From the NCBI GenBank assembly GCA_947495035.1, contig CANLXI010000001.1:62001-126000 (forward strand): 64,000 nucleotides of DNA. Direction: 5' to 3'. The notes under the pieces were generated by a model that had not been told where the DNA came from, did no database searches, and saw only the letters and a program-made list of their open reading frames with translations. Positions 1-64,000 of the stretch are shown piece after piece. Numbering within the stretch: the stretch's first letter is position 1; every line of letters starts with the position of its first letter. Both the position numbers and the translations under genes were made by a program. The stretch is from an uncultured Granulosicoccus sp. (GTDB taxonomy: Bacteria > Pseudomonadota > Gammaproteobacteria > Granulosicoccales > Granulosicoccaceae).

Positions 1-117
1 GTCGACAAAATTCTCGCGAGGGATCTGTGATAGAACATCGAGAACACGTTGATCGAGTACGTCCCAGGGGCGTACCTGCTGTTCGATCATGTTGCTGCGG
101 GCTTGCTGTAGATCCAT
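1..117 (-). CDS. Protein-L-isoaspartate O-methyltransferase family protein, N-terminal fragment
   Basis: Reading the minus strand from an ATG at 117 gives 39 codons that run off the window edge in frame. The peptide contains MIEQQVRPWDVLD followed by VLSQIPRENFVD. This is the characteristic N-terminus of the Pcm-like SAM-dependent methyltransferases of Proteobacteria, which repair or modify isoaspartyl residues in the cytoplasm. The SAM-binding core lies outside the window, so activity cannot be judged. No clear Shine-Dalgarno sequence is visible. The family assignment rests on recognition of the N-terminal motif only. Confidence 0.72.
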   Translation of the reverse strand, partial: MDLQQARSNMIEQQVRPWDVLDQRVLDVLSQIPRENFVD

Positions 118-290
118 TGGAGTGCCAGGTAGTCTGAGATTGAATCCGAAGCGCTCGCGAAATCATCCAGCAAAGCGCCATCCGGGTCGAATTATAGGGC
201 AAGCAGCCGCTCCAGTCGTACCATGCTGTAACAAGCTTGCTCTGTCCGTCATTCGTGAGCGGTATTCATGAATGAGGGGAGGAATACGAC

Positions 291-494
291 CTACTGTGCG
301 ATGACGCTCGTCGCCTGGGGGCCCTTGGCGCCGGCTTCGACCTCGAAGGTCACTTTCTGGCCCTCGCTCAGCGTCTTGAAGCCTTCGCCTTCGATGGCTG
401 AAAAATGGACGAAGACATCATCGCCGCCGTCATCCTGTGTCAGAAACCCGAATCCCTTGGACTCGTTGAACCATTTGACTGTACCTGTCGCCAT
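291..494 (-). CDS. CspA-family cold-shock protein
   Basis: This 67-residue protein is a single cold-shock domain, the usual length for CspA-type RNA chaperones that melt mRNA structure in the cytoplasm. It has the family opening [15 protein letters not shown] (RNP1, about residues 4-18) and DVFVHFSAI (RNP2, about residues 26-34), with the aromatic residues that stack on nucleic acid. The ATG at 494 is preceded by a purine-rich AGAGGCAAGGAC stretch. An 18-bp palindrome lies 30-47 bases upstream of the start, in the likely promoter or 5' leader. Which csp paralogue this is cannot be told from one copy. Confidence 0.95.
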
Positions 495-523
495 GTCCTT
501 GCCTCTCGTGTTGTCGATGGAGA

Positions 524-541
524 CAGACAGGTACCTGTCTG
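524..541. promoter_or_regulatory. 18-bp perfect palindrome upstream of the cold-shock gene
   Basis: CAGACAGGTACCTGTCTG is a perfect inverted repeat with no spacer. Its near edge is 30 bases upstream of the cold-shock ATG at 494. It could be a dimeric operator, or a hairpin in the mRNA leader, since cspA-type leaders are structured. A second copy of the half-site GTACCTGTC lies at 481-489 inside the start of the gene. No known regulator is recognised. Confidence 0.5.
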
Positions 542-675
542 CACAATTGCCCGTGGCGGTGCAGCTGTGCGGCGGCTGGCAATCCGGATCGATACCGACT
601 GTCCCGGTTCAGTCTACTGCTTTTGGTGACGGGAGCCACCTTTTTTGACGTCTCGCCGATGTTCGTACAGGCGTT

Positions 676-2247
676 CTAATCCTTGTCGCCGGCCTTGCCT
701 GCCGAGTCGGCGGGACTGGTCGTGGAGGATGTTGCGGATTCCGAGGCCGCTGCCGGTTTGCGTCGTCTGCGACGACGGCGAGGCTTGCGATTCTCTGCAG
801 CGCCGGCATCCTGCGCCCCCGCGGCAGAGTCTGTACTCACCGTGGCCGCTGGAGCCTTGTCCTTGCCTGGCGCGGCGGTTTTCTCCGACCGTTCGGAGCG
901 GGTGTCGCTGGAGCCGCTGCGTTTGCGGCTGCTGTTGCTGCGACCGCCCTTGCCACGGCTGTTCTGTCCGGACTTGCCACCCTTGCCGTTTCTGCCGCCC
1001 TGCGAACTGCCGACCCGATCCCGCTCGATGCGTTTGGGTGGTCTGGGTTCTATCAGTAGCTCGTCGGTGATCATTTCCAGGGGAATGCTCTGGCCGATGT
1101 ACTCCTGGATTTCAGGCAGGGAAAAGGAATAGTTCTCACAGGCGAAGCTGACCGCAATTCCCTGGGTGCCTGCTCGCGCCGTGCGACCGATGCGATGCAC
1201 ATAATCTTCCGCCTGTTGTGGCAGGTCGTAGTTGAAGACATGGCTGACATCGTCGATGTGCAGACCGCGTGCGGCAACGTCGGTGGCAATCAGCAGCGGC
1301 AGCTGGCCGGAGGTGAAATCGGCCAGGATCTTCTGACGCTTGCTCTGCCGCACGTCGCCGGAGAGCGTGCCACAGGCGATGTCATTGCCCAACAGATAGC
1401 TTTCTATCTTCTCGGCAGCACGCTTGGTGTTGACGAACACGATGGCGCGGGCCGGTTTCAGCGTGTCCAGAAGTCCCAGCAGCAGAGGAATCTTTTCATC
1501 GGTTGCCGGCTGGTAGAGCGACTGCTTCACACCGTCCGCTGTGACACCGGTGGTCTCTGTCTTGATGGCCTCGGGGTTGTCCATGTGTTCATAGGCCAGC
1601 TCCATGACCCGATGCGACAGGGTGGCCGAAAACAACATGCTCAAACGCTCACCGGGAGGCGGCATGCGTCGCAGCAGGAATCGAATGTCGGCGATGAATC
1701 CCAGATCGAACATCCTGTCGGCTTCATCGAGCACGATGATTTCCAGTTTCTTCAGATCGAAGATCTTCTGCTTGAAGTAGTCAATCAGGCGACCCGGCGT
1801 GCCGATAAGCACATCGACACCGCCAGCCAGTTCCTTTCTCTGCTTGTCGTAATCGATGCCACCATAGACCACTGCGGATTTGAGACCGGTATGTGCGCCG
1901 AGCGAATCGGCATCTTTCTTGATCTGCATGGCCAGTTCCCGGGTGGGTGCAATGACCAGCATGCGAGGTTGATCTTTACGTCTCTCGCCTCCATCCTGTG
2001 TCAGCAGTCGGGCAAAGCTGCCGAGCAGAAAGGCGGCGGTCTTGCCGGTACCTGTCTGCGCCTGAGCGGCGATGTCCTGACCTGAAGCGATGACCGGTAG
2101 TGATAGACCCTGTATTTCGGTACAGGACTCGAAACCGAGCTCGTCGGTTGCCTGCAGCAGTTGCTCGGGCAGGCCGAGTTCGCGGAAGGTGCTGATGCCG
2201 GTGTTCTCCGGAGTGTTAGATGGTGAGTCTGCAATTGTGGTTGTCAT
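676..2247 (-). CDS. rhlB: ATP-dependent RNA helicase RhlB
   Basis: This DEAD-box RNA helicase has 523 residues from the ATG at 2247; an upstream extension to 2328 begins with an alternative codon and adds nothing family-like. Visible motifs in order are AQTGTGKT (motif I), PTRELA (Ia), TPGR (Ib), LDEADRMFDLGF (II), SAT (III), a TDVAARGLHI segment (V) and HRIGRTAR (VI). GGIDYDKQ, RRMPPPGERLSMLFSATLSHRV and CENYSFSLPEIQEYIGQSIP match RhlB rather than RhlE or SrmB. The last 130 residues are low-complexity, rich in Gly, Arg, Lys and Ser, with an RRRRRRRK tract, as expected of an RNA-binding tail; this tail is longer than in E. coli. It is divergent from trxA-rho, a conserved gammaproteobacterial layout. 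Confidence 0.95.
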   Translation of the reverse strand: MTTTIADSPSNTPENTGISTFRELGLPEQLLQATDELGFESCTEIQGLSLPVIASGQDIAAQAQTGTGKTAAFLLGSFARLLTQDGGERRKDQPRMLVIAPTRELAMQIKKDADSLGAHTGLKSAVVYGGIDYDKQRKELAGGVDVLIGTPGRLIDYFKQKIFDLKKLEIIVLDEADRMFDLGFIADIRFLLRRMPPPGERLSMLFSATLSHRVMELAYEHMDNPEAIKTETTGVTADGVKQSLYQPATDEKIPLLLGLLDTLKPARAIVFVNTKRAAEKIESYLLGNDIACGTLSGDVRQSKRQKILADFTSGQLPLLIATDVAARGLHIDDVSHVFNYDLPQQAEDYVHRIGRTARAGTQGIAVSFACENYSFSLPEIQEYIGQSIPLEMITDELLIEPRPPKRIERDRVGSSQGGRNGKGGKSGQNSRGKGGRSNSSRKRSGSSDTRSERSEKTAAPGKDKAPAATVSTDSAAGAQDAGAAENRKPRRRRRRRKPAAASESATSSTTSPADSAGKAGDKD

Positions 2248-2483
2248 GCGATGTGTGCGATGCGATCTGATAAAATTGAAACCCGTCGTGGGGCTGATTG
2301 TCGACCTTGCACAGACGCGCGGTGGCACGGCTGAGTGTCCTCGTTCAGCAGGGACACCTCGGACAACTCACTATAAACATTCTCGACCCGGGCTTGTAGG
2401 TATCCGGAGTCTGTCGAATTTTCCAGGCCAGTCGCGCCACTGTTGCGTGGCTGGCGCCATACATGTTTCAAGCAGAGGTGCAA

Positions 2484-2810
2484 ATGAGCGACCATATTAC
2501 TCCCATTACTGATGCGACCTTCGAAGAAGAAGTGTTGAAATCCGATACTCCGGTTCTCGTTGATTACTGGGCAGAATGGTGTGGGCCGTGCAAGGCCATT
2601 ACACCGGTTCTGGAAGACGTGGCTCCTGGCTACGCCGGAAAAGTGAAAATCGTCAAGATGAATATAGACGAGAATCCCAATACACCACCCAAGTATGGCA
2701 TTCGCAGCATTCCCACGCTGATGCTGTTCAAGAATGGTGCAGTCGAAAACACGAAGATCGGTGGGCTGAACAAGGCTCAGCTGACACAGTTCCTCGACGA
2801 AAACGCCTGA
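2484..2810 (+). CDS. trxA: Thioredoxin 1
   Basis: This is a 108-residue thioredoxin, the normal length, with the active site WAEWCGPCK at about residues 29-37 and the cis-proline loop SIPTLMLFKNG. It reduces protein disulfides in the cytoplasm using electrons from thioredoxin reductase. The ATG at 2484 is chosen over the ATG at 2463 because an AGAGGTG ribosome site sits just before it and MSDHI is the usual N-terminus. It lies upstream of rho and divergent from rhlB. A strong inverted repeat follows 15 bases after the stop. Confidence 0.97.
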   Translation: MSDHITPITDATFEEEVLKSDTPVLVDYWAEWCGPCKAITPVLEDVAPGYAGKVKIVKMNIDENPNTPPKYGIRSIPTLMLFKNGAVENTKIGGLNKAQLTQFLDENA

Positions 2811-3191
2811 TATCCCTTGAAGTTTCCCCATTCGAGCCTCTGCAAGGAGTGCTCGAACGGGGTGTCTGGCTTGATTTTCGCTTGTCGATCATTCAACGCC
2901 CGGAATAATCGGATCAAGACGGTTCCAGTTATTCCATCGGTTTTATCGGGAAAACGAGAATCCCGCTCCGTATCCTCGGAAAATCCACGCCAGAAGCCGG
3001 TTTGCCGGCAATCGCTGGACTCATCGACAGAAATCGTGCTAAGTTACCCACAGGACGTCTTGCTGCCCGCCATCTCCAGGCGCGCGCCACGTAACCAGTA
3101 TTCTGAAATACGCCTCATCCGAGACTGATCTGCCACCCCCTGTGGCCATCCCCTTATTCGGCCTTTCTAGGCTTTCCCGCGCATTCCGTGT
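2811..3191 (+). other. 381-base trxA-rho intergenic region, probable rho leader
   Basis: No convincing reading frame lies here. It holds the trxA-distal hairpin. It also holds a weak promoter-like pair, TTGTCG at 2882 and AATAAT at 2904, separated by 16 bases. If used, this would give rho a leader of about 275 bases. Autoregulated long rho leaders are known in enteric bacteria; that this one behaves the same way is inference. Confidence 0.4.
2826..2862 (+). terminator. Hairpin after trxA
   Basis: CCCCATTCGAGC at 2826-2837 pairs with GCTCGAACGGGG at 2851-2862, a 12-bp stem with one mismatch and a 13-base loop. It starts 15 bases after the trxA stop. No run of T follows directly, so it may act as an mRNA-stabilising or attenuating hairpin instead of an intrinsic terminator. 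Confidence 0.5.
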
Positions 3192-4448
3192 ATGAACCTG
3201 ACCGATCTCAAGAAAAAAAATCCGACCGAGCTCATTGAGCTTGCACAGACCATTGGTGTCGAGAGTGTTGCGCGTCAGCGCAAGCAGGACATGATCTTCT
3301 CGATCCTGAAGGCACAGTCGCGCAAGGGTGAGGATATCTTCGCCAACGGTGTTCTGGAAATCCTGCAGGACGGGTTCGGCTTTCTGCGTTCGGCAGACAG
3401 CTCCTACCTGGCCGGACCCGATGACATCTACGTCTCACCCAGCCAGATTCGCCGGTTTGCGCTGCGCACAGGGGACACGGTCTTCGGCAAGATCAGACCC
3501 CCGAAGGAAGGTGAGCGCTATTTCGCGCTGCTGAAGGTTGATGAAATCAATTTCAGCCCGCCAGAGCAGGCGAAGAACAAGGTCCTGTTCGAGAACCTGA
3601 CACCGCTGCATGCCAATGAACGTTTCACCATGGAGCGAGGCAATGGCAGCACCGAGGACATCACCGCTCGCATCATCGATTTCGCAGCGCCCATCGGCAA
3701 GGGGCAACGTGGTCTGATCGTATCGCCTCCGAAGGCGGGCAAGACCCTCATGTTGCAGAACATCGCGCAGAGTATTGCCGCAAATTCTCCCGACTCCTAC
3801 CTCATCGTGCTGCTGATCGACGAACGACCGGAAGAGGTCACCGAAATGCAACGCATGGTGCAGGGTGAAGTCATATCCAGTACGTTCGACGAACCGGCAG
3901 CACGGCATGTGCAGGTCGCCGAGATGGTCATCGAGAAAGCCAAGCGACTGGTTGAGCACAAGAAGGATGTGGTAATCCTGCTCGATTCCATTACCCGTCT
4001 GGCGCGAGCCTACAACACGGTCGTACCGTCATCGGGCAAGGTACTCACCGGTGGTGTCGATGCCAATGCCTTGCACCGTCCCAAGCGATTCTTCGGTGCG
4101 GCACGCAACATCGAAGAGGGCGGCAGTCTGACGATCATTGCCACGGCACTGGTCGATACCGGTTCCAAGATGGACGAAGTCATCTACGAGGAATTCAAGG
4201 GAACGGGCAACATGGAACTGCACCTCGACAGACGCATTGCCGAAAAGCGTGTTTTCCCGGCCATCAACATCAATCGTTCCGGCACACGTCGTGAAGAACT
4301 GATGATGGATCCCGAAGAGCTGCAGAAGACCTGGATTCTGCGCAAGTTCATCCATTCCATGGATGAGATCGAAGCCGTTGAATTCCTGCTCGGTCGCTTG
4401 CAACAGACCAAGACCAATAACGAATTCTTCGACTCGATGAAGCGCTGA
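3192..4448 (+). CDS. rho: Transcription termination factor Rho
   Basis: The 418-residue protein matches the usual Rho length. It starts [19 protein letters not shown], the N-terminal helical domain, then the cold-shock-like RNA-binding fold ([15 protein letters not shown], about residues 50-115). The RecA-type ATPase has Walker A PPKAGKT (about 179-185), Walker [17 protein letters not shown] and the Q/R loops near [28 protein letters not shown]. It acts as a hexamer that unwinds RNA-DNA hybrids to end transcription. It is convergent with purD, with a hairpin between them. Confidence 0.98.
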
Positions 4449-4506
4449 ACCGCGCTGCAGGCTGATCGCCGAGTTGCCGGGCAGGCGACTCGAGGCGATC
4501 GGTCAG

Positions 4507-4537
4507 ACTCATCCGACCGGCGTCTGGCCGGATGAGT
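4507..4537. terminator. Hairpin between convergent rho and purD
   Basis: ACTCATCCG at 4507-4515 pairs perfectly with CGGATGAGT at 4529-4537 around a 13-base GC-rich loop. It lies between the ends of two converging genes, so it could stop transcription from both sides. No T-run follows on either strand, so efficiency is uncertain. Confidence 0.5.
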
Positions 4538-4552
4538 GCAACCTCACCGGTT

Positions 4553-5821
4553 CTACAATGCCCGGTGACCAATGTCGCGACGATAGCGACACCCTTCCCA
4601 GAAAATACAGGCTGCACCGAGTTCGGCGCGTTGCTTGGCCTGCGCCAGGGAATCACCGGTCGCTGTCACACACAGAACTCGACCACCGGCTGTCACCAGC
4701 TGCTGATCTACCAGTCGAGTGCCTGCGTGAAAGACCTTGCATTGTCCGGATTCGGCATCCTCGATGCCACTGATGGGTTTGCCGTGACTGCTGCCGGCAG
4801 GGTATTCGCCAGCTGCCATGACGATGCCGATGGCACTGCCTTCACGCCATTCGATGGAGGCTTCGGGCAATGAGCCATCTACCGCGTGGTCCAGCAGTGG
4901 CAGGAGATCGCTCTGCAGTCGCATCATCAGCGGTTGTGTTTCCGGATCGCCGAGTCTTACGTTGTATTCGACAACCCTTGCCTGTCCCTGCTTGTCAATC
5001 ATCAGGCCGACATACAGGAAGCCGGTAAACGGCATGCCTTCATCGGCCAGTGCATTGATGGTCGGTTGAACGATGTCCTTCATGACATGGGTATGCACCG
5101 CATCGGTCACGACGGGTGCCGGCGAGTAGGCTCCCATGCCGCCGGTATTGGGGCCCGTGTCACCTTCATCACGTGCCTTGTGGTCCTGGCTGCTGGCCAG
5201 TGCCAGGCAGTCGCGACCGGAGACGACGGCAATGAAGCTCGCTTCCTCGCCGGCCAGAAACTCTTCGATGACAAGTTGTGCACTGGCTTCGCCGAACTGG
5301 CCGCCCAGCATGGATTCAACCGCTGTCAGGGCTTCCTGCTTGTCCTGCGCCACGACAACACCCTTGCCGGCAGCCAGACCGTCCGCCTTGATGACGATGG
5401 GGGCACCGTGCTTTTCGATGAATGCCTGTGCAGCATCGAGCTCCGTGAAGGTGTCGTAGGCTGCCGTCGGGATGTTGTTGCGTGCCATGAAATCCTTGGC
5501 GAAGGCCTTGCTGCCTTCCAGCCGGGCCGCTGCCTTGTGCGGGCCGAATATGCGCAGATCGTGAGCGCTGAAATCATCGACAATACCGGCCACCAGCGGG
5601 GCCTCCGGGCCGACCACGGTCAGGTGGACATCCTGGGTGAGAGCGAAATTGCGCAGTCCGTCGATGTCCGACACCTCCAGTGGTACCTGGGTGATCTTGG
5701 CGTCGTGCAACATGCCGGGGTTGCCTGGCGCCACACTGATACGCGACACCTCATGAGATTGCGCGAGTTTCCATGCCATCGCATGTTCGCGCCCACCACT
5801 ACCGATCAAAAGAATATGCAT
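4553..5821 (-). CDS. purD: Phosphoribosylamine-glycine ligase (GAR synthetase)
   Basis: This 422-residue ATP-grasp enzyme joins phosphoribosylamine and glycine with ATP, the second step of purine synthesis. It opens MHILLIGSGGREHAMAWKLAQS, the PurD N-domain signature, and has the ATP-grasp stretch PIVIKADGLAAGKGVVVA and the metal-binding VEYNVRLGDPETQPLM. The C-terminus YRRDIGHRAL is typical. The start at 5821 is preferred over 5839 because the family begins at the beta strand HILLIG. purD stands alone here, not beside purH as in many relatives. It is divergent from the benE-like operon. Confidence 0.97.
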   Translation of the reverse strand: MHILLIGSGGREHAMAWKLAQSHEVSRISVAPGNPGMLHDAKITQVPLEVSDIDGLRNFALTQDVHLTVVGPEAPLVAGIVDDFSAHDLRIFGPHKAAARLEGSKAFAKDFMARNNIPTAAYDTFTELDAAQAFIEKHGAPIVIKADGLAAGKGVVVAQDKQEALTAVESMLGGQFGEASAQLVIEEFLAGEEASFIAVVSGRDCLALASSQDHKARDEGDTGPNTGGMGAYSPAPVVTDAVHTHVMKDIVQPTINALADEGMPFTGFLYVGLMIDKQGQARVVEYNVRLGDPETQPLMMRLQSDLLPLLDHAVDGSLPEASIEWREGSAIGIVMAAGEYPAGSSHGKPISGIEDAESGQCKVFHAGTRLVDQQLVTAGGRVLCVTATGDSLAQAKQRAELGAACIFWEGCRYRRDIGHRAL

Positions 5822-6028
5822 GGCCAGTTGAGAACTCAAAAGCGTTATTCTAGCTTGGAAGAAAGATGAAATGCCGAATTGTCATGTCCGGACTGCCGGG
5901 CGTGTGCACAGATCAGCTCGTTGCCCCTTGCAGACAGGGCATGGCAGCGCGTCGATCGAGCACTGGCAGTCCAGCGCCTGAACGCAAGAGGCTATCGCAG
6001 ACGATTCGCCTTTTTCACGATATCCCTG

Positions 6029-7261
6029 ATGACTGAACTCACTTTATCTGCCGGTGGCGAACAACCTGCCGGCAAGCGTCTGGACGATGCGTCCTGGAAA
6101 GCCTTTGGCACCGGTGTGCTCGGTTCCATCGTCGGTTATACCTGCTCTTTTGCCATCGTGCTGCAGGGGCTCCGCTCGGCGGGGGCCACGGAAGCGCAGG
6201 CCATCTCCGGACTGGTTGCTCTGTCCATCGGTATGGGCATATCCGGCATCGTGCTGGCATTTCGCTTCCGCATGCCGGTAAGTGTGGCCTGGTCGACACC
6301 GGGTGCTGCACTGTTGATCGCATCGGGCGATACCCTGGGCAGTGTCAACGAGGCCATAGGCACCTATCTGTTCAGCGCGGTTCTGCTCATGATTGCAGGC
6401 TGGGTCAGACCTCTGGGCCGACTGATAGAGGCCATTCCTGCCAGTCTGGCCAATGCCATGCTGGCAGGTGTCCTGTTGCCCATCTGTCTGGCACCGGTTC
6501 ATGCGCTGGCCTACGATGCCTGGCTGGCCATGCCGCTGTTGCTGACCTGGTGGTTGGTAGGCCGCGTCAATCGATTCTTCGCTGTGCCTGCTGCATTGCT
6601 GGTTCTGCTGCCATTGGTGGCCTGGCGTCTGGGCTTGCCGGATGACTTGATCACGCAACTGCGCGCCAGCCTGATACCGCATGTCGAATTCATCAGGCCG
6701 GTATTCGACCCTCAGGCACTGATCAGCATCGGTATTCCGTTATTCGTGGTGACCATGGCATCGCAGAACGTTCCGGGTGTGGCGATACTCAGAGCCCATG
6801 GCTACAAACCCAAGGCAGGCCCGCTGATTCTCAACACGGGCTTCTTTTCCCTGCTGAGCGCACCTTTCGGTGCTCTGGGTATCAATCTCGCGGCATTGAC
6901 CGCAGCGATGCTCTGCAGCGAGGATGCGCATGAAAACCCGGAAAGGCGCTACTGGGCCGCCGTGTTTGCAGGCATCTCGTATCTGGGATGGGGAATGATC
7001 ACCGGTGTCATGGGGCTGTTCATTGTTCTGGTGCCAGCAGTACTGGTAGAGGCCATTGCCGGTCTGGCATTGCTGGGCTCGTTCTCCGCGGCACTGGCAG
7101 CGGCTCTGGCGGATACCCGGCAGCGGGAGGCATCGGCCATCACCTTTCTGTTTGCCGGGTCGGGGCTTGCATTCATGGGTGTGGGTGGCGCTTTCTGGGG
7201 CTTGTTGGTCGGAGCATTGATGTACCTGTTGGTCGATTATCAGAAGGGGAGAAAAGCATGA
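6029..7261 (+). CDS. BenE-family benzoate/H+ symporter-like transporter
   Basis: This 410-residue integral membrane protein has about 11-12 hydrophobic helices. Motifs typical of the BenE family include VGYTCSFAIVLQGL near residue 38, MPVSVAWSTPGAALL near 86, and MASQNVPGVAILRAHGYKP in the second half. Known BenE proteins import aromatic acids with protons; the substrate here is unproven. The ATG at 6029 is the first convincing start, since upstream codons encode no family sequence. The stop overlaps the next gene's ATG by four bases, and the partner lyase makes a short organic acid an alternative substrate. Confidence 0.88.
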   Translation: MTELTLSAGGEQPAGKRLDDASWKAFGTGVLGSIVGYTCSFAIVLQGLRSAGATEAQAISGLVALSIGMGISGIVLAFRFRMPVSVAWSTPGAALLIASGDTLGSVNEAIGTYLFSAVLLMIAGWVRPLGRLIEAIPASLANAMLAGVLLPICLAPVHALAYDAWLAMPLLLTWWLVGRVNRFFAVPAALLVLLPLVAWRLGLPDDLITQLRASLIPHVEFIRPVFDPQALISIGIPLFVVTMASQNVPGVAILRAHGYKPKAGPLILNTGFFSLLSAPFGALGINLAALTAAMLCSEDAHENPERRYWAAVFAGISYLGWGMITGVMGLFIVLVPAVLVEAIAGLALLGSFSAALAAALADTRQREASAITFLFAGSGLAFMGVGGAFWGLLVGALMYLLVDYQKGRKA

Positions 7262-8133
7262 GTCAGGTGGATTGCCGATCGGCCTTGTATATGCCGGCAT
7301 CGGTGGAGAAGGTGCTGGCCAAGGGGCCTGTGTGTGCAGCCGATGCGGTCATACTGGATCTGGAGGATGCGGTCGCGCCGGAATCCAAGGGCAGGGCGCG
7401 TGAGCAGGCCGTCACGGCATTGACACAATACGACTATGGATATCGGCTGCGCGGCTTGCGAATCAACGCGGCTGATACCGCCTGGCATCAGGAGGATGTG
7501 GCAGCGGTGGCACGCAGTCGACCCGACGCCGTGGTGCTGCCCAAGGTGGAAAGCGTGGACGATATACGTCGTCTGAGTCAGGCACTGGATGCATTGCCTG
7601 ACACCGCGGATATTGCCGTGTGGGCAATGATGGAGTCGCCACTGGCGATACTCAATGCGCAGACCATAGCGCAGAGTGCCGGGGAGTACCCACGCCTGTC
7701 CATGCTGATCGTTGGCAGTAACGATCTGGTGCGTGAGGCCGGCATGCCGATGGGGCAGGACAGGACTCTGCTGGTGCCGTGGTTGATGACTCTGGTGGCC
7801 GCAGCCAGGGCATATGGCCTGCAGATACTGGATGGTGTCTTCAATGATTTCTCGGATAATGCAGGCCTGGAGAGAGAGTGTCGGCAGGGTGTGGCCATGG
7901 GGATGGATGGCAAGACCCTGATTCATCCATCGCAGATTGTCACCTGCAACAAGCTGTTTGCCCCGTCTGATGAGGCCCTGGACGAGGCGCAAGCCATCGT
8001 TGATGCCTTCCGCGATCCACACAATGCCGAGGCGGGTGTCGTGCAGGTTCGAGGAAAGATGGTGGAACGGCTGCACCTGGACATGGCGCTGCAGCTGCTG
8101 GCACGGTCCGAACGTCTGGCCGGGCGAGGCTGA
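7258..8133 (+). CDS. HpcH/HpaI aldolase / citrate lyase beta-subunit-like (CitE family)
   Basis: This 291-residue TIM-barrel lyase of the CitE group begins RSALYMPASVEKVLAKG, with the family motifs DAVILDLEDAVAP (Mg-binding acidic pair, about residues 29-41), PKVES and the WAMMESPLAILN segment carrying the second metal ligand. GMDGKTLIHPSQI near residue 220 is also characteristic. Members cleave or hydrolyse citryl-, malyl- or citramalyl-CoA. With no CitF or CitD nearby it is not a citrate lyase subunit, so a stand-alone malyl/citramalyl-CoA lyase or thioesterase is likelier. The ATG overlaps the transporter stop as ATGA. Confidence 0.9.
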   Translation: MSQVDCRSALYMPASVEKVLAKGPVCAADAVILDLEDAVAPESKGRAREQAVTALTQYDYGYRLRGLRINAADTAWHQEDVAAVARSRPDAVVLPKVESVDDIRRLSQALDALPDTADIAVWAMMESPLAILNAQTIAQSAGEYPRLSMLIVGSNDLVREAGMPMGQDRTLLVPWLMTLVAAARAYGLQILDGVFNDFSDNAGLERECRQGVAMGMDGKTLIHPSQIVTCNKLFAPSDEALDEAQAIVDAFRDPHNAEAGVVQVRGKMVERLHLDMALQLLARSERLAGRG

Positions 8134-8146
8134 GCAAAAAAACCTC

Positions 8147-9325
8147 ATGCAGAAGCTGGGAAAGCCGCTTGTATTCATCCTGATTGCCGTGTCGGCCATC
8201 GGTCCCCTGACCCTCAATGGCGTTCTGCCGGCAACCAGTGCCATCATGGCCGATCTGGCGACACGCTATGAAATGGCTCAGCTGGTGCTGACGGTCTTTC
8301 TGGCTGCCAATCTGCTGTCTCAACTGGTACTGGGGCCGGCGGCTGATCGTCATGGCAGACGCCCGGTCATGTTGTTCAGTCTGCTGATCTTCATTCTGGG
8401 CAGTCTGCTTTGCGCCTCTGCCACGTCCATCGAGATGCTGCTCCTGGGTCGCTTCGTGCAGGGCGTGGGTGGGGCGGTCTGTGTCTTTCTGCCACGTACC
8501 ATCGTGCGGGACATCTACTCACAGGGCAAGGCGGCCAGCATGATCGGCTACATGACGACTGCCATGATGGTGGCTCCGCTGTTCGGACCTGCCGTGGGTG
8601 GCTGGATCACGGACAACACCAGCTGGCGATGGATGTATGCCGGTCTGGCTGGTCTGGCCAGTCTGCTGATACTGGCTTGCTGGCGGTACCAGCCGGAAAC
8701 GCTGGACAATCATTCGGCCGGTGGTCATGGAACGCCACAGAGCAGCTTCTTATCCTCTTCCCTGACATTGTTGCGGCACAAGGGGTTTGTGGCCTGTACC
8801 TGCATGCTGGCAGGTGCCGTGGGTGTCTATTACGGCTTTCTGTCCGGAGCGCCCTATATCGCCATGGAGAGCCGCGGCATGAGTGCCTCTTCCTACGGTG
8901 CCTGGTTTGCCATGGTGGCGATCGGTTATCTCAGTGGCAATCTCGTTGCCGGCAGGTTCTCGGAAAGGGTGGGTGTCGAGAAGATGCTGCTGCTGGGCTT
9001 CATGCCCTTCATCACCGGGATTGTACTGTTCTGGGCGTTGTTGCCGATTCAGCATCCCGTGGCGCTGTTTCTGCCCATGATGATCATCGCCTTCAGCAAT
9101 GGCATGTCGCTGCCCAGCATGGTCACGCTGGCCATGAGTTATCGGCCGGAACTGGCGGCATCGGCATCGGGATTGTCGGGTAGCGTGCAGACCGCCTTCG
9201 GCGTCATCCTGTCAGTGGCCATCGGCTATCTTCTGCCATCGGCCGACATCTGGTTGTTCGTTCTGCTCAGTCTGTCGTCTGTGGTGTCGGTGACAGGCTT
9301 GATCCTGATGCGTCGATATCGCTGA
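8147..9325 (+). CDS. Bcr/CflA-type MFS multidrug transporter
   Basis: The 392-residue protein is a 12-helix major facilitator of the drug:H+ antiporter-1 group. GPAADRHGRRPVML (about residues 65-78) is the loop 2-3 motif A, and GRFVQGVGGAVCVFLPRTIVRDIYS (about 100-125) is typical of the Bcr/CflA branch. It probably exports a small compound at the inner membrane. The ATG at 8147 follows the lyase stop by 13 bases, so it belongs to the same operon. Whether it exports a by-product of that pathway is unknown. Confidence 0.9.
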   Translation: MQKLGKPLVFILIAVSAIGPLTLNGVLPATSAIMADLATRYEMAQLVLTVFLAANLLSQLVLGPAADRHGRRPVMLFSLLIFILGSLLCASATSIEMLLLGRFVQGVGGAVCVFLPRTIVRDIYSQGKAASMIGYMTTAMMVAPLFGPAVGGWITDNTSWRWMYAGLAGLASLLILACWRYQPETLDNHSAGGHGTPQSSFLSSSLTLLRHKGFVACTCMLAGAVGVYYGFLSGAPYIAMESRGMSASSYGAWFAMVAIGYLSGNLVAGRFSERVGVEKMLLLGFMPFITGIVLFWALLPIQHPVALFLPMMIIAFSNGMSLPSMVTLAMSYRPELAASASGLSGSVQTAFGVILSVAIGYLLPSADIWLFVLLSLSSVVSVTGLILMRRYR

Positions 9326-9579
9326 TCCGTCATTTCGACGTCGCCGGATGTGACAGGAATCCGACATGGGGCTCGCGGGGTCGACTCGACGAACAGGAAT
9401 CTGGCGTTGTTTCCGAGCCGGGCGGCAGCAGCTGCCTGAACTTGAGTCTCAAGTAACATGAAGTAACCTGCTGCAAGGGCCATTTACGGGGGCGCGCCGA
9501 CAAACCGGCCTTGTGACTCGCATAAACTTTGCTTCACTCGGGTTCGGGAAGAACGCACGCTCGTTTACTGCAGGCCAGA

Positions 9580-11556
9580 ATGATTACAACTATCAGAAAA
9601 GCTGTCGACGATCTGCACAGCTCAGTGGAATCGGCAACGGCAAACAGTGATGACTTGCATGTCATGCAGGCTCGTTTGCGCGTCCTCGAGAATCAGAACA
9701 CCGAACTCGAGATGAGAGAGCAGGAACTGCACGATCAGCTTGCCAGTCATCGCGTTGCTCTGGCTGAACTGAAAGGGCGCAGTGCCGAGCTGATGAATCT
9801 GATCAACGAGCAGAAAAGCACCGAGAGTCGATACCGTCAGTTGTTCGATCTGGCACCGGTGGCCTATCTGGCCGTTGATGAAAACGGCTATATCGAGCAG
9901 GTGAATCTGGCGGCAACCTGTCTGCTGCGACAACCCAGCGTGCAGTTGATCGATACGCCATTTTCCAATTTCCTGGGGGAAGGCGATCACTCGCATCTGA
10001 ATGAGCATCTGTCGTCGGTTGCCGAAACACATCTTTCCCTGAAATGGCAGGTGAACCTGCGCCTGCGCAACGGTCTGTCGCAACGCGTCATGCTGGTATC
10101 CAGCTGTATCCGGGCCAGGCAGGCATCGAGATTGAAGTACCAGATCATGATCGTTGACATCACGCAGCAGTTGAATACCGAAAAGCTGCTGCGTAATGCC
10201 AACGACTATCTGGAAAAGCTGGCCCACCACGATCCATTGACCAATCTGCCCAACCGCACCATGTTCACCGATCGTCTGCAGTCTCTGGTGGCGCAGCGTG
10301 CCATGGAAAACGGCAAGGTCGGCATCATCTATTTCGACCTGGATGGGTTCAAGCCGATCAATGATACGCTGGGTCACCACATCGGTGATCAGGTACTGTG
10401 TCAGGTGGCTGATCGTGTTCGTCAGTACCTTGGCAGCAACGATACGATCGCGAGAATGGGCGGCGATGAGTTCACCATCATTCTGAGTAACCCGGTTAAT
10501 GAGTCGGCAGCTGTCGCCGTGGCGCAGAGAATTGCTCGTGTCATCAGCATGCCGATGCAACTGGCCGACAGTGAATTGAGTGTGACCAGCAGCATGGGCA
10601 TCAGTCTGTATCCTGATCATGCCTTGAGAATCGACGATCTGATCAAGGGCGCTGATGCTGCCATGTATCAGGCCAAGCAGGCAGGGCGTGATCAGGTGCG
10701 CCTGTTCAGCAGGGAGTCGGTGGACTCGTTCAGCCGTCTGTCGAAACTGGAAACCTGCCTGCCGCGTGCGGTGCTCGATGAGCAACTGGAGTTGCACTAT
10801 CAACCGATCTACAACACGGTGTCTTTGACCGTCGAATCCATCGAAGCGCTGATACGCTGGGATCATCCGGATCTGGGTATCATTTCACCCAACGAATTCA
10901 TCCCGCTGGCCGAAAAGTCCGACCGCATTGTCGAGATTGGCAGATGGGTGCTGGAAACGGCCTGCTGGCAGGCGAACGAATGGCGAAAACAGGGATATGC
11001 CAAGCCGATTGCCATCAATGTATCGACTCGCCAATTGCTCGAGCCGGATTTCGCATCCCAAGTGCAAAGAGCACTCGATTTCTACCAGCTGCCCAGTCAG
11101 GCGCTGGAAATCGAAATCACGGAATCGGCCATCATGATCGATCATCAGCGTTCCCGGGATACGCTCAGGCAATTGCAGAATGCCGGGCATATCGTCACCA
11201 TCGATGATTTCGGAACGGGTCACTCCTCATTGGCCCGGCTGGTACATCTGCCCGTGTCCAGGCTGAAGATAGACCGCATGTTCATCAAGGATCTGGATCA
11301 GTCCGAACAGATGCGCTCGGTGATTTCATCGATCATCACCATGGCTCATCGCCTGGACATGCGTGTCGTGTCAGAAGGTGTCGAGCAGGCCAGTCAGCTG
11401 GAATTCCTGTCCGCCAACCAGTGCGATGCGGTGCAGGGTTTCATGATGTCGCGAGCCGAGCTGCCCAGCGACATCTCGCGCCTGCTGAAACTGGACAACG
11501 AGAAAATCAGTGAACTTTGTCCAGATCTTCCGAGGCTTGGACTGACTCGGATCTAG
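9580..11556 (+). CDS. PAS-GGDEF-EAL cyclic di-GMP enzyme
   Basis: This 658-residue cytoplasmic protein starts with a coiled coil (about residues 20-85), followed by a PAS domain (about 90-210), GGDEF (about 220-390) and EAL (about 405-655). RMGGDEF is intact, but the position of the inhibitory RxxD site reads GSND, so product inhibition is probably absent. The phosphodiesterase residues look complete: EALIRW, NVSTRQL, ITES, DDFGTGHSSL, KIDRMF and EGVE. It could make or break c-di-GMP. There is no membrane segment. Its 3' end overlaps the convergent BLUF-CheB-CheR gene by 50 bases, which links it to the kai operon by position only. Confidence 0.93.
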   Translation: MITTIRKAVDDLHSSVESATANSDDLHVMQARLRVLENQNTELEMREQELHDQLASHRVALAELKGRSAELMNLINEQKSTESRYRQLFDLAPVAYLAVDENGYIEQVNLAATCLLRQPSVQLIDTPFSNFLGEGDHSHLNEHLSSVAETHLSLKWQVNLRLRNGLSQRVMLVSSCIRARQASRLKYQIMIVDITQQLNTEKLLRNANDYLEKLAHHDPLTNLPNRTMFTDRLQSLVAQRAMENGKVGIIYFDLDGFKPINDTLGHHIGDQVLCQVADRVRQYLGSNDTIARMGGDEFTIILSNPVNESAAVAVAQRIARVISMPMQLADSELSVTSSMGISLYPDHALRIDDLIKGADAAMYQAKQAGRDQVRLFSRESVDSFSRLSKLETCLPRAVLDEQLELHYQPIYNTVSLTVESIEALIRWDHPDLGIISPNEFIPLAEKSDRIVEIGRWVLETACWQANEWRKQGYAKPIAINVSTRQLLEPDFASQVQRALDFYQLPSQALEIEITESAIMIDHQRSRDTLRQLQNAGHIVTIDDFGTGHSSLARLVHLPVSRLKIDRMFIKDLDQSEQMRSVISSIITMAHRLDMRVVSEGVEQASQLEFLSANQCDAVQGFMMSRAELPSDISRLLKLDNEKISELCPDLPRLGLTRI

Positions 11557-14503
11557 TCTTGAGATCCCGGAACATGATCAGCACCCCCTGAGCAAGACCG
11601 CTTCCGGCTCGATAGGGGTGGATACCCACCTGCAGCTGATCGACGTTGTTTCTGCTGATCTCCCGGCTGATCGATTTGCCGATGGAAAGCACTCGCCGCA
11701 TGTCGCTCATCAGCTCCTTGTATTGCAGCTTGTGTGCAAGATCGACAAATGGCCTGCCGATATCGGACGGCAGCAGATTGACCGTCTGTGTTGCCACGTC
11801 GGTAAAGCGACGAATGCACAGTTCCGAATCGAGAAAGATCACGCCGAGATTGGTACTGTCGAGCAGATTGTCCAGATCGTGATTGAGATCGGACAGTTCA
11901 TGAATTTTCGTCTGGTATTCGAAGTTGACGGTGTACAGCTCCTCATTGACCGACTGCAGCTCCTCGTTGGTGCTCTGCAGTTCTTCATTGGCTGCCGAGA
12001 GCTGCTCGTTCACCGAGCGCTGTTCGTCATTGGATGATTCGAGATCATTGATGGCTGCCTGCAGTGCCTTCTTGGTCTCTTCCAGTTCGAGCCGCAGCTG
12101 ATCGACCTCACTGCTGCTGCTTGCCGTACTATCGATGTCCGAGTTGACGATCGTTGGCGAGGCGCTGGTGGCGGGACCGATGACCACCAGCGCATACTGT
12201 GCGCTACTTTCACCCAAGGGCATGTGCGGGATGACCTCGATATCGACCATGCGTTCACCCTGACCAACCGGCTTGCACCGCAGTTGCTTGTGGCTTACCG
12301 ACTTGAACTCCTTGAAGGCGCGGGAAATGGCGAAGGTCATCGACGGGCGCAGGCTCTCCGGAATCATCTTGGTGATGTCCAGTGTGGGTTCGCCGCGATG
12401 TACCTGCAGAATGCCGGCGGGGTCCGATATGACCATCATGACGGTTCGGGATCCATCCACCAACAGATTGGTGCTGCCGGTGTACTGGGACAAGGCATCC
12501 AGTGACAGTCTCAGCAGGTCGTTGCCTGGTGAATCGTTGTTCTTGACCTGCAGGGCCTGGATTCTGTGGGAAGGTTCACGCGTGACGTCGCGAAAACGTT
12601 CCACGGACAGATGCAGGGGCAGTCGCAGATTGCGCAGTTTCTTGTACTGATTCCATTCGCGCTGCACGGGATAGAACTCGCTCTGCAGATTGCCCAGTGT
12701 CTCGGACGGACCCAGAAACAGAATGCCGTGTACGTTCAGCGCAAAGTGCAGCATCTTGATGGCAATCTGCTGCAGGTCCGGCTGCATGTAGATCAGTACG
12801 TTACGGCACGTGACCAGATGCATGCGGGTGAACGGGGCATTCTTGATGAAGTTGTGCGGCGCGAAGATCACGTTTTCGCGTATCTTGCGCGAAATGAGGT
12901 AACCACCAGCCTTGCGGCTGAAGAATCGTGTCCGTCTCTCTTCGCTGACATGCTCCAGCGAGCGCTCGCTGTAGATGCCGGTGCTTGCGTGTTCCAGTGC
13001 CCTGCGTTCGATATCGGTTGCGTAGATCTTGAAGTTGATCTGCTTGTCCAGGGTCTCCAGCAGTTCAGTCAGAATGATGCCGATGGTATAGGCCTCTTCG
13101 CCGGTGGAGCAGGCAGTCACCCAGACTCGAAAGGTCTCTCCCGGCATGATCTCCGAGTTGATCAGCGGCAGTATGGAATCCTTGAGTTTTTCCCAGGCCT
13201 CGGTATCACGGAAAAAGCTCGTCACCGTGATCAGGATGTCTTCACGCAGCTCATCTCGTTCAGCCGGAGAGTTGCGAACGAAATCGATGTATTCTTCGCT
13301 GGTGGCCACGCTGGCCAGTACACGTCGGCGTTCGATGCGACGAAACAGCGTCTCGCTCTTGTATTGAGCAAAATCGACGTCGTTGTCTTCCAGCAGGGAT
13401 ACCACTTCGCTGACGTATTCGGCGCGTCTGGCCGGCCAGAGTACCAGCGAGTTGTGTATGTGATCGTTGCTGAGATTGTTGACGAATTCCGCGATATCGG
13501 CAGGTGCGAGAATCTGGTGAACCATGCCGGTATCGATGCTCGCAGTCGGCATGCCATTGAACTCGGCCGTGTCGGGACTTTGTGCAAGCACGACCCCACC
13601 GGCTTCGTTGAGTACCTTGGCACCTCGCGAGCCATCACTGCCGGTACCGGACAGGATCACGGCTATCGCGCGATCGCCGTATTCTCGAGCAACCGAGCGA
13701 AAGCAGATGTCGATCGGGAACTGAGGGCCCCGGCTCAGCCTGTGTTGTCTGCTGAGTACGAAGCAGCCGTTGGCCACTTCCAGGTTTTCACCCGGTGGAA
13801 TGACATAGATCTTGCGGGCCTCGATACGCATGTTCTCGGCGGCGGTACACACCTTCATCGTGGTGAGTCGCTGCAGGATCATGTCCATCATCGTTTCGGT
13901 TTCAGGAGCGAAGTGCTGAATGACGACGAAGGCTGCATTCAGCTCCGGTTTCAGGCTTCGTATGATCGACTGCAGCGGGTGCAGGCCACCTGCCGATGCC
14001 CCCATGACCACGACAAAGGGTGGTTTGATGCCGATGTCAGTGTCCTTGGAATCCGGTTGCAGCAGCTCTCTGTTGCCAGTCTTTTGCGACTTGGACATCT
14101 GATCGAGCATTTCCAGAATCAGCCGGCGTGATTCCGTTTCGGCAAACGCATTACCAACGGTGGACTTCATCACGTCTTCGATCAGGTCCTGAATCCGTAT
14201 ATCGGGAATTCCCGCGCCAGAGATGTTGAGCATGTCCCAGCGTGAAAAGCGGCGCTGCTCGATAGGTCCGAGTCTCAACGTGCGCAGAATATTCTGTCGC
14301 TGATCGTTGTCGATCGATGCGATTGCTTCATCAATGGCATTTTCGGGCCCTTCCAGGTACTGGAAAAAACGATTGTTCTTCCAGCTGAGGTAGCCCGTCA
14401 GCCCCAGTTCGCGATTTCTCTTGACGTACTCGTCATAGAGCTCCTTCAGCATGCCCTGATCGAAGGGGGTTTTCGCTTCACTGGCACATAGTATTGCAAT
14501 CAT
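11507..14503 (-). CDS. BLUF-CheB-CheR-PAS fusion, chemotaxis-type methylesterase/methyltransferase
   Basis: The ATG at 14503 gives 998 residues. A GTG at 14563 would add 20, but has no ribosome site and extends past the BLUF first strand. Domains: BLUF-like (1-95), CheB methylesterase (about 162-345), CheR SAM methyltransferase (about 365-630), a linker, a long coiled coil rich in EELQSxNEEL repeats (about 795-880) and a PAS domain (about 885-990). CheB keeps its catalytic Ser170 (GASAGG), His197 (IQHF) and Asp in GTGSDG; CheR has [13 protein letters not shown] and CRNVLIYM. The BLUF core keeps Asn30 and Gln48, but the photoactive Tyr is Cys6. CheB/CheR-PAS proteins usually act with a hybrid kinase; here a separate kinase lies just upstream. 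It is the last gene of the kai operon. Confidence 0.92.
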
Positions 14504-14574
14504 TGTCGAATGGTCGTATCCCTTTGCCCGGAATTCTTGCAAATCACCTGTACTTTCAGCCACCGCATACTAGG

Positions 14575-15651
14575 CTATTTTGCAGGTTTAGTTAAGCCGC
14601 TTGCTCGAGAAGAACGCTTGGGAATTTCCGCATGAACGACACTGCCAGTGCCGATTTCGGACTCGATCCAGATCTTGCCACCGTGTGCTTCGATGATCTT
14701 CTTGCTGGTCGCCAATCCGACGCCGGATCCATCGTGCGTGTCCCTGGAATGCAAGTGATTGAAAGGAATGAAGATATTCGAGAGGTTGGCCTCCGATATG
14801 CCCACCCCGTTGTCCGCGATGCGGATATGACATGACCGAGGCCCGGTTTCACAGCTGATGTGGACCTCCGGTTTTTGCTCGTTGTGGATGATGGCGTTAC
14901 CAATGATGTGCTGAAAAAATGTAACCATCTGCTGTACGTTACAGTCGATTGCAGGCAGCTTTTCGCGAGTCAGTTGCAGTCCGGTCCGAAAGATCTCATC
15001 AGCCAGATTGTCCAGTGCGTCATCCAGAACATCATCCAGGCTGATGTTGCTGGCAATGCGCTTGACGCGATCCACGCGGCTGTAATGCAGCAAGTCTTCC
15101 AGAAGGCGCTGCATGCGTGTCGTGGTCTGGCGTATCAGCTGGATATCTTCCATGGCATCGGCGTTGAGTTCGGCCGCATGGTCATCCAGCAACCAGCCCG
15201 TCAGCAGATACAGATTGCGCAGAGGGGAGCGCACGTCGTGTGAAACGATGGAGGCAAACTGTTCCAGATCACGGGTGGAGCGTTGCAGTTCACCCAGCAG
15301 GACACTTCGTTCGGATATATCCCTCAGCGTTGCGAGATAGGCAGGCTGCTCATCCCACTCGATGTCGACGATACGCATCTCGGCAAGGAGGGGCTTCTGA
15401 TCCGCTTTCAGGATTTCTATTTCCGTCTTTTCACCGATGAGGATGGGGTAACCGAAGGATTCCCCGGTCAGACGCTCGGCGGCATGTCCGAACAGCGACA
15501 CCGCCGCCGGATTCACATACTGGATGATGCCTTCGTGATCGATGACGACGATGCCATCCGGTGAGCTGCGAACCACGTTGTCGAAACGGGCTTCGGATGC
15601 TGCCAGTCTTTTCTGCAGCGCAGTTGTATCGATGTCGTCTTCCATGCGCAT
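14575..15651 (-). CDS. PAS-domain sensor histidine kinase of the kai operon
   Basis: This 358-residue soluble kinase has a PAS domain (about residues 12-125), HisKA with the phosphorylated His in SIVSHDVRSPLRN (about residue 146) and an HATPase domain with an N-box Asn in IIGNAIIHN, the G1 box ADNGVGI and the G2 box GSGVGLATSKKI. No transmembrane helix or signal peptide is present, so it senses something in the cytoplasm. The ATG at 15651 has AGGGC just upstream. It lies 71 bases after kaiC and 71 bases before the CheB/CheR gene. It lacks the KaiB-like sensor of cyanobacterial SasA. The receiver domain of the KaiA-like protein is a plausible phosphorylation target, which is inference. Confidence 0.92.
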   Translation of the reverse strand: MRMEDDIDTTALQKRLAASEARFDNVVRSSPDGIVVIDHEGIIQYVNPAAVSLFGHAAERLTGESFGYPILIGEKTEIEILKADQKPLLAEMRIVDIEWDEQPAYLATLRDISERSVLLGELQRSTRDLEQFASIVSHDVRSPLRNLYLLTGWLLDDHAAELNADAMEDIQLIRQTTTRMQRLLEDLLHYSRVDRVKRIASNISLDDVLDDALDNLADEIFRTGLQLTREKLPAIDCNVQQMVTFFQHIIGNAIIHNEQKPEVHISCETGPRSCHIRIADNGVGISEANLSNIFIPFNHLHSRDTHDGSGVGLATSKKIIEAHGGKIWIESEIGTGSVVHAEIPKRSSRASGLTKPAK

Positions 15652-15722
15652 GATGCCCTGCGAGTTGTCCAACCGAAGGGTCGGTCTGGTCCGATGATAC
15701 AGCCTGCGGATGACTTGCCGGA

Positions 15723-17237
15723 TCAGACGTCTTCGAACATTTCCTGCAGGCGTTCCGATTCCGGCGTCTGATGGAACTGCGGATTGCCTGTCAGAATGCC
15801 GGTGATATTGCGGAATGGCTTGCCGACGTGCATGCCCGACTCGTCGATACTGAATTCCCGGATTTCCTTTTCATGACGAGAGCCGCGCATCTTCAGGACG
15901 GCAATGCCGCGGCTGATCTCGCCGAACAGTTCGACATAGCGTAACAGGATGATGGTGTCGGTTACCGTCGAGATATGCGCTTCGGTGATCGAGGTGCCGC
16001 CCATGAGGGTAGGCGTCACGGATGTGAATACCCCGACGATTTCCTGCTGTTTGATGAAGGACGTCAGGCCGATGACGAATTCCCGGAAGCTCTTGGGAGT
16101 TGCACCGCGTTCCAGTGCCGAGAGGCTGTCGACGGCAATGCGTGTGGGCTTGAATTCCAGGATCGCTTTCTTCATCTCGATCAGATGTTCTTCAAGTCCG
16201 GTCGTCTCGGGATAGGTGCAGATGACCTGGAGTCGCTCTTCATTTTCCATCTGCTGGAAGTCGACTCCCCAGCCTTCGGCATTGCGGAACAATTGATCGC
16301 GGCTCTCTTCAAAGGCAAAGAACAGGCTGCGCTCGTCCTTGCCTGCACCTCCGATGAAGCTGGTGGCCATCAGGGTCTTGCCGGTGCCGGTGGCGCCCGA
16401 GATAAGTACGATGGAGTCGCGGAAGAATCCGCCACCGCACATGGTATCGAGCTTGTCGGTCCCCGAACTGATACGAACATGCGACGAGCGGTGATTCAGT
16501 TTGACGGTGGAAAGCGGGACACCCACGATGCCGCCATCGGCAACGATGCTGAAAGGATGCTCTCCCTTGCGATGGTCGGTGCCACGAAACTTCAGTATTT
16601 CCATGGTACGGCGCCGACTCTCGGCCTCGAGAACGTTGCGCAGGATGATGACATTGTCAGCCACGAATTCTTCGATGCCATGACGGGCAATGTTGCCGTA
16701 TTCCTGATTTCTTTCCACGGTCATCAGCGAGGTGACCTCCATCTTTTTCATCGCAACCGCGATGCGCAGCAATTCGCTGCGTACCACATGGTGGTCGTCG
16801 AACTTGCTGAAAATGGCGCCCAGTGAATCGATGGAGATCCGTGACGCGCCGGTTCGGTTCACGGCGTGTTCTATGCGAGCCAGCAGGGCGGCAAGATCAT
16901 AGTCGCCGCTGAGCAGCACCGGATCTTCAGGCTTCGGTGATGCATCGACAAACGCCCATTTACCGGCAGCTTCCCAGGCAGCGATGTCCCAACCGAAGCT
17001 GAGCATGTTCTGCCGAATATCATCGGGCGTTTCCTCGAAGGTCACGAATACACAGCTTTCGTCGTTCAGACGGATTCCACAGGCCAGAAACTGCACCGCA
17101 AACACCGTCTTCGAACTGCCGGCCGTGCCGGCCAGCAGGGTCGTTCTGCCTTTGGGGATACCGCCATTGGATATCGCGTCAAAACCGGTAATGCCCGTTT
17201 TCAGTTTGAGTATGGGACTCTGGGAATGAACCGTCAT
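15723..17237 (-). CDS. kaiC: Circadian clock ATPase/kinase KaiC
   Basis: This 504-residue protein has two tandem RecA-like domains, close to the 519 residues of cyanobacterial KaiC. CI has the P-loop GTAGSSKT (37-44) and the catalytic pair Glu68-Glu69; CII has GATGTGKT (281-288) and Glu310-Glu311. The CII phosphorylation site is kept as Ser423-Thr424 within HISTVTDTII, equivalent to S431/T432. In cyanobacteria the hexamer autophosphorylates under KaiA and dephosphorylates under KaiB. The C-terminal tail after the FRN motif is about seven residues shorter than in Synechococcus. The ATG overlaps the kaiB stop by four bases. It could also be a KaiC3-type timer and not a true circadian clock. Confidence 0.96.
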   Translation of the reverse strand: MTVHSQSPILKLKTGITGFDAISNGGIPKGRTTLLAGTAGSSKTVFAVQFLACGIRLNDESCVFVTFEETPDDIRQNMLSFGWDIAAWEAAGKWAFVDASPKPEDPVLLSGDYDLAALLARIEHAVNRTGASRISIDSLGAIFSKFDDHHVVRSELLRIAVAMKKMEVTSLMTVERNQEYGNIARHGIEEFVADNVIILRNVLEAESRRRTMEILKFRGTDHRKGEHPFSIVADGGIVGVPLSTVKLNHRSSHVRISSGTDKLDTMCGGGFFRDSIVLISGATGTGKTLMATSFIGGAGKDERSLFFAFEESRDQLFRNAEGWGVDFQQMENEERLQVICTYPETTGLEEHLIEMKKAILEFKPTRIAVDSLSALERGATPKSFREFVIGLTSFIKQQEIVGVFTSVTPTLMGGTSITEAHISTVTDTIILLRYVELFGEISRGIAVLKMRGSRHEKEIREFSIDESGMHVGKPFRNITGILTGNPQFHQTPESERLQEMFEDV

Positions 17238-17530
17238 GTTGTCTTGGGGTCTCCAGGCAGCGATGACTCTCGAATATCAAGCCCTCGGAGCAGGGACTTT
17301 CTGTCCGACAGGTCTCCGATGATTCGACGGCTCGGCGCCGGTGCTACCTTGATCAGTGTGGGGGTGGCCAGAACGAAGTCGTCCTCTGCCAGTTGCGGAT
17401 CGGCCAGTACATCGATCACCGTCAGCTCGAAATCGACATTATCGGCCAGCATCTGTTGCAGATTTTCGACAGCCGAGTCCGAGCGCGGCGAACGTCCGGC
17501 AATGAACAGCTTCATGATCAGTTTGCTCAC
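17234..17530 (-). CDS. kaiB: Clock protein KaiB
   Basis: The 98-residue protein is the normal KaiB size and carries LFIAGRSPRSD near residue 8, VIDVLADPQLAEDD near 38 and LATPTLIKVAPAPSRRIIGDLSDR around 54-77, the last being the fold-switching, KaiC-binding half. KaiB binds the CI ring of KaiC and counters KaiA. The GTG at 17530 gives the usual N-terminus; an ATG at 17515 would trim five residues. No strong ribosome site is seen, which suggests translational coupling to the upstream gene, whose stop is seven bases away. It overlaps kaiC by four bases. Confidence 0.96.
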   Translation of the reverse strand: MSKLIMKLFIAGRSPRSDSAVENLQQMLADNVDFELTVIDVLADPQLAEDDFVLATPTLIKVAPAPSRRIIGDLSDRKSLLRGLDIRESSLPGDPKTT

Positions 17531-17537
17531 TGCGCAG

Positions 17538-18464
17538 TTACTGATCGTGACCGGAAGCGGGCGTGGTCTCGTCCGCTGCAGCCAAGGGCGGGGTTGCCGG
17601 TATCTGCTTGCATTGCGACAGATAGAATGAGCACAAATGCCCGAGCATCCCGGTCAGCAGATAACGGGCTTCCTCGTTGTGCAGCCGCTGCTTTTCAGTG
17701 TTCATGACCCTGGACCTGATGTCTACCGCCAGGGTGTGGATGTTCACGATATCCCGTGGTGTGGCCTGGTAGCCACCCAGAGTGATGGCCAGTTCCCGGA
17801 TCTGCTGTGAAGCATTGAATGTCGTCTTGTAGCCGAGTCTTTCCATCGCCTTGTCCAGCATTCTGGAATATTCCTCTACTGCATACCGGTGTACCGCAGG
17901 ATGTTTGTCAATCAGTGGCTTGTTCGAGTGAGCGTCCGTGGACAAGGCAGAAGGCAGTTGTGCAGCGTCAGATTTCAGGCGTCGGATTTCACGTTCACGC
18001 TGAATGACTTCACGAGTCTGCTCGAGTTCTTCCAGCAGCCGATAGCGCTCGACAGCGTAGCGCAGCGTCTTGCAGATCAGGGCAGTGCTGTATTGCCCCT
18101 TCACCAGATAGTCCTGCGCGCCATGCTGGACAGCCTTCAGTGCGGTCTCTTCATCGTCCAGGCCCGAGACAACCACCACGGGAAGTCTGGTCTGTTCGGT
18201 GAACGCCTCGACAGTGGACAGCCCCTGACTGTCGGGCAGGGTCAGGTCGAGCAGGATGACGTCGAAATCGTGCCGTGCAAGTTCGCTCAGACCCTTGCGC
18301 ATCGATTGCGCCCACACCAGCTTGAACATGTCCAGGCCACGCAGCTGACGTTCCAGAATGGTGAAGTCGAGCGAGTCATCTTCAATGGCCAGTACCAGCA
18401 ACTCGTCAGCGAGAGGCGGTTGTTCGACCTGTGCTCGGGCAGAATGCATTGAATTCAGTGACAT
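17538..18464 (-). CDS. Receiver domain - KaiA-like C-terminal domain chimera (KaiA3-like)
   Basis: This 308-residue first gene of the kai operon has a CheY-type receiver (about 22-140) with Asp29-Asp30, the phospho-acceptor Asp73 in LLDLTLPD, Ser100 and Lys122. A charged helix follows (about 140-165), then a helical C-terminus (about 185-290). By recalled sequence, the latter resembles the end of Synechococcus KaiA: VNIHTLAVD (241-248) aligns with VEIHMELMD, and after nearly equal spacing (33 versus 34 residues) GHLCSFY (275-281) aligns with AHLCEMY. This would be the KaiC-activating helical bundle. Synechocystis KaiA3 has the same architecture. If wrong, it is a response regulator with an unknown helical output domain. 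The ATG at 18464 has GAGG unusually close. Confidence 0.8.
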   Translation of the reverse strand: MSLNSMHSARAQVEQPPLADELLVLAIEDDSLDFTILERQLRGLDMFKLVWAQSMRKGLSELARHDFDVILLDLTLPDSQGLSTVEAFTEQTRLPVVVVSGLDDEETALKAVQHGAQDYLVKGQYSTALICKTLRYAVERYRLLEELEQTREVIQREREIRRLKSDAAQLPSALSTDAHSNKPLIDKHPAVHRYAVEEYSRMLDKAMERLGYKTTFNASQQIRELAITLGGYQATPRDIVNIHTLAVDIRSRVMNTEKQRLHNEEARYLLTGMLGHLCSFYLSQCKQIPATPPLAAADETTPASGHDQ

Positions 18465-18528
18465 TACCTCTTTGGTACCTGCTGCGGAAACTCACGTCGA
18501 CGGCTCAGTTCACGTCAACTCGCCAGTG

Positions 18529-18552
18529 ATAAGGTAGAGATTGTACCTATCG
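18529..18552. promoter_or_regulatory. Imperfect inverted repeat upstream of the kai operon
   Basis: GATAAGGTA at 18529-18537 and TACCTATC at 18545-18552 form an inverted repeat with one base missing in the second arm and a 7-base centre. It lies 65-88 bases upstream of the operon's first start codon, a suitable place for an operator. It could equally be a weak hairpin after the SDR gene. No regulator is recognised. Confidence 0.3.
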
Positions 18553-18616
18553 ACTACACTGTATGCACCTGTTGCTTGCCACGATCTTGTTGATCACGGT
18601 CAAGCGGGGCTGGGGA

Positions 18617-19369
18617 TCAGCGCTGTCCGCCGTTGATCTCCAGCACCTGTCCCGTGATGTAACCTGATAGTTCCTCGGCGGCGAAGAACAGGAAGGCCGG
18701 TGCGCAATCCTCACTGGTGCCCAGGCGCTGCAACGGTATCTGTTGACGGGTTGTTTCCAGCTTTTCCTTGCTGGAATAGCGTCCATGGAAGTCGGTGTCG
18801 ATGACACCGGGCGAAACCGCATTGACCCGAATGCCGAACGGGGCGAGTTCCCGGGCAAGCCCACGCGAGTAGGTGCTGACGAAGGCCTTGCTGGCCGAGT
18901 AGATCGACGAACCCGGGCTGCCGCCAGTGGAGGCGGAAATGGATACGGTATTGATGATCGATGCCTTGTCGGCCGCCTTGAGCAGCGGCAACATGGCGCG
19001 AGTGATGCGAACCACGGCATTCTGGTTCAGCTCGATGATCATCTGGTATTGCTCATCGGTGAGCGTGTCCGCGGGGAAACGCCCGAACATGGTGCCGGCG
19101 TTGTTGATCAGAACATCGACACGCCGGGAATTCTGCTGCACATGATCGATGAAGGCCTGCTGTCCCTCGGGCGTGGTGAAATCGCTGCAGAACCAGTCGA
19201 TGTCCTCCGGAAGGCCTGCGGCGTGCTCTGCCTGGCGGCCAAGATGGGCGATGATGCTGGCACCGGCGGCGTGAAAGTCCAGTAGCACCGCTCGACCTAT
19301 GCCGCGACCGGCACCGGTGATCACGACGGTTCGACCGTCGAAGAGAGAACCGAACAAGGGGTGGGTCAT
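18617..19369 (-). CDS. Short-chain dehydrogenase/reductase (SDR family)
   Basis: This 250-residue classical SDR has the Rossmann cofactor motif TGAGRGIG (about residues 19-26), NNAG (about 89-92), the active-site Ser in NTVSISAS and YSASK (about 157-161). The C-terminus has the usual substrate-loop and GYITGQVLEINGG. It is an NAD(P)-dependent oxidoreductase; the substrate cannot be read from the sequence. The ATG at 19369 is five bases after the LysM gene stop, so the two are co-transcribed. It ends about 150 bases before the kai operon begins, on the same strand. Confidence 0.93.
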   Translation of the reverse strand: MTHPLFGSLFDGRTVVITGAGRGIGRAVLLDFHAAGASIIAHLGRQAEHAAGLPEDIDWFCSDFTTPEGQQAFIDHVQQNSRRVDVLINNAGTMFGRFPADTLTDEQYQMIIELNQNAVVRITRAMLPLLKAADKASIINTVSISASTGGSPGSSIYSASKAFVSTYSRGLARELAPFGIRVNAVSPGVIDTDFHGRYSSKEKLETTRQQIPLQRLGTSEDCAPAFLFFAAEELSGYITGQVLEINGGQR

Positions 19370-19374
19370 GGTGT

Positions 19375-19887
19375 CTAGTTGGCCGGCAGAGGGTAGAGAA
19401 GCTCCTGATCGACATAGATCAGGGAACCGTCGATAGCGTTGATGCTGCGCAGGGTTTCCACACTGGTCCCGTGCAGGTTGGCGATGTAGGTCAGATTGTC
19501 ACCCGGCTGTACGATGTAGGTACCGTACAGCTCAGCGTTGCGCTCGGCAGCATCTGCGCCTGTTGTGACATCACTGGCCACAGCATCCGGTACCGGTTGC
19601 TGCGGTTCCGACGGTGCGCTGACGCTGGTGTCTGCTGTGGGGGCCGTGGTCGCGGTATCGGTCTGACGGCTGACGGAATCGGCGGCCGTGGTGGCGGACG
19701 AGCTGCTTGTTGACGGCGAGCTGCTGGTGACCGGTGGATTGCTGTTGCTCTGCCGGACCGGGACCGGGGCCGTGACAGCGACTGGCGATCGTGTTGCCGG
19801 TTGCAAGGTGCCTTGCCAGCGATAGATACTGGTGGCCAGCAATGTGCCAGAAATGGCCAGAATGACCAGGTCGGATTTTGCTATCAC
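19375..19887 (-). CDS. Membrane-anchored LysM protein
   Basis: The GTG at 19887 gives 170 residues and has GGGAGCGAG at a good distance. An ATG at 19956 would add 23 residues but has no ribosome site. An N-terminal hydrophobic segment (about residues 6-20) is followed by a long Ser/Thr/Pro/Ala-rich linker and one C-terminal LysM domain, GTYIVQPGDNLTYIANLHGTSVETLRSIN, ending near LLYPLPAN. The layout suggests an inner-membrane anchor with a periplasmic peptidoglycan-binding domain. No catalytic domain is present. It is upstream of and coupled to the SDR gene, without an obvious functional link. Confidence 0.85.
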   Translation of the reverse strand: MIAKSDLVILAISGTLLATSIYRWQGTLQPATRSPVAVTAPVPVRQSNSNPPVTSSSPSTSSSSATTAADSVSRQTDTATTAPTADTSVSAPSEPQQPVPDAVASDVTTGADAAERNAELYGTYIVQPGDNLTYIANLHGTSVETLRSINAIDGSLIYVDQELLYPLPAN

Positions 19888-20126
19888 CGATTCTCGCTCC
19901 CAATGTAGTCCTGCAACATCACATGATAACGACTTGAATCCTGTGAAGGTTGTCATGCTTCGCGTTAGACACGCATTTACACAGACTATCCGCTGTTGGC
20001 AAGCAGGAAACAGGTACAGGAGAGCGAAAACCCGGTCAGATATGCGTGATAATGCAGTCTGTCGGCAGGTTTCGCATGTTGGTTATGGCGTCGCAAGGCG
20101 GACCGGACTCTGGCACGCGTTGTCGA

Positions 20127-21431
20127 TCACAGTCGATCAAGCCAGGAATAGGCGCTCATGGCCAGCGCCAGCAGGGCAGGACGACTGGCGGTACCACCAG
20201 GAAAGGCGGCGGCTGGAAGTGCCGACAATTGCCGGAATCGCTCCGCTTCCCCATTGATATGCTCCGCGATGGCTGTGCCATACATGGGGGCCAGGGCCAG
20301 GCCATGCCCCGAATACCCGCCAGCGGCATAGGTATTGGGGTCCAGCTGCCGCAGAAACGGCAGACGATTGCGGGTGATGGCCAGGGTTCCTCCCCAGGCA
20401 TGGTCGATGGCCGCTGTTTCGAGTTGGGGAAAGACCTTCAGCATGGCACGCCGGACGGAACGTGCGATGTCATCGGGAAAGCGATAGGAATAGTTTTCCC
20501 CACCGCCAAACAGAAGACGGTCATCGTCGACCCGGCGGTAGTAGTTGACCACGAAGCGCGAGTCCGCCACGGCATGATCGAGTGGCAGCAGCTGTCGACC
20601 GGCATCGCCGAGTTTTTCCGTGACCACAATGAAATTGTTGATGGGCATGGACCACTTGTTCAGCGATGGCTGCAGCTCATCCAGATAGCCGTTGGCCGCC
20701 AGCACCACTTTCTCGCAAAGCACGCTGCCTGTTGCCGTGACCACGTGTCGGGCCGATCCGGCACGCGCCGGGGTGATCCGCAAAACCTCACTCGATTCGT
20801 GAATGACAGCGCCATGTTCTTCCGCGGCGCTGGCCAGTCCGTGCGCCAGTTTCAGAGGGTGGACATGCGCGGCGCCATGATCCAGTACCCCACCGTGATA
20901 GTTGTCACTGGCGACAAGCTCGCGCACGCGTTCACGCGACAGCGGCTCCATTCGATCGTATCCGTACTCGCGTGCCAGCAACTTGCAGTAATCGTGGGCA
21001 GCACTGACCTGCCGCTGTCGGTGCTGTGCATAGACAATACCGGGCGTGTAATCGATGTCGATGGAATGCTGCCTGCACAGCTGCCGAATATGCTGCTTGG
21101 CGTCTTCGGCTATCTGCCACAGTGCCCGGGCGGCCGACTGGCCGACCAGTTGCTGCAGTGCCAGCTGATCCTTGTTGAAGCCGCTGCCCAGCTGCCCGCC
21201 GTTGCGACCGGACGCACCCCAGCCGATGCGATGTGCATCGAGCACCACGGTTCGATGTCCGCTGGCCGCCAGTTCCAGCGCGGCCGCCAGGCCGGTATAC
21301 CCGGCGCCGACAACACAGACATCGGCAATCACATTCTGTTCGAGAGCGGGTCTTCTGCGGGTGCTGCAGCTCGCCTGATACCAGGAGGGCGCATGCTCGC
21401 CGCGACGATCGTTCGCATGCAGGAGCTTCAT
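20127..21431 (-). CDS. FAD-dependent amine oxidase, PuuB/DAO family
   Basis: This 434-residue flavoprotein has the FAD-binding ADVCVVGAGYTGLAAALELAASGH (about residues 36-59), then GWGASGRNGGQLGSGFNKDQL, a signature of gamma-glutamylputrescine oxidase-like enzymes, and the C-terminal GGYSGHGLALAPMYG. Such enzymes oxidise the free amine of gamma-glutamylated polyamines or related amines, releasing ammonia and hydrogen peroxide. The upstream neighbour, 13 bases away on the same strand, is a PuuA-like glutamine-synthetase homologue, which supports the role. The exact amine is not determined. Confidence 0.88.
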   Translation of the reverse strand: MKLLHANDRRGEHAPSWYQASCSTRRRPALEQNVIADVCVVGAGYTGLAAALELAASGHRTVVLDAHRIGWGASGRNGGQLGSGFNKDQLALQQLVGQSAARALWQIAEDAKQHIRQLCRQHSIDIDYTPGIVYAQHRQRQVSAAHDYCKLLAREYGYDRMEPLSRERVRELVASDNYHGGVLDHGAAHVHPLKLAHGLASAAEEHGAVIHESSEVLRITPARAGSARHVVTATGSVLCEKVVLAANGYLDELQPSLNKWSMPINNFIVVTEKLGDAGRQLLPLDHAVADSRFVVNYYRRVDDDRLLFGGGENYSYRFPDDIARSVRRAMLKVFPQLETAAIDHAWGGTLAITRNRLPFLRQLDPNTYAAGGYSGHGLALAPMYGTAIAEHINGEAERFRQLSALPAAAFPGGTASRPALLALAMSAYSWLDRL

Positions 21432-21444
21432 GGCAAGCGATGAT

Positions 21445-22815
21445 CTAGACGTTCAGTAGCAGGTGTTCGCGTTCCCAGGGGCTGATGACCTGCAGAAAGG
21501 CCTCCGACTCCTGATGCTTGATGGCCCGGTACAGCATGCAGAAGTCCTTGCCGAGCAGTGCTTCCACCTCCGGATTGGCGCTGAACAGTTCCAGCGCACG
21601 CAGCAGATCGCGCGGGATGTCGTGTGGCAGTGAATAGGCATCGCCCTTGACGGCATCGCGTGGCTGCAGGTTGCGGGTCATGCCGATGAGCCCGCAGGCG
21701 AGGCTGGCGGCAATGGCCAGGTAGGGGTTGCAGTCCATGCCCACCACCCGATTCTCGACACGTCGACTGCCGGGGCTGGATACCGGTACACGAATACCGG
21801 TGGTGCGGTTGTCGGTGCCCCATTCAAGATTGATGGGTGCCGAATCATCACGCCGGAAGCGACGGTAGGAATTCACATAGGGGGCAAACATGCACAGCAC
21901 ATCCGGTATCAGAGCCTGCTGGCCACCCAGAAATCCGTAGAAATGACTCGATGGCTGGTCATGTTCATCGTTGAACAGATTGCTGCCATCGCGCGTGTCG
22001 ATGACACTTTGATGGATGTGCATGGCGCTGCCCGGTTGCTCTTCCATGGGTTTGGCCATGAAGGTGGCAAAGCAGTTGTTGCGCAGAGCCGCCTCGCGTA
22101 TCAGGCGCTTGTAGAAGAACACCTGATCGGCCAGTTGCACCGGATCACCGTGTTGCAGATTGATCTCGATCTGTCCGGCACCGCCTTCCTGGATGATGGT
22201 GTCGATCTCGAAGCCCTGGGCTTCGGCAAAATCGTAGATATCATCGATGACCGGTCCGTACTCTTCCACCGCACTCATGGAATAGGCCTGGCGGGCTATG
22301 CCCTGGCGACCGGTTCTGCCGATGGGAGGTTCGATCGGCAGATCCGGGTCGATGTTCGGTTTGGTCAGGTAGAACTCCAGCTCTGGAGCCACCACCGGCT
22401 GCCAGCCTTTTTCCGCATAGGCATTCACCACGCGCTTGAGAACATTGCGTGGGGACATGCCTACCGGCGTGCCATCCTGATAGGAGACGTCGTGTACCAC
22501 CTGCAGGGTCACGTCGGCCGACCAGGGAACGGCCGTGGCAGCCGAAAAATCAGGTGTCAGAACCAGATCCGATTCCGTCCACTGATCAGGCATGTCCGTC
22601 AGGTCGACATACTCCCCGGTGATGGTCTGATAGAAAATGGATGTTGGCAGGTACATGGCATCGGCACGCGCAAACTTCCGGGCGGGCATGGCCTTGCCGC
22701 GAGAGGTACCGGCAATATCGGCAATCACGCACTCCACATCGTCGACATTACGCCCATCGAGCCAGCGATGAAAGGCATCGGGCAGTTGATCCATCCACGA
22801 ATCATTCGTGTTCAT
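21445..22815 (-). CDS. Glutamine synthetase-family gamma-glutamyl-amine ligase (PuuA-like)
   Basis: The 456-residue protein is a GS-type enzyme with an N-terminal beta-grasp domain (about 20-115) and the catalytic domain with APELEFYL (about 132-139), EGGAGQIEINLQHGDPV (about 210-226), GSAMHIHQS (about 262-270) and NRVVGMDCNPYLAIAASLACG. The adenylylation loop typical of GlnA-I is not evident. The family includes gamma-glutamylputrescine synthetase. Together with the FAD oxidase downstream and the amidotransferase upstream it suggests a route that glutamylates, oxidises and then deglutamylates an amine. A true GlnA is unlikely. Confidence 0.9.
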   Translation of the reverse strand: MNTNDSWMDQLPDAFHRWLDGRNVDDVECVIADIAGTSRGKAMPARKFARADAMYLPTSIFYQTITGEYVDLTDMPDQWTESDLVLTPDFSAATAVPWSADVTLQVVHDVSYQDGTPVGMSPRNVLKRVVNAYAEKGWQPVVAPELEFYLTKPNIDPDLPIEPPIGRTGRQGIARQAYSMSAVEEYGPVIDDIYDFAEAQGFEIDTIIQEGGAGQIEINLQHGDPVQLADQVFFYKRLIREAALRNNCFATFMAKPMEEQPGSAMHIHQSVIDTRDGSNLFNDEHDQPSSHFYGFLGGQQALIPDVLCMFAPYVNSYRRFRRDDSAPINLEWGTDNRTTGIRVPVSSPGSRRVENRVVGMDCNPYLAIAASLACGLIGMTRNLQPRDAVKGDAYSLPHDIPRDLLRALELFSANPEVEALLGKDFCMLYRAIKHQESEAFLQVISPWEREHLLLNV

Positions 22816-22873
22816 AAGGGTGGGGTATGCGGTGTCGAGTAGTCGGAGGGTGTGGTTGTTTCGAAGTGAATGG

Positions 22874-23632
22874 TCAAGCGTGGTTGCGGGACAGGAAGCG
22901 ACGCAGGATCAAGGCAACGGGTTCGCGATCGATCGGTTCGTCCAGAGATTGCTCGGCGCGTGTCCTGATCGCCTCGGGCAGGATTGCTCCTCGTGTCTGC
23001 AACAGGCCTTCGATGAAGTCACGGTCGAACTCCGGATGAGGTTGCAGAGTCAGAATCCGGTTGTCGTAAATCAGGGCGGCGTGTTTGCAGAAACTGCTGC
23101 TGCCCACGTTTCTGGCGTCACTGGGTAGCTCTACCACCTGGTCCTGATGGAAGGCCAGCAGGGCGGGGGAGCTGGCGTCGGCAACGTTGCCAGTGCCGAA
23201 CACGTCCTCGTCGAGCTTATACTCGACCCGACCGACCGACCAGCCTCCGGAATATTTCTCGACCTTGCCGCCCAGTGCCTGGGCGATGATCTGGTGTCCG
23301 AAGCAGATACCGACCATGGGTTTGCCGGACGCGTAGATGCCCCTGATCAGTTCTTCCAACGGCGGGATCCAGGCGTGATCCTCATAGGCACCGAAGCGCG
23401 AACCGGTGATCAGCCAGGCATCGGCGTCATCAACGCTGTCCGGGAATCTGCCGTCCAGTACCGGCCAGTGCCGATAGTCGAAAGCATCCTTTCCCAGCAG
23501 GTCCTCGAACATGAGGTTGTAGTCCTGATGATGTTCCAGCAGTTCCTCGGGGGAGCGTCCTGCCTGCAGAATGCCCAGTCTGATACCGGGTCCGGTGGGG
23601 TGCGAAGGTGTCATGGTGGTTGTTGCGTTCAT
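22874..23632 (-). CDS. Class I glutamine amidotransferase-like protein
   Basis: The ATG at 23632 gives 252 residues; longer reading to 23827 uses unlikely upstream codons. It has an AGRSPEEL opening, the nucleophile elbow PMVGICFGHQIIAQALGG (Cys near residue 97) and LQPHPEFD with His and Glu of the triad. Such stand-alone GATase1 proteins hydrolyse glutamine or gamma-glutamyl amides. Its position at the head of the PuuA/PuuB-like group suggests removal of the gamma-glutamyl tag, the role PuuD plays in E. coli, although it belongs to a different branch (YfeJ-like). It is divergent from the sucrose operon. Confidence 0.85.
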   Translation of the reverse strand: MNATTTMTPSHPTGPGIRLGILQAGRSPEELLEHHQDYNLMFEDLLGKDAFDYRHWPVLDGRFPDSVDDADAWLITGSRFGAYEDHAWIPPLEELIRGIYASGKPMVGICFGHQIIAQALGGKVEKYSGGWSVGRVEYKLDEDVFGTGNVADASSPALLAFHQDQVVELPSDARNVGSSSFCKHAALIYDNRILTLQPHPEFDRDFIEGLLQTRGAILPEAIRTRAEQSLDEPIDREPVALILRRFLSRNHA

Positions 23633-23930
23633 GAAGCGTCTTATACTCCTGATCAAGGGCTTGCGCCATATGTCTGATGTACACAGGGTCTGGAGGGGAT
23701 GCACTGATGCAGGGCAGCGTATCGTCCGCCTGCTGGCTGCGCTGTAATTTTTTCCTGCCGGTGTCCACAGGGGCTTTGCAGCCATAATGTTATGGTGCTG
23801 AGAGTCCGTCGGGCCCTGCGTTGACAACGATAGTGCACACGCCGGTCAATCACGCGTCGGCGGCAGGCAACAAGAGGGTGTTTCCATCGCACCAATCGCA
23901 TCGGTTACAGGTACGGAAAAAAAGGGCTGA

Positions 23931-26096
23931 ATGAAAACACATAAAGGATTGCATATCTGCCTGATCAGTGTGCACGGGCTGATTCGGGCGGATGAACTGG
24001 AACTGGGGCGCGATGCGGACACCGGCGGTCAGGTGTTGTACGTGGTGGAGCTGGCCCGGGCGCTGGCCGAGGCCGAGGGCGTCGCTCGGGTAGATCTGGT
24101 CACGCGCCTCATTCGCGATGACCATCTGGCCGATGACTATGGACAGGAAAGGGAGGCGTTGGCAGAGAATGCCAATATATTGCGCATCGAGGCCGGTGGC
24201 CTGAATTATCTCGCCAAGGAGCAACTCTGGGATCATCTGGATTCCTTCGTCGACAATCTGATCGATCATTACCGCGAAGAGGGTGTCACGCCGGATCTGA
24301 TACACAGCCACTATGCCGATGCCGGCTATATCGGCAGTCGTGTGTCGTACCTCATGGGCTTGCCCCTGATCCACACGGGGCATTCGCTGGGCCGGGTTAA
24401 ACGGCACCGGCTGCTGGCCAGTGGTCTGGACAGCCAGACCATTGATGAGCGCTACAACATGGCCCGGCGGATCACGGCCGAGGAGACCACCCTGGCATCG
24501 GCCGAGCGGGTCATCACCAGTACGCATCAGGAAATTGAAGAACAGTATGAGCTGTATGACTTCTACCGCCCGGAGGCCATGCACGTCATTCCACCGGGCA
24601 CCAATCTGTCGCGTTTCCAGCCACCACAGGGCAAGGAGCACGAGTCGGAAATCGCACAGGAGGTTCATCGTTTCCTGAAAGAGCCCGACAAGCCGATGAT
24701 CCTGGCGGTCTCGCGCGCGGATGCCCGCAAGAACATCGCGGCTCTGTTGCATGCCTATGGCAACGATGAGGCCTTGCAGGAACGCGCCAATCTGGTGGTG
24801 GTCATGGGCAACCGGGAAGATCTCAATGATCTGGAAGTCGGTGCACGGGATGTGCTGACCGAATTGTTGCAGCTGATCGACCGTTATGACCTCTACGGAC
24901 GAGTGGCGTATCCCAAGCAGCATCGCTCGGATGATGTGCCGATCCTGTATCGACTCGCTACCTTGTCAGGTGGTGTCTTCGTCAACCCGGCTCTGACCGA
25001 GCCCTTCGGTCTGACCCTGATCGAAGCCGCAGCCAGTGGTCTGCCGATTGTCGCTACCGAGGACGGAGGGCCGCGAGACATCGTCGGCAATTGCGAGAAT
25101 GGACTGCTGATCGACCCTCTGGAGCAGGAAGGCATCGCGCAGGCCATCAAGGATGTCATCGGTGACTGGGAGATGTGGCAGACGCGTTCGGTGTCCGGTC
25201 TGCAGGGGGTTCGGCATCACTACAGCTGGCCGGCCCATGCCGAGGAATACCTGAAGATGGTGTCCTCCATAACCGGCAAGGAATCCAGCGTCGAAGCGAT
25301 CGATAACAGCCAATCCTATAGTGCGAGCTACACCGACAGGGCCCTGTTCACCGATCTCAATCGCAGTCTGCTGGGCGATGAAGAGTCCCTGCAGACACTG
25401 ATCCGGCTGGTGCGGCAGAATCGCAAGCGCATGAAGTTCGGCATCAATACCGGTCTGCGACTGGATGCGGCCTTGCGTCTGCTGAAGAAGCACGGTATCC
25501 CCGAGCCGGATGTGCTGATCACCAGTGCCGGTACGGAAATCACCTTTGCTCCGAAGCTGACCGAGGACACCGGCTGGACACGTCATATCGAAAAGCAGTG
25601 GACGCCACAGCAGGTTCGACGGGTACTGAGTGATGTGCCCGGCATCGGCTTGCGCGACGCCGATCAGCAAAGCGATTTCAAGATCAGCTATCTGTACGAT
25701 GCCGAGAAGGCGCCTTCCGTTGACGACATCAGTGCCCGTCTGTTTCAGGAAGATCAGGCCGTCAACATCATCTTCTCGCACGGTAACTTTCTGAACATCG
25801 TGCCCATTCGTGCCTCGAAAGGGCTGGCGCTGCGGCATGTCGTGGCGAAGTTCAACATACCGCTGGAGCGCGTCCTCGCCATCGGCGGATCCGGGGCCGA
25901 TGAGGACATGATGCGGGGCAATACCCTGGCGGCCATTGTCGGCAATCGCGCGCACGAGGAGTTGTCGCAGCTGACCGAAGGCGCCAGCATTCACTTTACG
26001 GACAAGCCCTACGCCGCCGGCATTCTGGAAGCCATCGAGTTCTACGATTTTCTGGGGGAGTGCAAGGCACCTGAGCGCGCTGCGGAGCCTGCCTGA
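23931..26096 (+). CDS. Sucrose-phosphate synthase with C-terminal HAD-like domain
   Basis: This 721-residue protein joins a GT-B glycosyltransferase (about 1-450) to an HAD-IIB-like domain (about 465-710). LISVHGLIRADELELGRDADTGGQVLYVVELARAL is the sucrose synthase/SPS opening, HTGHSLGRVKRHRLL binds sugar phosphate, and ALTEPFGLTLIEAAASGLP is the GT4 E-x7-E motif. It makes sucrose-6-phosphate from a nucleotide-glucose and fructose-6-phosphate. In the HAD domain the motif D475-L-N477 replaces DxD, so it is probably not a working phosphatase. The dedicated phosphatase gene overlaps its stop by one base. Sucrose is a likely osmolyte. Confidence 0.92.
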   Translation: MKTHKGLHICLISVHGLIRADELELGRDADTGGQVLYVVELARALAEAEGVARVDLVTRLIRDDHLADDYGQEREALAENANILRIEAGGLNYLAKEQLWDHLDSFVDNLIDHYREEGVTPDLIHSHYADAGYIGSRVSYLMGLPLIHTGHSLGRVKRHRLLASGLDSQTIDERYNMARRITAEETTLASAERVITSTHQEIEEQYELYDFYRPEAMHVIPPGTNLSRFQPPQGKEHESEIAQEVHRFLKEPDKPMILAVSRADARKNIAALLHAYGNDEALQERANLVVVMGNREDLNDLEVGARDVLTELLQLIDRYDLYGRVAYPKQHRSDDVPILYRLATLSGGVFVNPALTEPFGLTLIEAAASGLPIVATEDGGPRDIVGNCENGLLIDPLEQEGIAQAIKDVIGDWEMWQTRSVSGLQGVRHHYSWPAHAEEYLKMVSSITGKESSVEAIDNSQSYSASYTDRALFTDLNRSLLGDEESLQTLIRLVRQNRKRMKFGINTGLRLDAALRLLKKHGIPEPDVLITSAGTEITFAPKLTEDTGWTRHIEKQWTPQQVRRVLSDVPGIGLRDADQQSDFKISYLYDAEKAPSVDDISARLFQEDQAVNIIFSHGNFLNIVPIRASKGLALRHVVAKFNIPLERVLAIGGSGADEDMMRGNTLAAIVGNRAHEELSQLTEGASIHFTDKPYAAGILEAIEFYDFLGECKAPERAAEPA

Positions 26097-27010
26097 TGAA
26101 ACTGCTGTGTACGGATCTGGATCGCACCCTGGTACCCAATGGCGAGCAGCCCGAGTCGGCGCTGGCGCGGCCGGTGCTGTGGCATCTGTTGCGCAGCCAC
26201 GACATGATACTGGCCTATGTGTCCGGTCGTGATCTTGATCGTGTGCTGCAGGCCATCGAAGAGCACGATCTGCAGATTCCCGATGTCATCGTTGCCGATG
26301 TCGGAACCAGCATTTACGTATCAGGGGAAAGGGGCTGGCAGTTGCATGACGGCTGGCATGACCTGATCGGCCGGGACTGGAATGGCTATGACAGCCCCGG
26401 CATTGGCGAATCACTCGGCAGCTTCACGCAGATGGAAGCACAGGAGGCCGATCGGCAGACACGCTACAAGCGCAGCTACTATCTGCCGCGAGACCTGGAT
26501 GCGTCAGCGCTGGGTCAACAGCTGGAATCGCATCTGCAGGGGCTGGGGGTACGGGCTTCACTGGTGTTCAGCGACGACCCGGAGAAGAACGTGCAACTGC
26601 TGGATATCCTGCCTGTGCATGCCACCAAGCGAGAAGCCATCGAACATGTCCGGCAGATGCAGGGCCTTGCCAATGAAGCCTGCCTCTTCAGTGGTGACAG
26701 CGGCAATGACGTGACGGCCCTGGCCAGCCAGCTGCCGTCGGTCACGGTAAAGAATGCCGACCAGCCCACGCGCGAAGCCGTGCGCAAGCTGGCTGAGACC
26801 AACGGTACCCTGGATAACAGTTATCAGGCCGAGGGCGGTCTGGCTCTGGCTGATGGGCAGGCACTCAATGGCAACTACGCCGCTGGTATTGTCGAAGGGC
26901 TGGTGTACTTCAATCCTGCCTGGCGTGAACTGCTGTTGTCCACAGACTGGCTGAATGAGGCGCAGGTTCATGGTTCGCCAAGCGCAGTGAACGCAAGCCG
27001 GCGTGCCTGA
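26096..27010 (+). CDS. Sucrose-6-phosphate phosphatase, HAD-IIB family
   Basis: The 304-residue protein has an intact HAD motif I, LLCTDLDRTLVPN (residues 3-15), motif II near AYVSGRDL, a Lys in motif III near PVHATKREAIEHV, and motif IV FSGDSGNDVTAL, in the order of Cof-type phosphatases. It should remove the phosphate from sucrose-6-phosphate and pull the synthase reaction forward. The start is fixed by the TGATG overlap with the synthase stop. About 50 residues after the HAD fold are of unclear use. Downstream, 45 bases on, a HisD paralogue begins. Confidence 0.92.
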   Translation: MKLLCTDLDRTLVPNGEQPESALARPVLWHLLRSHDMILAYVSGRDLDRVLQAIEEHDLQIPDVIVADVGTSIYVSGERGWQLHDGWHDLIGRDWNGYDSPGIGESLGSFTQMEAQEADRQTRYKRSYYLPRDLDASALGQQLESHLQGLGVRASLVFSDDPEKNVQLLDILPVHATKREAIEHVRQMQGLANEACLFSGDSGNDVTALASQLPSVTVKNADQPTREAVRKLAETNGTLDNSYQAEGGLALADGQALNGNYAAGIVEGLVYFNPAWRELLLSTDWLNEAQVHGSPSAVNASRRA

Positions 27011-27055
27011 CAAGGTATACTTCGGGCTGCCCTGCCAGATGTCATATACCGAGTC

Positions 27056-28399
27056 ATGTCTGCCCGAAACTATCCTGCTGTTGCCCTGCACGAACTGGAC
27101 TCCCTGTCCCGCGATGATCGCGACCGACTGCTGAGTCGCGCCGAAGACGATCTGGATCGTTTCATCGAGGGCGTCGGACCCATCATCGAAGCCGTCAGGG
27201 TCGAAGGGGATGAAGCCCTGGCACGGTTCGGACGTGAATTCGACGGTGCCGAGTCGCTGGCAGTCGATGCCATTGCTGCCACCACGGCCGATATCGACCG
27301 GGCCTTCGACGAGGTCGACCGGGCCATGATCGAGACGCTGGAATACTCGGCAGACAACATTCGGCGTTTCCACGAAGCGCAGCGTCCCCCGGAAATGTGG
27401 ATGAAGGAGATTCGTCCCGGTGTGCTGGTGGGTGAGCGCGCCACACCCATCGATTCCGTGGCCTGTTACTCCCCGCGTGGCAAGGGCTCCTTTCCGTCAG
27501 TAACGCTGATGACGGCGGTGCCGGCGGCGGTGGCCGGTGTACCGAACCCCATCATTCTGACGCCGCCCGGTGCGGATGGCCGTGTGGATCCAGCCACGCT
27601 GGTTGCTGCACGTCTGGCAGGGGTGGAACAGGTGTACAAGGCTGGTGGTGCGCAAGCGGTTGCTGCTGCGGCATTCGGCACGGCCACCATTCCGCGTTGC
27701 TTCAAGATCGTCGGACCCGGCAGTCCCTGGCTGGTTGCCGCCAAACGTGTGCTGGCCGGCCGTATCGATCCCGGCCTGCCGGCCGGCCCCAGCGAGACCA
27801 TTCTGCTGGCTGATGAGACGGCCAATCCGCTGATTGCCGCACTGGACATGACCATCGAATCCGAGCACGGACCCGACAGCAGCGCCTTTCTCGTCACCTG
27901 GGATGCAGAGCTGGCACAGGCCATTCGCGCTGCCGTGCCCGGCTACTGGGATAGTCAGAATGACACCCTGGCTGCTTATTCGTCCACGGTTCTCAGTGGT
28001 GAACGCGGCGGCATCGTGTTGGCCAGCTCCCGGGAGCAAGCCTACGAATTCATCAACGACTACGCCCCCGAGCACTGTCAGGTGCTGTCGAAGAACCCCT
28101 ACGAGCATCTGGCGCATATCCGCAATGCCAGTGAAATCCTGCTCGGTGAACACGCCGCCGGCTCCATTGCCAACTACATGATGGGGCCCAACTGCGTGCT
28201 GCCCACATCGGGTGCTGCGCGGACGCATTCCCCATTGGGCGTCCATGATTTCATCAAGACCTGTTCGGTGGGCCATATGACAGCCGGTGGTTATGCGGAA
28301 ATGGCACCCCATACGCACCGTTTTGCCAGCTATGAAGGGTTTGATGGTCACGCCAATGCCGTTTCTGCATTGCGTGACGAGGCTCGGCAGAAAGGGTGA
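27056..28399 (+). CDS. Histidinol dehydrogenase-family NAD-dependent alcohol dehydrogenase
   Basis: This 447-residue HisD-fold protein keeps the catalytic Glu339-His340 (APEHCQV) and the Zn ligands His271 and His432. The other two Zn positions differ from E. coli HisD: Gln259 is Glu268 and Asp360 is Asn373, and the nearby NHVLPT reads NCVLPT. There are no other his genes here. These changes point to a HisD paralogue acting on another diol or amino alcohol, for example a sulfopropanediol-type dehydrogenase, not to histidine synthesis. HisD-type enzymes carry out two successive NAD oxidations. It follows the sucrose genes on the same strand, with no clear link in function. Confidence 0.88.
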   Translation: MSARNYPAVALHELDSLSRDDRDRLLSRAEDDLDRFIEGVGPIIEAVRVEGDEALARFGREFDGAESLAVDAIAATTADIDRAFDEVDRAMIETLEYSADNIRRFHEAQRPPEMWMKEIRPGVLVGERATPIDSVACYSPRGKGSFPSVTLMTAVPAAVAGVPNPIILTPPGADGRVDPATLVAARLAGVEQVYKAGGAQAVAAAAFGTATIPRCFKIVGPGSPWLVAAKRVLAGRIDPGLPAGPSETILLADETANPLIAALDMTIESEHGPDSSAFLVTWDAELAQAIRAAVPGYWDSQNDTLAAYSSTVLSGERGGIVLASSREQAYEFINDYAPEHCQVLSKNPYEHLAHIRNASEILLGEHAAGSIANYMMGPNCVLPTSGAARTHSPLGVHDFIKTCSVGHMTAGGYAEMAPHTHRFASYEGFDGHANAVSALRDEARQKG

Positions 28400-28519
28400 C
28401 GACCGAATGGTGCCCGTTTACGTATCAAGGACGATCCGCACTGTCGAGCTGGTACCGAGCGTTTGCCCGGTAGTTGCGACGGATCGGTTTTCATTCAAGA
28501 GATACAAGGGGCGAGAGTC

Positions 28520-28879
28520 ATGAAAGCATTACTTCTGGTGGCCCACGGCAGCCGCCGAGCCGAGTCCAATGAGGAAATCGCACAGCTGGCAATGCGTGTG
28601 GCTGCCAGAGCCGGAGACGACTTCGGGCTGGTACAGCATGCCTTTCTGGAACTGGCCGATCCGCTGATTCCGGACGGTATCGAGTTGTGTATTGCCAGTG
28701 GCGCCACCAGTGTCCAGGTAGTACCGTATTTTCTGGCCCGAGGCACCCATGTCGTCGATGACATTCCCGAGCAGGTGGCGATCAAGCAGGCGCAGTACCC
28801 GGACATGGACATTCGCATCACCAATTATCTGGGAACATCGGACGAGCTGGTGGACGTGCTGCTGAAGCTGGCCAGTTGA
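28520..28879 (+). CDS. Small CbiX/SirB-type sirohydrochlorin chelatase-like protein
   Basis: This 119-residue single-domain protein opens KALLLVAHGSRRAESNEE, the chelatase motif with the metal-binding His9, and has QHAFLELADPLIPDGI and VVPYFLARGTHVVDDIP, the second metal-binding His region. It is the size of archaeal-type half CbiX proteins, which dimerise to insert Co or Fe into sirohydrochlorin. The ATG at 28520 has a GGGGCGAGAG site. It sits just before dsrC, and cysG is 10 kb away; sirohaem is the cofactor of dissimilatory and assimilatory sulfite reductases, so the context fits. Confidence 0.88.
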   Translation: MKALLLVAHGSRRAESNEEIAQLAMRVAARAGDDFGLVQHAFLELADPLIPDGIELCIASGATSVQVVPYFLARGTHVVDDIPEQVAIKQAQYPDMDIRITNYLGTSDELVDVLLKLAS

Positions 28880-28953
28880 CCCCGTGGCACGCTTGCGCCT
28901 CTTGCGCAACACTTGCCGGGCCCGACTAGCGAATACCCTTGACCATTAGACAC

Positions 28954-29280
28954 ATGAGCGCACTGATAGACACTCTGGAGACCGATCACGAAGGTTATCT
29001 GCGACGCCGCAGCGACTGGACGCCGGAGCTGGCGAACGAGCTGGCTGCCGCTGATGATATCCAGTTGACCGAGGCTCACTGGGAAGTCCTCCACTTTCTG
29101 CAGGAATACTACGAGAACTACGACATTGCGCCGGCTATCCGGATTCTGACCAAGCAGATCGGCAAGCGCTATGGACGTGAAAAGGGGAACAGCAAGTATC
29201 TGTACGAGCTGTTTCCACGGGGTCCGGCCAAGCAGGCTTGCCGGTATGCGGGTCTGCCCAAGCCCACCGGTTGTGTCTGA
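28954..29280 (+). CDS. dsrC: DsrC-type sulfur carrier protein
   Basis: This 108-residue protein of the DsrC/TusE family contains DHEGYLRRRSDWTPELA at the N-terminus and YGREKGNSKYLYELFPRGPAKQACRYAGLPKPTGCV at the C-terminal arm (shown here in outline; about residues 73-108). It keeps both redox cysteines, spaced C-x10-C, with the penultimate Cys. E. coli TusE has only the last one. Two cysteines mark a true DsrC that carries a trisulfide or persulfide to the membrane DsrMK complex. The next two genes encode DsrM- and DsrK-like proteins. The ATG at 28954 is preferred over a TTG at 28939. Confidence 0.92.
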   Translation: MSALIDTLETDHEGYLRRRSDWTPELANELAAADDIQLTEAHWEVLHFLQEYYENYDIAPAIRILTKQIGKRYGREKGNSKYLYELFPRGPAKQACRYAGLPKPTGCV

Positions 29281-29953
29281 CGTCCTGCCATCCTGGTTGT
29301 TCAGCGCCGCATTCCTGTGGTTGCTGCTGGCGACAAGCTGGCGCCTGCTGCAGTGGGCCCGGACGCCATCCCCTTTGCCCATTCCTCTGGCTCCTGCGCC
29401 ACGTACGCGTCTGGCGGTGGCGGGGCGCCTGCTTCTCGAATTCCTGCTGTTCAGATCACTGGCTCGAGCCAACCCGACTACCTGGCTGGCCAGCATGGCC
29501 TTTCACTACGGCTTGTTGCTGGTGCTGATGGTGCACCTGCGATTGCTGTTCGAGCAATTGCCACTGTGGCTGCTGCCCTTCATTCGCATCAGTGGCTGGG
29601 CGACTCTGGCCATGGTGATCGGATTGAGCGTTCTGCTGCTGCGCCGTTTCCGGGTCGACCGGTTGCGCTACATTTCGGCACCCAGTGACTATCTGCACCT
29701 CGTGCTGCTGTTGTGCATCGCCTTGTCGGGCGCTGCACTGAAACGGCTCTGGCCCAGCGATCTGCATGCCGTTGGTGTGTTCCTGCGCGGTGCTCTGACC
29801 TTCAACACGGAAGGCTTGCCCGTTCAGGCCGGTCTGTGGCTGCACCTGGGACTGGCACTGCTGTTGATCCTGATCTTTCCGATCAGCAAATTGCTGCATG
29901 GCGCTGGTGTGCTGTTCAGCCCCAGCTTCAATCAGCGCGATCCGCGGGCATGA
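29273..29953 (+). CDS. DsrM-like haem b membrane subunit
   Basis: This 226-residue membrane protein of the NarI/DsrM type has five hydrophobic helices (about residues 6-26, 63-83, 91-115, 130-150 and 180-205). His residues in FHYGLL, YLHLVLL, LWLHLGLAL and KLLHGAG are candidates for haem b ligation. Such subunits move electrons between the quinone pool and an HdrD-like iron-sulfur partner. The GTG at 29273 overlaps dsrC by eight bases; an ATG at 29246 is an alternative. Its stop overlaps the DsrK-like start as ATGA, which shows tight coupling. Confidence 0.85.
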   Translation: MSDVLPSWLFSAAFLWLLLATSWRLLQWARTPSPLPIPLAPAPRTRLAVAGRLLLEFLLFRSLARANPTTWLASMAFHYGLLLVLMVHLRLLFEQLPLWLLPFIRISGWATLAMVIGLSVLLLRRFRVDRLRYISAPSDYLHLVLLLCIALSGAALKRLWPSDLHAVGVFLRGALTFNTEGLPVQAGLWLHLGLALLLILIFPISKLLHGAGVLFSPSFNQRDPRA

Positions 29954-31452
29954 ATACGGCAGAGACGCGCAACGCAAGTACGGAACCTCCGGTGGTCGGA
30001 CGCTATCGGGTCATCCCCCTGATTCAGGAAGGGGCGATGGCGGAGCAGCGTGGCACCGTGGCACGGCCGGACGTGCAGGAGGCGCTTGATCTGCCCGGTA
30101 CTCTGGTGCCTGACTGGCAGAACCGTGCCATCGAACGGCTCGGAGAGCTGGTGGCGTCGCGCCGTGGCCTGCGGGTGTTTCTGGACAGCTGTACTCGGTG
30201 CGGTGCCTGTACGGACAAATGCCAGTATTTTCTGGGTTCCCATGACCCGAAAAACATGCCGGTGGCAAGACAGGATCTGCTGCGTTCGGTGTATCGGCGC
30301 TACTTCACGTTCGCCGGCCGCCATTTTCCCTGGTTGGTGGGCGCCCGTGACCTTGACAAGTCCATGCTCGATGACTGGTATACCTACTTTCATCAGTGCT
30401 CGGAATGTCGCCGCTGCACGGTGTTCTGCCCCAAGGGCATCGATACCAGTGAAGTGACCATGGCCGGACGCGAGATTCTGGCAAGTATCGGCCTGGGTCA
30501 GCAGTATTCGCAGGAGATCATCGGCAAGGTCAAGCGCGTCGGCAACAATCTGGGCATGAAGGCGCCGGCGCTGGCCGATGTGCTGGAAAGTCTGGAAGAG
30601 GATATTCTCGATGATACCGGGGTTGCAATACGATTGCCGCTCGATGATGCCAGTGCCGATATGCTGGTCGTCACGCCATCGGCCGACTTCTTTGCCGAGC
30701 CTCATGTCGACGGTCTGATCGGTTATGCCAAGGTGCTGCATCAGGCCGGCATTCGCTGGACGTTCAGCTCCGAGGCGTCGGAGGCTGCGAACTTCGGCCT
30801 GTTTACCGGACACCACGAGCACATGCGCGATATCGCGATACGTGTTCGGCGGGCAGCCATTGATCTGGGAGTCTCGCGCATCGTCATCGGGGAATGCGGT
30901 CACGCCTGGCGAGTTGCCTACAGCTTTCTGGATACCCTGGTGGGACCAATGGACTTTCTCGACCCGCAGCACGCGCGCGTCGAACATGTCTGCGAGCTTA
31001 CTCATCAGCTCTGGCGCAGTGGTGTCATCCAGCTGGACCCGCAGCGCAATGCGGGCAAGGTCGTGACCTTTCACGATTCGTGCAATGTGGCGCGTGGGGC
31101 AGGTATGGGAGATAAGCCGGACGGGCAGTTCACCATTCCCCGGGAGTTGCTGGCGGCCAGTGTGCCGAGCCTGGTGGAAATGAGTCGTGACACCGTTCGC
31201 CAGAAGACCTTCTGTTGCGGCGGAGGCGGTGGCCTGCTCACCGATGAAATGATGGACGTACGAATCGCCGGCTCCTTGCCCAGGGCGCAGGCGCTCAGGG
31301 CGGTGGTCGACAAGGACAAGGTGACCCATCTGGCGGCCATCTGTGCCATCTGCAAGACGCAATTGACCAGCGTATTGCCCCTGCATGATCTGAGTGAGGT
31401 AGAGGTGACCAGTCTTCACCATCTGGTAGGCGATGCCCTGGTGCTGTCTTGA
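29950..31452 (+). CDS. DsrK-like iron-sulfur oxidoreductase (HdrD family)
   Basis: The 500-residue cytoplasmic protein carries two [4Fe-4S] ferredoxin motifs, SCTRCGACTDKC followed by a more distant Cys (about residues 79-90) and QCSECRRCTVFCPKG (about 148-162). Two C-terminal CCG-type regions follow: HDSCNVARG (about 376-384) and KTFCCGGGGGLL (about 418-429), which hold the unusual catalytic cluster of HdrB/D and DsrK. In sulfur metabolism DsrK reduces the DsrC trisulfide using electrons from DsrM, or the reverse. No DsrJ, DsrO, DsrP or DsrAB gene is present within the window. Confidence 0.88.
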   Translation: MNTAETRNASTEPPVVGRYRVIPLIQEGAMAEQRGTVARPDVQEALDLPGTLVPDWQNRAIERLGELVASRRGLRVFLDSCTRCGACTDKCQYFLGSHDPKNMPVARQDLLRSVYRRYFTFAGRHFPWLVGARDLDKSMLDDWYTYFHQCSECRRCTVFCPKGIDTSEVTMAGREILASIGLGQQYSQEIIGKVKRVGNNLGMKAPALADVLESLEEDILDDTGVAIRLPLDDASADMLVVTPSADFFAEPHVDGLIGYAKVLHQAGIRWTFSSEASEAANFGLFTGHHEHMRDIAIRVRRAAIDLGVSRIVIGECGHAWRVAYSFLDTLVGPMDFLDPQHARVEHVCELTHQLWRSGVIQLDPQRNAGKVVTFHDSCNVARGAGMGDKPDGQFTIPRELLAASVPSLVEMSRDTVRQKTFCCGGGGGLLTDEMMDVRIAGSLPRAQALRAVVDKDKVTHLAAICAICKTQLTSVLPLHDLSEVEVTSLHHLVGDALVLS

Positions 31453-33566
31453 GTCCTCCATTGGCAAGGCCTGTTCCGGTCGAACACGAGCTGCACGGTG
31501 TACGCTGGACCGATGACTTCCACTGGCTGCGCGCGCAAGACTGGCAGGCCTGCGTGAATGACCCCGAGCTGCTGCCGGAGGAAATCAGACAGTATCTGCT
31601 CAGCGAAAACGCCTGGTGTGAAACGCGCATGGCAGAGACAACTCAGCTGCAGGCCACTCTGCAGGCCGAGATGCGTGGGCGCATTCAGGCCGATGATGAC
31701 TCACTACCGGATGCCGAAGGGCCATGGTCCTATTTCGAGCGCTATCAGGGCGATGACGAACATGCGAGCTACTGGCGGCAGAAGCGACTGGCGGATGAGC
31801 AGCCGCATCTTCTGCTTGACTTCAATGTGGAGGCGCGGGGGCATGCCTACTATTCGCCTGGTGAGGTGGAATACAGTCCGGATCATGCCTGGCTGGCCTG
31901 GACGGTGGACACAAGCGGTGCCGAGCGCCACGTCGCAAGGGTTCGCGATCTGAACAACGGTGAGGATCGCGATACCATTGCGGATGTCGACTCCCTCTGC
32001 TGGGGTGATGCGCAGCATCTGTTCTATACGAGAATGGATGAGGATCTGCGTGCCAACCGGGTATACAGGCATGTTCTGGGCAGCGACTCATCGGACGATG
32101 CACTGGTATACGAAGAACCGGACCCGCGCTTTGCCTGTTCCGTCTGGACCAGCCTGTCGGGAGACTATGTCTTCATCTCTTCCGATACGGATGACCAGAG
32201 TGAGGTCTGGTATGTCCCCTGTACCGATATCACTGCAAGCCCGGTACTCATTGAGGCACGCAGTGCATCCCTGGAATACAGTGTCGAACATCAGGCGGAT
32301 CGTTTTCTGATACTCACCAACGCCGATGGAGCCAGTGATTTCAAGGTCATGCAGGCTCCCTGCGCAACCCCCTCCCGGCAGTATTGGCGGGAGTGGCTGC
32401 CAGCCAGGGATGGTTGCATGGTGCTGGATGTCTACGCCTATCGGGACTGGATCATGTGGATCGAGCGCGAAGATGCTCTGCCACGTATCTGCTACACCCG
32501 CAGTCCGGGGGCGAGTGCGTCAGGTGAGGATGTCACGCAACTCGACTCGAGTGCCTGCCGGATCGCCAGCATCGCTTTCGAGGAAGAGGCCTATTCGATG
32601 AGCCTGGAGCCGCTGCTGGAGTTCGATGAACAGCGTTTTCGCTTCGGCTACGAGTCTCCATCGACACCCGAGCAGACCTGGTTGTTCGATATGGCGTCGG
32701 GCGAACGTTGCCTGCTGAAGGAACAGAAAATACCCGGCGGTCATGATGCGTCGGCGTATGTGGTCAGGCGTCTGAATGCACCTTCGCTGGATGGTGAGCT
32801 GATTCCCGTGACGGTGCTGTACCACCGTGATACCCGCATTGATGGATCTGCACCGTGCTGGCTGAGCGGCTATGGCGCCTATGGTTCGTCCATACCTGCC
32901 TCGTTTGCCGGCAACATGCTGTCGCTGGTGGACCGCGGTTTTGTCCATGCGACGGCGCACGTACGCGGCGGTCAGGAAAAAGGCAGAGCCTGGTATGAGG
33001 CAGCGCGCTTCGGCGGCAAGCAGCACAGTATCGACGATCTGATTTGCGTCGGCCGGTATCTGGTGTCGCAGCATTACACCGCAGTCGGGAAAATCGTGTT
33101 GTCCGGAGCTTCAGCCGGCGGCTTGCTGGTGGGTGCTGCGCTCAATCAGGAAAGCGAACTGTGGGGCGCGGCGGTGGCGGATGTGCCCTTCGTCGATGTA
33201 CTGCACACTCTGCTGGACGACACGCTGCCGCTGACTCCCGGTGAATGGTCGCAGTGGGGCAATCCATTGCTCGATGAGAATGCCTTCGAGGACATCCGCC
33301 GGTATTGTCCTTATCTCAATGTACAGGCCCGGGCGTATCCACCGATGCTGGTCACTGCGGGTATCAGTGACTCACGCGTGACATACTGGGAGCCGGCCAA
33401 ATGGGTAGCCAGGCATCGGCAGCTGCGTTCCGATTCGACGGAACTGATGCTGAAGACCCAGATGCAGGGCGGTCATTTCGGGGAAGCGGGGCGGTATGCG
33501 TCGCTGGCCGATACGGCTCTGGAGCAGGCCTTCGCACTGAAAGTCATGGGCCTGCTACCGGACTGA
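31449..33566 (+). CDS. S9A prolyl oligopeptidase-family serine peptidase (oligopeptidase B-like)
   Basis: This 705-residue enzyme has the N-terminal strand and beta-propeller region (about 1-415) and a C-terminal alpha/beta hydrolase. The triad is visible as Ser in LSGASAGGLLVGA (about residue 555), Asp in TAGISDSRVTYWEPAKW (about 640) and His in MQGGHFGEAGRY (about 675). PVEHELHGVRWTDDFHWLR is the usual N-terminus. It should cleave short peptides in the cytoplasm, as no signal peptide is seen. The TTG start at 31449 overlaps the DsrK-like stop by four bases; no better start is available. The link to the Dsr genes is probably only positional. Confidence 0.9.
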   Translation: MSPPLARPVPVEHELHGVRWTDDFHWLRAQDWQACVNDPELLPEEIRQYLLSENAWCETRMAETTQLQATLQAEMRGRIQADDDSLPDAEGPWSYFERYQGDDEHASYWRQKRLADEQPHLLLDFNVEARGHAYYSPGEVEYSPDHAWLAWTVDTSGAERHVARVRDLNNGEDRDTIADVDSLCWGDAQHLFYTRMDEDLRANRVYRHVLGSDSSDDALVYEEPDPRFACSVWTSLSGDYVFISSDTDDQSEVWYVPCTDITASPVLIEARSASLEYSVEHQADRFLILTNADGASDFKVMQAPCATPSRQYWREWLPARDGCMVLDVYAYRDWIMWIEREDALPRICYTRSPGASASGEDVTQLDSSACRIASIAFEEEAYSMSLEPLLEFDEQRFRFGYESPSTPEQTWLFDMASGERCLLKEQKIPGGHDASAYVVRRLNAPSLDGELIPVTVLYHRDTRIDGSAPCWLSGYGAYGSSIPASFAGNMLSLVDRGFVHATAHVRGGQEKGRAWYEAARFGGKQHSIDDLICVGRYLVSQHYTAVGKIVLSGASAGGLLVGAALNQESELWGAAVADVPFVDVLHTLLDDTLPLTPGEWSQWGNPLLDENAFEDIRRYCPYLNVQARAYPPMLVTAGISDSRVTYWEPAKWVARHRQLRSDSTELMLKTQMQGGHFGEAGRYASLADTALEQAFALKVMGLLPD

Positions 33567-33584
33567 CACAGAGGGAATCACGGC

Positions 33585-33998
33585 ATGAGCGAACAGAACC
33601 CAGGCATCCTGTCTCACGTATCTCTTGGAACCAACGATCCGGACAGGGCACTGCGTTTTTATGACGCGACTCTGGCGACGCTGGGCATCGTCCGTCTGGA
33701 AACGCTCGACGGTATTGCGGCCGGCTACGGCAGACAGTTCCCGGAATTCTGGATCGCGTTGCCGGGCGATGAGAAGCCGGCCAGTGCTGGCAATGGCGTG
33801 CACATTGCCTTCATTGCCGCGTCTCGAGAAGAGGTGCAGTTGTTTCATGCAGAGGCATTGGCTGCTGGAGGAACCGAAGAGGGTGCACCGGGACCCAGGC
33901 CGGAATATGGTGCGGCCTTCTATGGCTGTTTCGTGAGAGATCCCGACGGCAACAAGATCGAGGCGACATTCCGGGATGAGAATCTGCCCGGCAGCTGA
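33585..33998 (+). CDS. VOC-family (glyoxalase/bleomycin-resistance-like) protein
   Basis: The 137-residue protein is a single VOC domain with paired beta-alpha-beta-beta-beta modules. It contains LSHVSLGTNDPDRALRFYDATLATLG at the start, a metal-type His in GNGVHIAFIA (about residue 66) and DPDGNKIEATFRD with a Glu ligand near the end. Members include metal-dependent lyases, dioxygenases and binding proteins; no specific substrate can be named. The ATG at 33585 is preceded by AGAGGGAATCACGGC, a good ribosome site, 18 bases after the peptidase stop. Confidence 0.88.
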   Translation: MSEQNPGILSHVSLGTNDPDRALRFYDATLATLGIVRLETLDGIAAGYGRQFPEFWIALPGDEKPASAGNGVHIAFIAASREEVQLFHAEALAAGGTEEGAPGPRPEYGAAFYGCFVRDPDGNKIEATFRDENLPGS

Positions 33999-34253
33999 GT
34001 CCTCCGTTGGCATCATGGCGGTTCGCAGGCAGTGAATTGTCAGAAGTGAGACGAGCGTAAAAGACAGCTCCGGGCCGATGTGGCTACCATGACTGGCCGC
34101 CGGGGCCATTCGCTCAGGCGGTGACTCACTCTCGTTCTCGTGAATTCCCGGAGACCGGCAGGGTGGTCGACAGATCTCATCGACACTGCCTGCAAGGCGG
34201 AATCTTTACTGGTACACGGAAGGTGACCAGGTTGCACAGTACAGGGATGGTCA

Positions 34254-36830
34254 ATGCCATACGACAGATCTCCAGCCACAACTGGCGACGAGCGGATAGC
34301 GACAGGTGCTGTTCGATGTTTGCTGACACGTCTCTGTCTGCGTGTCCTGTTGACGGTGGCCTTGTGCGCACCCGTGCACACGATTGCCGGACCCGGTGAC
34401 GAGCCGGCAGGTGCCGCACCACCGGCAAGCTGTCTGTTGCCGGATGCTGGTGCGCCTTCCTGCGGCGTCGAATCTGCTCCGGGCAGTTCCCGCCACGAAC
34501 CGGATGTCCCGCACCAGGTCGGCAACCCCATCGATGTGGTCAGTGGCAACAAGTACCAATACGAGCTTGATTATCAGTCACCGAACTCGGGGCTGGCGCT
34601 GGCCCGTCACTACAACAGTTCGCTGAGCGATTACGATCTCGGTATCGGAGCGGGCTGGCGGCACAGTTATCAGGTTGTATTGTCGCGTGTCGGTGCGCAG
34701 CGGATGGATATCGTGCAGAGTGATGGTCGTCTGATCCGTTTTCACCGGGCACCCGGCACGCAAACCGACCTGTTCGTGGCCGAGCAGGCCAGCGATGGTT
34801 TTCTGCAGGTGGGAGAGCGCAGTGTCTGGTCTCTCACCGATGGACGACGTCTGATCTTTCAGGGATCGTATCTGGTGCGAATGGAGCTTGGCGAGCGCAC
34901 AGGGGCGCTGACTCTCCGGTATCGGAACGGCAAGCTTGACACGGTCACGGATCGACAGGGAGAGAGTCTGAGCTTCCGTTATGTGCCCGGTGTGCCAGCA
35001 TTGCCCGAGTACGGCAATGGCCAGATTGCACAGCCAGCCGGTTCTCTTGCCGCGGTGCAGCTGCCAGGTGGCGACATCATTCAGTACAACCACGGGGAGA
35101 ACGGCAATCTGATTGGTGTTCGCTATCCCGATGGGGACAGCATCGGCTATGTCTACGCCGATGTGGATTGGCCCAGCCACATGACGCGACGCCAGTCCAC
35201 GGCCGATGATCGCATCAGTGAGTGGCAATACGATGATCAGGGGCGAGGTATTGCGTGGGTGGAAGGTGGTGGAATCAACGGGCTGGAGATAGAACGTCAC
35301 CCGGTGCCAGCTGCAGAAGTACCTGAGGACCCACTGCCTGAAGAGTCTGCGGTAGCTACCAGGCAGGCATCTGTCACTTACGCTGACGGGCGCAAGACCG
35401 AGTATCGCTGGAAGCCGGATGAGACTGCGCCTGGTAACGGGACGGCGTTCATCAGTTGCGACAACTGCTTGCCTGACGCCTCGTCACCCTGGTGGATTGA
35501 TGGTTCCGGTGACAAGCCTGCGAAAGAGGATGAATCGGTATCCCTTGTCGAGTCGGCTGCAGCCGAGCAGGGTAGTCACGATTCATCGCAGGATATCCCG
35601 GACCCGGGCCTGACGCCGATGGACGACGCCGTCGTATCGCTGTTGCGCGGCATGACACTGTCGAGCGATCAACCAGAGTCAGAACCGGGGCGCACCCGCT
35701 ATACGGGAATCTATCCGCATCCCAGAGGTGATGTACCAATCTCGATGAGTACGGACAGGCTGGGTGAGGTCCGCGATCTGAAGATCGGCAAGACTACTCT
35801 GGCCGACATCATCGAGCGTCAGTTTGCCGGTCAGCTGCAGCCATGTTTCGCGGGTGATTATCCGGATAATACAGACAGCTTCTCACACGACCGGATAGCT
35901 GCCTTGGGTCATGGTGATTCACCCTGCGACCTCGACCCCGCCGTCGTTGTTCAGTTCGAACACAGCGTCAAGCAGTCTCTGAAAACGGAGCGGCACGGTA
36001 TTCGTTCGAAGTCATCGGATGGAGAACAACAAGGGGCGACTCTGCCTTTCTGGCATGACATGAGACGCTATTGCGGTTTGCCTGCCGGGTTGACGTGCGA
36101 ACAGTTGGAAGATGATCTGGACATGGCTCTACTGTCCCGTTGCGCCTATGGTGGTCTGAGTTGTGAACCGGCGTTCCGATTGGTGTCGCCGGCCGAAGTC
36201 GGCATGAGTAATGACCGATTTGACGATGAGGGATTCAATGCGGAACTCTATCAAGACCCGGCTGATCCTGACCGGTATATTCTGGTTTTTCGTGGAACGG
36301 ATAACGTGGGTGATGACTGGCCTAACAGTTTCGCTCAAGCCGCGTCGGAGAAAACCAGGCAATATGATCTGGCATTGAATTTGGGCCGGGATGTGGTCAA
36401 AGAGCTACCTGGCCGCCAAATTGAATTTTCAGGCCATTCCCTTGGTGGCGGATTGGCGTCGATTGCTGCTTTGGGAACTCAAAGACAGGCAACCATTTTC
36501 AATACCGCTGCTCTGCAGCCGGGAACTGCCGCAGCTTATGGCTTGGAGGATGAGTACAGGGAAGCGGACGCCTACATCAGACACCTGCATACCGATTATG
36601 ACCCTGTAACGGTCTTGCAGGAGCGGGCAGATGAGCTGGGTGTATTTCATGATCTTCAGACAGCACCCGGAAGATTTACAGAAATTCCCAATCCTGATAT
36701 TCCATGGGTCAATAATGTCCATGCACAAGCTGAGAGTTTCGGCGAGGGTTTTTTTCCACTCATCTGGCACTCAATGAACGCAGTGATTCATGTGTTGGAG
36801 TCTCTGAAAGAGTTCAATTGCTCGCCATGA
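34254..36830 (+). CDS. Secreted YD/Rhs-like protein with C-terminal class 3 lipase domain, toxin-like
   Basis: This 858-residue protein starts with a basic stretch and a hydrophobic segment (about 28-45, VLLTVALCAPVHTIAG) that looks like a signal peptide. A DUF6531-type head follows, NPIDVVSGNKYQYELDY with LALARHYNSSLSDYDLGIGAGW, then YD-like repeats to about residue 330, and a degenerate Ser/Asp-rich linker. The last 230 residues form a lipase: FRGTDNVGDDW (oxyanion region), GHSLGGG (nucleophile elbow), HTDYDPVTVL (Asp) and a C-terminal His near NNVHAQ. This matches polymorphic toxins that attack phospholipids. No PAAR domain or Rhs self-cleavage motif is present. Base composition falls toward the 3' end. 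The next gene is a likely immunity lipoprotein. Confidence 0.85.
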   Translation: MPYDRSPATTGDERIATGAVRCLLTRLCLRVLLTVALCAPVHTIAGPGDEPAGAAPPASCLLPDAGAPSCGVESAPGSSRHEPDVPHQVGNPIDVVSGNKYQYELDYQSPNSGLALARHYNSSLSDYDLGIGAGWRHSYQVVLSRVGAQRMDIVQSDGRLIRFHRAPGTQTDLFVAEQASDGFLQVGERSVWSLTDGRRLIFQGSYLVRMELGERTGALTLRYRNGKLDTVTDRQGESLSFRYVPGVPALPEYGNGQIAQPAGSLAAVQLPGGDIIQYNHGENGNLIGVRYPDGDSIGYVYADVDWPSHMTRRQSTADDRISEWQYDDQGRGIAWVEGGGINGLEIERHPVPAAEVPEDPLPEESAVATRQASVTYADGRKTEYRWKPDETAPGNGTAFISCDNCLPDASSPWWIDGSGDKPAKEDESVSLVESAAAEQGSHDSSQDIPDPGLTPMDDAVVSLLRGMTLSSDQPESEPGRTRYTGIYPHPRGDVPISMSTDRLGEVRDLKIGKTTLADIIERQFAGQLQPCFAGDYPDNTDSFSHDRIAALGHGDSPCDLDPAVVVQFEHSVKQSLKTERHGIRSKSSDGEQQGATLPFWHDMRRYCGLPAGLTCEQLEDDLDMALLSRCAYGGLSCEPAFRLVSPAEVGMSNDRFDDEGFNAELYQDPADPDRYILVFRGTDNVGDDWPNSFAQAASEKTRQYDLALNLGRDVVKELPGRQIEFSGHSLGGGLASIAALGTQRQATIFNTAALQPGTAAAYGLEDEYREADAYIRHLHTDYDPVTVLQERADELGVFHDLQTAPGRFTEIPNPDIPWVNNVHAQAESFGEGFFPLIWHSMNAVIHVLESLKEFNCSP

Positions 36831-36862
36831 AATTGAATTTACGAATCAAATAAGAGGTAAGA

Positions 36863-37621
36863 ATGTCTGTATCGCAACTGTGCTGCGCTTTGCTGATGAT
36901 CATGCTGTCCAGCGTAGGATGTGCCACAACTACAAGCAATGACCAATCCAATGATCGAATATTGCTGGAAAGTCTGAGAGCAAAGGATCTGTCAGCTGCG
37001 AAACAAGCTTTGGAGAATGGAGCTGACCCGGAAGCCATTCTGGGCCGTGATCTTGGCGATCATGCGGTATGCACCGCTATCGATGATCGCAGTAGTCGTT
37101 TTCTCGAACTGTTGATTGAATATGGTGCGTCGACGAATGCATTCTGGGACGTAGGTCACTCTGATCGCAGGACGCCACTTGCATGCGCTGTATATCTGTG
37201 GAATTTCGAGGCTTTCGAGTATCTGCTGAATCATGGAGCTGATCCGTCAGTGGACCTTGTGCCGGAAGCGAGTGAGAGATTCAGAAATCATCAAACGGCT
37301 TTCACGATGGCATTGAGAGGAAGTAAATATCCAATGGCATTGAGGCTGTTGGGGTTGTACGAGTTGCATCCAGCCGAACTTGAAGCGCTGAAGTACTACC
37401 TTGAAAACAGCCCGTACAGTGAAGCCCACCCTTGGAACTACGCCCGAGAAGCCTTGATTGATTGGACACGTGCTCGTGTGCCGGATTTCAATCCAAAGCC
37501 AGCCCATCCGTCTCCGGATGGCGTGACGCAGGAATGCCTGTTCACCTTCCGTGACCACGAAGAAGGTCTGAAGAAGGGTACCCTATGCCCACGTCCCGAA
37601 GATTTGCGCCAACATGACTGA
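36863..37621 (+). CDS. Ankyrin-repeat lipoprotein, candidate immunity protein for the lipase toxin
   Basis: The 252-residue protein begins with a lipoprotein signal peptide; the lipobox-like SVGC places the modified Cys near residue 20. Ankyrin-like repeats follow: DLSAAKQALENGADPEAIL, RFLELLIEYGASTNAF and EAFEYLLNHGADPSVDL (about residues 45-130). The rest has no recognised domain. AAGAGGTAAGA precedes the ATG at 36863. A periplasmic lipoprotein directly after a lipase toxin is the common layout for phospholipase effectors and their inhibitors. The region is visibly less GC-rich than its surroundings, consistent with transfer. The stop overlaps the haemoglobin gene by eight bases. The immunity role is inference. 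Confidence 0.82.
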   Translation: MSVSQLCCALLMIMLSSVGCATTTSNDQSNDRILLESLRAKDLSAAKQALENGADPEAILGRDLGDHAVCTAIDDRSSRFLELLIEYGASTNAFWDVGHSDRRTPLACAVYLWNFEAFEYLLNHGADPSVDLVPEASERFRNHQTAFTMALRGSKYPMALRLLGLYELHPAELEALKYYLENSPYSEAHPWNYAREALIDWTRARVPDFNPKPAHPSPDGVTQECLFTFRDHEEGLKKGTLCPRPEDLRQHD

Positions 37622-38006
37622 CTCCCCCACGCTATATCAAAGACTCGGCGAAGAGCGCGGCATTCAGGCCATTGTCACAAGCATGTACGAGTGGATGGAG
37701 AAACTGTCGGAAGCGGCGCATATCCACTCGCTGCATCAGATGGAAATTGACGACGTTCGCAGTCGTCTGGTCGCATTCCTCATCCGATTCTTCGATGGGC
37801 CGGACAGGTATCGAGAGCTGTACGGCGAGCCCATGATGCGGCGGCGGCACCTGCACATTCCGATCGGTCCGGCCGAGCGCGACGCCTGGATGTTGTGCAT
37901 GCACAAGTCTTTGCAGGAGCATGTGGCTGACGAGGAACTACGTACAGAAGTCGAGGCAAGGCTTGCCGCCTTTGCGGATCACATGCGCAACCGCAATCCG
38001 TTGTGA
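37614..38006 (+). CDS. Group II truncated haemoglobin
   Basis: The 130-residue protein has the 2-over-2 globin features: LYQRLGEERGIQAIVTSMYEWM at the start, a Phe-rich FLIRFFDGPDRYRELYG CD-E region, the proximal His in RRRHLHIPIGPAERDAWMLCM (about residue 80) and the Trp at the G8 position typical of group II. Such proteins bind O2 or NO and may aid NO or peroxide detoxification in the cytoplasm. The ATG at 37614 lies inside the end of the ankyrin gene. It is convergent with the Rieske gene 23 bases away. Confidence 0.92.
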   Translation: MTDSPTLYQRLGEERGIQAIVTSMYEWMEKLSEAAHIHSLHQMEIDDVRSRLVAFLIRFFDGPDRYRELYGEPMMRRRHLHIPIGPAERDAWMLCMHKSLQEHVADEELRTEVEARLAAFADHMRNRNPL

Positions 38007-38029
38007 GGGGGCGCACGATCACTCATTTG

Positions 38030-38359
38030 TCACAGACACACCCAGCCGTCCACTACCTGAACCTCGTAGACCGGCAGGTCAATCTCCGCCGGCTCATCCA
38101 GCACCTTGCCGGTACGGATGTCGAATTCACTGCCATGCAGGGGGCAGCGCAGGCGGTGTTCGCACAGCACGCCCAGTGACAGGGAAATGTCTTCGTGTGT
38201 GCAGGTGTCGTGCACGGCGTGTACGACATTGTCCACCAGGCAAAGCAACACGCCCTTGCCCTGGTGCTCCACGCGGCAGGGGATGCCGGCTTTCAGTTCG
38301 GCCAGCGGTATCAGGCGGTGTTCGCCAGCAGGCATTATCGTTGGATCGTCAGTGGCCAT
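38030..38359 (-). CDS. Rieske [2Fe-2S] ferredoxin
   Basis: The ATG at 38359 gives 109 residues forming one Rieske domain. Both ligand pairs are present: CTHEDISLS (about residues 54-62) and CPLHGSEFD (about 73-81). The fold ends RTGKVLDEPAEIDLPVYEVQV. It resembles the small ferredoxins that feed aromatic-ring dioxygenases and also stand-alone Rieske proteins; unlike NirD it keeps all cluster ligands. It starts 34 bases after cysG ends on the same strand, so the two are probably one transcript, which could point to an assimilatory reductase partner elsewhere. Confidence 0.9.
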   Translation of the reverse strand: MATDDPTIMPAGEHRLIPLAELKAGIPCRVEHQGKGVLLCLVDNVVHAVHDTCTHEDISLSLGVLCEHRLRCPLHGSEFDIRTGKVLDEPAEIDLPVYEVQVVDGWVCL

Positions 38360-38393
38360 GAGTCTGCAGAGTTGGGTAGATGATCGGTATGGC

Positions 38394-39809
38394 TCAGGTA
38401 CGGGTTTCGAACCAGGCAAGCTTCTCACGCAAGGAAACCACATTGCCGATGATGATCAGCGTGGGTGCCTTGACGGATTCACTGGCTGCCACCAGATCCG
38501 GCAGGGAATCCAGCGTCCCGGTGATCACCTGCTGATTGCTCAGTGTGCCCTGTGAGACGATGGCAATGGGATGAGTCGCGGGCAGCCCGTGTCTGATCAG
38601 TTGCTGGCAGATGACCGGCAAGCCTTCCAGACCCATGTAGATCACCACCGTTTGTTGTGCACGGGTCAGTGCCGGCCAGTCGAGATTCACCGAGCCGTCC
38701 TTCAGGTGGCCGGTGACGAACAGGCAGGACTGCGCATGATCACGGTGAGTCAGCGGTATGCCAGCATAGCTGGCGCAACCGGCCGCCGCCGTCACACCGG
38801 GCACCACCTGAAAGGGAATACCTTCTGCCGCCAGTGTTTCGATTTCTTCGCCGCCGCGACCGAAAATGAACGGGTCGCCTCCCTTGAGACGCAGAACACG
38901 TTTGCCGGCCCGGGCATGAGTGACCAGCAGCGAATTGATGGACTCCTGAGGTACCGCATGGTTGCTTCTCTGTTTGCCGACATACACCTTCTCGGCCGCG
39001 CTGTTGACCAGGGCCATGATCGGTTCTGATACCAGTCGGTCGTACAGAACGACATCGCACTGCTGCATCAGTCGCAGGGCGCGAAAGCTCAGCAGGTCGG
39101 GGTCGCCGGGGCCTGCGCCCACCAGGTAGACTTCGCCATCAAGCTGCTCGCCATCGTGTTCGCGTATGGCCTGTTCCAGCGCTTCGTCGATATTTGTCAG
39201 GCGCCCCTGCAGGATCAGTTCACCCAGTCGACCGTTGAGCAGGCGTTCCCAGAAACGTCTGCGCTGACGCCAGTTGCCGATCGATTCGCGGATCCGTTCC
39301 CGGTAGCGATCGGCAAGCTTGCCCAGCTCACTGTAGGTATGTGGCAGGAAGGCATCGATGCGAGCGGTCAGCAATCTTGCCAGTACCGGCGATGTGCCAC
39401 TGCTGGACACCGCTATCAGCAGGGGCGAACGGTCCACCAGTGAGGGAATCAGGAAATTGCTGATCTCGGGCTGATTGGCCGCATTGACCCAGCAACCGGC
39501 CGTTCTGGCAGCTTCTGCTATGGCAACATTGCTCTGTCGGTCATCGCTGGCCGCGACCACCAGACAGGCTCCTTCGAAGTCGCTGGCCTGCCAGGTCCGT
39601 TCGACATGATTGAGCTGATGTTCCTTGACAGAAGCCATGAGGCTCTCGGACAGTTGCGGTGCAATCACATCGATGTGCGCTCCATGACCGATCAGCCGAA
39701 CGGCTTTTCGCTCGGCATTGGGGCCACCGCCGACCAGCACGATACGACGTCCGCCCATGTCGAGAAAGGCGGGGAAATTCTGAGAACCCTGTTGCTCGAT
39801 TTGATTCAC
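38394..39809 (-). CDS. cysG: Sirohaem synthase (uroporphyrinogen methyltransferase / precorrin-2 dehydrogenase / ferrochelatase)
   Basis: The 471-residue protein is a full CysG. The N-terminal CysG-B half (about 1-205) has RRIVLVGGGPNAERKAVRL for NAD binding, the catalytic Asp region near CLVVAASDDRQSN and the dimerisation domain. The SUMT half (about 215-460) has VYLVGAGPGDPDLLSFRALRLMQQCDVVLYDRLV, RLKGGDPFIFGRGGEE and VVPGVTAAAGCASYAGIPLTHRD. It makes sirohaem from uroporphyrinogen III for sulfite or nitrite reductases. The start is GTG at 39809. CbiX near 28.5 kb would overlap with its chelatase role. Confidence 0.96.
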   Translation of the reverse strand: MNQIEQQGSQNFPAFLDMGGRRIVLVGGGPNAERKAVRLIGHGAHIDVIAPQLSESLMASVKEHQLNHVERTWQASDFEGACLVVAASDDRQSNVAIAEAARTAGCWVNAANQPEISNFLIPSLVDRSPLLIAVSSSGTSPVLARLLTARIDAFLPHTYSELGKLADRYRERIRESIGNWRQRRRFWERLLNGRLGELILQGRLTNIDEALEQAIREHDGEQLDGEVYLVGAGPGDPDLLSFRALRLMQQCDVVLYDRLVSEPIMALVNSAAEKVYVGKQRSNHAVPQESINSLLVTHARAGKRVLRLKGGDPFIFGRGGEEIETLAAEGIPFQVVPGVTAAAGCASYAGIPLTHRDHAQSCLFVTGHLKDGSVNLDWPALTRAQQTVVIYMGLEGLPVICQQLIRHGLPATHPIAIVSQGTLSNQQVITGTLDSLPDLVAASESVKAPTLIIIGNVVSLREKLAWFETRT

Positions 39810-39916
39810 TGTCTTTGACTCTTATGTTGCTTCGGCTCGGTTAACATGGTTTCAAGGTGTACTTTTCCGCTGCATCATTGCGGACCTTTGGTAATCCGAG
39901 AGACTTGATCACTATC

Positions 39917-41056
39917 ATGCCAGCCTTAGAAACCGATTCCATGACCGACGCCGACATCATGCGTGAGGTATTGCAGCGCATAGCCACCGGTCCCACGCTG
40001 AGCAAGGATCTGTCAGCCGACGAGGCCAGACGCGCCATGCGACTGCTGCTGGAGAACCGGGCAGACGAGGTGCAGGCCGGCATCTTTCTGATTGCCTTGC
40101 GCATGAAGCGGGAAACCGATGAGGAGCTTACCGGAATTCTCGAGGCAATCCACGACGGAATCACCCCTATGACGGTCAAGGTGGATCAGTTGCTGACCAT
40201 CGTCGATCCCTATGACGGTTACCTGCGTGGCGTGCCGGTAGCGCCGTTTCTGCCTGCGCTGCTGGCTGCCTGCTCGCTGCCGACACTGACGCACGGGGTG
40301 GATGCCATGGGGCCCAAGTTCGGCGCCTCGCACGCCATGATTCTCCGCCAGGCGGGGATGGATACGAGCATTGATCGGCAGGCCGCCGCTGTCAGGCTGG
40401 AAGATCCGGGTTGTGGCTGGGCCTATCTGTCCCAGCAGGAACTGGCGCCTGAACTGGCAGCGCTGACCGACCTGCGAACGCGCATTGTCAAACGTCCCTG
40501 CTTGACCACCATCGAGGTGGCGGTCAGAAGTCTGGTTCCCCTGTCAGCCAGCCATCTGGTGACTGGGTTCGTGCACAAGCCCTATCCCCCTATCTATGCC
40601 ATGCTGGCGAAGGCTGGCGGTTTTGTCAGCTCCATTCTGGTCAGAGGCGTGGAAGGCGGTGTGGTGCCGTCGCTATCGCAGTCAGCACGATATTTCACGA
40701 GCGTGGATGGTGTGGCGCTTGAACAGGTGGACATCGAGCCGGGCGATCTGGGCATCAACCAGAAGGAGAGAGCCATTGCCCTGCCGGAACATCTGACGGA
40801 CGATTCCATTCGCTCGGTCAAGGCGCCGGGTAATGAATTCGCCCGTGAAATTGCCAGTGAGGCTGCCCGCCTTGGTCTGGCGGCATTGGCGGGGGAAACC
40901 GGACCTGCCAGAGATTCCCTGATCTACGCCGGCGCGGTAATCGCGCAGGCCCGCGGACTCGCCGGCACTCTGTCGGAGGCGGGTGAACTCATGCGCGAGG
41001 CGCTGGATAGTGGTGAGGCAGAGCGTCGTTTTCGGGCTGGCCTTGGGCAGTCCTGA
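39917..41056 (+). CDS. TrpD2/YbiB-like anthranilate phosphoribosyltransferase homologue
   Basis: The ATG at 39917 gives 379 residues with the helical N-domain (DEVQAGIFLIALRMKRETDEELTGILEAI, about 35-70) and an alpha/beta body of the nucleoside phosphorylase/TrpD class. The glycine-rich PRPP loop GTGGD-x-x-T-x-N-x-ST of TrpD is absent; the equivalent stretch reads IVDPYDGYLRGVPVAPFLP. This is typical of the TrpD2/YbiB branch, whose known member binds nucleic acid instead of making tryptophan. It is divergent from cysG. No other trp gene is nearby, so a role in tryptophan synthesis is unlikely. Confidence 0.85.
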   Translation: MPALETDSMTDADIMREVLQRIATGPTLSKDLSADEARRAMRLLLENRADEVQAGIFLIALRMKRETDEELTGILEAIHDGITPMTVKVDQLLTIVDPYDGYLRGVPVAPFLPALLAACSLPTLTHGVDAMGPKFGASHAMILRQAGMDTSIDRQAAAVRLEDPGCGWAYLSQQELAPELAALTDLRTRIVKRPCLTTIEVAVRSLVPLSASHLVTGFVHKPYPPIYAMLAKAGGFVSSILVRGVEGGVVPSLSQSARYFTSVDGVALEQVDIEPGDLGINQKERAIALPEHLTDDSIRSVKAPGNEFAREIASEAARLGLAALAGETGPARDSLIYAGAVIAQARGLAGTLSEAGELMREALDSGEAERRFRAGLGQS

Positions 41057-41094
41057 CAACCGGCGCCTGTCTGTCAGCAGCGATGCTCATGGCT

Positions 41095-41124
41095 CGGCAG
41101 GCAAAGGCCGAAGGTTGCCTGCCG
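41095..41124. terminator. Perfect hairpin between convergent trpD2-like gene and psuG
   Basis: CGGCAGGCAA at 41095-41104 pairs perfectly with TTGCCTGCCG at 41115-41124 around a 10-base loop. It lies between the stops of two converging genes, 39 bases after the first and 10 bases before the second. It is a good candidate for a two-way terminator, although neither side has a long T-run. Confidence 0.6.
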
Positions 41125-41133
41125 CTTGTCGAA

Positions 41134-42048
41134 TCAGCGCTGGCTCAGAGCCACCGCCAGTTCGGCTGCCAGTCTGGCATTGTTGATGATCAGAGCCTGA
41201 TTGGTCACCAGACTTCGGCCTTCGGTGATCTCGACGATGCGGCCCAACAGCCACGGCGTGACCGCCTTGCCACTGATGCCGGCAGCCTGTGACTCTTCGA
41301 TTGCCTGCGCAATAAAGGTCTGCATCTCGGCTTGCGGAATCTCGGCCTCGGCCGGGACGGGGTTGGTGACCAGAACGCCGCCACTGATCTGCAAGGAGTC
41401 TCGAGCCTGCAGGAAGTCCACGATTTCAGACACCTTGTCGGCACGCAGAGGTGCCGCCAGGCCGCTGCTGCGTGACCAGAATGCCGGCACCTCATCCTGC
41501 CCATAAGCCAAGACGGGGACGCCGAGCGTCTCCAGAACTTCCAGTGTCTTGGGAATATCGAGAATGGCCTTGGCACCGGCACAGATGACGCTGACTGGCG
41601 TTCGACTCAGTTCCTGCAGATCGGCGGACACATCAAAACTCAGCTCGGCGCCCTGGTGAACACCACCGATGCCGCCAGTGGCAAACACCTTGATTCCTGC
41701 CAGATGTGCGATGATCATGGTCGCGGCCACGGTGGTGGAACCCATGGCCTTGCGGGCGAGAGCCATGGCAAGGTCGGCGCGGGACAGTTTCATGGCATTG
41801 CTGGACCTGGCCAGGGTTTCCAGTTGTTCTTCATCCAGGCCGACCATGATCTGACCATCAAGGATGGCAATGGTCGCCGGTATGGCACCACTGTCTCTGA
41901 CCGCTTGCTCCACACCCATGGCCGTATCCCTGTTCTGAGGGTAGGGCATGCCATGGGTAATGATGGTGCTCTCCAGTGCGACAATACCCTGGTTGCTGCT
42001 CAGGGCTGTCTGTACTTCAGGACTGATGGTCAATACGGGTAGAGACAT
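41134..42048 (-). CDS. psuG: Pseudouridine-5'-phosphate glycosidase
   Basis: The ATG at 42048 gives 304 residues, the normal PsuG length; the open frame upstream is not family-like. It has VALESTIITHGMPYPQNRDTA (about residues 23-43), TTVAATMIIAHLAGIKVFATGGIGGVHQGAE (about 106-136) with catalytic and metal residues, and GGVLVTNPVPAEAEIP. The enzyme splits the C-C glycosidic bond of pseudouridine 5'-phosphate into uracil and ribose 5-phosphate. The kinase that would supply its substrate lies 4.9 kb away on the same strand, separated by three plus-strand genes. Confidence 0.95.
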   Translation of the reverse strand: MSLPVLTISPEVQTALSSNQGIVALESTIITHGMPYPQNRDTAMGVEQAVRDSGAIPATIAILDGQIMVGLDEEQLETLARSSNAMKLSRADLAMALARKAMGSTTVAATMIIAHLAGIKVFATGGIGGVHQGAELSFDVSADLQELSRTPVSVICAGAKAILDIPKTLEVLETLGVPVLAYGQDEVPAFWSRSSGLAAPLRADKVSEIVDFLQARDSLQISGGVLVTNPVPAEAEIPQAEMQTFIAQAIEESQAAGISGKAVTPWLLGRIVEITEGRSLVTNQALIINNARLAAELAVALSQR

Positions 42049-42135
42049 GGCGGATATGCGGATAGTCGAAGCTGAGCCTGCGAGTATAAGTTGATAAGAC
42101 GATTGCAACAGTATTTCCGTGCCGGTCATGTGAGC

Positions 42136-43308
42136 ATGACGCCGACACTGTCTTGTTCTGATCTGTACAGAGTGAAGCAGAGCGATGAACCCTTCCTGCT
42201 TCATTGGCCTGATTCGCGCAGACGCTACACGTACAACGGCAGTGCTGCCATTCATGCAGCCCTGCTCGATCGGCAACTGGAACGCGGGGCCTGTGTGCTA
42301 TTGCCCGCCTATTGCTGCGGTGCCGAACTCGGGCCTTTCGAGCAGCTGGCCTGTGAATTCCGCTTTTATGACATCGGTACGGATTTCAGTATCAGTCATG
42401 ACGAGATCGAACGCATTCTGAATGCGCAACCGGACATCCGTGTGATGCTGCTGACGCATTACCTGGGGTTTGCACAGCCGGAGGTCGAGGCGATCGCAGC
42501 CCTGTGTCAGGCTCGGGGTGTCACGCTGATCGAGGATTGTGCCCATGCACTGTTCACCGAGCAGGCGGGCAGGGCGGTGGGGCAGGCGGGGGATTATGCC
42601 ATCTTCAGCATGCGCAAGAGTCTGCCACTGACCGAGGGCGGTGCCTTGCTGAGCAAGCACCCGTTACGCTCGGAGAGCCGCCAGCCGGCCAATGGTTTGT
42701 CGCTCCTGGCCTGGGTGAGCCGCCTGGCCTGGTCTTTCCAGCAGGGAGCTCGCGCCAGTCGGCGAGTGGGTATCCGGTCGGTGGCCAGATACCTGAGCAT
42801 TGCCGGCTGGAGCATTCCGGCAGTCTTGGTCAAGCTGATGCGCCGCACAGGCATCGTACCGGCAGAGCGGTGGTTGACCCCGGATGTGGAAGGTGCCGCG
42901 GCGGTGCCGGTGTACGGGTATGGTATCTCGACCTTCAGCCAACGATTGCTGAAAACGGCGGACGGCAAGGATATTCGCCAGCGACGACGCGCCAATCACG
43001 CCCACTGGCTTCGGCTGGTGGATCAGATGGACGGCTTGAGGCCGGTGCATCGGGTACTGCCGGAAGGGGCCTGCCCCCTGTATTTTCTGGTGAGCGTGGC
43101 GAATCCCGGTGAGTGGGTGAAGCGGCTTGCCGCCGATGACATCGAGGCATTCAACTGGTGGCAGCATCTGTCATCTCGGATAGACTGGGCCGAATTTCCG
43201 GTAGCCCGGCAGTACAAGCAATCACTGTTGGCCCTGCCTTTGCATCAGCAGCTCGATGAAGTCGACATCATCCGCATGGCAAACAGCCTGTCCGCGCGCA
43301 AGCAATGA
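42136..43308 (+). CDS. DegT/DnrJ/EryC1/StrS-family PLP-dependent aminotransferase
   Basis: The ATG at 42136 gives 390 residues; a GTG two codons earlier is possible. The fold-type I features include GSAAIHAALLDRQLERGACVLLPAYCCGAEL (about 27-57), the PLP-binding Asp in TLIEDCAHALF (about 131-141) and the Schiff-base Lys in FSMRKSLPLTEGGALL (about 158-173). Such enzymes aminate keto sugars or related substrates for surface polysaccharide or natural-product synthesis. It overlaps the NRPS-like gene by four bases, so the three-gene cassette is an operon. Its substrate is unknown. Confidence 0.88.
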   Translation: MTPTLSCSDLYRVKQSDEPFLLHWPDSRRRYTYNGSAAIHAALLDRQLERGACVLLPAYCCGAELGPFEQLACEFRFYDIGTDFSISHDEIERILNAQPDIRVMLLTHYLGFAQPEVEAIAALCQARGVTLIEDCAHALFTEQAGRAVGQAGDYAIFSMRKSLPLTEGGALLSKHPLRSESRQPANGLSLLAWVSRLAWSFQQGARASRRVGIRSVARYLSIAGWSIPAVLVKLMRRTGIVPAERWLTPDVEGAAAVPVYGYGISTFSQRLLKTADGKDIRQRRRANHAHWLRLVDQMDGLRPVHRVLPEGACPLYFLVSVANPGEWVKRLAADDIEAFNWWQHLSSRIDWAEFPVARQYKQSLLALPLHQQLDEVDIIRMANSLSARKQ

Positions 43309-46010
43309 ATAGCTTCCTGACGGATTTTGACAAGCAGTGTCAGCTTCGACCGGCGGCCGTTGCGCTGGTGCACGAGGAGCGGGCGATGAGTTATGCGCAG
43401 CTTGATCAGCTGAGCCGACGCATGGCAGGCCGGCTGGCTGATCGTGGCCTGCTCGCCGGGCAATCGGTGGCGTTGATGTGCCCACGCTCCATTGAAACCA
43501 TTGCCGCCATGCTGGCGACGCTGCGGGCCGGTTGCGTGTTCGTTCCCATCGACACGGCCTTTCCCAACGATCGTATCGAATACATGCTGCAGGACGCCGC
43601 CGTGCGCTGCATCGTGACAGACGATGCCACCGCTGGCCGTCTGCATCATCTGGCGGCATGCCGTGATGTCATCGTGCTCACGACGGCCGATCTGGCGCGC
43701 GTGCGCTGTCCTGAGACCGAGCCCACCGCAGCGGCAGGGCCGGTAGTGCTGCATGCCGAGGAACTGCTGCAGAATGCCGAAGCCCGTCGGGAGGATCGCG
43801 ACTGGCCACCGTTGGCCGAGACGGATCGGGCCTACATCATGTACACCTCGGGCTCCACCGGGCAACCCAAGGGGGTGCCGATCTCGCACGGCGCACTGCG
43901 GTGCTATTGCAGCGCCGATGTGCAGGTCTACAAGTTGCAGCCGGAAGATCGCACGCTGCAGTTTGCCACCCTGAGTTTCGACATCAGCATCGAGGAGATC
44001 TTCCCGCCCTTGAGTATCGGGAGCACCGTGGTACTGCGTCCTGCGTCGCTCAGTGACGCCCAGATCGAACTGAGTGACATCATCGAACGCTACCGAGTCA
44101 GCGCGGTGCACCTGGCCACCGGCTACTGGCATGAATGGGTGGATCTGATGGTGGCAAGCGGTGTGTCTTCGCCGGCCAGTCTGCGCCTGATGGTCGTCAC
44201 CGGCGAGAAGGTGTCGCCGGAACACTACCAGCGCTGACAAGGGCTGACACGGCAGGACGTGCTCTGGGCCAATGCCTACGGACCTACCGAAACCACCGTG
44301 ACGGCTACCGTGTTCGTGCCGCCAGCCGGTTGGCAGGGCGATGCCCTGCCCATTGGCAAGCCGCTGCCGGGCTACAGTGCCCATATCCTCGACCCCCAGG
44401 GCAGGGAACTTGCCCCCGGCGAAACCGGTGAATTGCACATCGGCGGGAGTGCGCTGGCCGAAGGTTATCTCAATCGTCCCGAGCAGACCGCCAGAGCCTT
44501 TGTTCCCGATACTCTTTCCGGTCAGACGGGTGCCAGACTCTATCGAACCGGGGACCTGGCACGCTGGCTGGAAGATGGCAATATCGCCTATGCCGGTCGA
44601 ATCGACCATCAGATCAAGGTGGGCAGCTATCGTATCGAGCCAGGCGAGATCGAGAACGCCATCAATGCCTGCCCGGGAGTCAGTGAATCGCTGGTCTGCG
44701 TGGTCGAGCAGGAGGAACAGCGGCAGCTGTTCGCCTATGTCTCAAGCGCCGATGGCGCGCTGCAGGCCGTGGATGTTGCCATTCATCTGCAGGCCTTGTT
44801 GCCTGTCTGGATGATGCCCTCACGCTACTGCTTCATGCCACAGTTTCCGAAGACCATCAATGGCAAGATCGATCGTCAGGCATTACCTGATCCGTCCTGT
44901 GGGGAAGCCGTCAGAAGTGCCGGTCATGTGCCCCCGGGCAATGATGTGGAACGGGCCCTGTGTCAGATCTGGAGCAAGGTGCTGGGTCTGCCGGAAATCG
45001 GTGTGGATGACAGTTTCATCTCGCTGGGTGGTGATTCACTGCTGGCAGTGCGTGCCATCGCCGAGATTCAGCAACAGCTGAAGTTCAGGGTGTCCACCCG
45101 CGACTTCTTCTTTCTGGATACCGTGTCCTTGCTGGCCGGGCTTGTTCAGGGAGAAGGGGTGACTCGCCGCGTGCCACCCCCTGCGCCTGCCTTCATCAAT
45201 CGTGGTGGACGGCAGTTGTATACCTTGCTGCAGAAGCCACCCCCCGACAAGGACAATGGGCGAGGCCTGTTGCTGATTCCGCCTTTGGGCAATGAACAGC
45301 GACGCACGCAGCGCCCGATGCGCAGCCTGATGCAGAATTTCTCTCGCCTGGGCTATACCCTGCTGAGATTCGACTGGACGGGTACCGGCAATTCCAGTGC
45401 TGATGCCGAGTCGCTAGACGATCTGCAAGCCTGGCTTGATGATATTCACGATGCTGCCGGTTTGCTGACGACCCAGGCGACATCGATCGATATCGTGGCC
45501 TTCCGCACCGGAGCCCTGCTGGCCGCCGGAACCAATCTGGATGAATGGCCGATCAATGTCCGCTATTACTGGGACCCGGTGTTGTCCGGTGAGCAATGGC
45601 TGGCGCAGATGCAGACTCTGCAGCAGGGCATCTGCAAGGATACCTTCCGATTCCTGTTTCCACGGAGACCCGGCAAGCAGGGTAACGGAATTCACGAATT
45701 TGCGGGTCTGCGCATGAACGAGAAGCTGCATGAGGCCCTGGCTTCGCAGAGTCTTGCAGCCAGCCTGCTCGGCGGCACTGACACCGAGCATACCCAGTTG
45801 CTGGTAGCATCCGACTGCGCGCAAGATGAACGCTTGCAGCCATTACGCACAGCGGGTGTCGATATGCAGGTGCTGGATGAGACCAACGACTGGCTGGACC
45901 CTCGAGCGACCACCCTGGACATGATCGTCACTCGCGGTGCCCGTGTGCTGGGTGACCGACTGATCCGCCGGGTGCCGGCGTCCCCTGAAGCGGATAGGCG
46001 GGTAGGGTAG
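43305..46010 (+). pseudogene. NRPS-like adenylation-carrier-hydrolase protein interrupted by an in-frame TGA
   Basis: Two open stretches, 43305-44237 and the frame continuing to 46010, are in the same frame, separated only by TGA at 44235-44237 (codon 311). Read through, the 901-codon product has an adenylation domain (MYTSGSTGQPKGVPISHG near residue 182, AYGPTETTVTA near 324, YRTGDLARWLEDG near 412, NGKIDRQALP near 523), a carrier domain with LGGDSLLAVR (about 575-584) and an alpha/beta-hydrolase-like C-terminus. The TGA falls where related A domains tend to have Trp (HYQR-stop-QGL), a single-base change from TGG. It resembles the ligase/hydrolase sets beside exosortase or polysaccharide loci. 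Mutation, sequencing error or recoding are all possible. Confidence 0.82.
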
Positions 46011-46014
46011 AGCC

Positions 46015-46950
46015 ATGGCAAACACGACTGTTCATGCTCGGGAAACGGCCTGCACCTTCGGTACGGATTGCCAGTTGACCGGTGTATTCACTGAAGCCTC
46101 CGGCGAGCACCATGAGCAAGCTTGTGCGCTGTTTCTGACGGCAGGCCTGCTGCACCACATCGGGCCGACACGGCTGCATGTGGAGCTTGCCCGAAGTCTG
46201 GCTGCACAGGGTGTCGCGGGGCTGCGATTCGATCTTTCGGGGGCCGGTGACAGCGAACCCAGCAGCCTGGGTGGGGACTACCGGCAACGTCCCGTTCGTG
46301 AAGTCACGCAGGCCATGGATTATCTGCAGGCACATCACGGCAAGCAGCGATTTGTACTGCTGGGGCTGTGTTCCGGAGCCGACGATGCTTTGGCCACGGC
46401 ACAGCAGGATCCTCGCGTCGTCGGCGTTGTATTGCTCAACGGTTACGCCTATCCGGCCGGTCGTTTCCGGTTCTACCGGATTCTGAGATTCTATATGCCG
46501 CGGCTGTTTGTCTGGCAGAAACTGCGAAACGGTGCTGGCCGATTGTTGCGACGCCTGCTGCCGCGACAACCCGCGGCTACCGCGGTGAGCACCTCGTCGG
46601 CGTCAGTCGATGTGGAAACGCTGACAGACCAGGAGCGCCTGGAACTACTGCAGCTTGACAACGATTATCGCCACATACCCCCTCAGGCAGAAACGGCAGC
46701 GATTCTGCAGAGCCTGTGCCAGGCTGACACCGATCTGCTGTTCATCTATACCGGCAGCGAACACGACACCTACACCTACGAAGGGCAGCTGGGTGCCATG
46801 TTCCCGGACTTGCGGGACGATCCGCACCTGCAGGAGCGCTACATTCAGGAGGCAGACCATACGCTGATCCTGAAAGAGGATCGCGACAAGGTCATTGCCT
46901 GGATCAGCGAGTGGTTCCGGCAGGCGATGTTCACTCGCCATCGCCTCTAG
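46015..46950 (+). CDS. Alpha/beta hydrolase (exosortase-A-system-associated type)
   Basis: This 311-residue alpha/beta hydrolase has LFLTAGLLHHIGPTRLHVELARSLAAQG (about residues 41-68), GLRFDLSGAGDSEPS (about 70-84), the nucleophile elbow LLGLCSGADDAL (Ser near 121) and a late His in EADHTLI (about 283). The sequence style matches hydrolases found with exosortase/PEP-CTERM or exopolysaccharide genes. It follows the NRPS-like gene by four bases, and the C-terminal part of that gene is a related hydrolase. The substrate is unknown; an ester or acyl transfer in a surface-polymer pathway is one option. Confidence 0.85.
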   Translation: MANTTVHARETACTFGTDCQLTGVFTEASGEHHEQACALFLTAGLLHHIGPTRLHVELARSLAAQGVAGLRFDLSGAGDSEPSSLGGDYRQRPVREVTQAMDYLQAHHGKQRFVLLGLCSGADDALATAQQDPRVVGVVLLNGYAYPAGRFRFYRILRFYMPRLFVWQKLRNGAGRLLRRLLPRQPAATAVSTSSASVDVETLTDQERLELLQLDNDYRHIPPQAETAAILQSLCQADTDLLFIYTGSEHDTYTYEGQLGAMFPDLRDDPHLQERYIQEADHTLILKEDRDKVIAWISEWFRQAMFTRHRL

Positions 46951-46976
46951 AGACTGGAAGCTTTACGAGGATGCTG

Positions 46977-47897
46977 TCAGCCGTTGACCGTCGGCGGCCG
47001 ACGTTCACCGCTGACCACACTGACAGATTGCTTCAATCCCACCGTGCGCACGGCATCAGCCAGTGTCAGGCCGTCGCACCAGGCAGCAAAGCAGGCACCT
47101 GCCAACGCATCACCGGCACCATTGACCGACACCCGATCTTCCGTGGCAGGGACGGGGATGCATTGTCGTGTGCTCCCGTCTTGCACCAGCACGGGATCGG
47201 TGGCATCGGTCAGGATGAACTGCCGGAAGCCGAGTTCAGACAAACCGTCAGCCAATTGCTCGATCGGCAGGTCCAGCGACACATTGCGGTCGATCAGGGC
47301 AATGGCCTCGCGGCGATTGACGAACAGCAGATCGATGTGTGATGCCAGAGGCAGCAGTCGTCGGGACTTGACTGGTGAGACGCTCATGGCCGCCACGGCG
47401 ATTCCCATGCCAGCGGCCCGCCGGGCGAGCCTGGCGAGGCAGTCTGCGGACAGATTGGCATCCATCAGCAGCGCCTGGCAGGGATCCGCTTCACTACCCA
47501 GTGGAACGCAGTCGGCTTCGAGGCGCTCCGCCAGGGCAACATCGGACAGGCCGATGTGCAGTTCTCCGTCATGGTTCATGATGGCCGTGTAGCGACCCGT
47601 AGGGTAGTCCGGCAGCCGCTGCAGACAGGCGTCCAGTCCGGCGGTAATCAGGGCCTGTTCCAGTTGATTGGCCACCGCATCGTTGCCGGTGGCTGCGCAG
47701 AAACCGATCTGCCTGGCAGAGTGGGCGATTTCTCTGGCGGAAAATGCCGCATTGGCTGCCACACCCCCTATATGGTGCGCCCAGGTCACAGGGTTGGAAG
47801 CCTGGGCTATCAGTGGGCTGCAAGTTGTGGCAATGTCGTCTACATGAAGTGCTCCGACAATCATCAGGCGGTTCGGTGATGCTGAAGGCAGGTGCAT
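46977..47897 (-). CDS. PfkB-family carbohydrate kinase, probable pseudouridine kinase
   Basis: The 306-residue ribokinase-fold enzyme has VGALHVDDIA (about 14-23), a glycine-rich HIGGVAANAAFSARE (about 42-56) and the C-terminal signature VNGAGDALAGACFAAW with the catalytic Asp (about 266). PsuK phosphorylates pseudouridine at the 5' position, and psuG on the same strand downstream makes that assignment likely; a ribokinase- or fructokinase-like role cannot be excluded. The ATG at 47897 is 91 bases from the divergent Lrp-type regulator. Confidence 0.88.
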   Translation of the reverse strand: MHLPSASPNRLMIVGALHVDDIATTCSPLIAQASNPVTWAHHIGGVAANAAFSAREIAHSARQIGFCAATGNDAVANQLEQALITAGLDACLQRLPDYPTGRYTAIMNHDGELHIGLSDVALAERLEADCVPLGSEADPCQALLMDANLSADCLARLARRAAGMGIAVAAMSVSPVKSRRLLPLASHIDLLFVNRREAIALIDRNVSLDLPIEQLADGLSELGFRQFILTDATDPVLVQDGSTRQCIPVPATEDRVSVNGAGDALAGACFAAWCDGLTLADAVRTVGLKQSVSVVSGERRPPTVNG

Positions 47898-47988
47898 GCG
47901 GTACTAAACTGCTGTTTGATGATCGGGGTGGAATGAGTGTAACCGACAAGAGTATTCTGAAGTGCTGTCGTAAACGGATGAGGCCCTC

Positions 47989-48426
47989 ATGCTAGATCAA
48001 TTCGACCGTGTGATCATTTCCATCTTGCAGACGGAGGGCCGAATAACGCTGACGGAGCTGGCGTCGCGTGTCGGCCTGACCAAGACCCCATGTGCGGCGA
48101 GAGTCAAGCGACTGGAGGCTGAAGGCTACATCCTGGGCTTCAAGGCCATCGTGGACAGCGAAAAGCTGGGGTTGGGGCATGTGGCCTTCGTGGAGGTCAA
48201 GCTCAATGACACCAAACTGTCAGCCCTGGATGCCTTCAACGAGGCGGCTCGCAAGATACCGGAAATCGAGCAGCTGCACCTGATCGCCGGACCCTTCGAC
48301 TACCTGGTGAAGATTCGAACTGCCGATATCAACGCCTTCCGGCTGGTTCTGGGAGAGAAGCTGTCGGCTCTGCCACATGTCGCCCACACCTCGTCCTTCG
48401 TGGCCATGGCCACCGTGGTCGATTAG
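47989..48426 (+). CDS. Lrp/AsnC-family transcriptional regulator
   Basis: This 145-residue protein has an N-terminal winged helix-turn-helix (LDQFDRVIISILQTEGRITLTELASRVGLTKTPCAARVKRLEAEGYI, about residues 2-49) and a RAM/AsnC effector domain (about 65-140) with LIAGPFDYLVKIRT, the ligand-cleft region. TPCAARVKRLE resembles PutR/BkdR-type regulators of amino-acid use. It is divergent from the psuK-like gene and could regulate it, though a target cannot be read from the sequence. Family members often regulate themselves. Confidence 0.93.
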   Translation: MLDQFDRVIISILQTEGRITLTELASRVGLTKTPCAARVKRLEAEGYILGFKAIVDSEKLGLGHVAFVEVKLNDTKLSALDAFNEAARKIPEIEQLHLIAGPFDYLVKIRTADINAFRLVLGEKLSALPHVAHTSSFVAMATVVD

Positions 48427-48546
48427 TCTGCCGCCGCAGTCACTGCCGGTCGAGGTCGAGACCCTGTAGCGTTTACCGGTTTTCGCAAACCGGGTGGCGG
48501 CCTACTACAATCCACCCGGACTCGCGACAACGACAGGCTGTAATTG

Positions 48547-49389
48547 ATGGATTGGGTGAATTACGTTGAGGCAGTGCCGACACTGGCGCGCGAATATGGG
48601 TTGAATCTGATCGCCGCACTGCTGATCTTCTTCGTCGGCAAGTGGATGGCTCGCCGTCTGGTCAACCTGGGGAGCCGCCTCATGAGCCAGCGGGGCATCG
48701 ACCCCACGGTAGGCGGCTTCGTGAGCAATATCCTGTACATGGTGTTGCTGATGCTGGTCATCATCGCTGCGCTGTCGCAGCTGGGCATTCCCACCGCGCA
48801 GTTCATTGCCGTCATCGGTGCGGCGGGTCTGGCCATCGGTCTGGCGCTGCAGGGCTCCTTGTCGAATTTTGCCTCCGGCGTGCTGCTGGTGTCGTTTCGT
48901 CCTTGCAAGGTCGGAGACTATATCGAAGCCGGCGGCGTGTCCGGCACCGTCAGGGAGATCACCGTCTTCAGTACGACCCTGGTGACACCTGACCAGCGCA
49001 CCATCACCGTGCCGAACTCGAGCATCATGGGCGGGCCCATCACCAACTATTCCACATCTTCGTCGCGGCGCCTGGATCTGGTCATCGGCGTCAGCTATGA
49101 CAGTGATCTGCAGCAGGTCAAGCGGCTGCTGCGCGAGATCGTCGAGAGTGACGAACGGGTACTCGAGGCCCACAAACCGGTACAGATCGGGGTGCTGGCG
49201 CTGGCCGACTCATCGGTGAACATTGCTGTCCGTCCCTGGGTTGCCACTGCCGACTACTGGCCATTGCATTTCGATCTGCATGAGCGGATCAAGCAGCGGT
49301 TCGACGAAGCGGGCGTGGGCATTCCCTATCCGCAGGTGGATGTTCATCTGCCCGAGCGACTCGATGGGGAGCCGGCGGCCGCGCTATAA
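48547..49389 (+). CDS. Small-conductance mechanosensitive channel (MscS family)
   Basis: This 280-residue inner-membrane channel has three predicted helices (about residues 15-30, 60-80 and 85-115). The third contains the pore-lining, Gly/Ala-rich AVIGAAGLAIGLALQGSLSNFASGVLL. The cytoplasmic beta domain follows, with RPCKVGDYIEAGGVSGTVREI and TVPNSSIMGGPITNYS. The length equals E. coli MscS (286). It opens under hypo-osmotic shock to release solutes, which fits an organism that stores sucrose. The ATG at 48547 is chosen over a TTG one codon earlier. Confidence 0.95.
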   Translation: MDWVNYVEAVPTLAREYGLNLIAALLIFFVGKWMARRLVNLGSRLMSQRGIDPTVGGFVSNILYMVLLMLVIIAALSQLGIPTAQFIAVIGAAGLAIGLALQGSLSNFASGVLLVSFRPCKVGDYIEAGGVSGTVREITVFSTTLVTPDQRTITVPNSSIMGGPITNYSTSSSRRLDLVIGVSYDSDLQQVKRLLREIVESDERVLEAHKPVQIGVLALADSSVNIAVRPWVATADYWPLHFDLHERIKQRFDEAGVGIPYPQVDVHLPERLDGEPAAAL

Positions 49390-49439
49390 TCGGTGTCTGC
49401 AGTCTCGAGGCTGCGCCCACTCAGCGGAATGGATAAACG

Positions 49440-51752
49440 ATGTTCAGGAACATTGCAGTCATTGGCTCAGGCACCATGGGCTCGGGAATCGCAGGACAGA
49501 TTGCGAATGCTGGTCATCGCGTACTGTTGCTGGATCTGCCCGGTGAGTCGGATGCCAACAGTATCAGCCAGGCGGCGCTGAACCGTCTGCTGAAATCCGA
49601 TCCGCCGGCGCTGATGCATCCCGATGCCGCAGCGCTGATCACGGTTGGCAATACTCGCGATGATTTTGACAAATTGGCCGAGGCCGACTGGATCATCGAA
49701 GCGGTGGTGGAGCGCCTGGACATCAAGCGGGAGCTGTACCAGCGGCTGGATGCCTTGATCAGCGAGGACTGCATCGTGACCTCCAATACCTCGACGATTC
49801 CCATCAGCCTGCTGGTCGAGAACATGCCGGAGAGCTTTCAGCGGCGCTTTGCCATCACGCATTATTTCAATCCGGTGCGCTATATGCGGCTGCTGGAACT
49901 GGTACGCGGCGCTGCAACCGATGCCGCCGTCATGCAGAAACTGGCTGACTTCAACGATCGCGAGCTCGGCAAGGGCGTGGTGCGCTGCAACGATACGCCG
50001 GGGTTTCTGGGCAATCGGGTAGGCGTATTCGCGCTGCAGGTCGGCATTGACGAAGCCGTGTCCCTGAACCTGCCCATCGAGCGTGCAGATGCCCTGATGG
50101 GCCGGCCGATGGGAATACCCAAGACGGGGGTGTTCGGTCTGTACGATCTGATCGGTATCGATCTGATGAGGGATGTGGTTCGCTCGCTGCGCAGCATCTT
50201 GCCGGAGGGCGATGCCTTCCACGCGGTGGGTGCAGAGAGCGAGCTGATCAACTCCCTGATCGAGGCAGGCCTGACCGGACAGAAGGGCGGTGGGGGATTC
50301 TACCGGCGTGGCGCTGACGGACAGCGACTGGCAAGAGATCTCGCCACCGGCGATTATCGTGCCGCCAGTGACGAGCTGCCGGCCCGCGCCCTCAAGGCGG
50401 CGACTGCCATCGCCGACCAGCAGGAACCGCTGCTGGATCTGGTTGCCTCGGACGAAGGCGAGTCGGACCGCGATGCGCGCTTCTGCCAGAATGTGCTGGG
50501 CCGGGTGCTGGGGTATGCCGCCAGTCTGCTGGGCGATGTCTGCGACTCGGCGCAGGACATCGACGATGCAATGAAGCTCGGCTTCAACTGGATTCGTGGC
50601 CCTTTCGAAATGATCGACGCACTGGGTGCGGATCGCGTGGCTGCCTTGTTGCAGGCCTGTGGACAACCGGTGCCTGCTGCCTTGCAGCGTGCCAGGCCCT
50701 TCTATGCGGAAGACGAAGGTCGTCTGATGGTGCAGCATGCCGATGGCGAGATGCAGCCTGTCGATCTGCCGGAAGGCGTGGTGCGCTTTCATCTGCAACG
50801 CCGCGTGACACCGGTTCTGCAGCAGAACCGCGCTGCCAGTGTGTACGCCATCGAGAACGATTTCCGACTGGTCGAGTTTCATTCCAAGGCCAATGCGCTG
50901 ACGGATGAATCGATGGAGATGGTGGCCTTTGCCGCCGAGAATGCCGGGCGCGGCATACTGATTCACAACGATGCTCAACATTACTCGGCAGGCGTCGATC
51001 TGAATGCATTTCTGGCCATGATCGATGCGGCCGACTGGACCGGAATCGATGCCTTCCTGGCGCGATTTCAGCAGGCGGTACGAGCGCTCAAGTACGCGCC
51101 GGTTCCCGTGGTCGGCGCGCCTTCCGGTCTGGCGCTGGGCGGCGGCTTCGAGGTGTTGCTGCATTGCGATCAGCGCGTGATGCACAGCAACAGCGTAGTG
51201 GGACTGGTCGAGAGCGGAGTAGGGCTGTTGCCCGCTGGTGGTGGTGTCAAGGAAACCTATTGGCGCTGGTACCAGAAAACGGGTGACTGGCAGGAGGCAG
51301 CCTGGAAAGCCTGGATGAACCTGGGCTACGGAGCCACGGCATCATCGCCGAAGCTGGCCGGGAAACTTCAATATTACAAGCCTGGAGAAGATCTCTCGGT
51401 CATGAATCGCGATCGTCTGTACCGTCGTTCGCTGCAGGCGCTGGAGGAACTGAGTGTCGATTATCACAGACCCGACGAGCCACAGTTCGAATTGGCCGGT
51501 GGTGACATTCTGGAGCGCATGACGGCTTTCATGGACGCCGGTATCGAGCGGGGGGATTTCATGCCCCACGACAAGAGCGTGGCCATGCAGATTGCCTCGG
51601 TAATCTGTCGTGCAGAGGGCGAGTCCGGTACGGCGACGGAACAGGAGATGTACGACCGGGAACGCGCCGCCTTCATCCGATTGGCTCAAACCCCGCAGAC
51701 CCGTGCCCGAATCCATGCCCTGTTGCACGAAGGCGGTGTGATCAGGAACTAG
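49440..51752 (+). CDS. 3-hydroxyacyl-CoA dehydrogenase / enoyl-CoA hydratase (FadN-like)
   Basis: The 770-residue protein has the dehydrogenase first: the NAD fold IAVIGSGTMGSGIAGQIANAGH (4-25), then HYFNPVRYMRLLELVRG with the catalytic His, and two C-terminal HCDH domains (about 185-410). An enoyl-CoA hydratase-like domain follows (about 460-700) with YSAGVDLNAFL and GLALGGGFEVLLHCD. This order is that of Bacillus FadN, not of FadB/FadJ, where the hydratase comes first. It should carry out the middle steps of fatty acid beta-oxidation. The thiolase is not in the window. Confidence 0.92.
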   Translation: MFRNIAVIGSGTMGSGIAGQIANAGHRVLLLDLPGESDANSISQAALNRLLKSDPPALMHPDAAALITVGNTRDDFDKLAEADWIIEAVVERLDIKRELYQRLDALISEDCIVTSNTSTIPISLLVENMPESFQRRFAITHYFNPVRYMRLLELVRGAATDAAVMQKLADFNDRELGKGVVRCNDTPGFLGNRVGVFALQVGIDEAVSLNLPIERADALMGRPMGIPKTGVFGLYDLIGIDLMRDVVRSLRSILPEGDAFHAVGAESELINSLIEAGLTGQKGGGGFYRRGADGQRLARDLATGDYRAASDELPARALKAATAIADQQEPLLDLVASDEGESDRDARFCQNVLGRVLGYAASLLGDVCDSAQDIDDAMKLGFNWIRGPFEMIDALGADRVAALLQACGQPVPAALQRARPFYAEDEGRLMVQHADGEMQPVDLPEGVVRFHLQRRVTPVLQQNRAASVYAIENDFRLVEFHSKANALTDESMEMVAFAAENAGRGILIHNDAQHYSAGVDLNAFLAMIDAADWTGIDAFLARFQQAVRALKYAPVPVVGAPSGLALGGGFEVLLHCDQRVMHSNSVVGLVESGVGLLPAGGGVKETYWRWYQKTGDWQEAAWKAWMNLGYGATASSPKLAGKLQYYKPGEDLSVMNRDRLYRRSLQALEELSVDYHRPDEPQFELAGGDILERMTAFMDAGIERGDFMPHDKSVAMQIASVICRAEGESGTATEQEMYDRERAAFIRLAQTPQTRARIHALLHEGGVIRN

Positions 51753-51779
51753 CCGAAGCTCGATCAGGAGGTCGGTGAA

Positions 51780-53414
51780 ATGTATCGCACTCGCCCGAAC
51801 AGCGTTGACCGAAGGCTCGCTTGCCGTGCTGAGGATGTGCAGGAGTCACCGACGCGATTGTTGAGTGCCGCCCAGATGCAGGCCGTCGATGCTCGTGCAG
51901 TGGCACAGGGGCTCGACAGCTTCGCGTTGATGACAGCTGCCGGCGAGGCGGTTGCTGCTGCGACCATCGATCTGCTGGTTGCTCGACCGGGTCGTGTTCT
52001 GGTCATGGCCGGGCCCGGCAACAACGGCGGTGACGGTGCGGTGGCTGCCAGAGCCCTGCATGAACAGGGGCACAGGGTTTGCCTGTGGCGATTCGTGTCT
52101 CGCTCGGACCCGTCACCAGCCACGCAGGGTGACGCAGCGAGTGATGCCGAGCGCGCGTTCGCCGACTGGCAGGGAGAGACGCACCACTGTCGTCTGGATG
52201 AGTCGCAACTGCCTCCTTCGCTTGCGGAGCTGATTGCGCGGGCTGATGTCATCGTGGATGCCCTGTTCGGAGCTGGCTTGTCGCGTCCTCTGGAGGGCGT
52301 ACTGGCCGAGGTAGTTGCTCTGGTCAATGCGTCGGTTGCCAGGGTGCTGGCAGTGGACGTGCCGAGTGGTCTCGACGGCAATTCCCATCAGGTGTCTGGC
52401 GCCTGCATCGAAGCGACGGCAACGGTCACCTTCTTCCTTTTCAAACCCGCGCACTTCCTGTATCCGGGACGTGCCTTGTGTGGAGACAAGACGCTGGCAC
52501 AGATTGGTCTGGGTGATGCGCAACTCGATCCTGCCTGGCCTGTCTGCCAGTTGAACGAGCCGGCTGCCTTTGAGGCGGAGCTGCCGGTGCTGTCCAACGA
52601 TGGACACAAGTTCGATCGTGGTCATGTACTAGTGAGAAGTGGGCCCATGGTGTCCACCGGTGCGGCCAGGCTCAGCGCGCATGCGGCGCTTTACTGTGGT
52701 GCCGGGCTGGTTACTCTGGCCAGTCAGGAGCAGGCACTGGCGGTCAATGCCGCCCACCTGACGGCGGTCATGCTCAAGCACTGCGACACGGTATCGCAGT
52801 GGCGGGAGCTGTTGCAGGACTCCCGCATCAATACCGTGGTAGTCGGCCCGGGGAATGGGGTGGATGAGCACACCCGAGGCTGCACACTGGAGTCACTGGC
52901 AGCGGGCAAGCGCTGTGTACTGGATGCCGATGCGCTGTCGTGCTGGACGGATGCCGAGGATCGGCGCTCTCTGTTCCAGCAGCTGCAAGAGGCCGCCGGC
53001 ATGGCGGTATTGACGCCGCACGGCGGGGAGTTCCGTCGCCTGTTCCCCGAGCTGTCGGCAGAGGACAGGCCCGGGGAATCCGCTTCACGCCTGCATCTAG
53101 CCAGGCAGGCAGCACGGCGGACCTCTGCGGTGCTTGTCTACAAGGGGGCGGATACGGTCATCGCGGCGCCCGATGGTCGGGCCGCCATCAGTGCCAATGC
53201 TCCGCCGTGGCTGGCGACTGCCGGGGCCGGGGATGTGCTGGCGGGGGTCATCGCCTCCTTGATGGCACAGGGCATGCCGGCGTTCGAAGCGGCCTGTGCA
53301 GCCGTCTGGTTGCATGGTCAGGCTGCGAGCGATCTGCAATATCCGATCAGTGCCGAGCAGCTGCTGACACGGGTGCCCGATGTCCTGCGCAGCATCAGTC
53401 CGGTCAATCGTTGA
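51780..53414 (+). CDS. Bifunctional NAD(P)H-hydrate epimerase / ADP-dependent dehydratase
   Basis: This 544-residue protein joins an N-terminal YjeF epimerase domain (about 25-235; AGPGNNGGDGAVAARAL, DALFGAGLSRPL, DVPSGLDG) to a C-terminal ribokinase-like dehydratase (about 255-540; VVVGPGNGVD, LTPHGGEFRRLFPE, VLVYKGADTVIAAPDG, ATAGAGDVLAGVIAS). Together they repair hydrated NAD(P)H. The start at 51780 has a strong AGGAGG. It lies 27 bases after the beta-oxidation gene, probably in one transcript. Its more usual neighbours tsaE and amiB are absent. Confidence 0.95.
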   Translation: MYRTRPNSVDRRLACRAEDVQESPTRLLSAAQMQAVDARAVAQGLDSFALMTAAGEAVAAATIDLLVARPGRVLVMAGPGNNGGDGAVAARALHEQGHRVCLWRFVSRSDPSPATQGDAASDAERAFADWQGETHHCRLDESQLPPSLAELIARADVIVDALFGAGLSRPLEGVLAEVVALVNASVARVLAVDVPSGLDGNSHQVSGACIEATATVTFFLFKPAHFLYPGRALCGDKTLAQIGLGDAQLDPAWPVCQLNEPAAFEAELPVLSNDGHKFDRGHVLVRSGPMVSTGAARLSAHAALYCGAGLVTLASQEQALAVNAAHLTAVMLKHCDTVSQWRELLQDSRINTVVVGPGNGVDEHTRGCTLESLAAGKRCVLDADALSCWTDAEDRRSLFQQLQEAAGMAVLTPHGGEFRRLFPELSAEDRPGESASRLHLARQAARRTSAVLVYKGADTVIAAPDGRAAISANAPPWLATAGAGDVLAGVIASLMAQGMPAFEAACAAVWLHGQAASDLQYPISAEQLLTRVPDVLRSISPVNR

Positions 53415-53521
53415 GATCGTTTCGCTGCAGGACGAATGCCAATGGGTCGGCACCGCGATGTGTGCGGCTGCATCGGGTGGCGGTGACAGGGGCAGCTCGA
53501 TCCCCGTGCCCGGCCTGAGCG

Positions 53522-54241
53522 TCAACCGTCCCTGGCAGGCTCGGGTGCGCTGGTTTCATCCGTGTCGGTCTCGGGTGGATCGTCCTCGGATGGCTCCGCC
53601 GTCGATTCGGACTCTGTTGCCTCTTCAGTCGCCGTGTCGGCACTGCTCTCATCGGCAACCGGCTCCGATTCTTCCTGACTGCCTGTCAGCGGCAAGGTGG
53701 CCGAGATACCCGAGCTCTTGGACTTGAGCAGGGGTTCGAGGATGCCGACCACACGACCGAAGGCATGTCGCTGGCTGTGCAGGGCACTGCCTGCGACCTG
53801 AACCGGAGGAGACTTTCTCAACATGACACTGCCGGCGATGACATAGCGACGTGGCGCGGAATCGTCGGCATAGTGAACGCCACTGCGCGTCAGCCAGGCA
53901 ATCATGCCCAATTCGCCTTCCTCGATTTCCTCACGTGACAGCAAGGGGGCGCGCTGGGCAACATTGAGCGCATCACCACGGGCCAGCAAGGTCAGACGCC
54001 GTCCGTCCACCGTATCGCAATGGATGAGCATGCGGGACGCTTCGCCATCGACATTGGCGTCGATGACCGTCTTGCCAGCCTGGGCGTTGGAATCGATGGT
54101 CAGCAGGCAGGAGCTGTCGGAGTAGAAGGCTGCAGAGAGCGAGGCATCGGCAACGGTAATGGGCTCGACGGCCAGCGTCGAGACGGCAGGCCATGACAGA
54201 ATGGCAGCGCTGAGCAACAGTTGGCGGAGCACGCGATACAT
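53522..54241 (-). CDS. Hypothetical exported protein with acidic C-terminal tail
   Basis: The 239-residue protein begins with a probable signal peptide (MYRVLRQLLLSAAILSWPAVSTLA, cleavage near residue 24). A folded region follows (about 25-180), and the last 50 residues are low-complexity, dominated by Glu, Asp, Ser and Thr. No known family is recognised. The acidic tail would be extended and could bind cations or basic partners in the periplasm; that is inference. It is convergent with the NAD(P)HX repair gene. Confidence 0.72.
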   Translation of the reverse strand: MYRVLRQLLLSAAILSWPAVSTLAVEPITVADASLSAAFYSDSSCLLTIDSNAQAGKTVIDANVDGEASRMLIHCDTVDGRRLTLLARGDALNVAQRAPLLSREEIEEGELGMIAWLTRSGVHYADDSAPRRYVIAGSVMLRKSPPVQVAGSALHSQRHAFGRVVGILEPLLKSKSSGISATLPLTGSQEESEPVADESSADTATEEATESESTAEPSEDDPPETDTDETSAPEPARDG

Positions 54242-54607
54242 GTCAGGGGTGTGCCGTCCCGAATGCAGACAGGCATGCGCGAGTGGCCGGGACCCGGCCG
54301 CTGCCCCGGTGGGCGGCGACTCGCAGAGTTCCTTGCAGGTGGTGCAAGTGCTGCTTCTCTGGTTCAGGCTCGGGCAGAGTGTTCACTGCTTCGACGCTGT
54401 GCTGAAACCCGGGGAAGCTGTCAGGTAGTACTGAAATGCCAACTGTCGGTGCCTCGACTGAGTTTGAACTGGCTGCCTAGCATAGCCGCTGGGCAGGAAT
54501 TAGGGTTGACTTCCTGCAGTCGCCGTCGATCTTTTATACTATCGAAGCTCTGTCGGGCGCAAGCTTTGCGGGAGAGCGGCAGGCCACGGCTGCAGGCAGG
54601 GCTCGTA
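54242..54607. other. 366-base non-coding gap upstream of the acidic exported protein
   Basis: No convincing gene is seen. TTGACT at 54506-54511 and TATACT at 54535-54540 look like promoter elements on the plus strand, but their 23-base spacing is too long for a standard promoter. A short CGCAA/TTGCG hairpin follows at about 54558-54570. No plus-strand gene starts just downstream, so a small RNA is conceivable but weakly supported. Confidence 0.3.
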
Positions 54608-55006
54608 TCATTTGAATGACTTGCGCACGGTTGCCAGTAGCTCGTCTGCCTGTCCGGGCTCGTAGGGGACCGCTGTTCCAAAGCCCCAGACAGTTCCCGG
54701 CCAGTTGGGGTCATTGTCGTCCCGTGCCACAACATGGCAATGCAGTTGCGAGACCACATTGCCCAGCATGGCCACGTTCACGCTCTTGCACTGTGTAAAC
54801 CGCTGCAACACGCGACTGACCTGATTGACGTCGGCCATGAAGCGATCGCGTTGCTCATGGGTCAGATCATGCAGTTCCTCGATATGCTCCTGCAGCGGAA
54901 TCAGCAACAGCCATGGCCAGCGATTGTCATTCATCAGCCGCACATGTGCGTCTGGCGTGATACACACGGGCAGCGTGTCGGCAGCGATTCTGGGGTGCAG
55001 GTTCAT
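54608..55006 (-). CDS. HIT-domain nucleotide-binding protein
   Basis: This 132-residue HIT-family protein has RWPWLLLIPLQEHIEELHDLTHEQRDRFM (about 28-57) and the active-site segment VVSQLHCHVVAR (about 86-97). The usual His-x-His-x-His triad reads Gln-Leu-His-Cys-His, so the first His is replaced by Gln, a variation common in this proteobacterial subgroup. Such proteins hydrolyse or bind AMP conjugates and dinucleotides. The ATG at 55006 is 46 bases after the upstream DUF2461 gene on the same strand, so they may be co-transcribed. Confidence 0.88.
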   Translation of the reverse strand: MNLHPRIAADTLPVCITPDAHVRLMNDNRWPWLLLIPLQEHIEELHDLTHEQRDRFMADVNQVSRVLQRFTQCKSVNVAMLGNVVSQLHCHVVARDDNDPNWPGTVWGFGTAVPYEPGQADELLATVRKSFK

Positions 55007-55052
55007 ACGGTTGTCCGGGCGGTGGTGATGAGTGAAGTCGGGCGGGTCAGGG

Positions 55053-55727
55053 TCAGAACATCAGGTCGTTGGCTTCGCACAGGAATTTCATCAGTGGTGC
55101 GGTGGTTTTCATGTGAGCTGCAATCTGCGAGGTAAAGTCTGCCTTGTGAATGGCGCTTGCCGGTAGCGTCAGCACGGCGATGAAATCCTTGCGCCTCAGG
55201 TCTTCGATCTCGGGATGTTCCGGCGAGAACCCCTTTGGCGCTCGTTTCAAGGAATCTCCGGACAACGCGAAGTCACTCTTGCCGAACACCTTTTTCTTCA
55301 GGGCGCGCCATTCGCGAGGATGCTCGTCGATCAGGGTGCGGATGGCCAGCACATTGGCACTGTCGGGTTTCCAGATGCCCGCCCCGAAGAAGACGTCGCC
55401 GGGCTCGATGTGCACATAGTAGCCTGGACAGTGAACGTCCTTGCCGCGCACATGCCGGAACTGGATACCGATATTGGTCTTGTACGGGGTCTTGTCCTTG
55501 CCGAAGCGAGTATCGCGATGCACTCGCATCAGTGCACCACCGACCTTTTTCGCGGTGCAATCCAGATAGGGCGAGAGCTGCTTGACGGATGGCTCCATGG
55601 CTTCGATGAAGTTCAAAGCAGGCGTTCGCACATCATCTTCGTAGCGGGACTTGTTGAGTGCAAACCACTCGCGATTGTTGTTGCTGGACAGTTCCTTGAG
55701 AAAGCGGATGGTCTTTTTCGGAAACAT
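55053..55727 (-). CDS. DUF2461 (TIGR02453) family protein
   Basis: The 224-residue protein matches the DUF2461 pattern: FPKKTIRFLKELSSNNNREWFALNKSRYE at the start, ALMRVHRDTRFGKDKTPYKTNIGIQF (about 65-90), then YYVHIEPGDVFFGAGIWKPDS (about 102-122). The function of this family is unknown; the conserved Arg, Asp and Lys residues suggest a nucleotide- or phosphate-binding enzyme. No signal peptide is present. It is upstream of the HIT gene and divergent from the MFS transporter. Confidence 0.88.
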   Translation of the reverse strand: MFPKKTIRFLKELSSNNNREWFALNKSRYEDDVRTPALNFIEAMEPSVKQLSPYLDCTAKKVGGALMRVHRDTRFGKDKTPYKTNIGIQFRHVRGKDVHCPGYYVHIEPGDVFFGAGIWKPDSANVLAIRTLIDEHPREWRALKKKVFGKSDFALSGDSLKRAPKGFSPEHPEIEDLRRKDFIAVLTLPASAIHKADFTSQIAAHMKTTAPLMKFLCEANDLMF

Positions 55728-55911
55728 GGCGGCTCCGGGAAGTGCGGTGGCAGAAGGGCAGGGCGCGGCGGCTGATCACGCCACAGTTGTTGGTTACTGT
55801 CCCGATATTCTGATAGAGACACCGGGTGCCGCAATCAGGATAGTCGGAATACACAGAGCTGCTGTCTAGTATACGGTCGGTAGCCCTTCACTGTGCCAGC
55901 CCGTTCAGCCC

Positions 55912-57099
55912 ATGTTTCACCGTCGCCCGGAAGCGCTGAGTCAACTATCCGGCAGCACCAGCCTGAATCTGGCACGAATGTCCGCCATTGAAGGTTTCTC
56001 CCGTTCGGTGCTTGTCAGTATCGTGCCTCTCGTGGCGCTGGAGACTCTCGGCAGCAAGGAGAATGTTGCTCTGGCCTATCTGCTGGGAGGTCTGTTGACC
56101 TTGAGCATCACCCTCAATGTGGGCACCATCGAGCGCTTCCTGCACCGCCGCTGGGTGGTGACTCTGGGAGGCAGTTTCGTGATGCTGGCCGCCGTCCTGT
56201 TGTATTCGCGTTCCACCGTCTTGCTGCCGCTGGGCATCGGCTTGCGCTCGGCGGCCGCCTCGGTCTATACCGTCTGCCTGTCCCTGTACATCATGGATTA
56301 CATTGGCAAGAAGGATCTGACCCTCAATGAATCCCGTCGCACTCAATACACCGGGCTGGCCTGGCTGATCGGGCCGGCCCTGGGGTCATGGCTGGTTCAA
56401 CAGGGGCATGTCAACCTGCCGTTCCTGCTGTCCATTCTTGCCGCGCTGCTCATGCTGGCTTTCTTCTGGCGCCTGCGGCTGGGGGACGATCAGGTGGTAC
56501 GCCAGGCGCGTTCCCAGGCTCGCAACCCCTGGTTTGCAATCAAGCGATACTGGGGACAGAAGCGCTTGCGAATCGCCTATGGCATTACGGTCAGCCGTTC
56601 CTGTTACTGGGTGGCCCTGTATGTGTACGGACCCATCTACCTGGTGGAGGCGGGTCTGCCGGTCTGGTCAGCGGGGGTGCTGCTGTCGGCGGTGTCAGCC
56701 ATGCTGTTCTTCAGCCCGGTCATTCGCCGAGTCTCCGATCGCTTCGGGACGCGGCAGGTCATCTACACCGGTTTGAGCATTACCGGCATCAGCCTGGTGG
56801 GGCTGGGTCTGGTCGGCCCGCCACACCCTGTCGGCATCCTGTTCTGGGTGAGCGGGGCCGTGGGTGGTGTTCTGCTGGATGTGCTGGGCAATATTCCGTT
56901 CATGCGCTCGGTCAAGGCGCATGAACGGGTCGCCATGACCTCGGTATTCTCCACCTGGCGCGAGGCCTCCGAGCTGTTGACTCCACTCCTGGTGAGCGCC
57001 GTGTTAATGTTGTTGCCGTTCCATGCATTTTTCTTCGTGCTTGCCCTGATGCATTTTTCCTCGGCCATCTCGACAAGTTATCTGCCCAAGCGCCTCTGA
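55912..57099 (+). CDS. MFS transporter
   Basis: The 395-residue protein has about 12 hydrophobic helices in two halves, with a central charged loop near residue 195-215 (RLGDDQVVRQARSQARN). RRVSDRFGTRQVIY (about residue 265) is the second-half copy of motif A. The usual first-half motif A is weak (GTIERFLHRRWVV). The substrate is not identifiable. It starts at an ATG at 55912 and is followed within 20 bases by a second transporter gene. Confidence 0.82.
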   Translation: MFHRRPEALSQLSGSTSLNLARMSAIEGFSRSVLVSIVPLVALETLGSKENVALAYLLGGLLTLSITLNVGTIERFLHRRWVVTLGGSFVMLAAVLLYSRSTVLLPLGIGLRSAAASVYTVCLSLYIMDYIGKKDLTLNESRRTQYTGLAWLIGPALGSWLVQQGHVNLPFLLSILAALLMLAFFWRLRLGDDQVVRQARSQARNPWFAIKRYWGQKRLRIAYGITVSRSCYWVALYVYGPIYLVEAGLPVWSAGVLLSAVSAMLFFSPVIRRVSDRFGTRQVIYTGLSITGISLVGLGLVGPPHPVGILFWVSGAVGGVLLDVLGNIPFMRSVKAHERVAMTSVFSTWREASELLTPLLVSAVLMLLPFHAFFFVLALMHFSSAISTSYLPKRL

Positions 57100-57116
57100 T
57101 TCGTCTACGACTGCCT

Positions 57117-57995
57117 GTGTCTGCTCTCACTCTGGGCTATAGCCTGATGCTCTTCGCCTTTCTGTGCTTTGCCGGCATGGACACCTCGGCAAAGTGGCTG
57201 GTGGCTGCCGCCATTCCTGCCCTGCAAGTGGCCTGGTTGCGCTATCTGGGACATTTCATCTGCACGGTGCTGGTGTATGCGCCGAAGCACGGCACTGCCA
57301 TGGTTCGCTCCAACAAACCGGCCGTGCAGTCCTTGCGTGCATTGTTTCTGCTCGCTGCCACCTGTTTCAATTTCACGGCATTGCAGTATCTGCCGCTGAC
57401 CACGGCCATTGCCATTTTCTTCGTGACGCCGCTGACCGTGTGTCTGCTGAGCATTCCCATTCTGGGTGAAAAGGTGGGCATTCGGCGATTGCTGGCCGTC
57501 ATGACCGGCTTCCTCGGCGTGCTGATCATTGTCGAACCCTGGAGCCAGAGATTCGAGCCGGCGATCCTGCTGTCGCTGGCCGCGATGGGTTGTGCCAGTG
57601 GGTATTTCGTCATGAGCCGTCTGGCGGCGGGGGTGGACTCCAATGCCACCGTACAGTTCTATGTCGCCGGTATCGCCACGGTGCTGCTGGCACCGGTGGC
57701 ATTGATGAACTGGGTATGGCCGGAAAACCTCCTGACCTGGGGTGTCATTGTCGTGATCGGCAGTCTTGGCATCATCGGCCACTCGTGCCTGAGCAATGCT
57801 CATCGTCATGCCGAAGCTTCGGTGCTGGCGCCAGTCGTCTATTCTCAGATAATCTACATCGCTGTGCTGAGCTGGCTTGTGTTCGGCCAGACGCCGGACC
57901 AGAAGACCATCATCGGCACGCTGATCATCGTCAGCAGCGGACTGTTCATCTGGTTTCGCGAGCGGCAGGCGGTGCAGCAAAGCCCGGCAGCTTGA
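57117..57995 (+). CDS. EamA/DMT-superfamily transporter
   Basis: This 292-residue protein of ten hydrophobic helices has two EamA repeats (about 8-138 and 150-285). FLCFAGMDTSAKWLVAAAIPALQVAWLRYLGHF near the start and LPLTTAIAIFFVTPLTVCLLSIPILGEKVGIRR at the end of the first repeat are family hallmarks. Members export metabolites or amino acids. The start is a GTG at 57117; an internal ATG at codon 11 is possible. It follows the MFS gene by 17 bases. Confidence 0.85.
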   Translation: MSALTLGYSLMLFAFLCFAGMDTSAKWLVAAAIPALQVAWLRYLGHFICTVLVYAPKHGTAMVRSNKPAVQSLRALFLLAATCFNFTALQYLPLTTAIAIFFVTPLTVCLLSIPILGEKVGIRRLLAVMTGFLGVLIIVEPWSQRFEPAILLSLAAMGCASGYFVMSRLAAGVDSNATVQFYVAGIATVLLAPVALMNWVWPENLLTWGVIVVIGSLGIIGHSCLSNAHRHAEASVLAPVVYSQIIYIAVLSWLVFGQTPDQKTIIGTLIIVSSGLFIWFRERQAVQQSPAA

Positions 57996-58063
57996 GTCAG
58001 TCTCATCAAGGTCAGTCTTGTGTCTTGCCACCATGTAAAGCCATTCGGGAGCAACTGAATTTC

Positions 58064-58336
58064 ATGTCGACACTGCAGCAGGTTCTGGTTCTGTATCTGA
58101 AAAGCTCTGCGCTGGATTCGGCCGTTATCGGCTGGGCCCGCTACGATGGAACCGGACAGCAGCCGGGCGAACCGGGCGATTCGTCGGAGCCGCCTTATGA
58201 AACCGGGTTGGCGGCCTTGCAGGATGGATGGCGTCTGATTCAGGCCAGCCCTATCGAGGCACATGTGCCGGGCAGTGAATTCACCACTTCCTATCTCAAA
58301 TTCGAGTTCTTTTTCGAAAAGCTGGTCGAGCTGTAG
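58064..58336 (+). CDS. Small hypothetical protein
   Basis: This 90-residue open frame begins MSTLQQVLVLYLKSSAL and ends FKFEFFFEKLVEL-like sequence rich in Phe and Leu. It contains a disordered-looking GTGQQPGEPGDSSEPPYE centre (about 28-45). GGGAG lies 13 bases before the ATG. It is spaced tightly between the EamA and PhyH genes on the same strand, which supports it being real. I do not recognise a family and cannot assign a function. Confidence 0.65.
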   Translation: MSTLQQVLVLYLKSSALDSAVIGWARYDGTGQQPGEPGDSSEPPYETGLAALQDGWRLIQASPIEAHVPGSEFTTSYLKFEFFFEKLVEL

Positions 58337-58363
58337 CCGCTCAGAACAGACGAGGAAACAGAC

Positions 58364-59260
58364 ATGCAAAAACTGACCACACTGCAGATGGCGGATTTTG
58401 CCGCTACCGGTCTGCTGCGCTTTGATGCCGTGGTGCCGGATGCCGTCAATCAGCACTTCATGCAGGCCATGAGCGAATTGCCGGATGAATCCCCGCGCGA
58501 TCACTCGCAGCGCCTGATGCGTGAGCGGGCGGTACCGGAAGTCTCGCCAGGGTCACCGCTGGCGCAAGCCTATGATGCCGACTCGGCCATCGGCAGGGTA
58601 TTGCAGGTACCGGAAGTCGCTGGGGCCATTGCCAGCCTGGTCGGGCAGAACGCCGTGGTGGATCATCACTACCTGCACATGACCTTCCCCGGCGGACGTG
58701 CCCAGGATACGCATCAGGACTCCACCATCGACTTGCGCCGGGCCTTTGATGTGCAGATGTTCTACTTCCCGCATGCCGTTACTCCCGACATGGGCGGAAC
58801 ACGCTTCGTGCCGGGCACGCATCTGCGCATTGTCAGCGAGATGAGTCTGGGGCGATATCAGAATATCCTGGGACAGCAGAGTGTTGTATGTCCGGCTGGC
58901 TCGGTGTTCTTCTTCCATCACGGTATCTGGCACGGCGCCGGGGCCAATCGTGGCCCCGACACGCGCTATGTACTGAAGATCCGCATGTGTCCTCGAGAGC
59001 CGCAGGTTCGACTCTGGGACACTGCCGACTTGCCCGAATCACTGGATGAGCAGCAGCCCATCTTCTGGAAGAATCCGGATGCACCCCGGCACCCGATCCA
59101 TCAACGCCTCATGGCATCACAGCCCTGGTTCGAACACGATACCGGCCGGCTTGAGATGATCAATCGCATCCATCTGTGGCGTTACCTGACCGGTGATGAG
59201 TCCTTCGACATGGATTACTGGGCGACACGCGTCGAGAATGATCCGGCGCGAGTGAGCTGA
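58364..59260 (+). CDS. Phytanoyl-CoA dioxygenase (PhyH) family protein
   Basis: This 298-residue Fe(II)/2-oxoglutarate oxygenase has the double-stranded beta-helix metal triad: HQD in AQDTHQDSTIDLRRAF (about residues 117-119) and a distal His in HHGIWHGAGANRGPDTRYVLK (about 190). The Arg a few residues on would bind 2-oxoglutarate. PhyH proteins hydroxylate varied small substrates. It faces the sulfatase gene tail to tail, with 11 bases between the stops. A role in degrading a sulfated or methylated compound together with the sulfatase is only a guess. Confidence 0.9.
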   Translation: MQKLTTLQMADFAATGLLRFDAVVPDAVNQHFMQAMSELPDESPRDHSQRLMRERAVPEVSPGSPLAQAYDADSAIGRVLQVPEVAGAIASLVGQNAVVDHHYLHMTFPGGRAQDTHQDSTIDLRRAFDVQMFYFPHAVTPDMGGTRFVPGTHLRIVSEMSLGRYQNILGQQSVVCPAGSVFFFHHGIWHGAGANRGPDTRYVLKIRMCPREPQVRLWDTADLPESLDEQQPIFWKNPDAPRHPIHQRLMASQPWFEHDTGRLEMINRIHLWRYLTGDESFDMDYWATRVENDPARVS

Positions 59261-59271
59261 GCGGAAACCGC

Positions 59272-60801
59272 TCAATGCCAGCCGACACGCGGTGAAACCG
59301 GAATCTGGTCGGCCGGCCGGGAGCGGATCATGTCCAAGTGTTCCTGTCTGACTGAGGCGTATCCCGGGTCATCGAACAGATTGATCAGTTCATCGGGATC
59401 TTCCTGCATGTCATACAGTTCCCCCGTATCGGTCTTCAGGTCGGTAGACATCCGGTAGCGTCGGCTGCGTACGGTCATCAGGTCCATGTCGACAGCACTG
59501 CGCATGGCATCGACTTCGTATTCGGATAGCGCAAAGTCGCGGCTCTGAGTGCCTTCCCACAGATGCCGCCAGGAATGCCCATGGTTGGTCGCCGTGTCGA
59601 TGCCACACAGATCGGCAGCGGTGGCGAGAATGTCGATACTGCCGACCGGGTCGTCGATGACCCGACCCGAGGGTACGCCGGGGCCTTGTATCAGACAGGG
59701 TACGCGCAGTAGACCGTCATACAGCATTGGCCCCTTGAGCAGCAAGCCGTGATCACCCAGCCATTCACCGTGATCGCTGACATAGACGATATAGGTATTG
59801 TCCAGTTCGCCGGCGGCCTCGAGCGCATCCAGAATACGCGTCACCTGCGCATCGACGGCCGAGATCATGCCGAAATAGATGGCAGTCAGATCGCGCAGGG
59901 CGGCTTCGTTCAGCTCGCCTTTCTGTCCCCAGTCGATCCCCCCGGCATTGTGCTCAGCCCCCTGTTTTATCGGTCTGGCGCGATCCTCCACGAACACCTT
60001 GTGCCACCACGGGCGCCGTTCCAGGTCGAGCGTTGAATGCCTGGCAATCGAGACCTCGTCGCGCTGGTACATATCGCACCACGGGCGGGGCGCCAGAAAG
60101 GGCGGATGGGGGTCGGGAAAGGATACCCAGGCCATCAATGGTGAATCTCCCTTGGCCTCGATCATGTCCACGGCGCGATCACCGATCCAGGCGGTGGAAT
60201 GCCAGGGTTCCTCCAAGGCAGAACGCCAGGTCTGGAAATGCGCGGTCTCGGGAGACAGATGCTGCTTTGCCAGATCCCAGCGCTGGCCTCCCTTGCCATC
60301 CGCGTCCAGCCAGTACTCGTAATGCAAGGCCTCGGGCGGCTCGGACCAGCGGGTGTGGTGATGAGGGCGAAGCATCATCTGTACGTTGTCGAATCCCATG
60401 TAGCTGCCGCGCCAGTCGCGTGGGAAATCCTTTGCGCTGGCATAGCATTCCGGGCGTCCGGTCGGTTCGAAGGTTTGCTGGCTGGACAGGTGTGCCTTGC
60501 CGATGAAGTGTGTGTCGTAGCCGGCCTTCGAGAAACTGCCGCCAAGCCCCTGTGCCCCCAGCGATTCATCGAGATCACGGCCGTTGTCCCGCACCCCGTG
60601 ACTGTAGGGGAGCTTGCCAGTGAGTATCGAGGCGCGGGCGGCCTGACACATGGGGTGTGGTGTCACACAGCGCGAGAACCTGACGCCCGCTGCGCCCAGT
60701 CGGTCAAGCCCGGGAGTGCGAACACCGCGACCTTCGGCACCGATGCAGTCACCGCGCTGTTGGTCGGAACTGATGAGGATGAAGTTGGGCTTTCGAGACA
60801 T
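59272..60801 (-). CDS. Sulfatase (type I, formylglycine-dependent)
   Basis: The ATG at 60801 gives 509 residues; the longer frame to 60900 runs through the AT-rich promoter. It starts RKPNFILISSDQQRGDCIG with the metal-binding Asp, and has the activation site HPMCQAARASILTGKLPYSHG (Cys near residue 53). This reads C-x-A-x-R, a permitted variant of C-x-P-x-R that is converted to formylglycine. YVSDHGEWLGDHGLLLKGPMLYDGLLRVPCLIQGPG carries further metal ligands. No signal peptide is seen, so it acts in the cytoplasm on an imported sulfate ester. It is divergent from a sugar-type ABC importer and shares its promoter region. Confidence 0.92.
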   Translation of the reverse strand: MSRKPNFILISSDQQRGDCIGAEGRGVRTPGLDRLGAAGVRFSRCVTPHPMCQAARASILTGKLPYSHGVRDNGRDLDESLGAQGLGGSFSKAGYDTHFIGKAHLSSQQTFEPTGRPECYASAKDFPRDWRGSYMGFDNVQMMLRPHHHTRWSEPPEALHYEYWLDADGKGGQRWDLAKQHLSPETAHFQTWRSALEEPWHSTAWIGDRAVDMIEAKGDSPLMAWVSFPDPHPPFLAPRPWCDMYQRDEVSIARHSTLDLERRPWWHKVFVEDRARPIKQGAEHNAGGIDWGQKGELNEAALRDLTAIYFGMISAVDAQVTRILDALEAAGELDNTYIVYVSDHGEWLGDHGLLLKGPMLYDGLLRVPCLIQGPGVPSGRVIDDPVGSIDILATAADLCGIDTATNHGHSWRHLWEGTQSRDFALSEYEVDAMRSAVDMDLMTVRSRRYRMSTDLKTDTGELYDMQEDPDELINLFDDPGYASVRQEHLDMIRSRPADQIPVSPRVGWH

Positions 60802-60880
60802 GGCTGACCTTTGCTGTTCGAGTGAAGGAGAGTGCCACGAGAATACCGAGTCTCGAATCAGATTGCACGATGAAATAACT

Positions 60881-60935
60881 AAAATAATGTACAATTTCAA
60901 AAAATAATGTACTATCCATGAAAATAGTGTGCAAT
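60881..60935. promoter_or_regulatory. Three 15-bp direct repeats at exact 20-bp spacing in the divergent promoter
   Basis: AAAATAATGTACAAT at 60881, AAAATAATGTACTAT at 60901 and AAAATAGTGTGCAAT at 60921 start exactly 20 bases apart, near two helical turns. The reverse complement of the third copy's GTGCAATC appears at 60861-60868. The block is strongly AT-rich against GC-rich surroundings and lies between the sulfatase start (60801) and the importer start (60964). It is probably a regulator-binding array controlling one or both directions. Confidence 0.75.
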
Positions 60936-60963
60936 CTGCACATCCACTCAGGAGTAAATCACC

Positions 60964-62181
60964 ATGGTTCGTATTCTTTTGTTGGGTTCATCACTGGCAT
61001 TCGCCACGGCAGCGTTTTCGCAGACGACGTTGGATGTCGTGGCGTGGAAAGGCAACGAAGCGGAGCCGGCAGGCTTGCCCGAACTGATCGAGGCCTTCGA
61101 AGCTGCCAATCCGGATATCGATGTCGAACTGAGCTACGTCGCACGCAAGGATGTCGACAAGGTGATTCCACCGCGTCTGCAATCCGGCAATCCGCCGGAC
61201 GTGACCATGGTGGACAGTTCATTGGTCGATCTCTGGGGAGGCGCAGGATTTCTGACCGACCTGGGTACCGATAGTGATTGGTATGCGCGCATGCAACCCG
61301 CGGTTTCCAGTGTTCTGACGTCGGACGAGGGCATTCTGGTGTTCCCGCTGGAAGTCATCGGCATGGGCAATTTCGTGAACATGGATCTGCTGGCGAAGGT
61401 TGGCATCGAGCAACCACCGCTGACGCTCGATGAACTGAAAGACGCCTGTCAGGCTCTGGCTGCCGAAGGCATTGCACCGATGATCTTCGCCGGTGGCTTC
61501 CCGGCAATGCTGTTCGTCGGTGCCAACGGTCTGGACCCGAACGACAATCTGGCGGCCAGCTACGGCGCGGGCGAACGCAGTTTTGTCGACGATGAGAATT
61601 TCAATGCGTCCCTGGATGCTGTACGCGATCTGGTCGATGCCCAGTGTTTCGATCCGGAGCTGCAGGCGGGGCTGGACCCCTGGGCGACTGCACCGCAGGA
61701 ATTTCGTGCAGGCAATGTGGCCATTCTTCCCCAGGGTGCCTGGAACATCGGCAACTTCTCGTCGATCGAGGGGCTGAACTACCAGTTCGCACCCATGCCT
61801 TCAGCGTTCACTGATGCGGGGCTGGCGCTGGACCTGGTTGGACCCGGCTGGGCCATTCCCAAGGATGCCTCGAACAAGGAGGCGGCCCGCAAATGGATCG
61901 ATTTCTTCACTGTCGAGGACAACCTCAACGTGTTCCTCGAAGCCGAAGGCGCCTATAGCCCGTTCACCGGTGGCCGCTCCACCATGCCTGAACTGGCCGC
62001 ACCCTACACAGAGGCGCGTGAGCAGGGCAGCCTGATTCTCTGGCCTTTCTCGACACTGGAGTTTCCCAAGCCTCTGCAATCCGAGTGGGAAGACAGCATC
62101 ACCGGTTTTCTGCTGAATATCGACGAACCCAACGAAGAAACACTGCAACGCTGGGACTACACGATTGAAGACAATCTGTAA
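60964..62181 (+). CDS. Extracellular (sugar-type) ABC transporter substrate-binding protein
   Basis: The 405-residue protein starts with a signal peptide (MVRILLLGSSLAFATAAFS, cleavage near residue 19-20). Family-1 binding protein features follow: LPELIEAFEAANPDIDVELSYV, IPPRLQSGNPPDVTMVDSSLVDLWGGAGFLTDL and FRAGNVAILPQGAWNIG. It should deliver a sugar or sugar-like compound to the two permeases downstream. GGAG at 60951 is a clear ribosome site. The sulfatase next door suggests that a sulfated or linked substrate may be involved. Confidence 0.93.
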   Translation: MVRILLLGSSLAFATAAFSQTTLDVVAWKGNEAEPAGLPELIEAFEAANPDIDVELSYVARKDVDKVIPPRLQSGNPPDVTMVDSSLVDLWGGAGFLTDLGTDSDWYARMQPAVSSVLTSDEGILVFPLEVIGMGNFVNMDLLAKVGIEQPPLTLDELKDACQALAAEGIAPMIFAGGFPAMLFVGANGLDPNDNLAASYGAGERSFVDDENFNASLDAVRDLVDAQCFDPELQAGLDPWATAPQEFRAGNVAILPQGAWNIGNFSSIEGLNYQFAPMPSAFTDAGLALDLVGPGWAIPKDASNKEAARKWIDFFTVEDNLNVFLEAEGAYSPFTGGRSTMPELAAPYTEAREQGSLILWPFSTLEFPKPLQSEWEDSITGFLLNIDEPNEETLQRWDYTIEDNL

Positions 62182-62245
62182 TCCGATGATTGCCCGGTGA
62201 GCGTCAGGCTCACCGGGAGCCCCCTCAACCAGACAGGAGTGTCCG

Positions 62246-63115
62246 ATGCGTGCTCGCTATTCGCTGTACCTCTTCACATTGCCGGCGCTTGCCGTTCTGT
62301 TTCTGTTCTTTGTTCATCCGATCATTCTGACGGCCGACATGAGCTTCACCAGCTTCAAGGGCATCGGTGAATCGAAGGATATCGGCTGGCGCAATTATGA
62401 GCGTATCTTCTCGCGTGTGCGCTATCTGGATTCCATCTGGATCACGCTGTTCTATACCCTGATAGTGGTACCGGCGCTGACGGTCACCGGTCTGTTCTTT
62501 GCGGCCATCCTTCATCGCTTGCCGGCCATCCGCAATTTCAGTCGTGCCGCACTCTATACACCGGCGATGATGAGTTTTGTGGTCATCGGCTATGTGTGGC
62601 AGTTCCTGTACTCGCCACTCAATGGCGGTATCAATGTGGCATTGCGCGATCTGGGGCTGGGTGCGCTCGAGCAGAACTGGCTGGGCAATCCGGACATTGC
62701 TCTGTTCTCGGTGGCTTTCGTGCAGGTGTGGATGTTCACCGGATTCACCTGCGCCATCTTTCTCGCAGGCTTTGCCGGTATTCCCGAAGAGATAGGCGAG
62801 GCGGGCCGCCTGGAAGGTGCGAGCTCCTGGCAGCGGTTCCGCTACCTTGAACTGCCACTGCTGGGGCCGTCGATTACCGTGTCTGTCATGCTGACCACCA
62901 TCGGTACGCTGAAGACGTTCGAGTTGCCCTTCATTCTGACCAACGGCGGGCCGGATGGGGCCACTCGAATGCTGTCGATCGAGATCATCGACAATCTGTT
63001 TGGTCAATACAAGTTCGGCTTCGCCAGTGCGTTGTCGATCATCATGCTGATCATCGTTCTGGCGGTGGCCTTTGTACAGAACACCGTACTGCGAGATCGG
63101 GAGCACACCTCATGA
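62246..63115 (+). CDS. ABC sugar transporter permease (MalF/UgpA type)
   Basis: The 289-residue inner-membrane permease has six helices and opens MRARYSLYLFTLPALAVLFLFFVHPI. The EAA loop that docks the ATPase is GIPEEIGEAGRLEGASSWQRFRYLELPLLGPS (about residues 183-214). TNGGPDGATRMLSIEIIDNLF near the end is typical of MalF-like subunits. It sits 64 bases after the binding-protein gene and overlaps the second permease by four bases. It forms a heterodimeric pore with that permease. Confidence 0.93.
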   Translation: MRARYSLYLFTLPALAVLFLFFVHPIILTADMSFTSFKGIGESKDIGWRNYERIFSRVRYLDSIWITLFYTLIVVPALTVTGLFFAAILHRLPAIRNFSRAALYTPAMMSFVVIGYVWQFLYSPLNGGINVALRDLGLGALEQNWLGNPDIALFSVAFVQVWMFTGFTCAIFLAGFAGIPEEIGEAGRLEGASSWQRFRYLELPLLGPSITVSVMLTTIGTLKTFELPFILTNGGPDGATRMLSIEIIDNLFGQYKFGFASALSIIMLIIVLAVAFVQNTVLRDREHTS

Positions 63116-63996
63116 ATGCACTCGGAAACAGCGTCAGGTCTGTTCGGCGTCAACGTGGCCTGAATCAGGAGTATTTTCTGAAGCGCTTGAGGTCTGTGCT
63201 GGCCCACGGCAGTGTGCTCATGCTGGTGCTGATCATGTTGCTGCCATTGTTCTATCTGGTGATGATGTCATTCAAGACATCCACCGAGATTGCCTCGGAC
63301 CCGCTCGGACTGCCATCGAGTCTCTACTGGGGCAACTACATGAAGGCATTGTCCTCCATGGGCTATGTACGTTCGGTGCTCAACTCGCTCGGCATCACGC
63401 TCTCGGTCATCGTGCTTGTCGTTCTGGCAGGAGCCATGGCGGCCTACCCGCTGGCGCGATTGCACAACCGGGTCAGTCGCACCATTGTCATGATCATGGC
63501 GCTGGGTCTGGCAACACCGAATTTCGTCACCATCACACCGATCTACGTCATCTTTCGTGACCTGGGGCTGCTCGACAGCTATCTGGGAATCGTGCTGGCA
63601 TTCACCGCCTTGAAGCTGCCTCTGGCCGTGTTCTTCTACACCAGCTTCATTGCGGCGATACCGATGGAACTGGAAGAGGCAGCTCGCCTGGATGATTGCT
63701 CCAACTGGCAGATCTTCTGGCACATCATCCGCCCCTTGCTGACACCGGTGACGGCCACATTGAGCCTGTTCGTCATGATCATGGTGTGGAACGATTTTGT
63801 CTATCCGCTGTTGCTGCTGACCGACAAGGACAAGCTGACAGTGATGATCGCGGTGTACAAGTTCGTCGGTAACACCGGCGTCGATCCGACCAAGCTGTTC
63901 CCGGCTGCGGTGCTGGGCTCCCTGCCTTTGTTGCTTCTCTTTGCATTCTTTCAGCGACAGATTCTCTCGGGTGCAACAGCCGGAGCAGTGAAATGA
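63112..63996 (+). CDS. ABC sugar transporter permease (MalG/UgpE type)
   Basis: The 294-residue permease has six helices after a basic N-terminus, then PLFYLVMMSFKTSTEIASDPLGLPSSLYWGNYMKAL (about 42-77). The EAA loop is AIPMELEEAARLDDCSNWQIFWHIIRPLLTPV (about 181-212). It pairs with the preceding permease. Its ATG overlaps that gene's stop as ATGA, and its own stop overlaps another ATG at 63993, so the operon continues out of the window. Confidence 0.93.
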   Translation: MNALGNSVRSVRRQRGLNQEYFLKRLRSVLAHGSVLMLVLIMLLPLFYLVMMSFKTSTEIASDPLGLPSSLYWGNYMKALSSMGYVRSVLNSLGITLSVIVLVVLAGAMAAYPLARLHNRVSRTIVMIMALGLATPNFVTITPIYVIFRDLGLLDSYLGIVLAFTALKLPLAVFFYTSFIAAIPMELEEAARLDDCSNWQIFWHIIRPLLTPVTATLSLFVMIMVWNDFVYPLLLLTDKDKLTVMIAVYKFVGNTGVDPTKLFPAAVLGSLPLLLLFAFFQRQILSGATAGAVK

Positions 63997-64000
63997 GTCT
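63993..64000 (+). CDS. Start of the next operon gene, cut by the window edge
   Basis: An ATGA overlap with the permease stop places an ATG at 63993, followed by AGT and two more bases. In this kind of operon the next gene is often the ATPase subunit or a catabolic enzyme. Nothing can be said about the product from eight bases. Confidence 0.45.

What the first reader, a model, noticed from the sequence alone, without database searches (positions are those of the whole stretch)
15723..18464. A kaiA-like/kaiB/kaiC operon in a gammaproteobacterium, with a receiver-KaiA chimera
kaiB and kaiC are intact (both P-loops, catalytic Glu pairs, Ser423/Thr424 phosphosite). The gene just upstream encodes a complete receiver domain joined to a helical C-terminus. 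By recalled sequence this end aligns with the KaiC-activating end of cyanobacterial KaiA (IH-x4-D; then HLC-x2-Y at nearly identical spacing). Proteobacterial kaiBC loci are thought to lack KaiA and to act as hourglass timers. A KaiA-like activator under phosphorelay control would make this a candidate full oscillator outside cyanobacteria, comparable in architecture to KaiA3 of Synechocystis.
Basis: partly seen in the sequence, partly recalled or inferred. Interest (0 to 1): 0.93.

Follow-up and report, generated by a model that had tools for sequence, protein, structure and literature searches.

The report
KaiA3-type clock operon in Granulosicoccus
A gammaproteobacterium of the genus Granulosicoccus carries a kaiA-like, kaiB and kaiC gene cluster; its first gene joins a complete receiver domain to a domain predicted to fold like the cyanobacterial clock activator KaiA, so it likely switches on the timer protein KaiC under phosphorelay control, a known kind of system (KaiA3) that matters because it hints that KaiA-driven timers may be more widespread than the textbook picture.

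The parts
17538..18464 (-). kaiA3-like gene: receiver joined to a KaiA-like C-terminal domain (308 aa)
18087..18395 (-). receiver domain (residues 24-126); phosphoacceptor Asp73
   Evidence: Pfam Response_reg 2.1e-18; D73, S100, K122 the same in 3 of 3 aligned sequences
17592..17921 (-). KaiA-like four-helix domain (residues 182-291), predicted
   Evidence: AF2 pLDDT 94.8; Foldseek and VIA best matches KaiA; profile to PDB: 8 of 11 and 8 of 12 hits are KaiA
17234..17530 (-). kaiB (98 aa)
   Evidence: Pfam KaiB 1.3e-23
15723..17237 (-). kaiC (504 aa, two ATPase domains)
15966..15971 (-). KaiC phosphosite pair Ser423/Thr424
15726..15815 (-). KaiC A-loop region and short tail (residues 475-504) with motif ESERLQEMF, inferred docking site for KaiA3
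   Evidence: motif in 36 of 36 KaiC genes at KaiA3 loci, 0 of 14 without
14575..15672 (-). PAS-HisKA-HATPase histidine kinase, same operon, inferred kinase for the KaiA3 receiver
   Evidence: Pfam; relatives of 49-78% identity at the same place in G012, G026, G008, G007 and its PAS start in G019
11507..14563 (-). BLUF-CheB-CheR-PAS fusion protein; three relatives begin at the Met 20 residues in; BLUF tyrosine position is Ala
   Evidence: Pfam; alignments; 60-88% identity to G012, G007, G026, G008 copies
9529..11556 (+). PAS-GGDEF-EAL protein with GGDEF and EAL motifs, convergent neighbour kept in the module, overlaps the BLUF gene end by 50 bases
   Evidence: Pfam; 88, 56 and 48% identity to the copies of G012, G026, G008; EAL piece in G007; overlap

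Best explanation
The 17538-18464 gene encodes a KaiA3-type protein, a complete receiver joined to a domain predicted to have the KaiA C-terminal fold, which likely binds the short C-terminal tail of the co-encoded KaiC and likely stimulates its autophosphorylation at Ser423/Thr424, while KaiB would counteract it. Phosphorylation of receiver Asp73, most likely by the PAS histidine kinase encoded directly after kaiC, would tune this activation and so set or reset the timer (inferred). In Granulosicoccus the timer is probably wired to the BLUF-CheB-CheR-PAS protein and, as output or input, to the adjacent GGDEF-EAL (c-di-GMP) protein (inferred from conserved neighbourhood only). Shown: genes, order, receiver residues, KaiC phosphosite residues, tail motif and its co-occurrence. 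Predicted: the fold. Untested: binding, activation, oscillation, kinase pairing, light sensing.
Confidence: 0.72

Rival explanations
1. The C-terminal domain is KaiA-like in fold only and acts as a partner-recruiting adaptor of the RsbU/RsbR kind: the protein is an output response regulator read out by KaiB or KaiC, not a kinase activator, and the system is an hourglass or a stress switch.
Against: KaiA stands above both in Z and in Foldseek rank; the KaiC tail motif tracks the gene; the Synechocystis KaiA3 promotes KaiC3 phosphorylation (PMC11372060, passages).
Confidence: 0.17
2. A non-clock signalling cassette: PAS kinase, receiver, BLUF-CheB-CheR and GGDEF-EAL form a redox or blue-light and c-di-GMP switch in which KaiBC serve as an ATP-sensing integrator without daily timing.
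For: Six-gene module kept in G012, G026 and G008 although the flanks differ in G026 and, on the side held, in G008; the own genome has no PufL/M hit; kaiC is sporadic, 6 of 27 genus genomes.
Against: KaiC keeps the phosphosite pair and KaiB aligns throughout with its relatives; the KaiA-like activator is present at 5 of 5 genus loci that can be examined.
Confidence: 0.2
3. One reading: a candidate full circadian oscillator outside cyanobacteria, in a setting where KaiA was thought missing.
For: All three Kai parts are present, the KaiA-like one by predicted fold.
Against: The same gene set is already in print for Rhodospirillum, Bradyrhizobium, Roseiflexus and others; no rhythm data; parts do not prove sustained oscillation.
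Confidence: 0.25

Closest known systems
KaiA3-KaiB3-KaiC3 of Synechocystis sp. PCC 6803 and relatives (PMC11372060, passages)
   Same: Receiver with phosphoacceptor Asp joined to a KaiA-like C-terminal domain; gene upstream of kaiB(-kaiC); Ser423/Thr424 in KaiC; no coiled-coil KaiC extension
   Different: Gammaproteobacterial; operon continues into a PAS histidine kinase and a BLUF-CheB-CheR-PAS protein with a convergent GGDEF-EAL gene; sequence identity to Sll0485 was not measured
Canonical KaiA (PF07688; S. elongatus)
   Same: Predicted C-terminal four-helix fold; IH and HLC-x2-Y positions in this strain
   Different: True receiver with Asp73 instead of the pseudoreceiver; not detected by the Pfam KaiA model
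KaiBC hourglass of Cereibacter (Rhodobacter) sphaeroides (PMC10076222, passages)
   Same: KaiB and two-domain KaiC, kinase gene in the neighbourhood
   Different: Gene order kaiC-kaiB-kinase, no KaiA-like domain in the stretch scanned, KaiC 35% identical with a long C-terminal extension that this KaiC lacks
Rhodospirillum rubrum kai locus with Rru_A3293 (PMC10931921, passages)
   Same: kaiA3 orthologue before kaiB and kaiC in a proteobacterium
   Different: Alphaproteobacterium; its sequence and downstream genes were not compared here

Membership tests
KaiA3 | N-terminal receiver with phosphorylatable Asp | tested here: met
   PF00072 2.1e-18, 67 bits; D73, S100, K122
KaiA3 | C-terminal KaiA-like four-helix bundle | tested here: met
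   As a prediction only: AF2, Foldseek, VIA
KaiA3 | Gene directly upstream of kaiB and kaiC | tested here: met
KaiA3 | Reciprocal best match to Synechocystis Sll0485 | not tested
   Sll0485 sequence was not in hand
KaiA3 | Stimulates KaiC phosphorylation | not testable with these tools
   needs protein biochemistry
Canonical KaiA (PF07688) | Match to the Pfam KaiA model | tested here: not met
   no hit at E<=10 in the own genome; 0 of 8 C-terminal pieces; KaiA not among the 11 Pfam families matched by 120 wider relatives at E<=1e-4
Canonical KaiA (PF07688) | Pseudoreceiver lacking the Asp | tested here: not met
   complete receiver
KaiC of the KaiC1/KaiC3 type | Two ATPase domains, Ser/Thr pair, no coiled-coil extension | tested here: met
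   the second Gly of the CI P-loop is Ser
KaiC2 hourglass type | Long C-terminal coiled-coil extension | tested here: not met
   504 aa, short tail
BLUF photoreceptor | BLUF domain by profile | tested here: met
   PF04940 9.9e-20
BLUF photoreceptor | Flavin-interacting Tyr (AppA Tyr21) | tested here: not met
   Ala, Ala, Ala, Thr, Ala in G000, G012, G026, G008, G007, placed by the alignment to 6w6z; which 6w6z Tyr it is, is recalled
Self-sustained circadian oscillator | Rhythm in constant conditions, temperature compensation, entrainment | not testable with these tools
   no activity data

The most novel reading that the evidence does not exclude
The KaiA activation domain is not a cyanobacterial invention tied to one clock but a widespread plug-in module, mounted on receivers, PAS domains or Hpt domains and co-evolving with a short KaiC tail that it docks to; KaiA-driven KaiC oscillators are therefore common in bacteria long described as kaiBC-only, and in Granulosicoccus such an oscillator is steered by a PAS kinase and a tyrosine-less BLUF flavin (redox rather than light) sensor and drives c-di-GMP.
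Probability: 0.27. Interest if true: 0.85.

Novelty: new member of a known kind. Interest (0 to 1): 0.58.

Why it matters
It moves KaiA-type regulation into another bacterial class and makes two questions testable. First, whether loci written up as kaiBC-only are KaiA-driven: magnetotactic Nitrospirota, for example, are called kaiBC-based in PMC10278575 (passages), yet Ca. Magnetobacterium casense has a KaiA3-like gene directly upstream of kaiB. Second, which KaiC feature requires KaiA: the tail motif gives a direct prediction. It also offers an operon-linked histidine kinase as a candidate for the cognate kinase that the KaiA3 paper says has not yet been identified (passage).

Tried and rejected
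Pfam, single-sequence PDB and PF07688 searches for a direct KaiA hit: none (one search listed 60 of 248 hits, all 60 covering the receiver part). hhalign alone is not convincing. Foldseek with the full-length model: the 50 rows shown are receiver-bearing chains, so the C-terminal domain was folded alone. Link with phototrophy: PufL/M in 9 of 27 genus genomes, 4 of 6 with kaiC and 5 of 21 without (Fisher p 0.14): not claimed, and the own genome has none. Rhodopsin: 0 of 9, but no control rang, so uninformative. Promoter and terminator scan: no excess over shuffles. Contamination of the assembly (6.89%) as the source: rejected, since G012 shows the same module and flanks at 94% KaiC identity. 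A light-sensing role for BLUF is not claimed, as the tyrosine is missing. Literature searches listed no paper that I could see to report a gammaproteobacterial KaiA3; most were seen as listings only, the library lacks most subscription journals, and Geron et al., cited by PMC11372060, was not seen.

Rows dropped and limits: G562 (E 7e-4, 36-aa frame, 3 stops) set aside from the 23 of 398. G007 left out of the two groups of the tail table because its contig begins inside kaiC; its KaiC has the motif. The KaiA-like gene at G266 (weak, E 1.8e-5) was missed, so genome-wide absence is subject to that sensitivity (at most 11-12 candidates scored a genome). In G458 the KaiA-like hit used in the table lies downstream of that kaiC, in a tandem copy. 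In the tree the tails of G529, G054 and Cereibacter were not cut off as intended, and G631's was cut late.

Full report
What is there. The window lies in a 7.16-Mb gammaproteobacterial genome. Its genus is taken as Granulosicoccus from kinship with G012, whose contig of 864,863 bases matches the record CANMQI010000001.1, 'uncultured Granulosicoccus sp.'. On the minus strand run a 308-aa receiver protein, kaiB, kaiC, a PAS-HisKA-HATPase kinase and a BLUF-CheB-CheR-PAS protein, with gaps of 7, -4, 50 and 11 bases. A PAS-GGDEF-EAL gene converges on the last one, overlapping by 50 bases; its GGDEF and EAL motifs are present.

The module. G012, G026 and G008 carry the same six genes in the same order; the kinase, BLUF and GGDEF-EAL copies are 49-78%, 60-88% and 48-88% identical to the window's. 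G007 has the kaiC-to-EAL part (its contig begins inside kaiC), and G019 has kaiA3-kaiB-kaiC and the start of the kinase. Flanks agree between G000 and G012, differ on both sides in G026, and differ in G008 on the one side held. In the genus, kaiC is in 6 of 27 genomes and the KaiA-like domain in 5 of 27, the sixth being the cut contig of G007.

How widespread. A search with the Ca. Magnetobacterium casense C-terminal part gave 146 proteins, 120 listed. Of these 120, 64 match the receiver family, at least 42 match PAS models and 1 matches Hpt at E<=1e-4; KaiA is not among the 11 Pfam families matched. Four examples were looked at singly. So the domain sits behind different sensors and these Pfam scans do not name it. 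Of 369 gammaproteobacterial genomes 4 have it at E<=0.001 including the own one, plus a weak one beside kaiC in G266. Of 398 Pseudomonadota genomes 23 have it, 22 after setting aside one noise hit. kaiC at E<=1e-90 is in 28 of those 398, and 21 of these 28 have the domain. The five genomes whose KaiC is 36-38% identical have none. G151 and G363 have two tandem kaiA3-kaiC sets. The gene also precedes kaiB-kaiC in Ca. M. casense and an alphaproteobacterial MAG. In a Bryobacterales MAG it precedes kaiC, with kaiB further on and a degenerate receiver.

A KaiC tail that travels with KaiA3. KaiC genes in loci with a KaiA-like gene end about 20 residues after the A-loop with a motif like E-x-x-R-L-x-x-M-F: 36 of 36. 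KaiC genes whose locus has no KaiA-like gene lack it: 0 of 14; these either stop there or carry long extensions. Fisher p is 1.2e-11, but the rows are related. The label needs at least 4 changes on well-supported branches, and independent pairs agree 4 of 4, p 0.125. The pattern was written after reading the tails. For 11 of the 14 negatives the genome gave no domain hit in the whole-genome scans or 80 (G523, G542, G465, G529, G457, G428, G631, G156 twice, G120, G054; that G054 and the other class genomes were in the draw is read from their handles). The other three are plasmid records where only the fetched stretch was scanned. In canonical clocks KaiA binds the KaiC C-terminal tail (established knowledge; title of 5c5e), so docking is the natural reading, still inferred.

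The kinase. A PAS like that of the window's kinase follows kaiC within 700 bases at 26 of 37 loci (the 36 plus G007) and at 4 of 14 without KaiA3. It is thus a frequent partner of this KaiC type, not strictly of KaiA3. The KaiA3 paper says the cognate kinase of KaiA3 is not yet identified (passage); the operon gene is a candidate.

The BLUF protein. It matches BLUF (9.9e-20), CheB, CheR and PAS_10. The flavin-facing Tyr position holds Ala, Ala, Ala, Thr, Ala in five copies, while the Gln of the FFQ-x-LEG stretch (AppA Gln63, recalled) is kept. A triple AppA mutant including Y21F is reported photoinactive yet keeps its flavin (PMC7005313, passages). So flavin or redox sensing is possible, ordinary blue-light sensing doubtful.

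Compared with what is known. KaiA3 (PMC11372060, passages) has the same architecture and synteny and is reported in 15 cyanobacterial species and five other genera including Rhodospirillum and Bradyrhizobium; R. rubrum's is also noted in PMC10931921 (passages). KaiC here is nearer the S. elongatus KaiC of 1tf7 (575 bits) than the Rhodobacter KaiC of 8dba (307 bits) (entries named in PMC10076222, passages), and lacks the coiled coil that regulates that hourglass. Dvornyk and Mei (PMC8113500, three passages) did not bear on proteobacteria in what I saw.

Verdict. A real KaiA3-type operon, a new member of a known kind, with a neighbourhood that my literature searches did not turn up and a testable KaiC-tail prediction. 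Sustained oscillation is unproven.

Noticed in passing
L031 (G363) and L032 (G151): Two tandem kaiA3-kaiB-kaiC sets side by side; in the first set the KaiC phosphosite is Ser-Ser instead of Ser-Thr.
   Followed up: partly
L018:198-1106: Bryobacterales KaiA3-like protein whose receiver looks degenerate, a possible parallel to the cyanobacterial KaiA pseudoreceiver.
   Followed up: no
P0086, P0012, P0025, P0070: KaiA-like C-terminal domain fused to Hpt, PAS, PAS, and receiver-PAS respectively instead of a receiver alone; genomic context not seen.
   Followed up: partly
G026, G008, G019, G007, G018, G002, G015, G003, G009: Photosynthetic reaction-centre family (PF00124, PufL/PufM-like) hits in 9 of 27 genomes of the genus, none in the window's own genome.
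   Followed up: partly
window 15723-17237: The best PDB match of this KaiC is 8zn5 (688 bits), well above natural KaiC of 1tf7 (575); 8zn5 is recalled, not checked, as a reconstructed ancestral KaiC.
   Followed up: no
window 23931-26096: Long protein that looks (recalled, untested) like a sucrose-phosphate synthase; a relative lies near the clock operon in L020 too.
   Followed up: no
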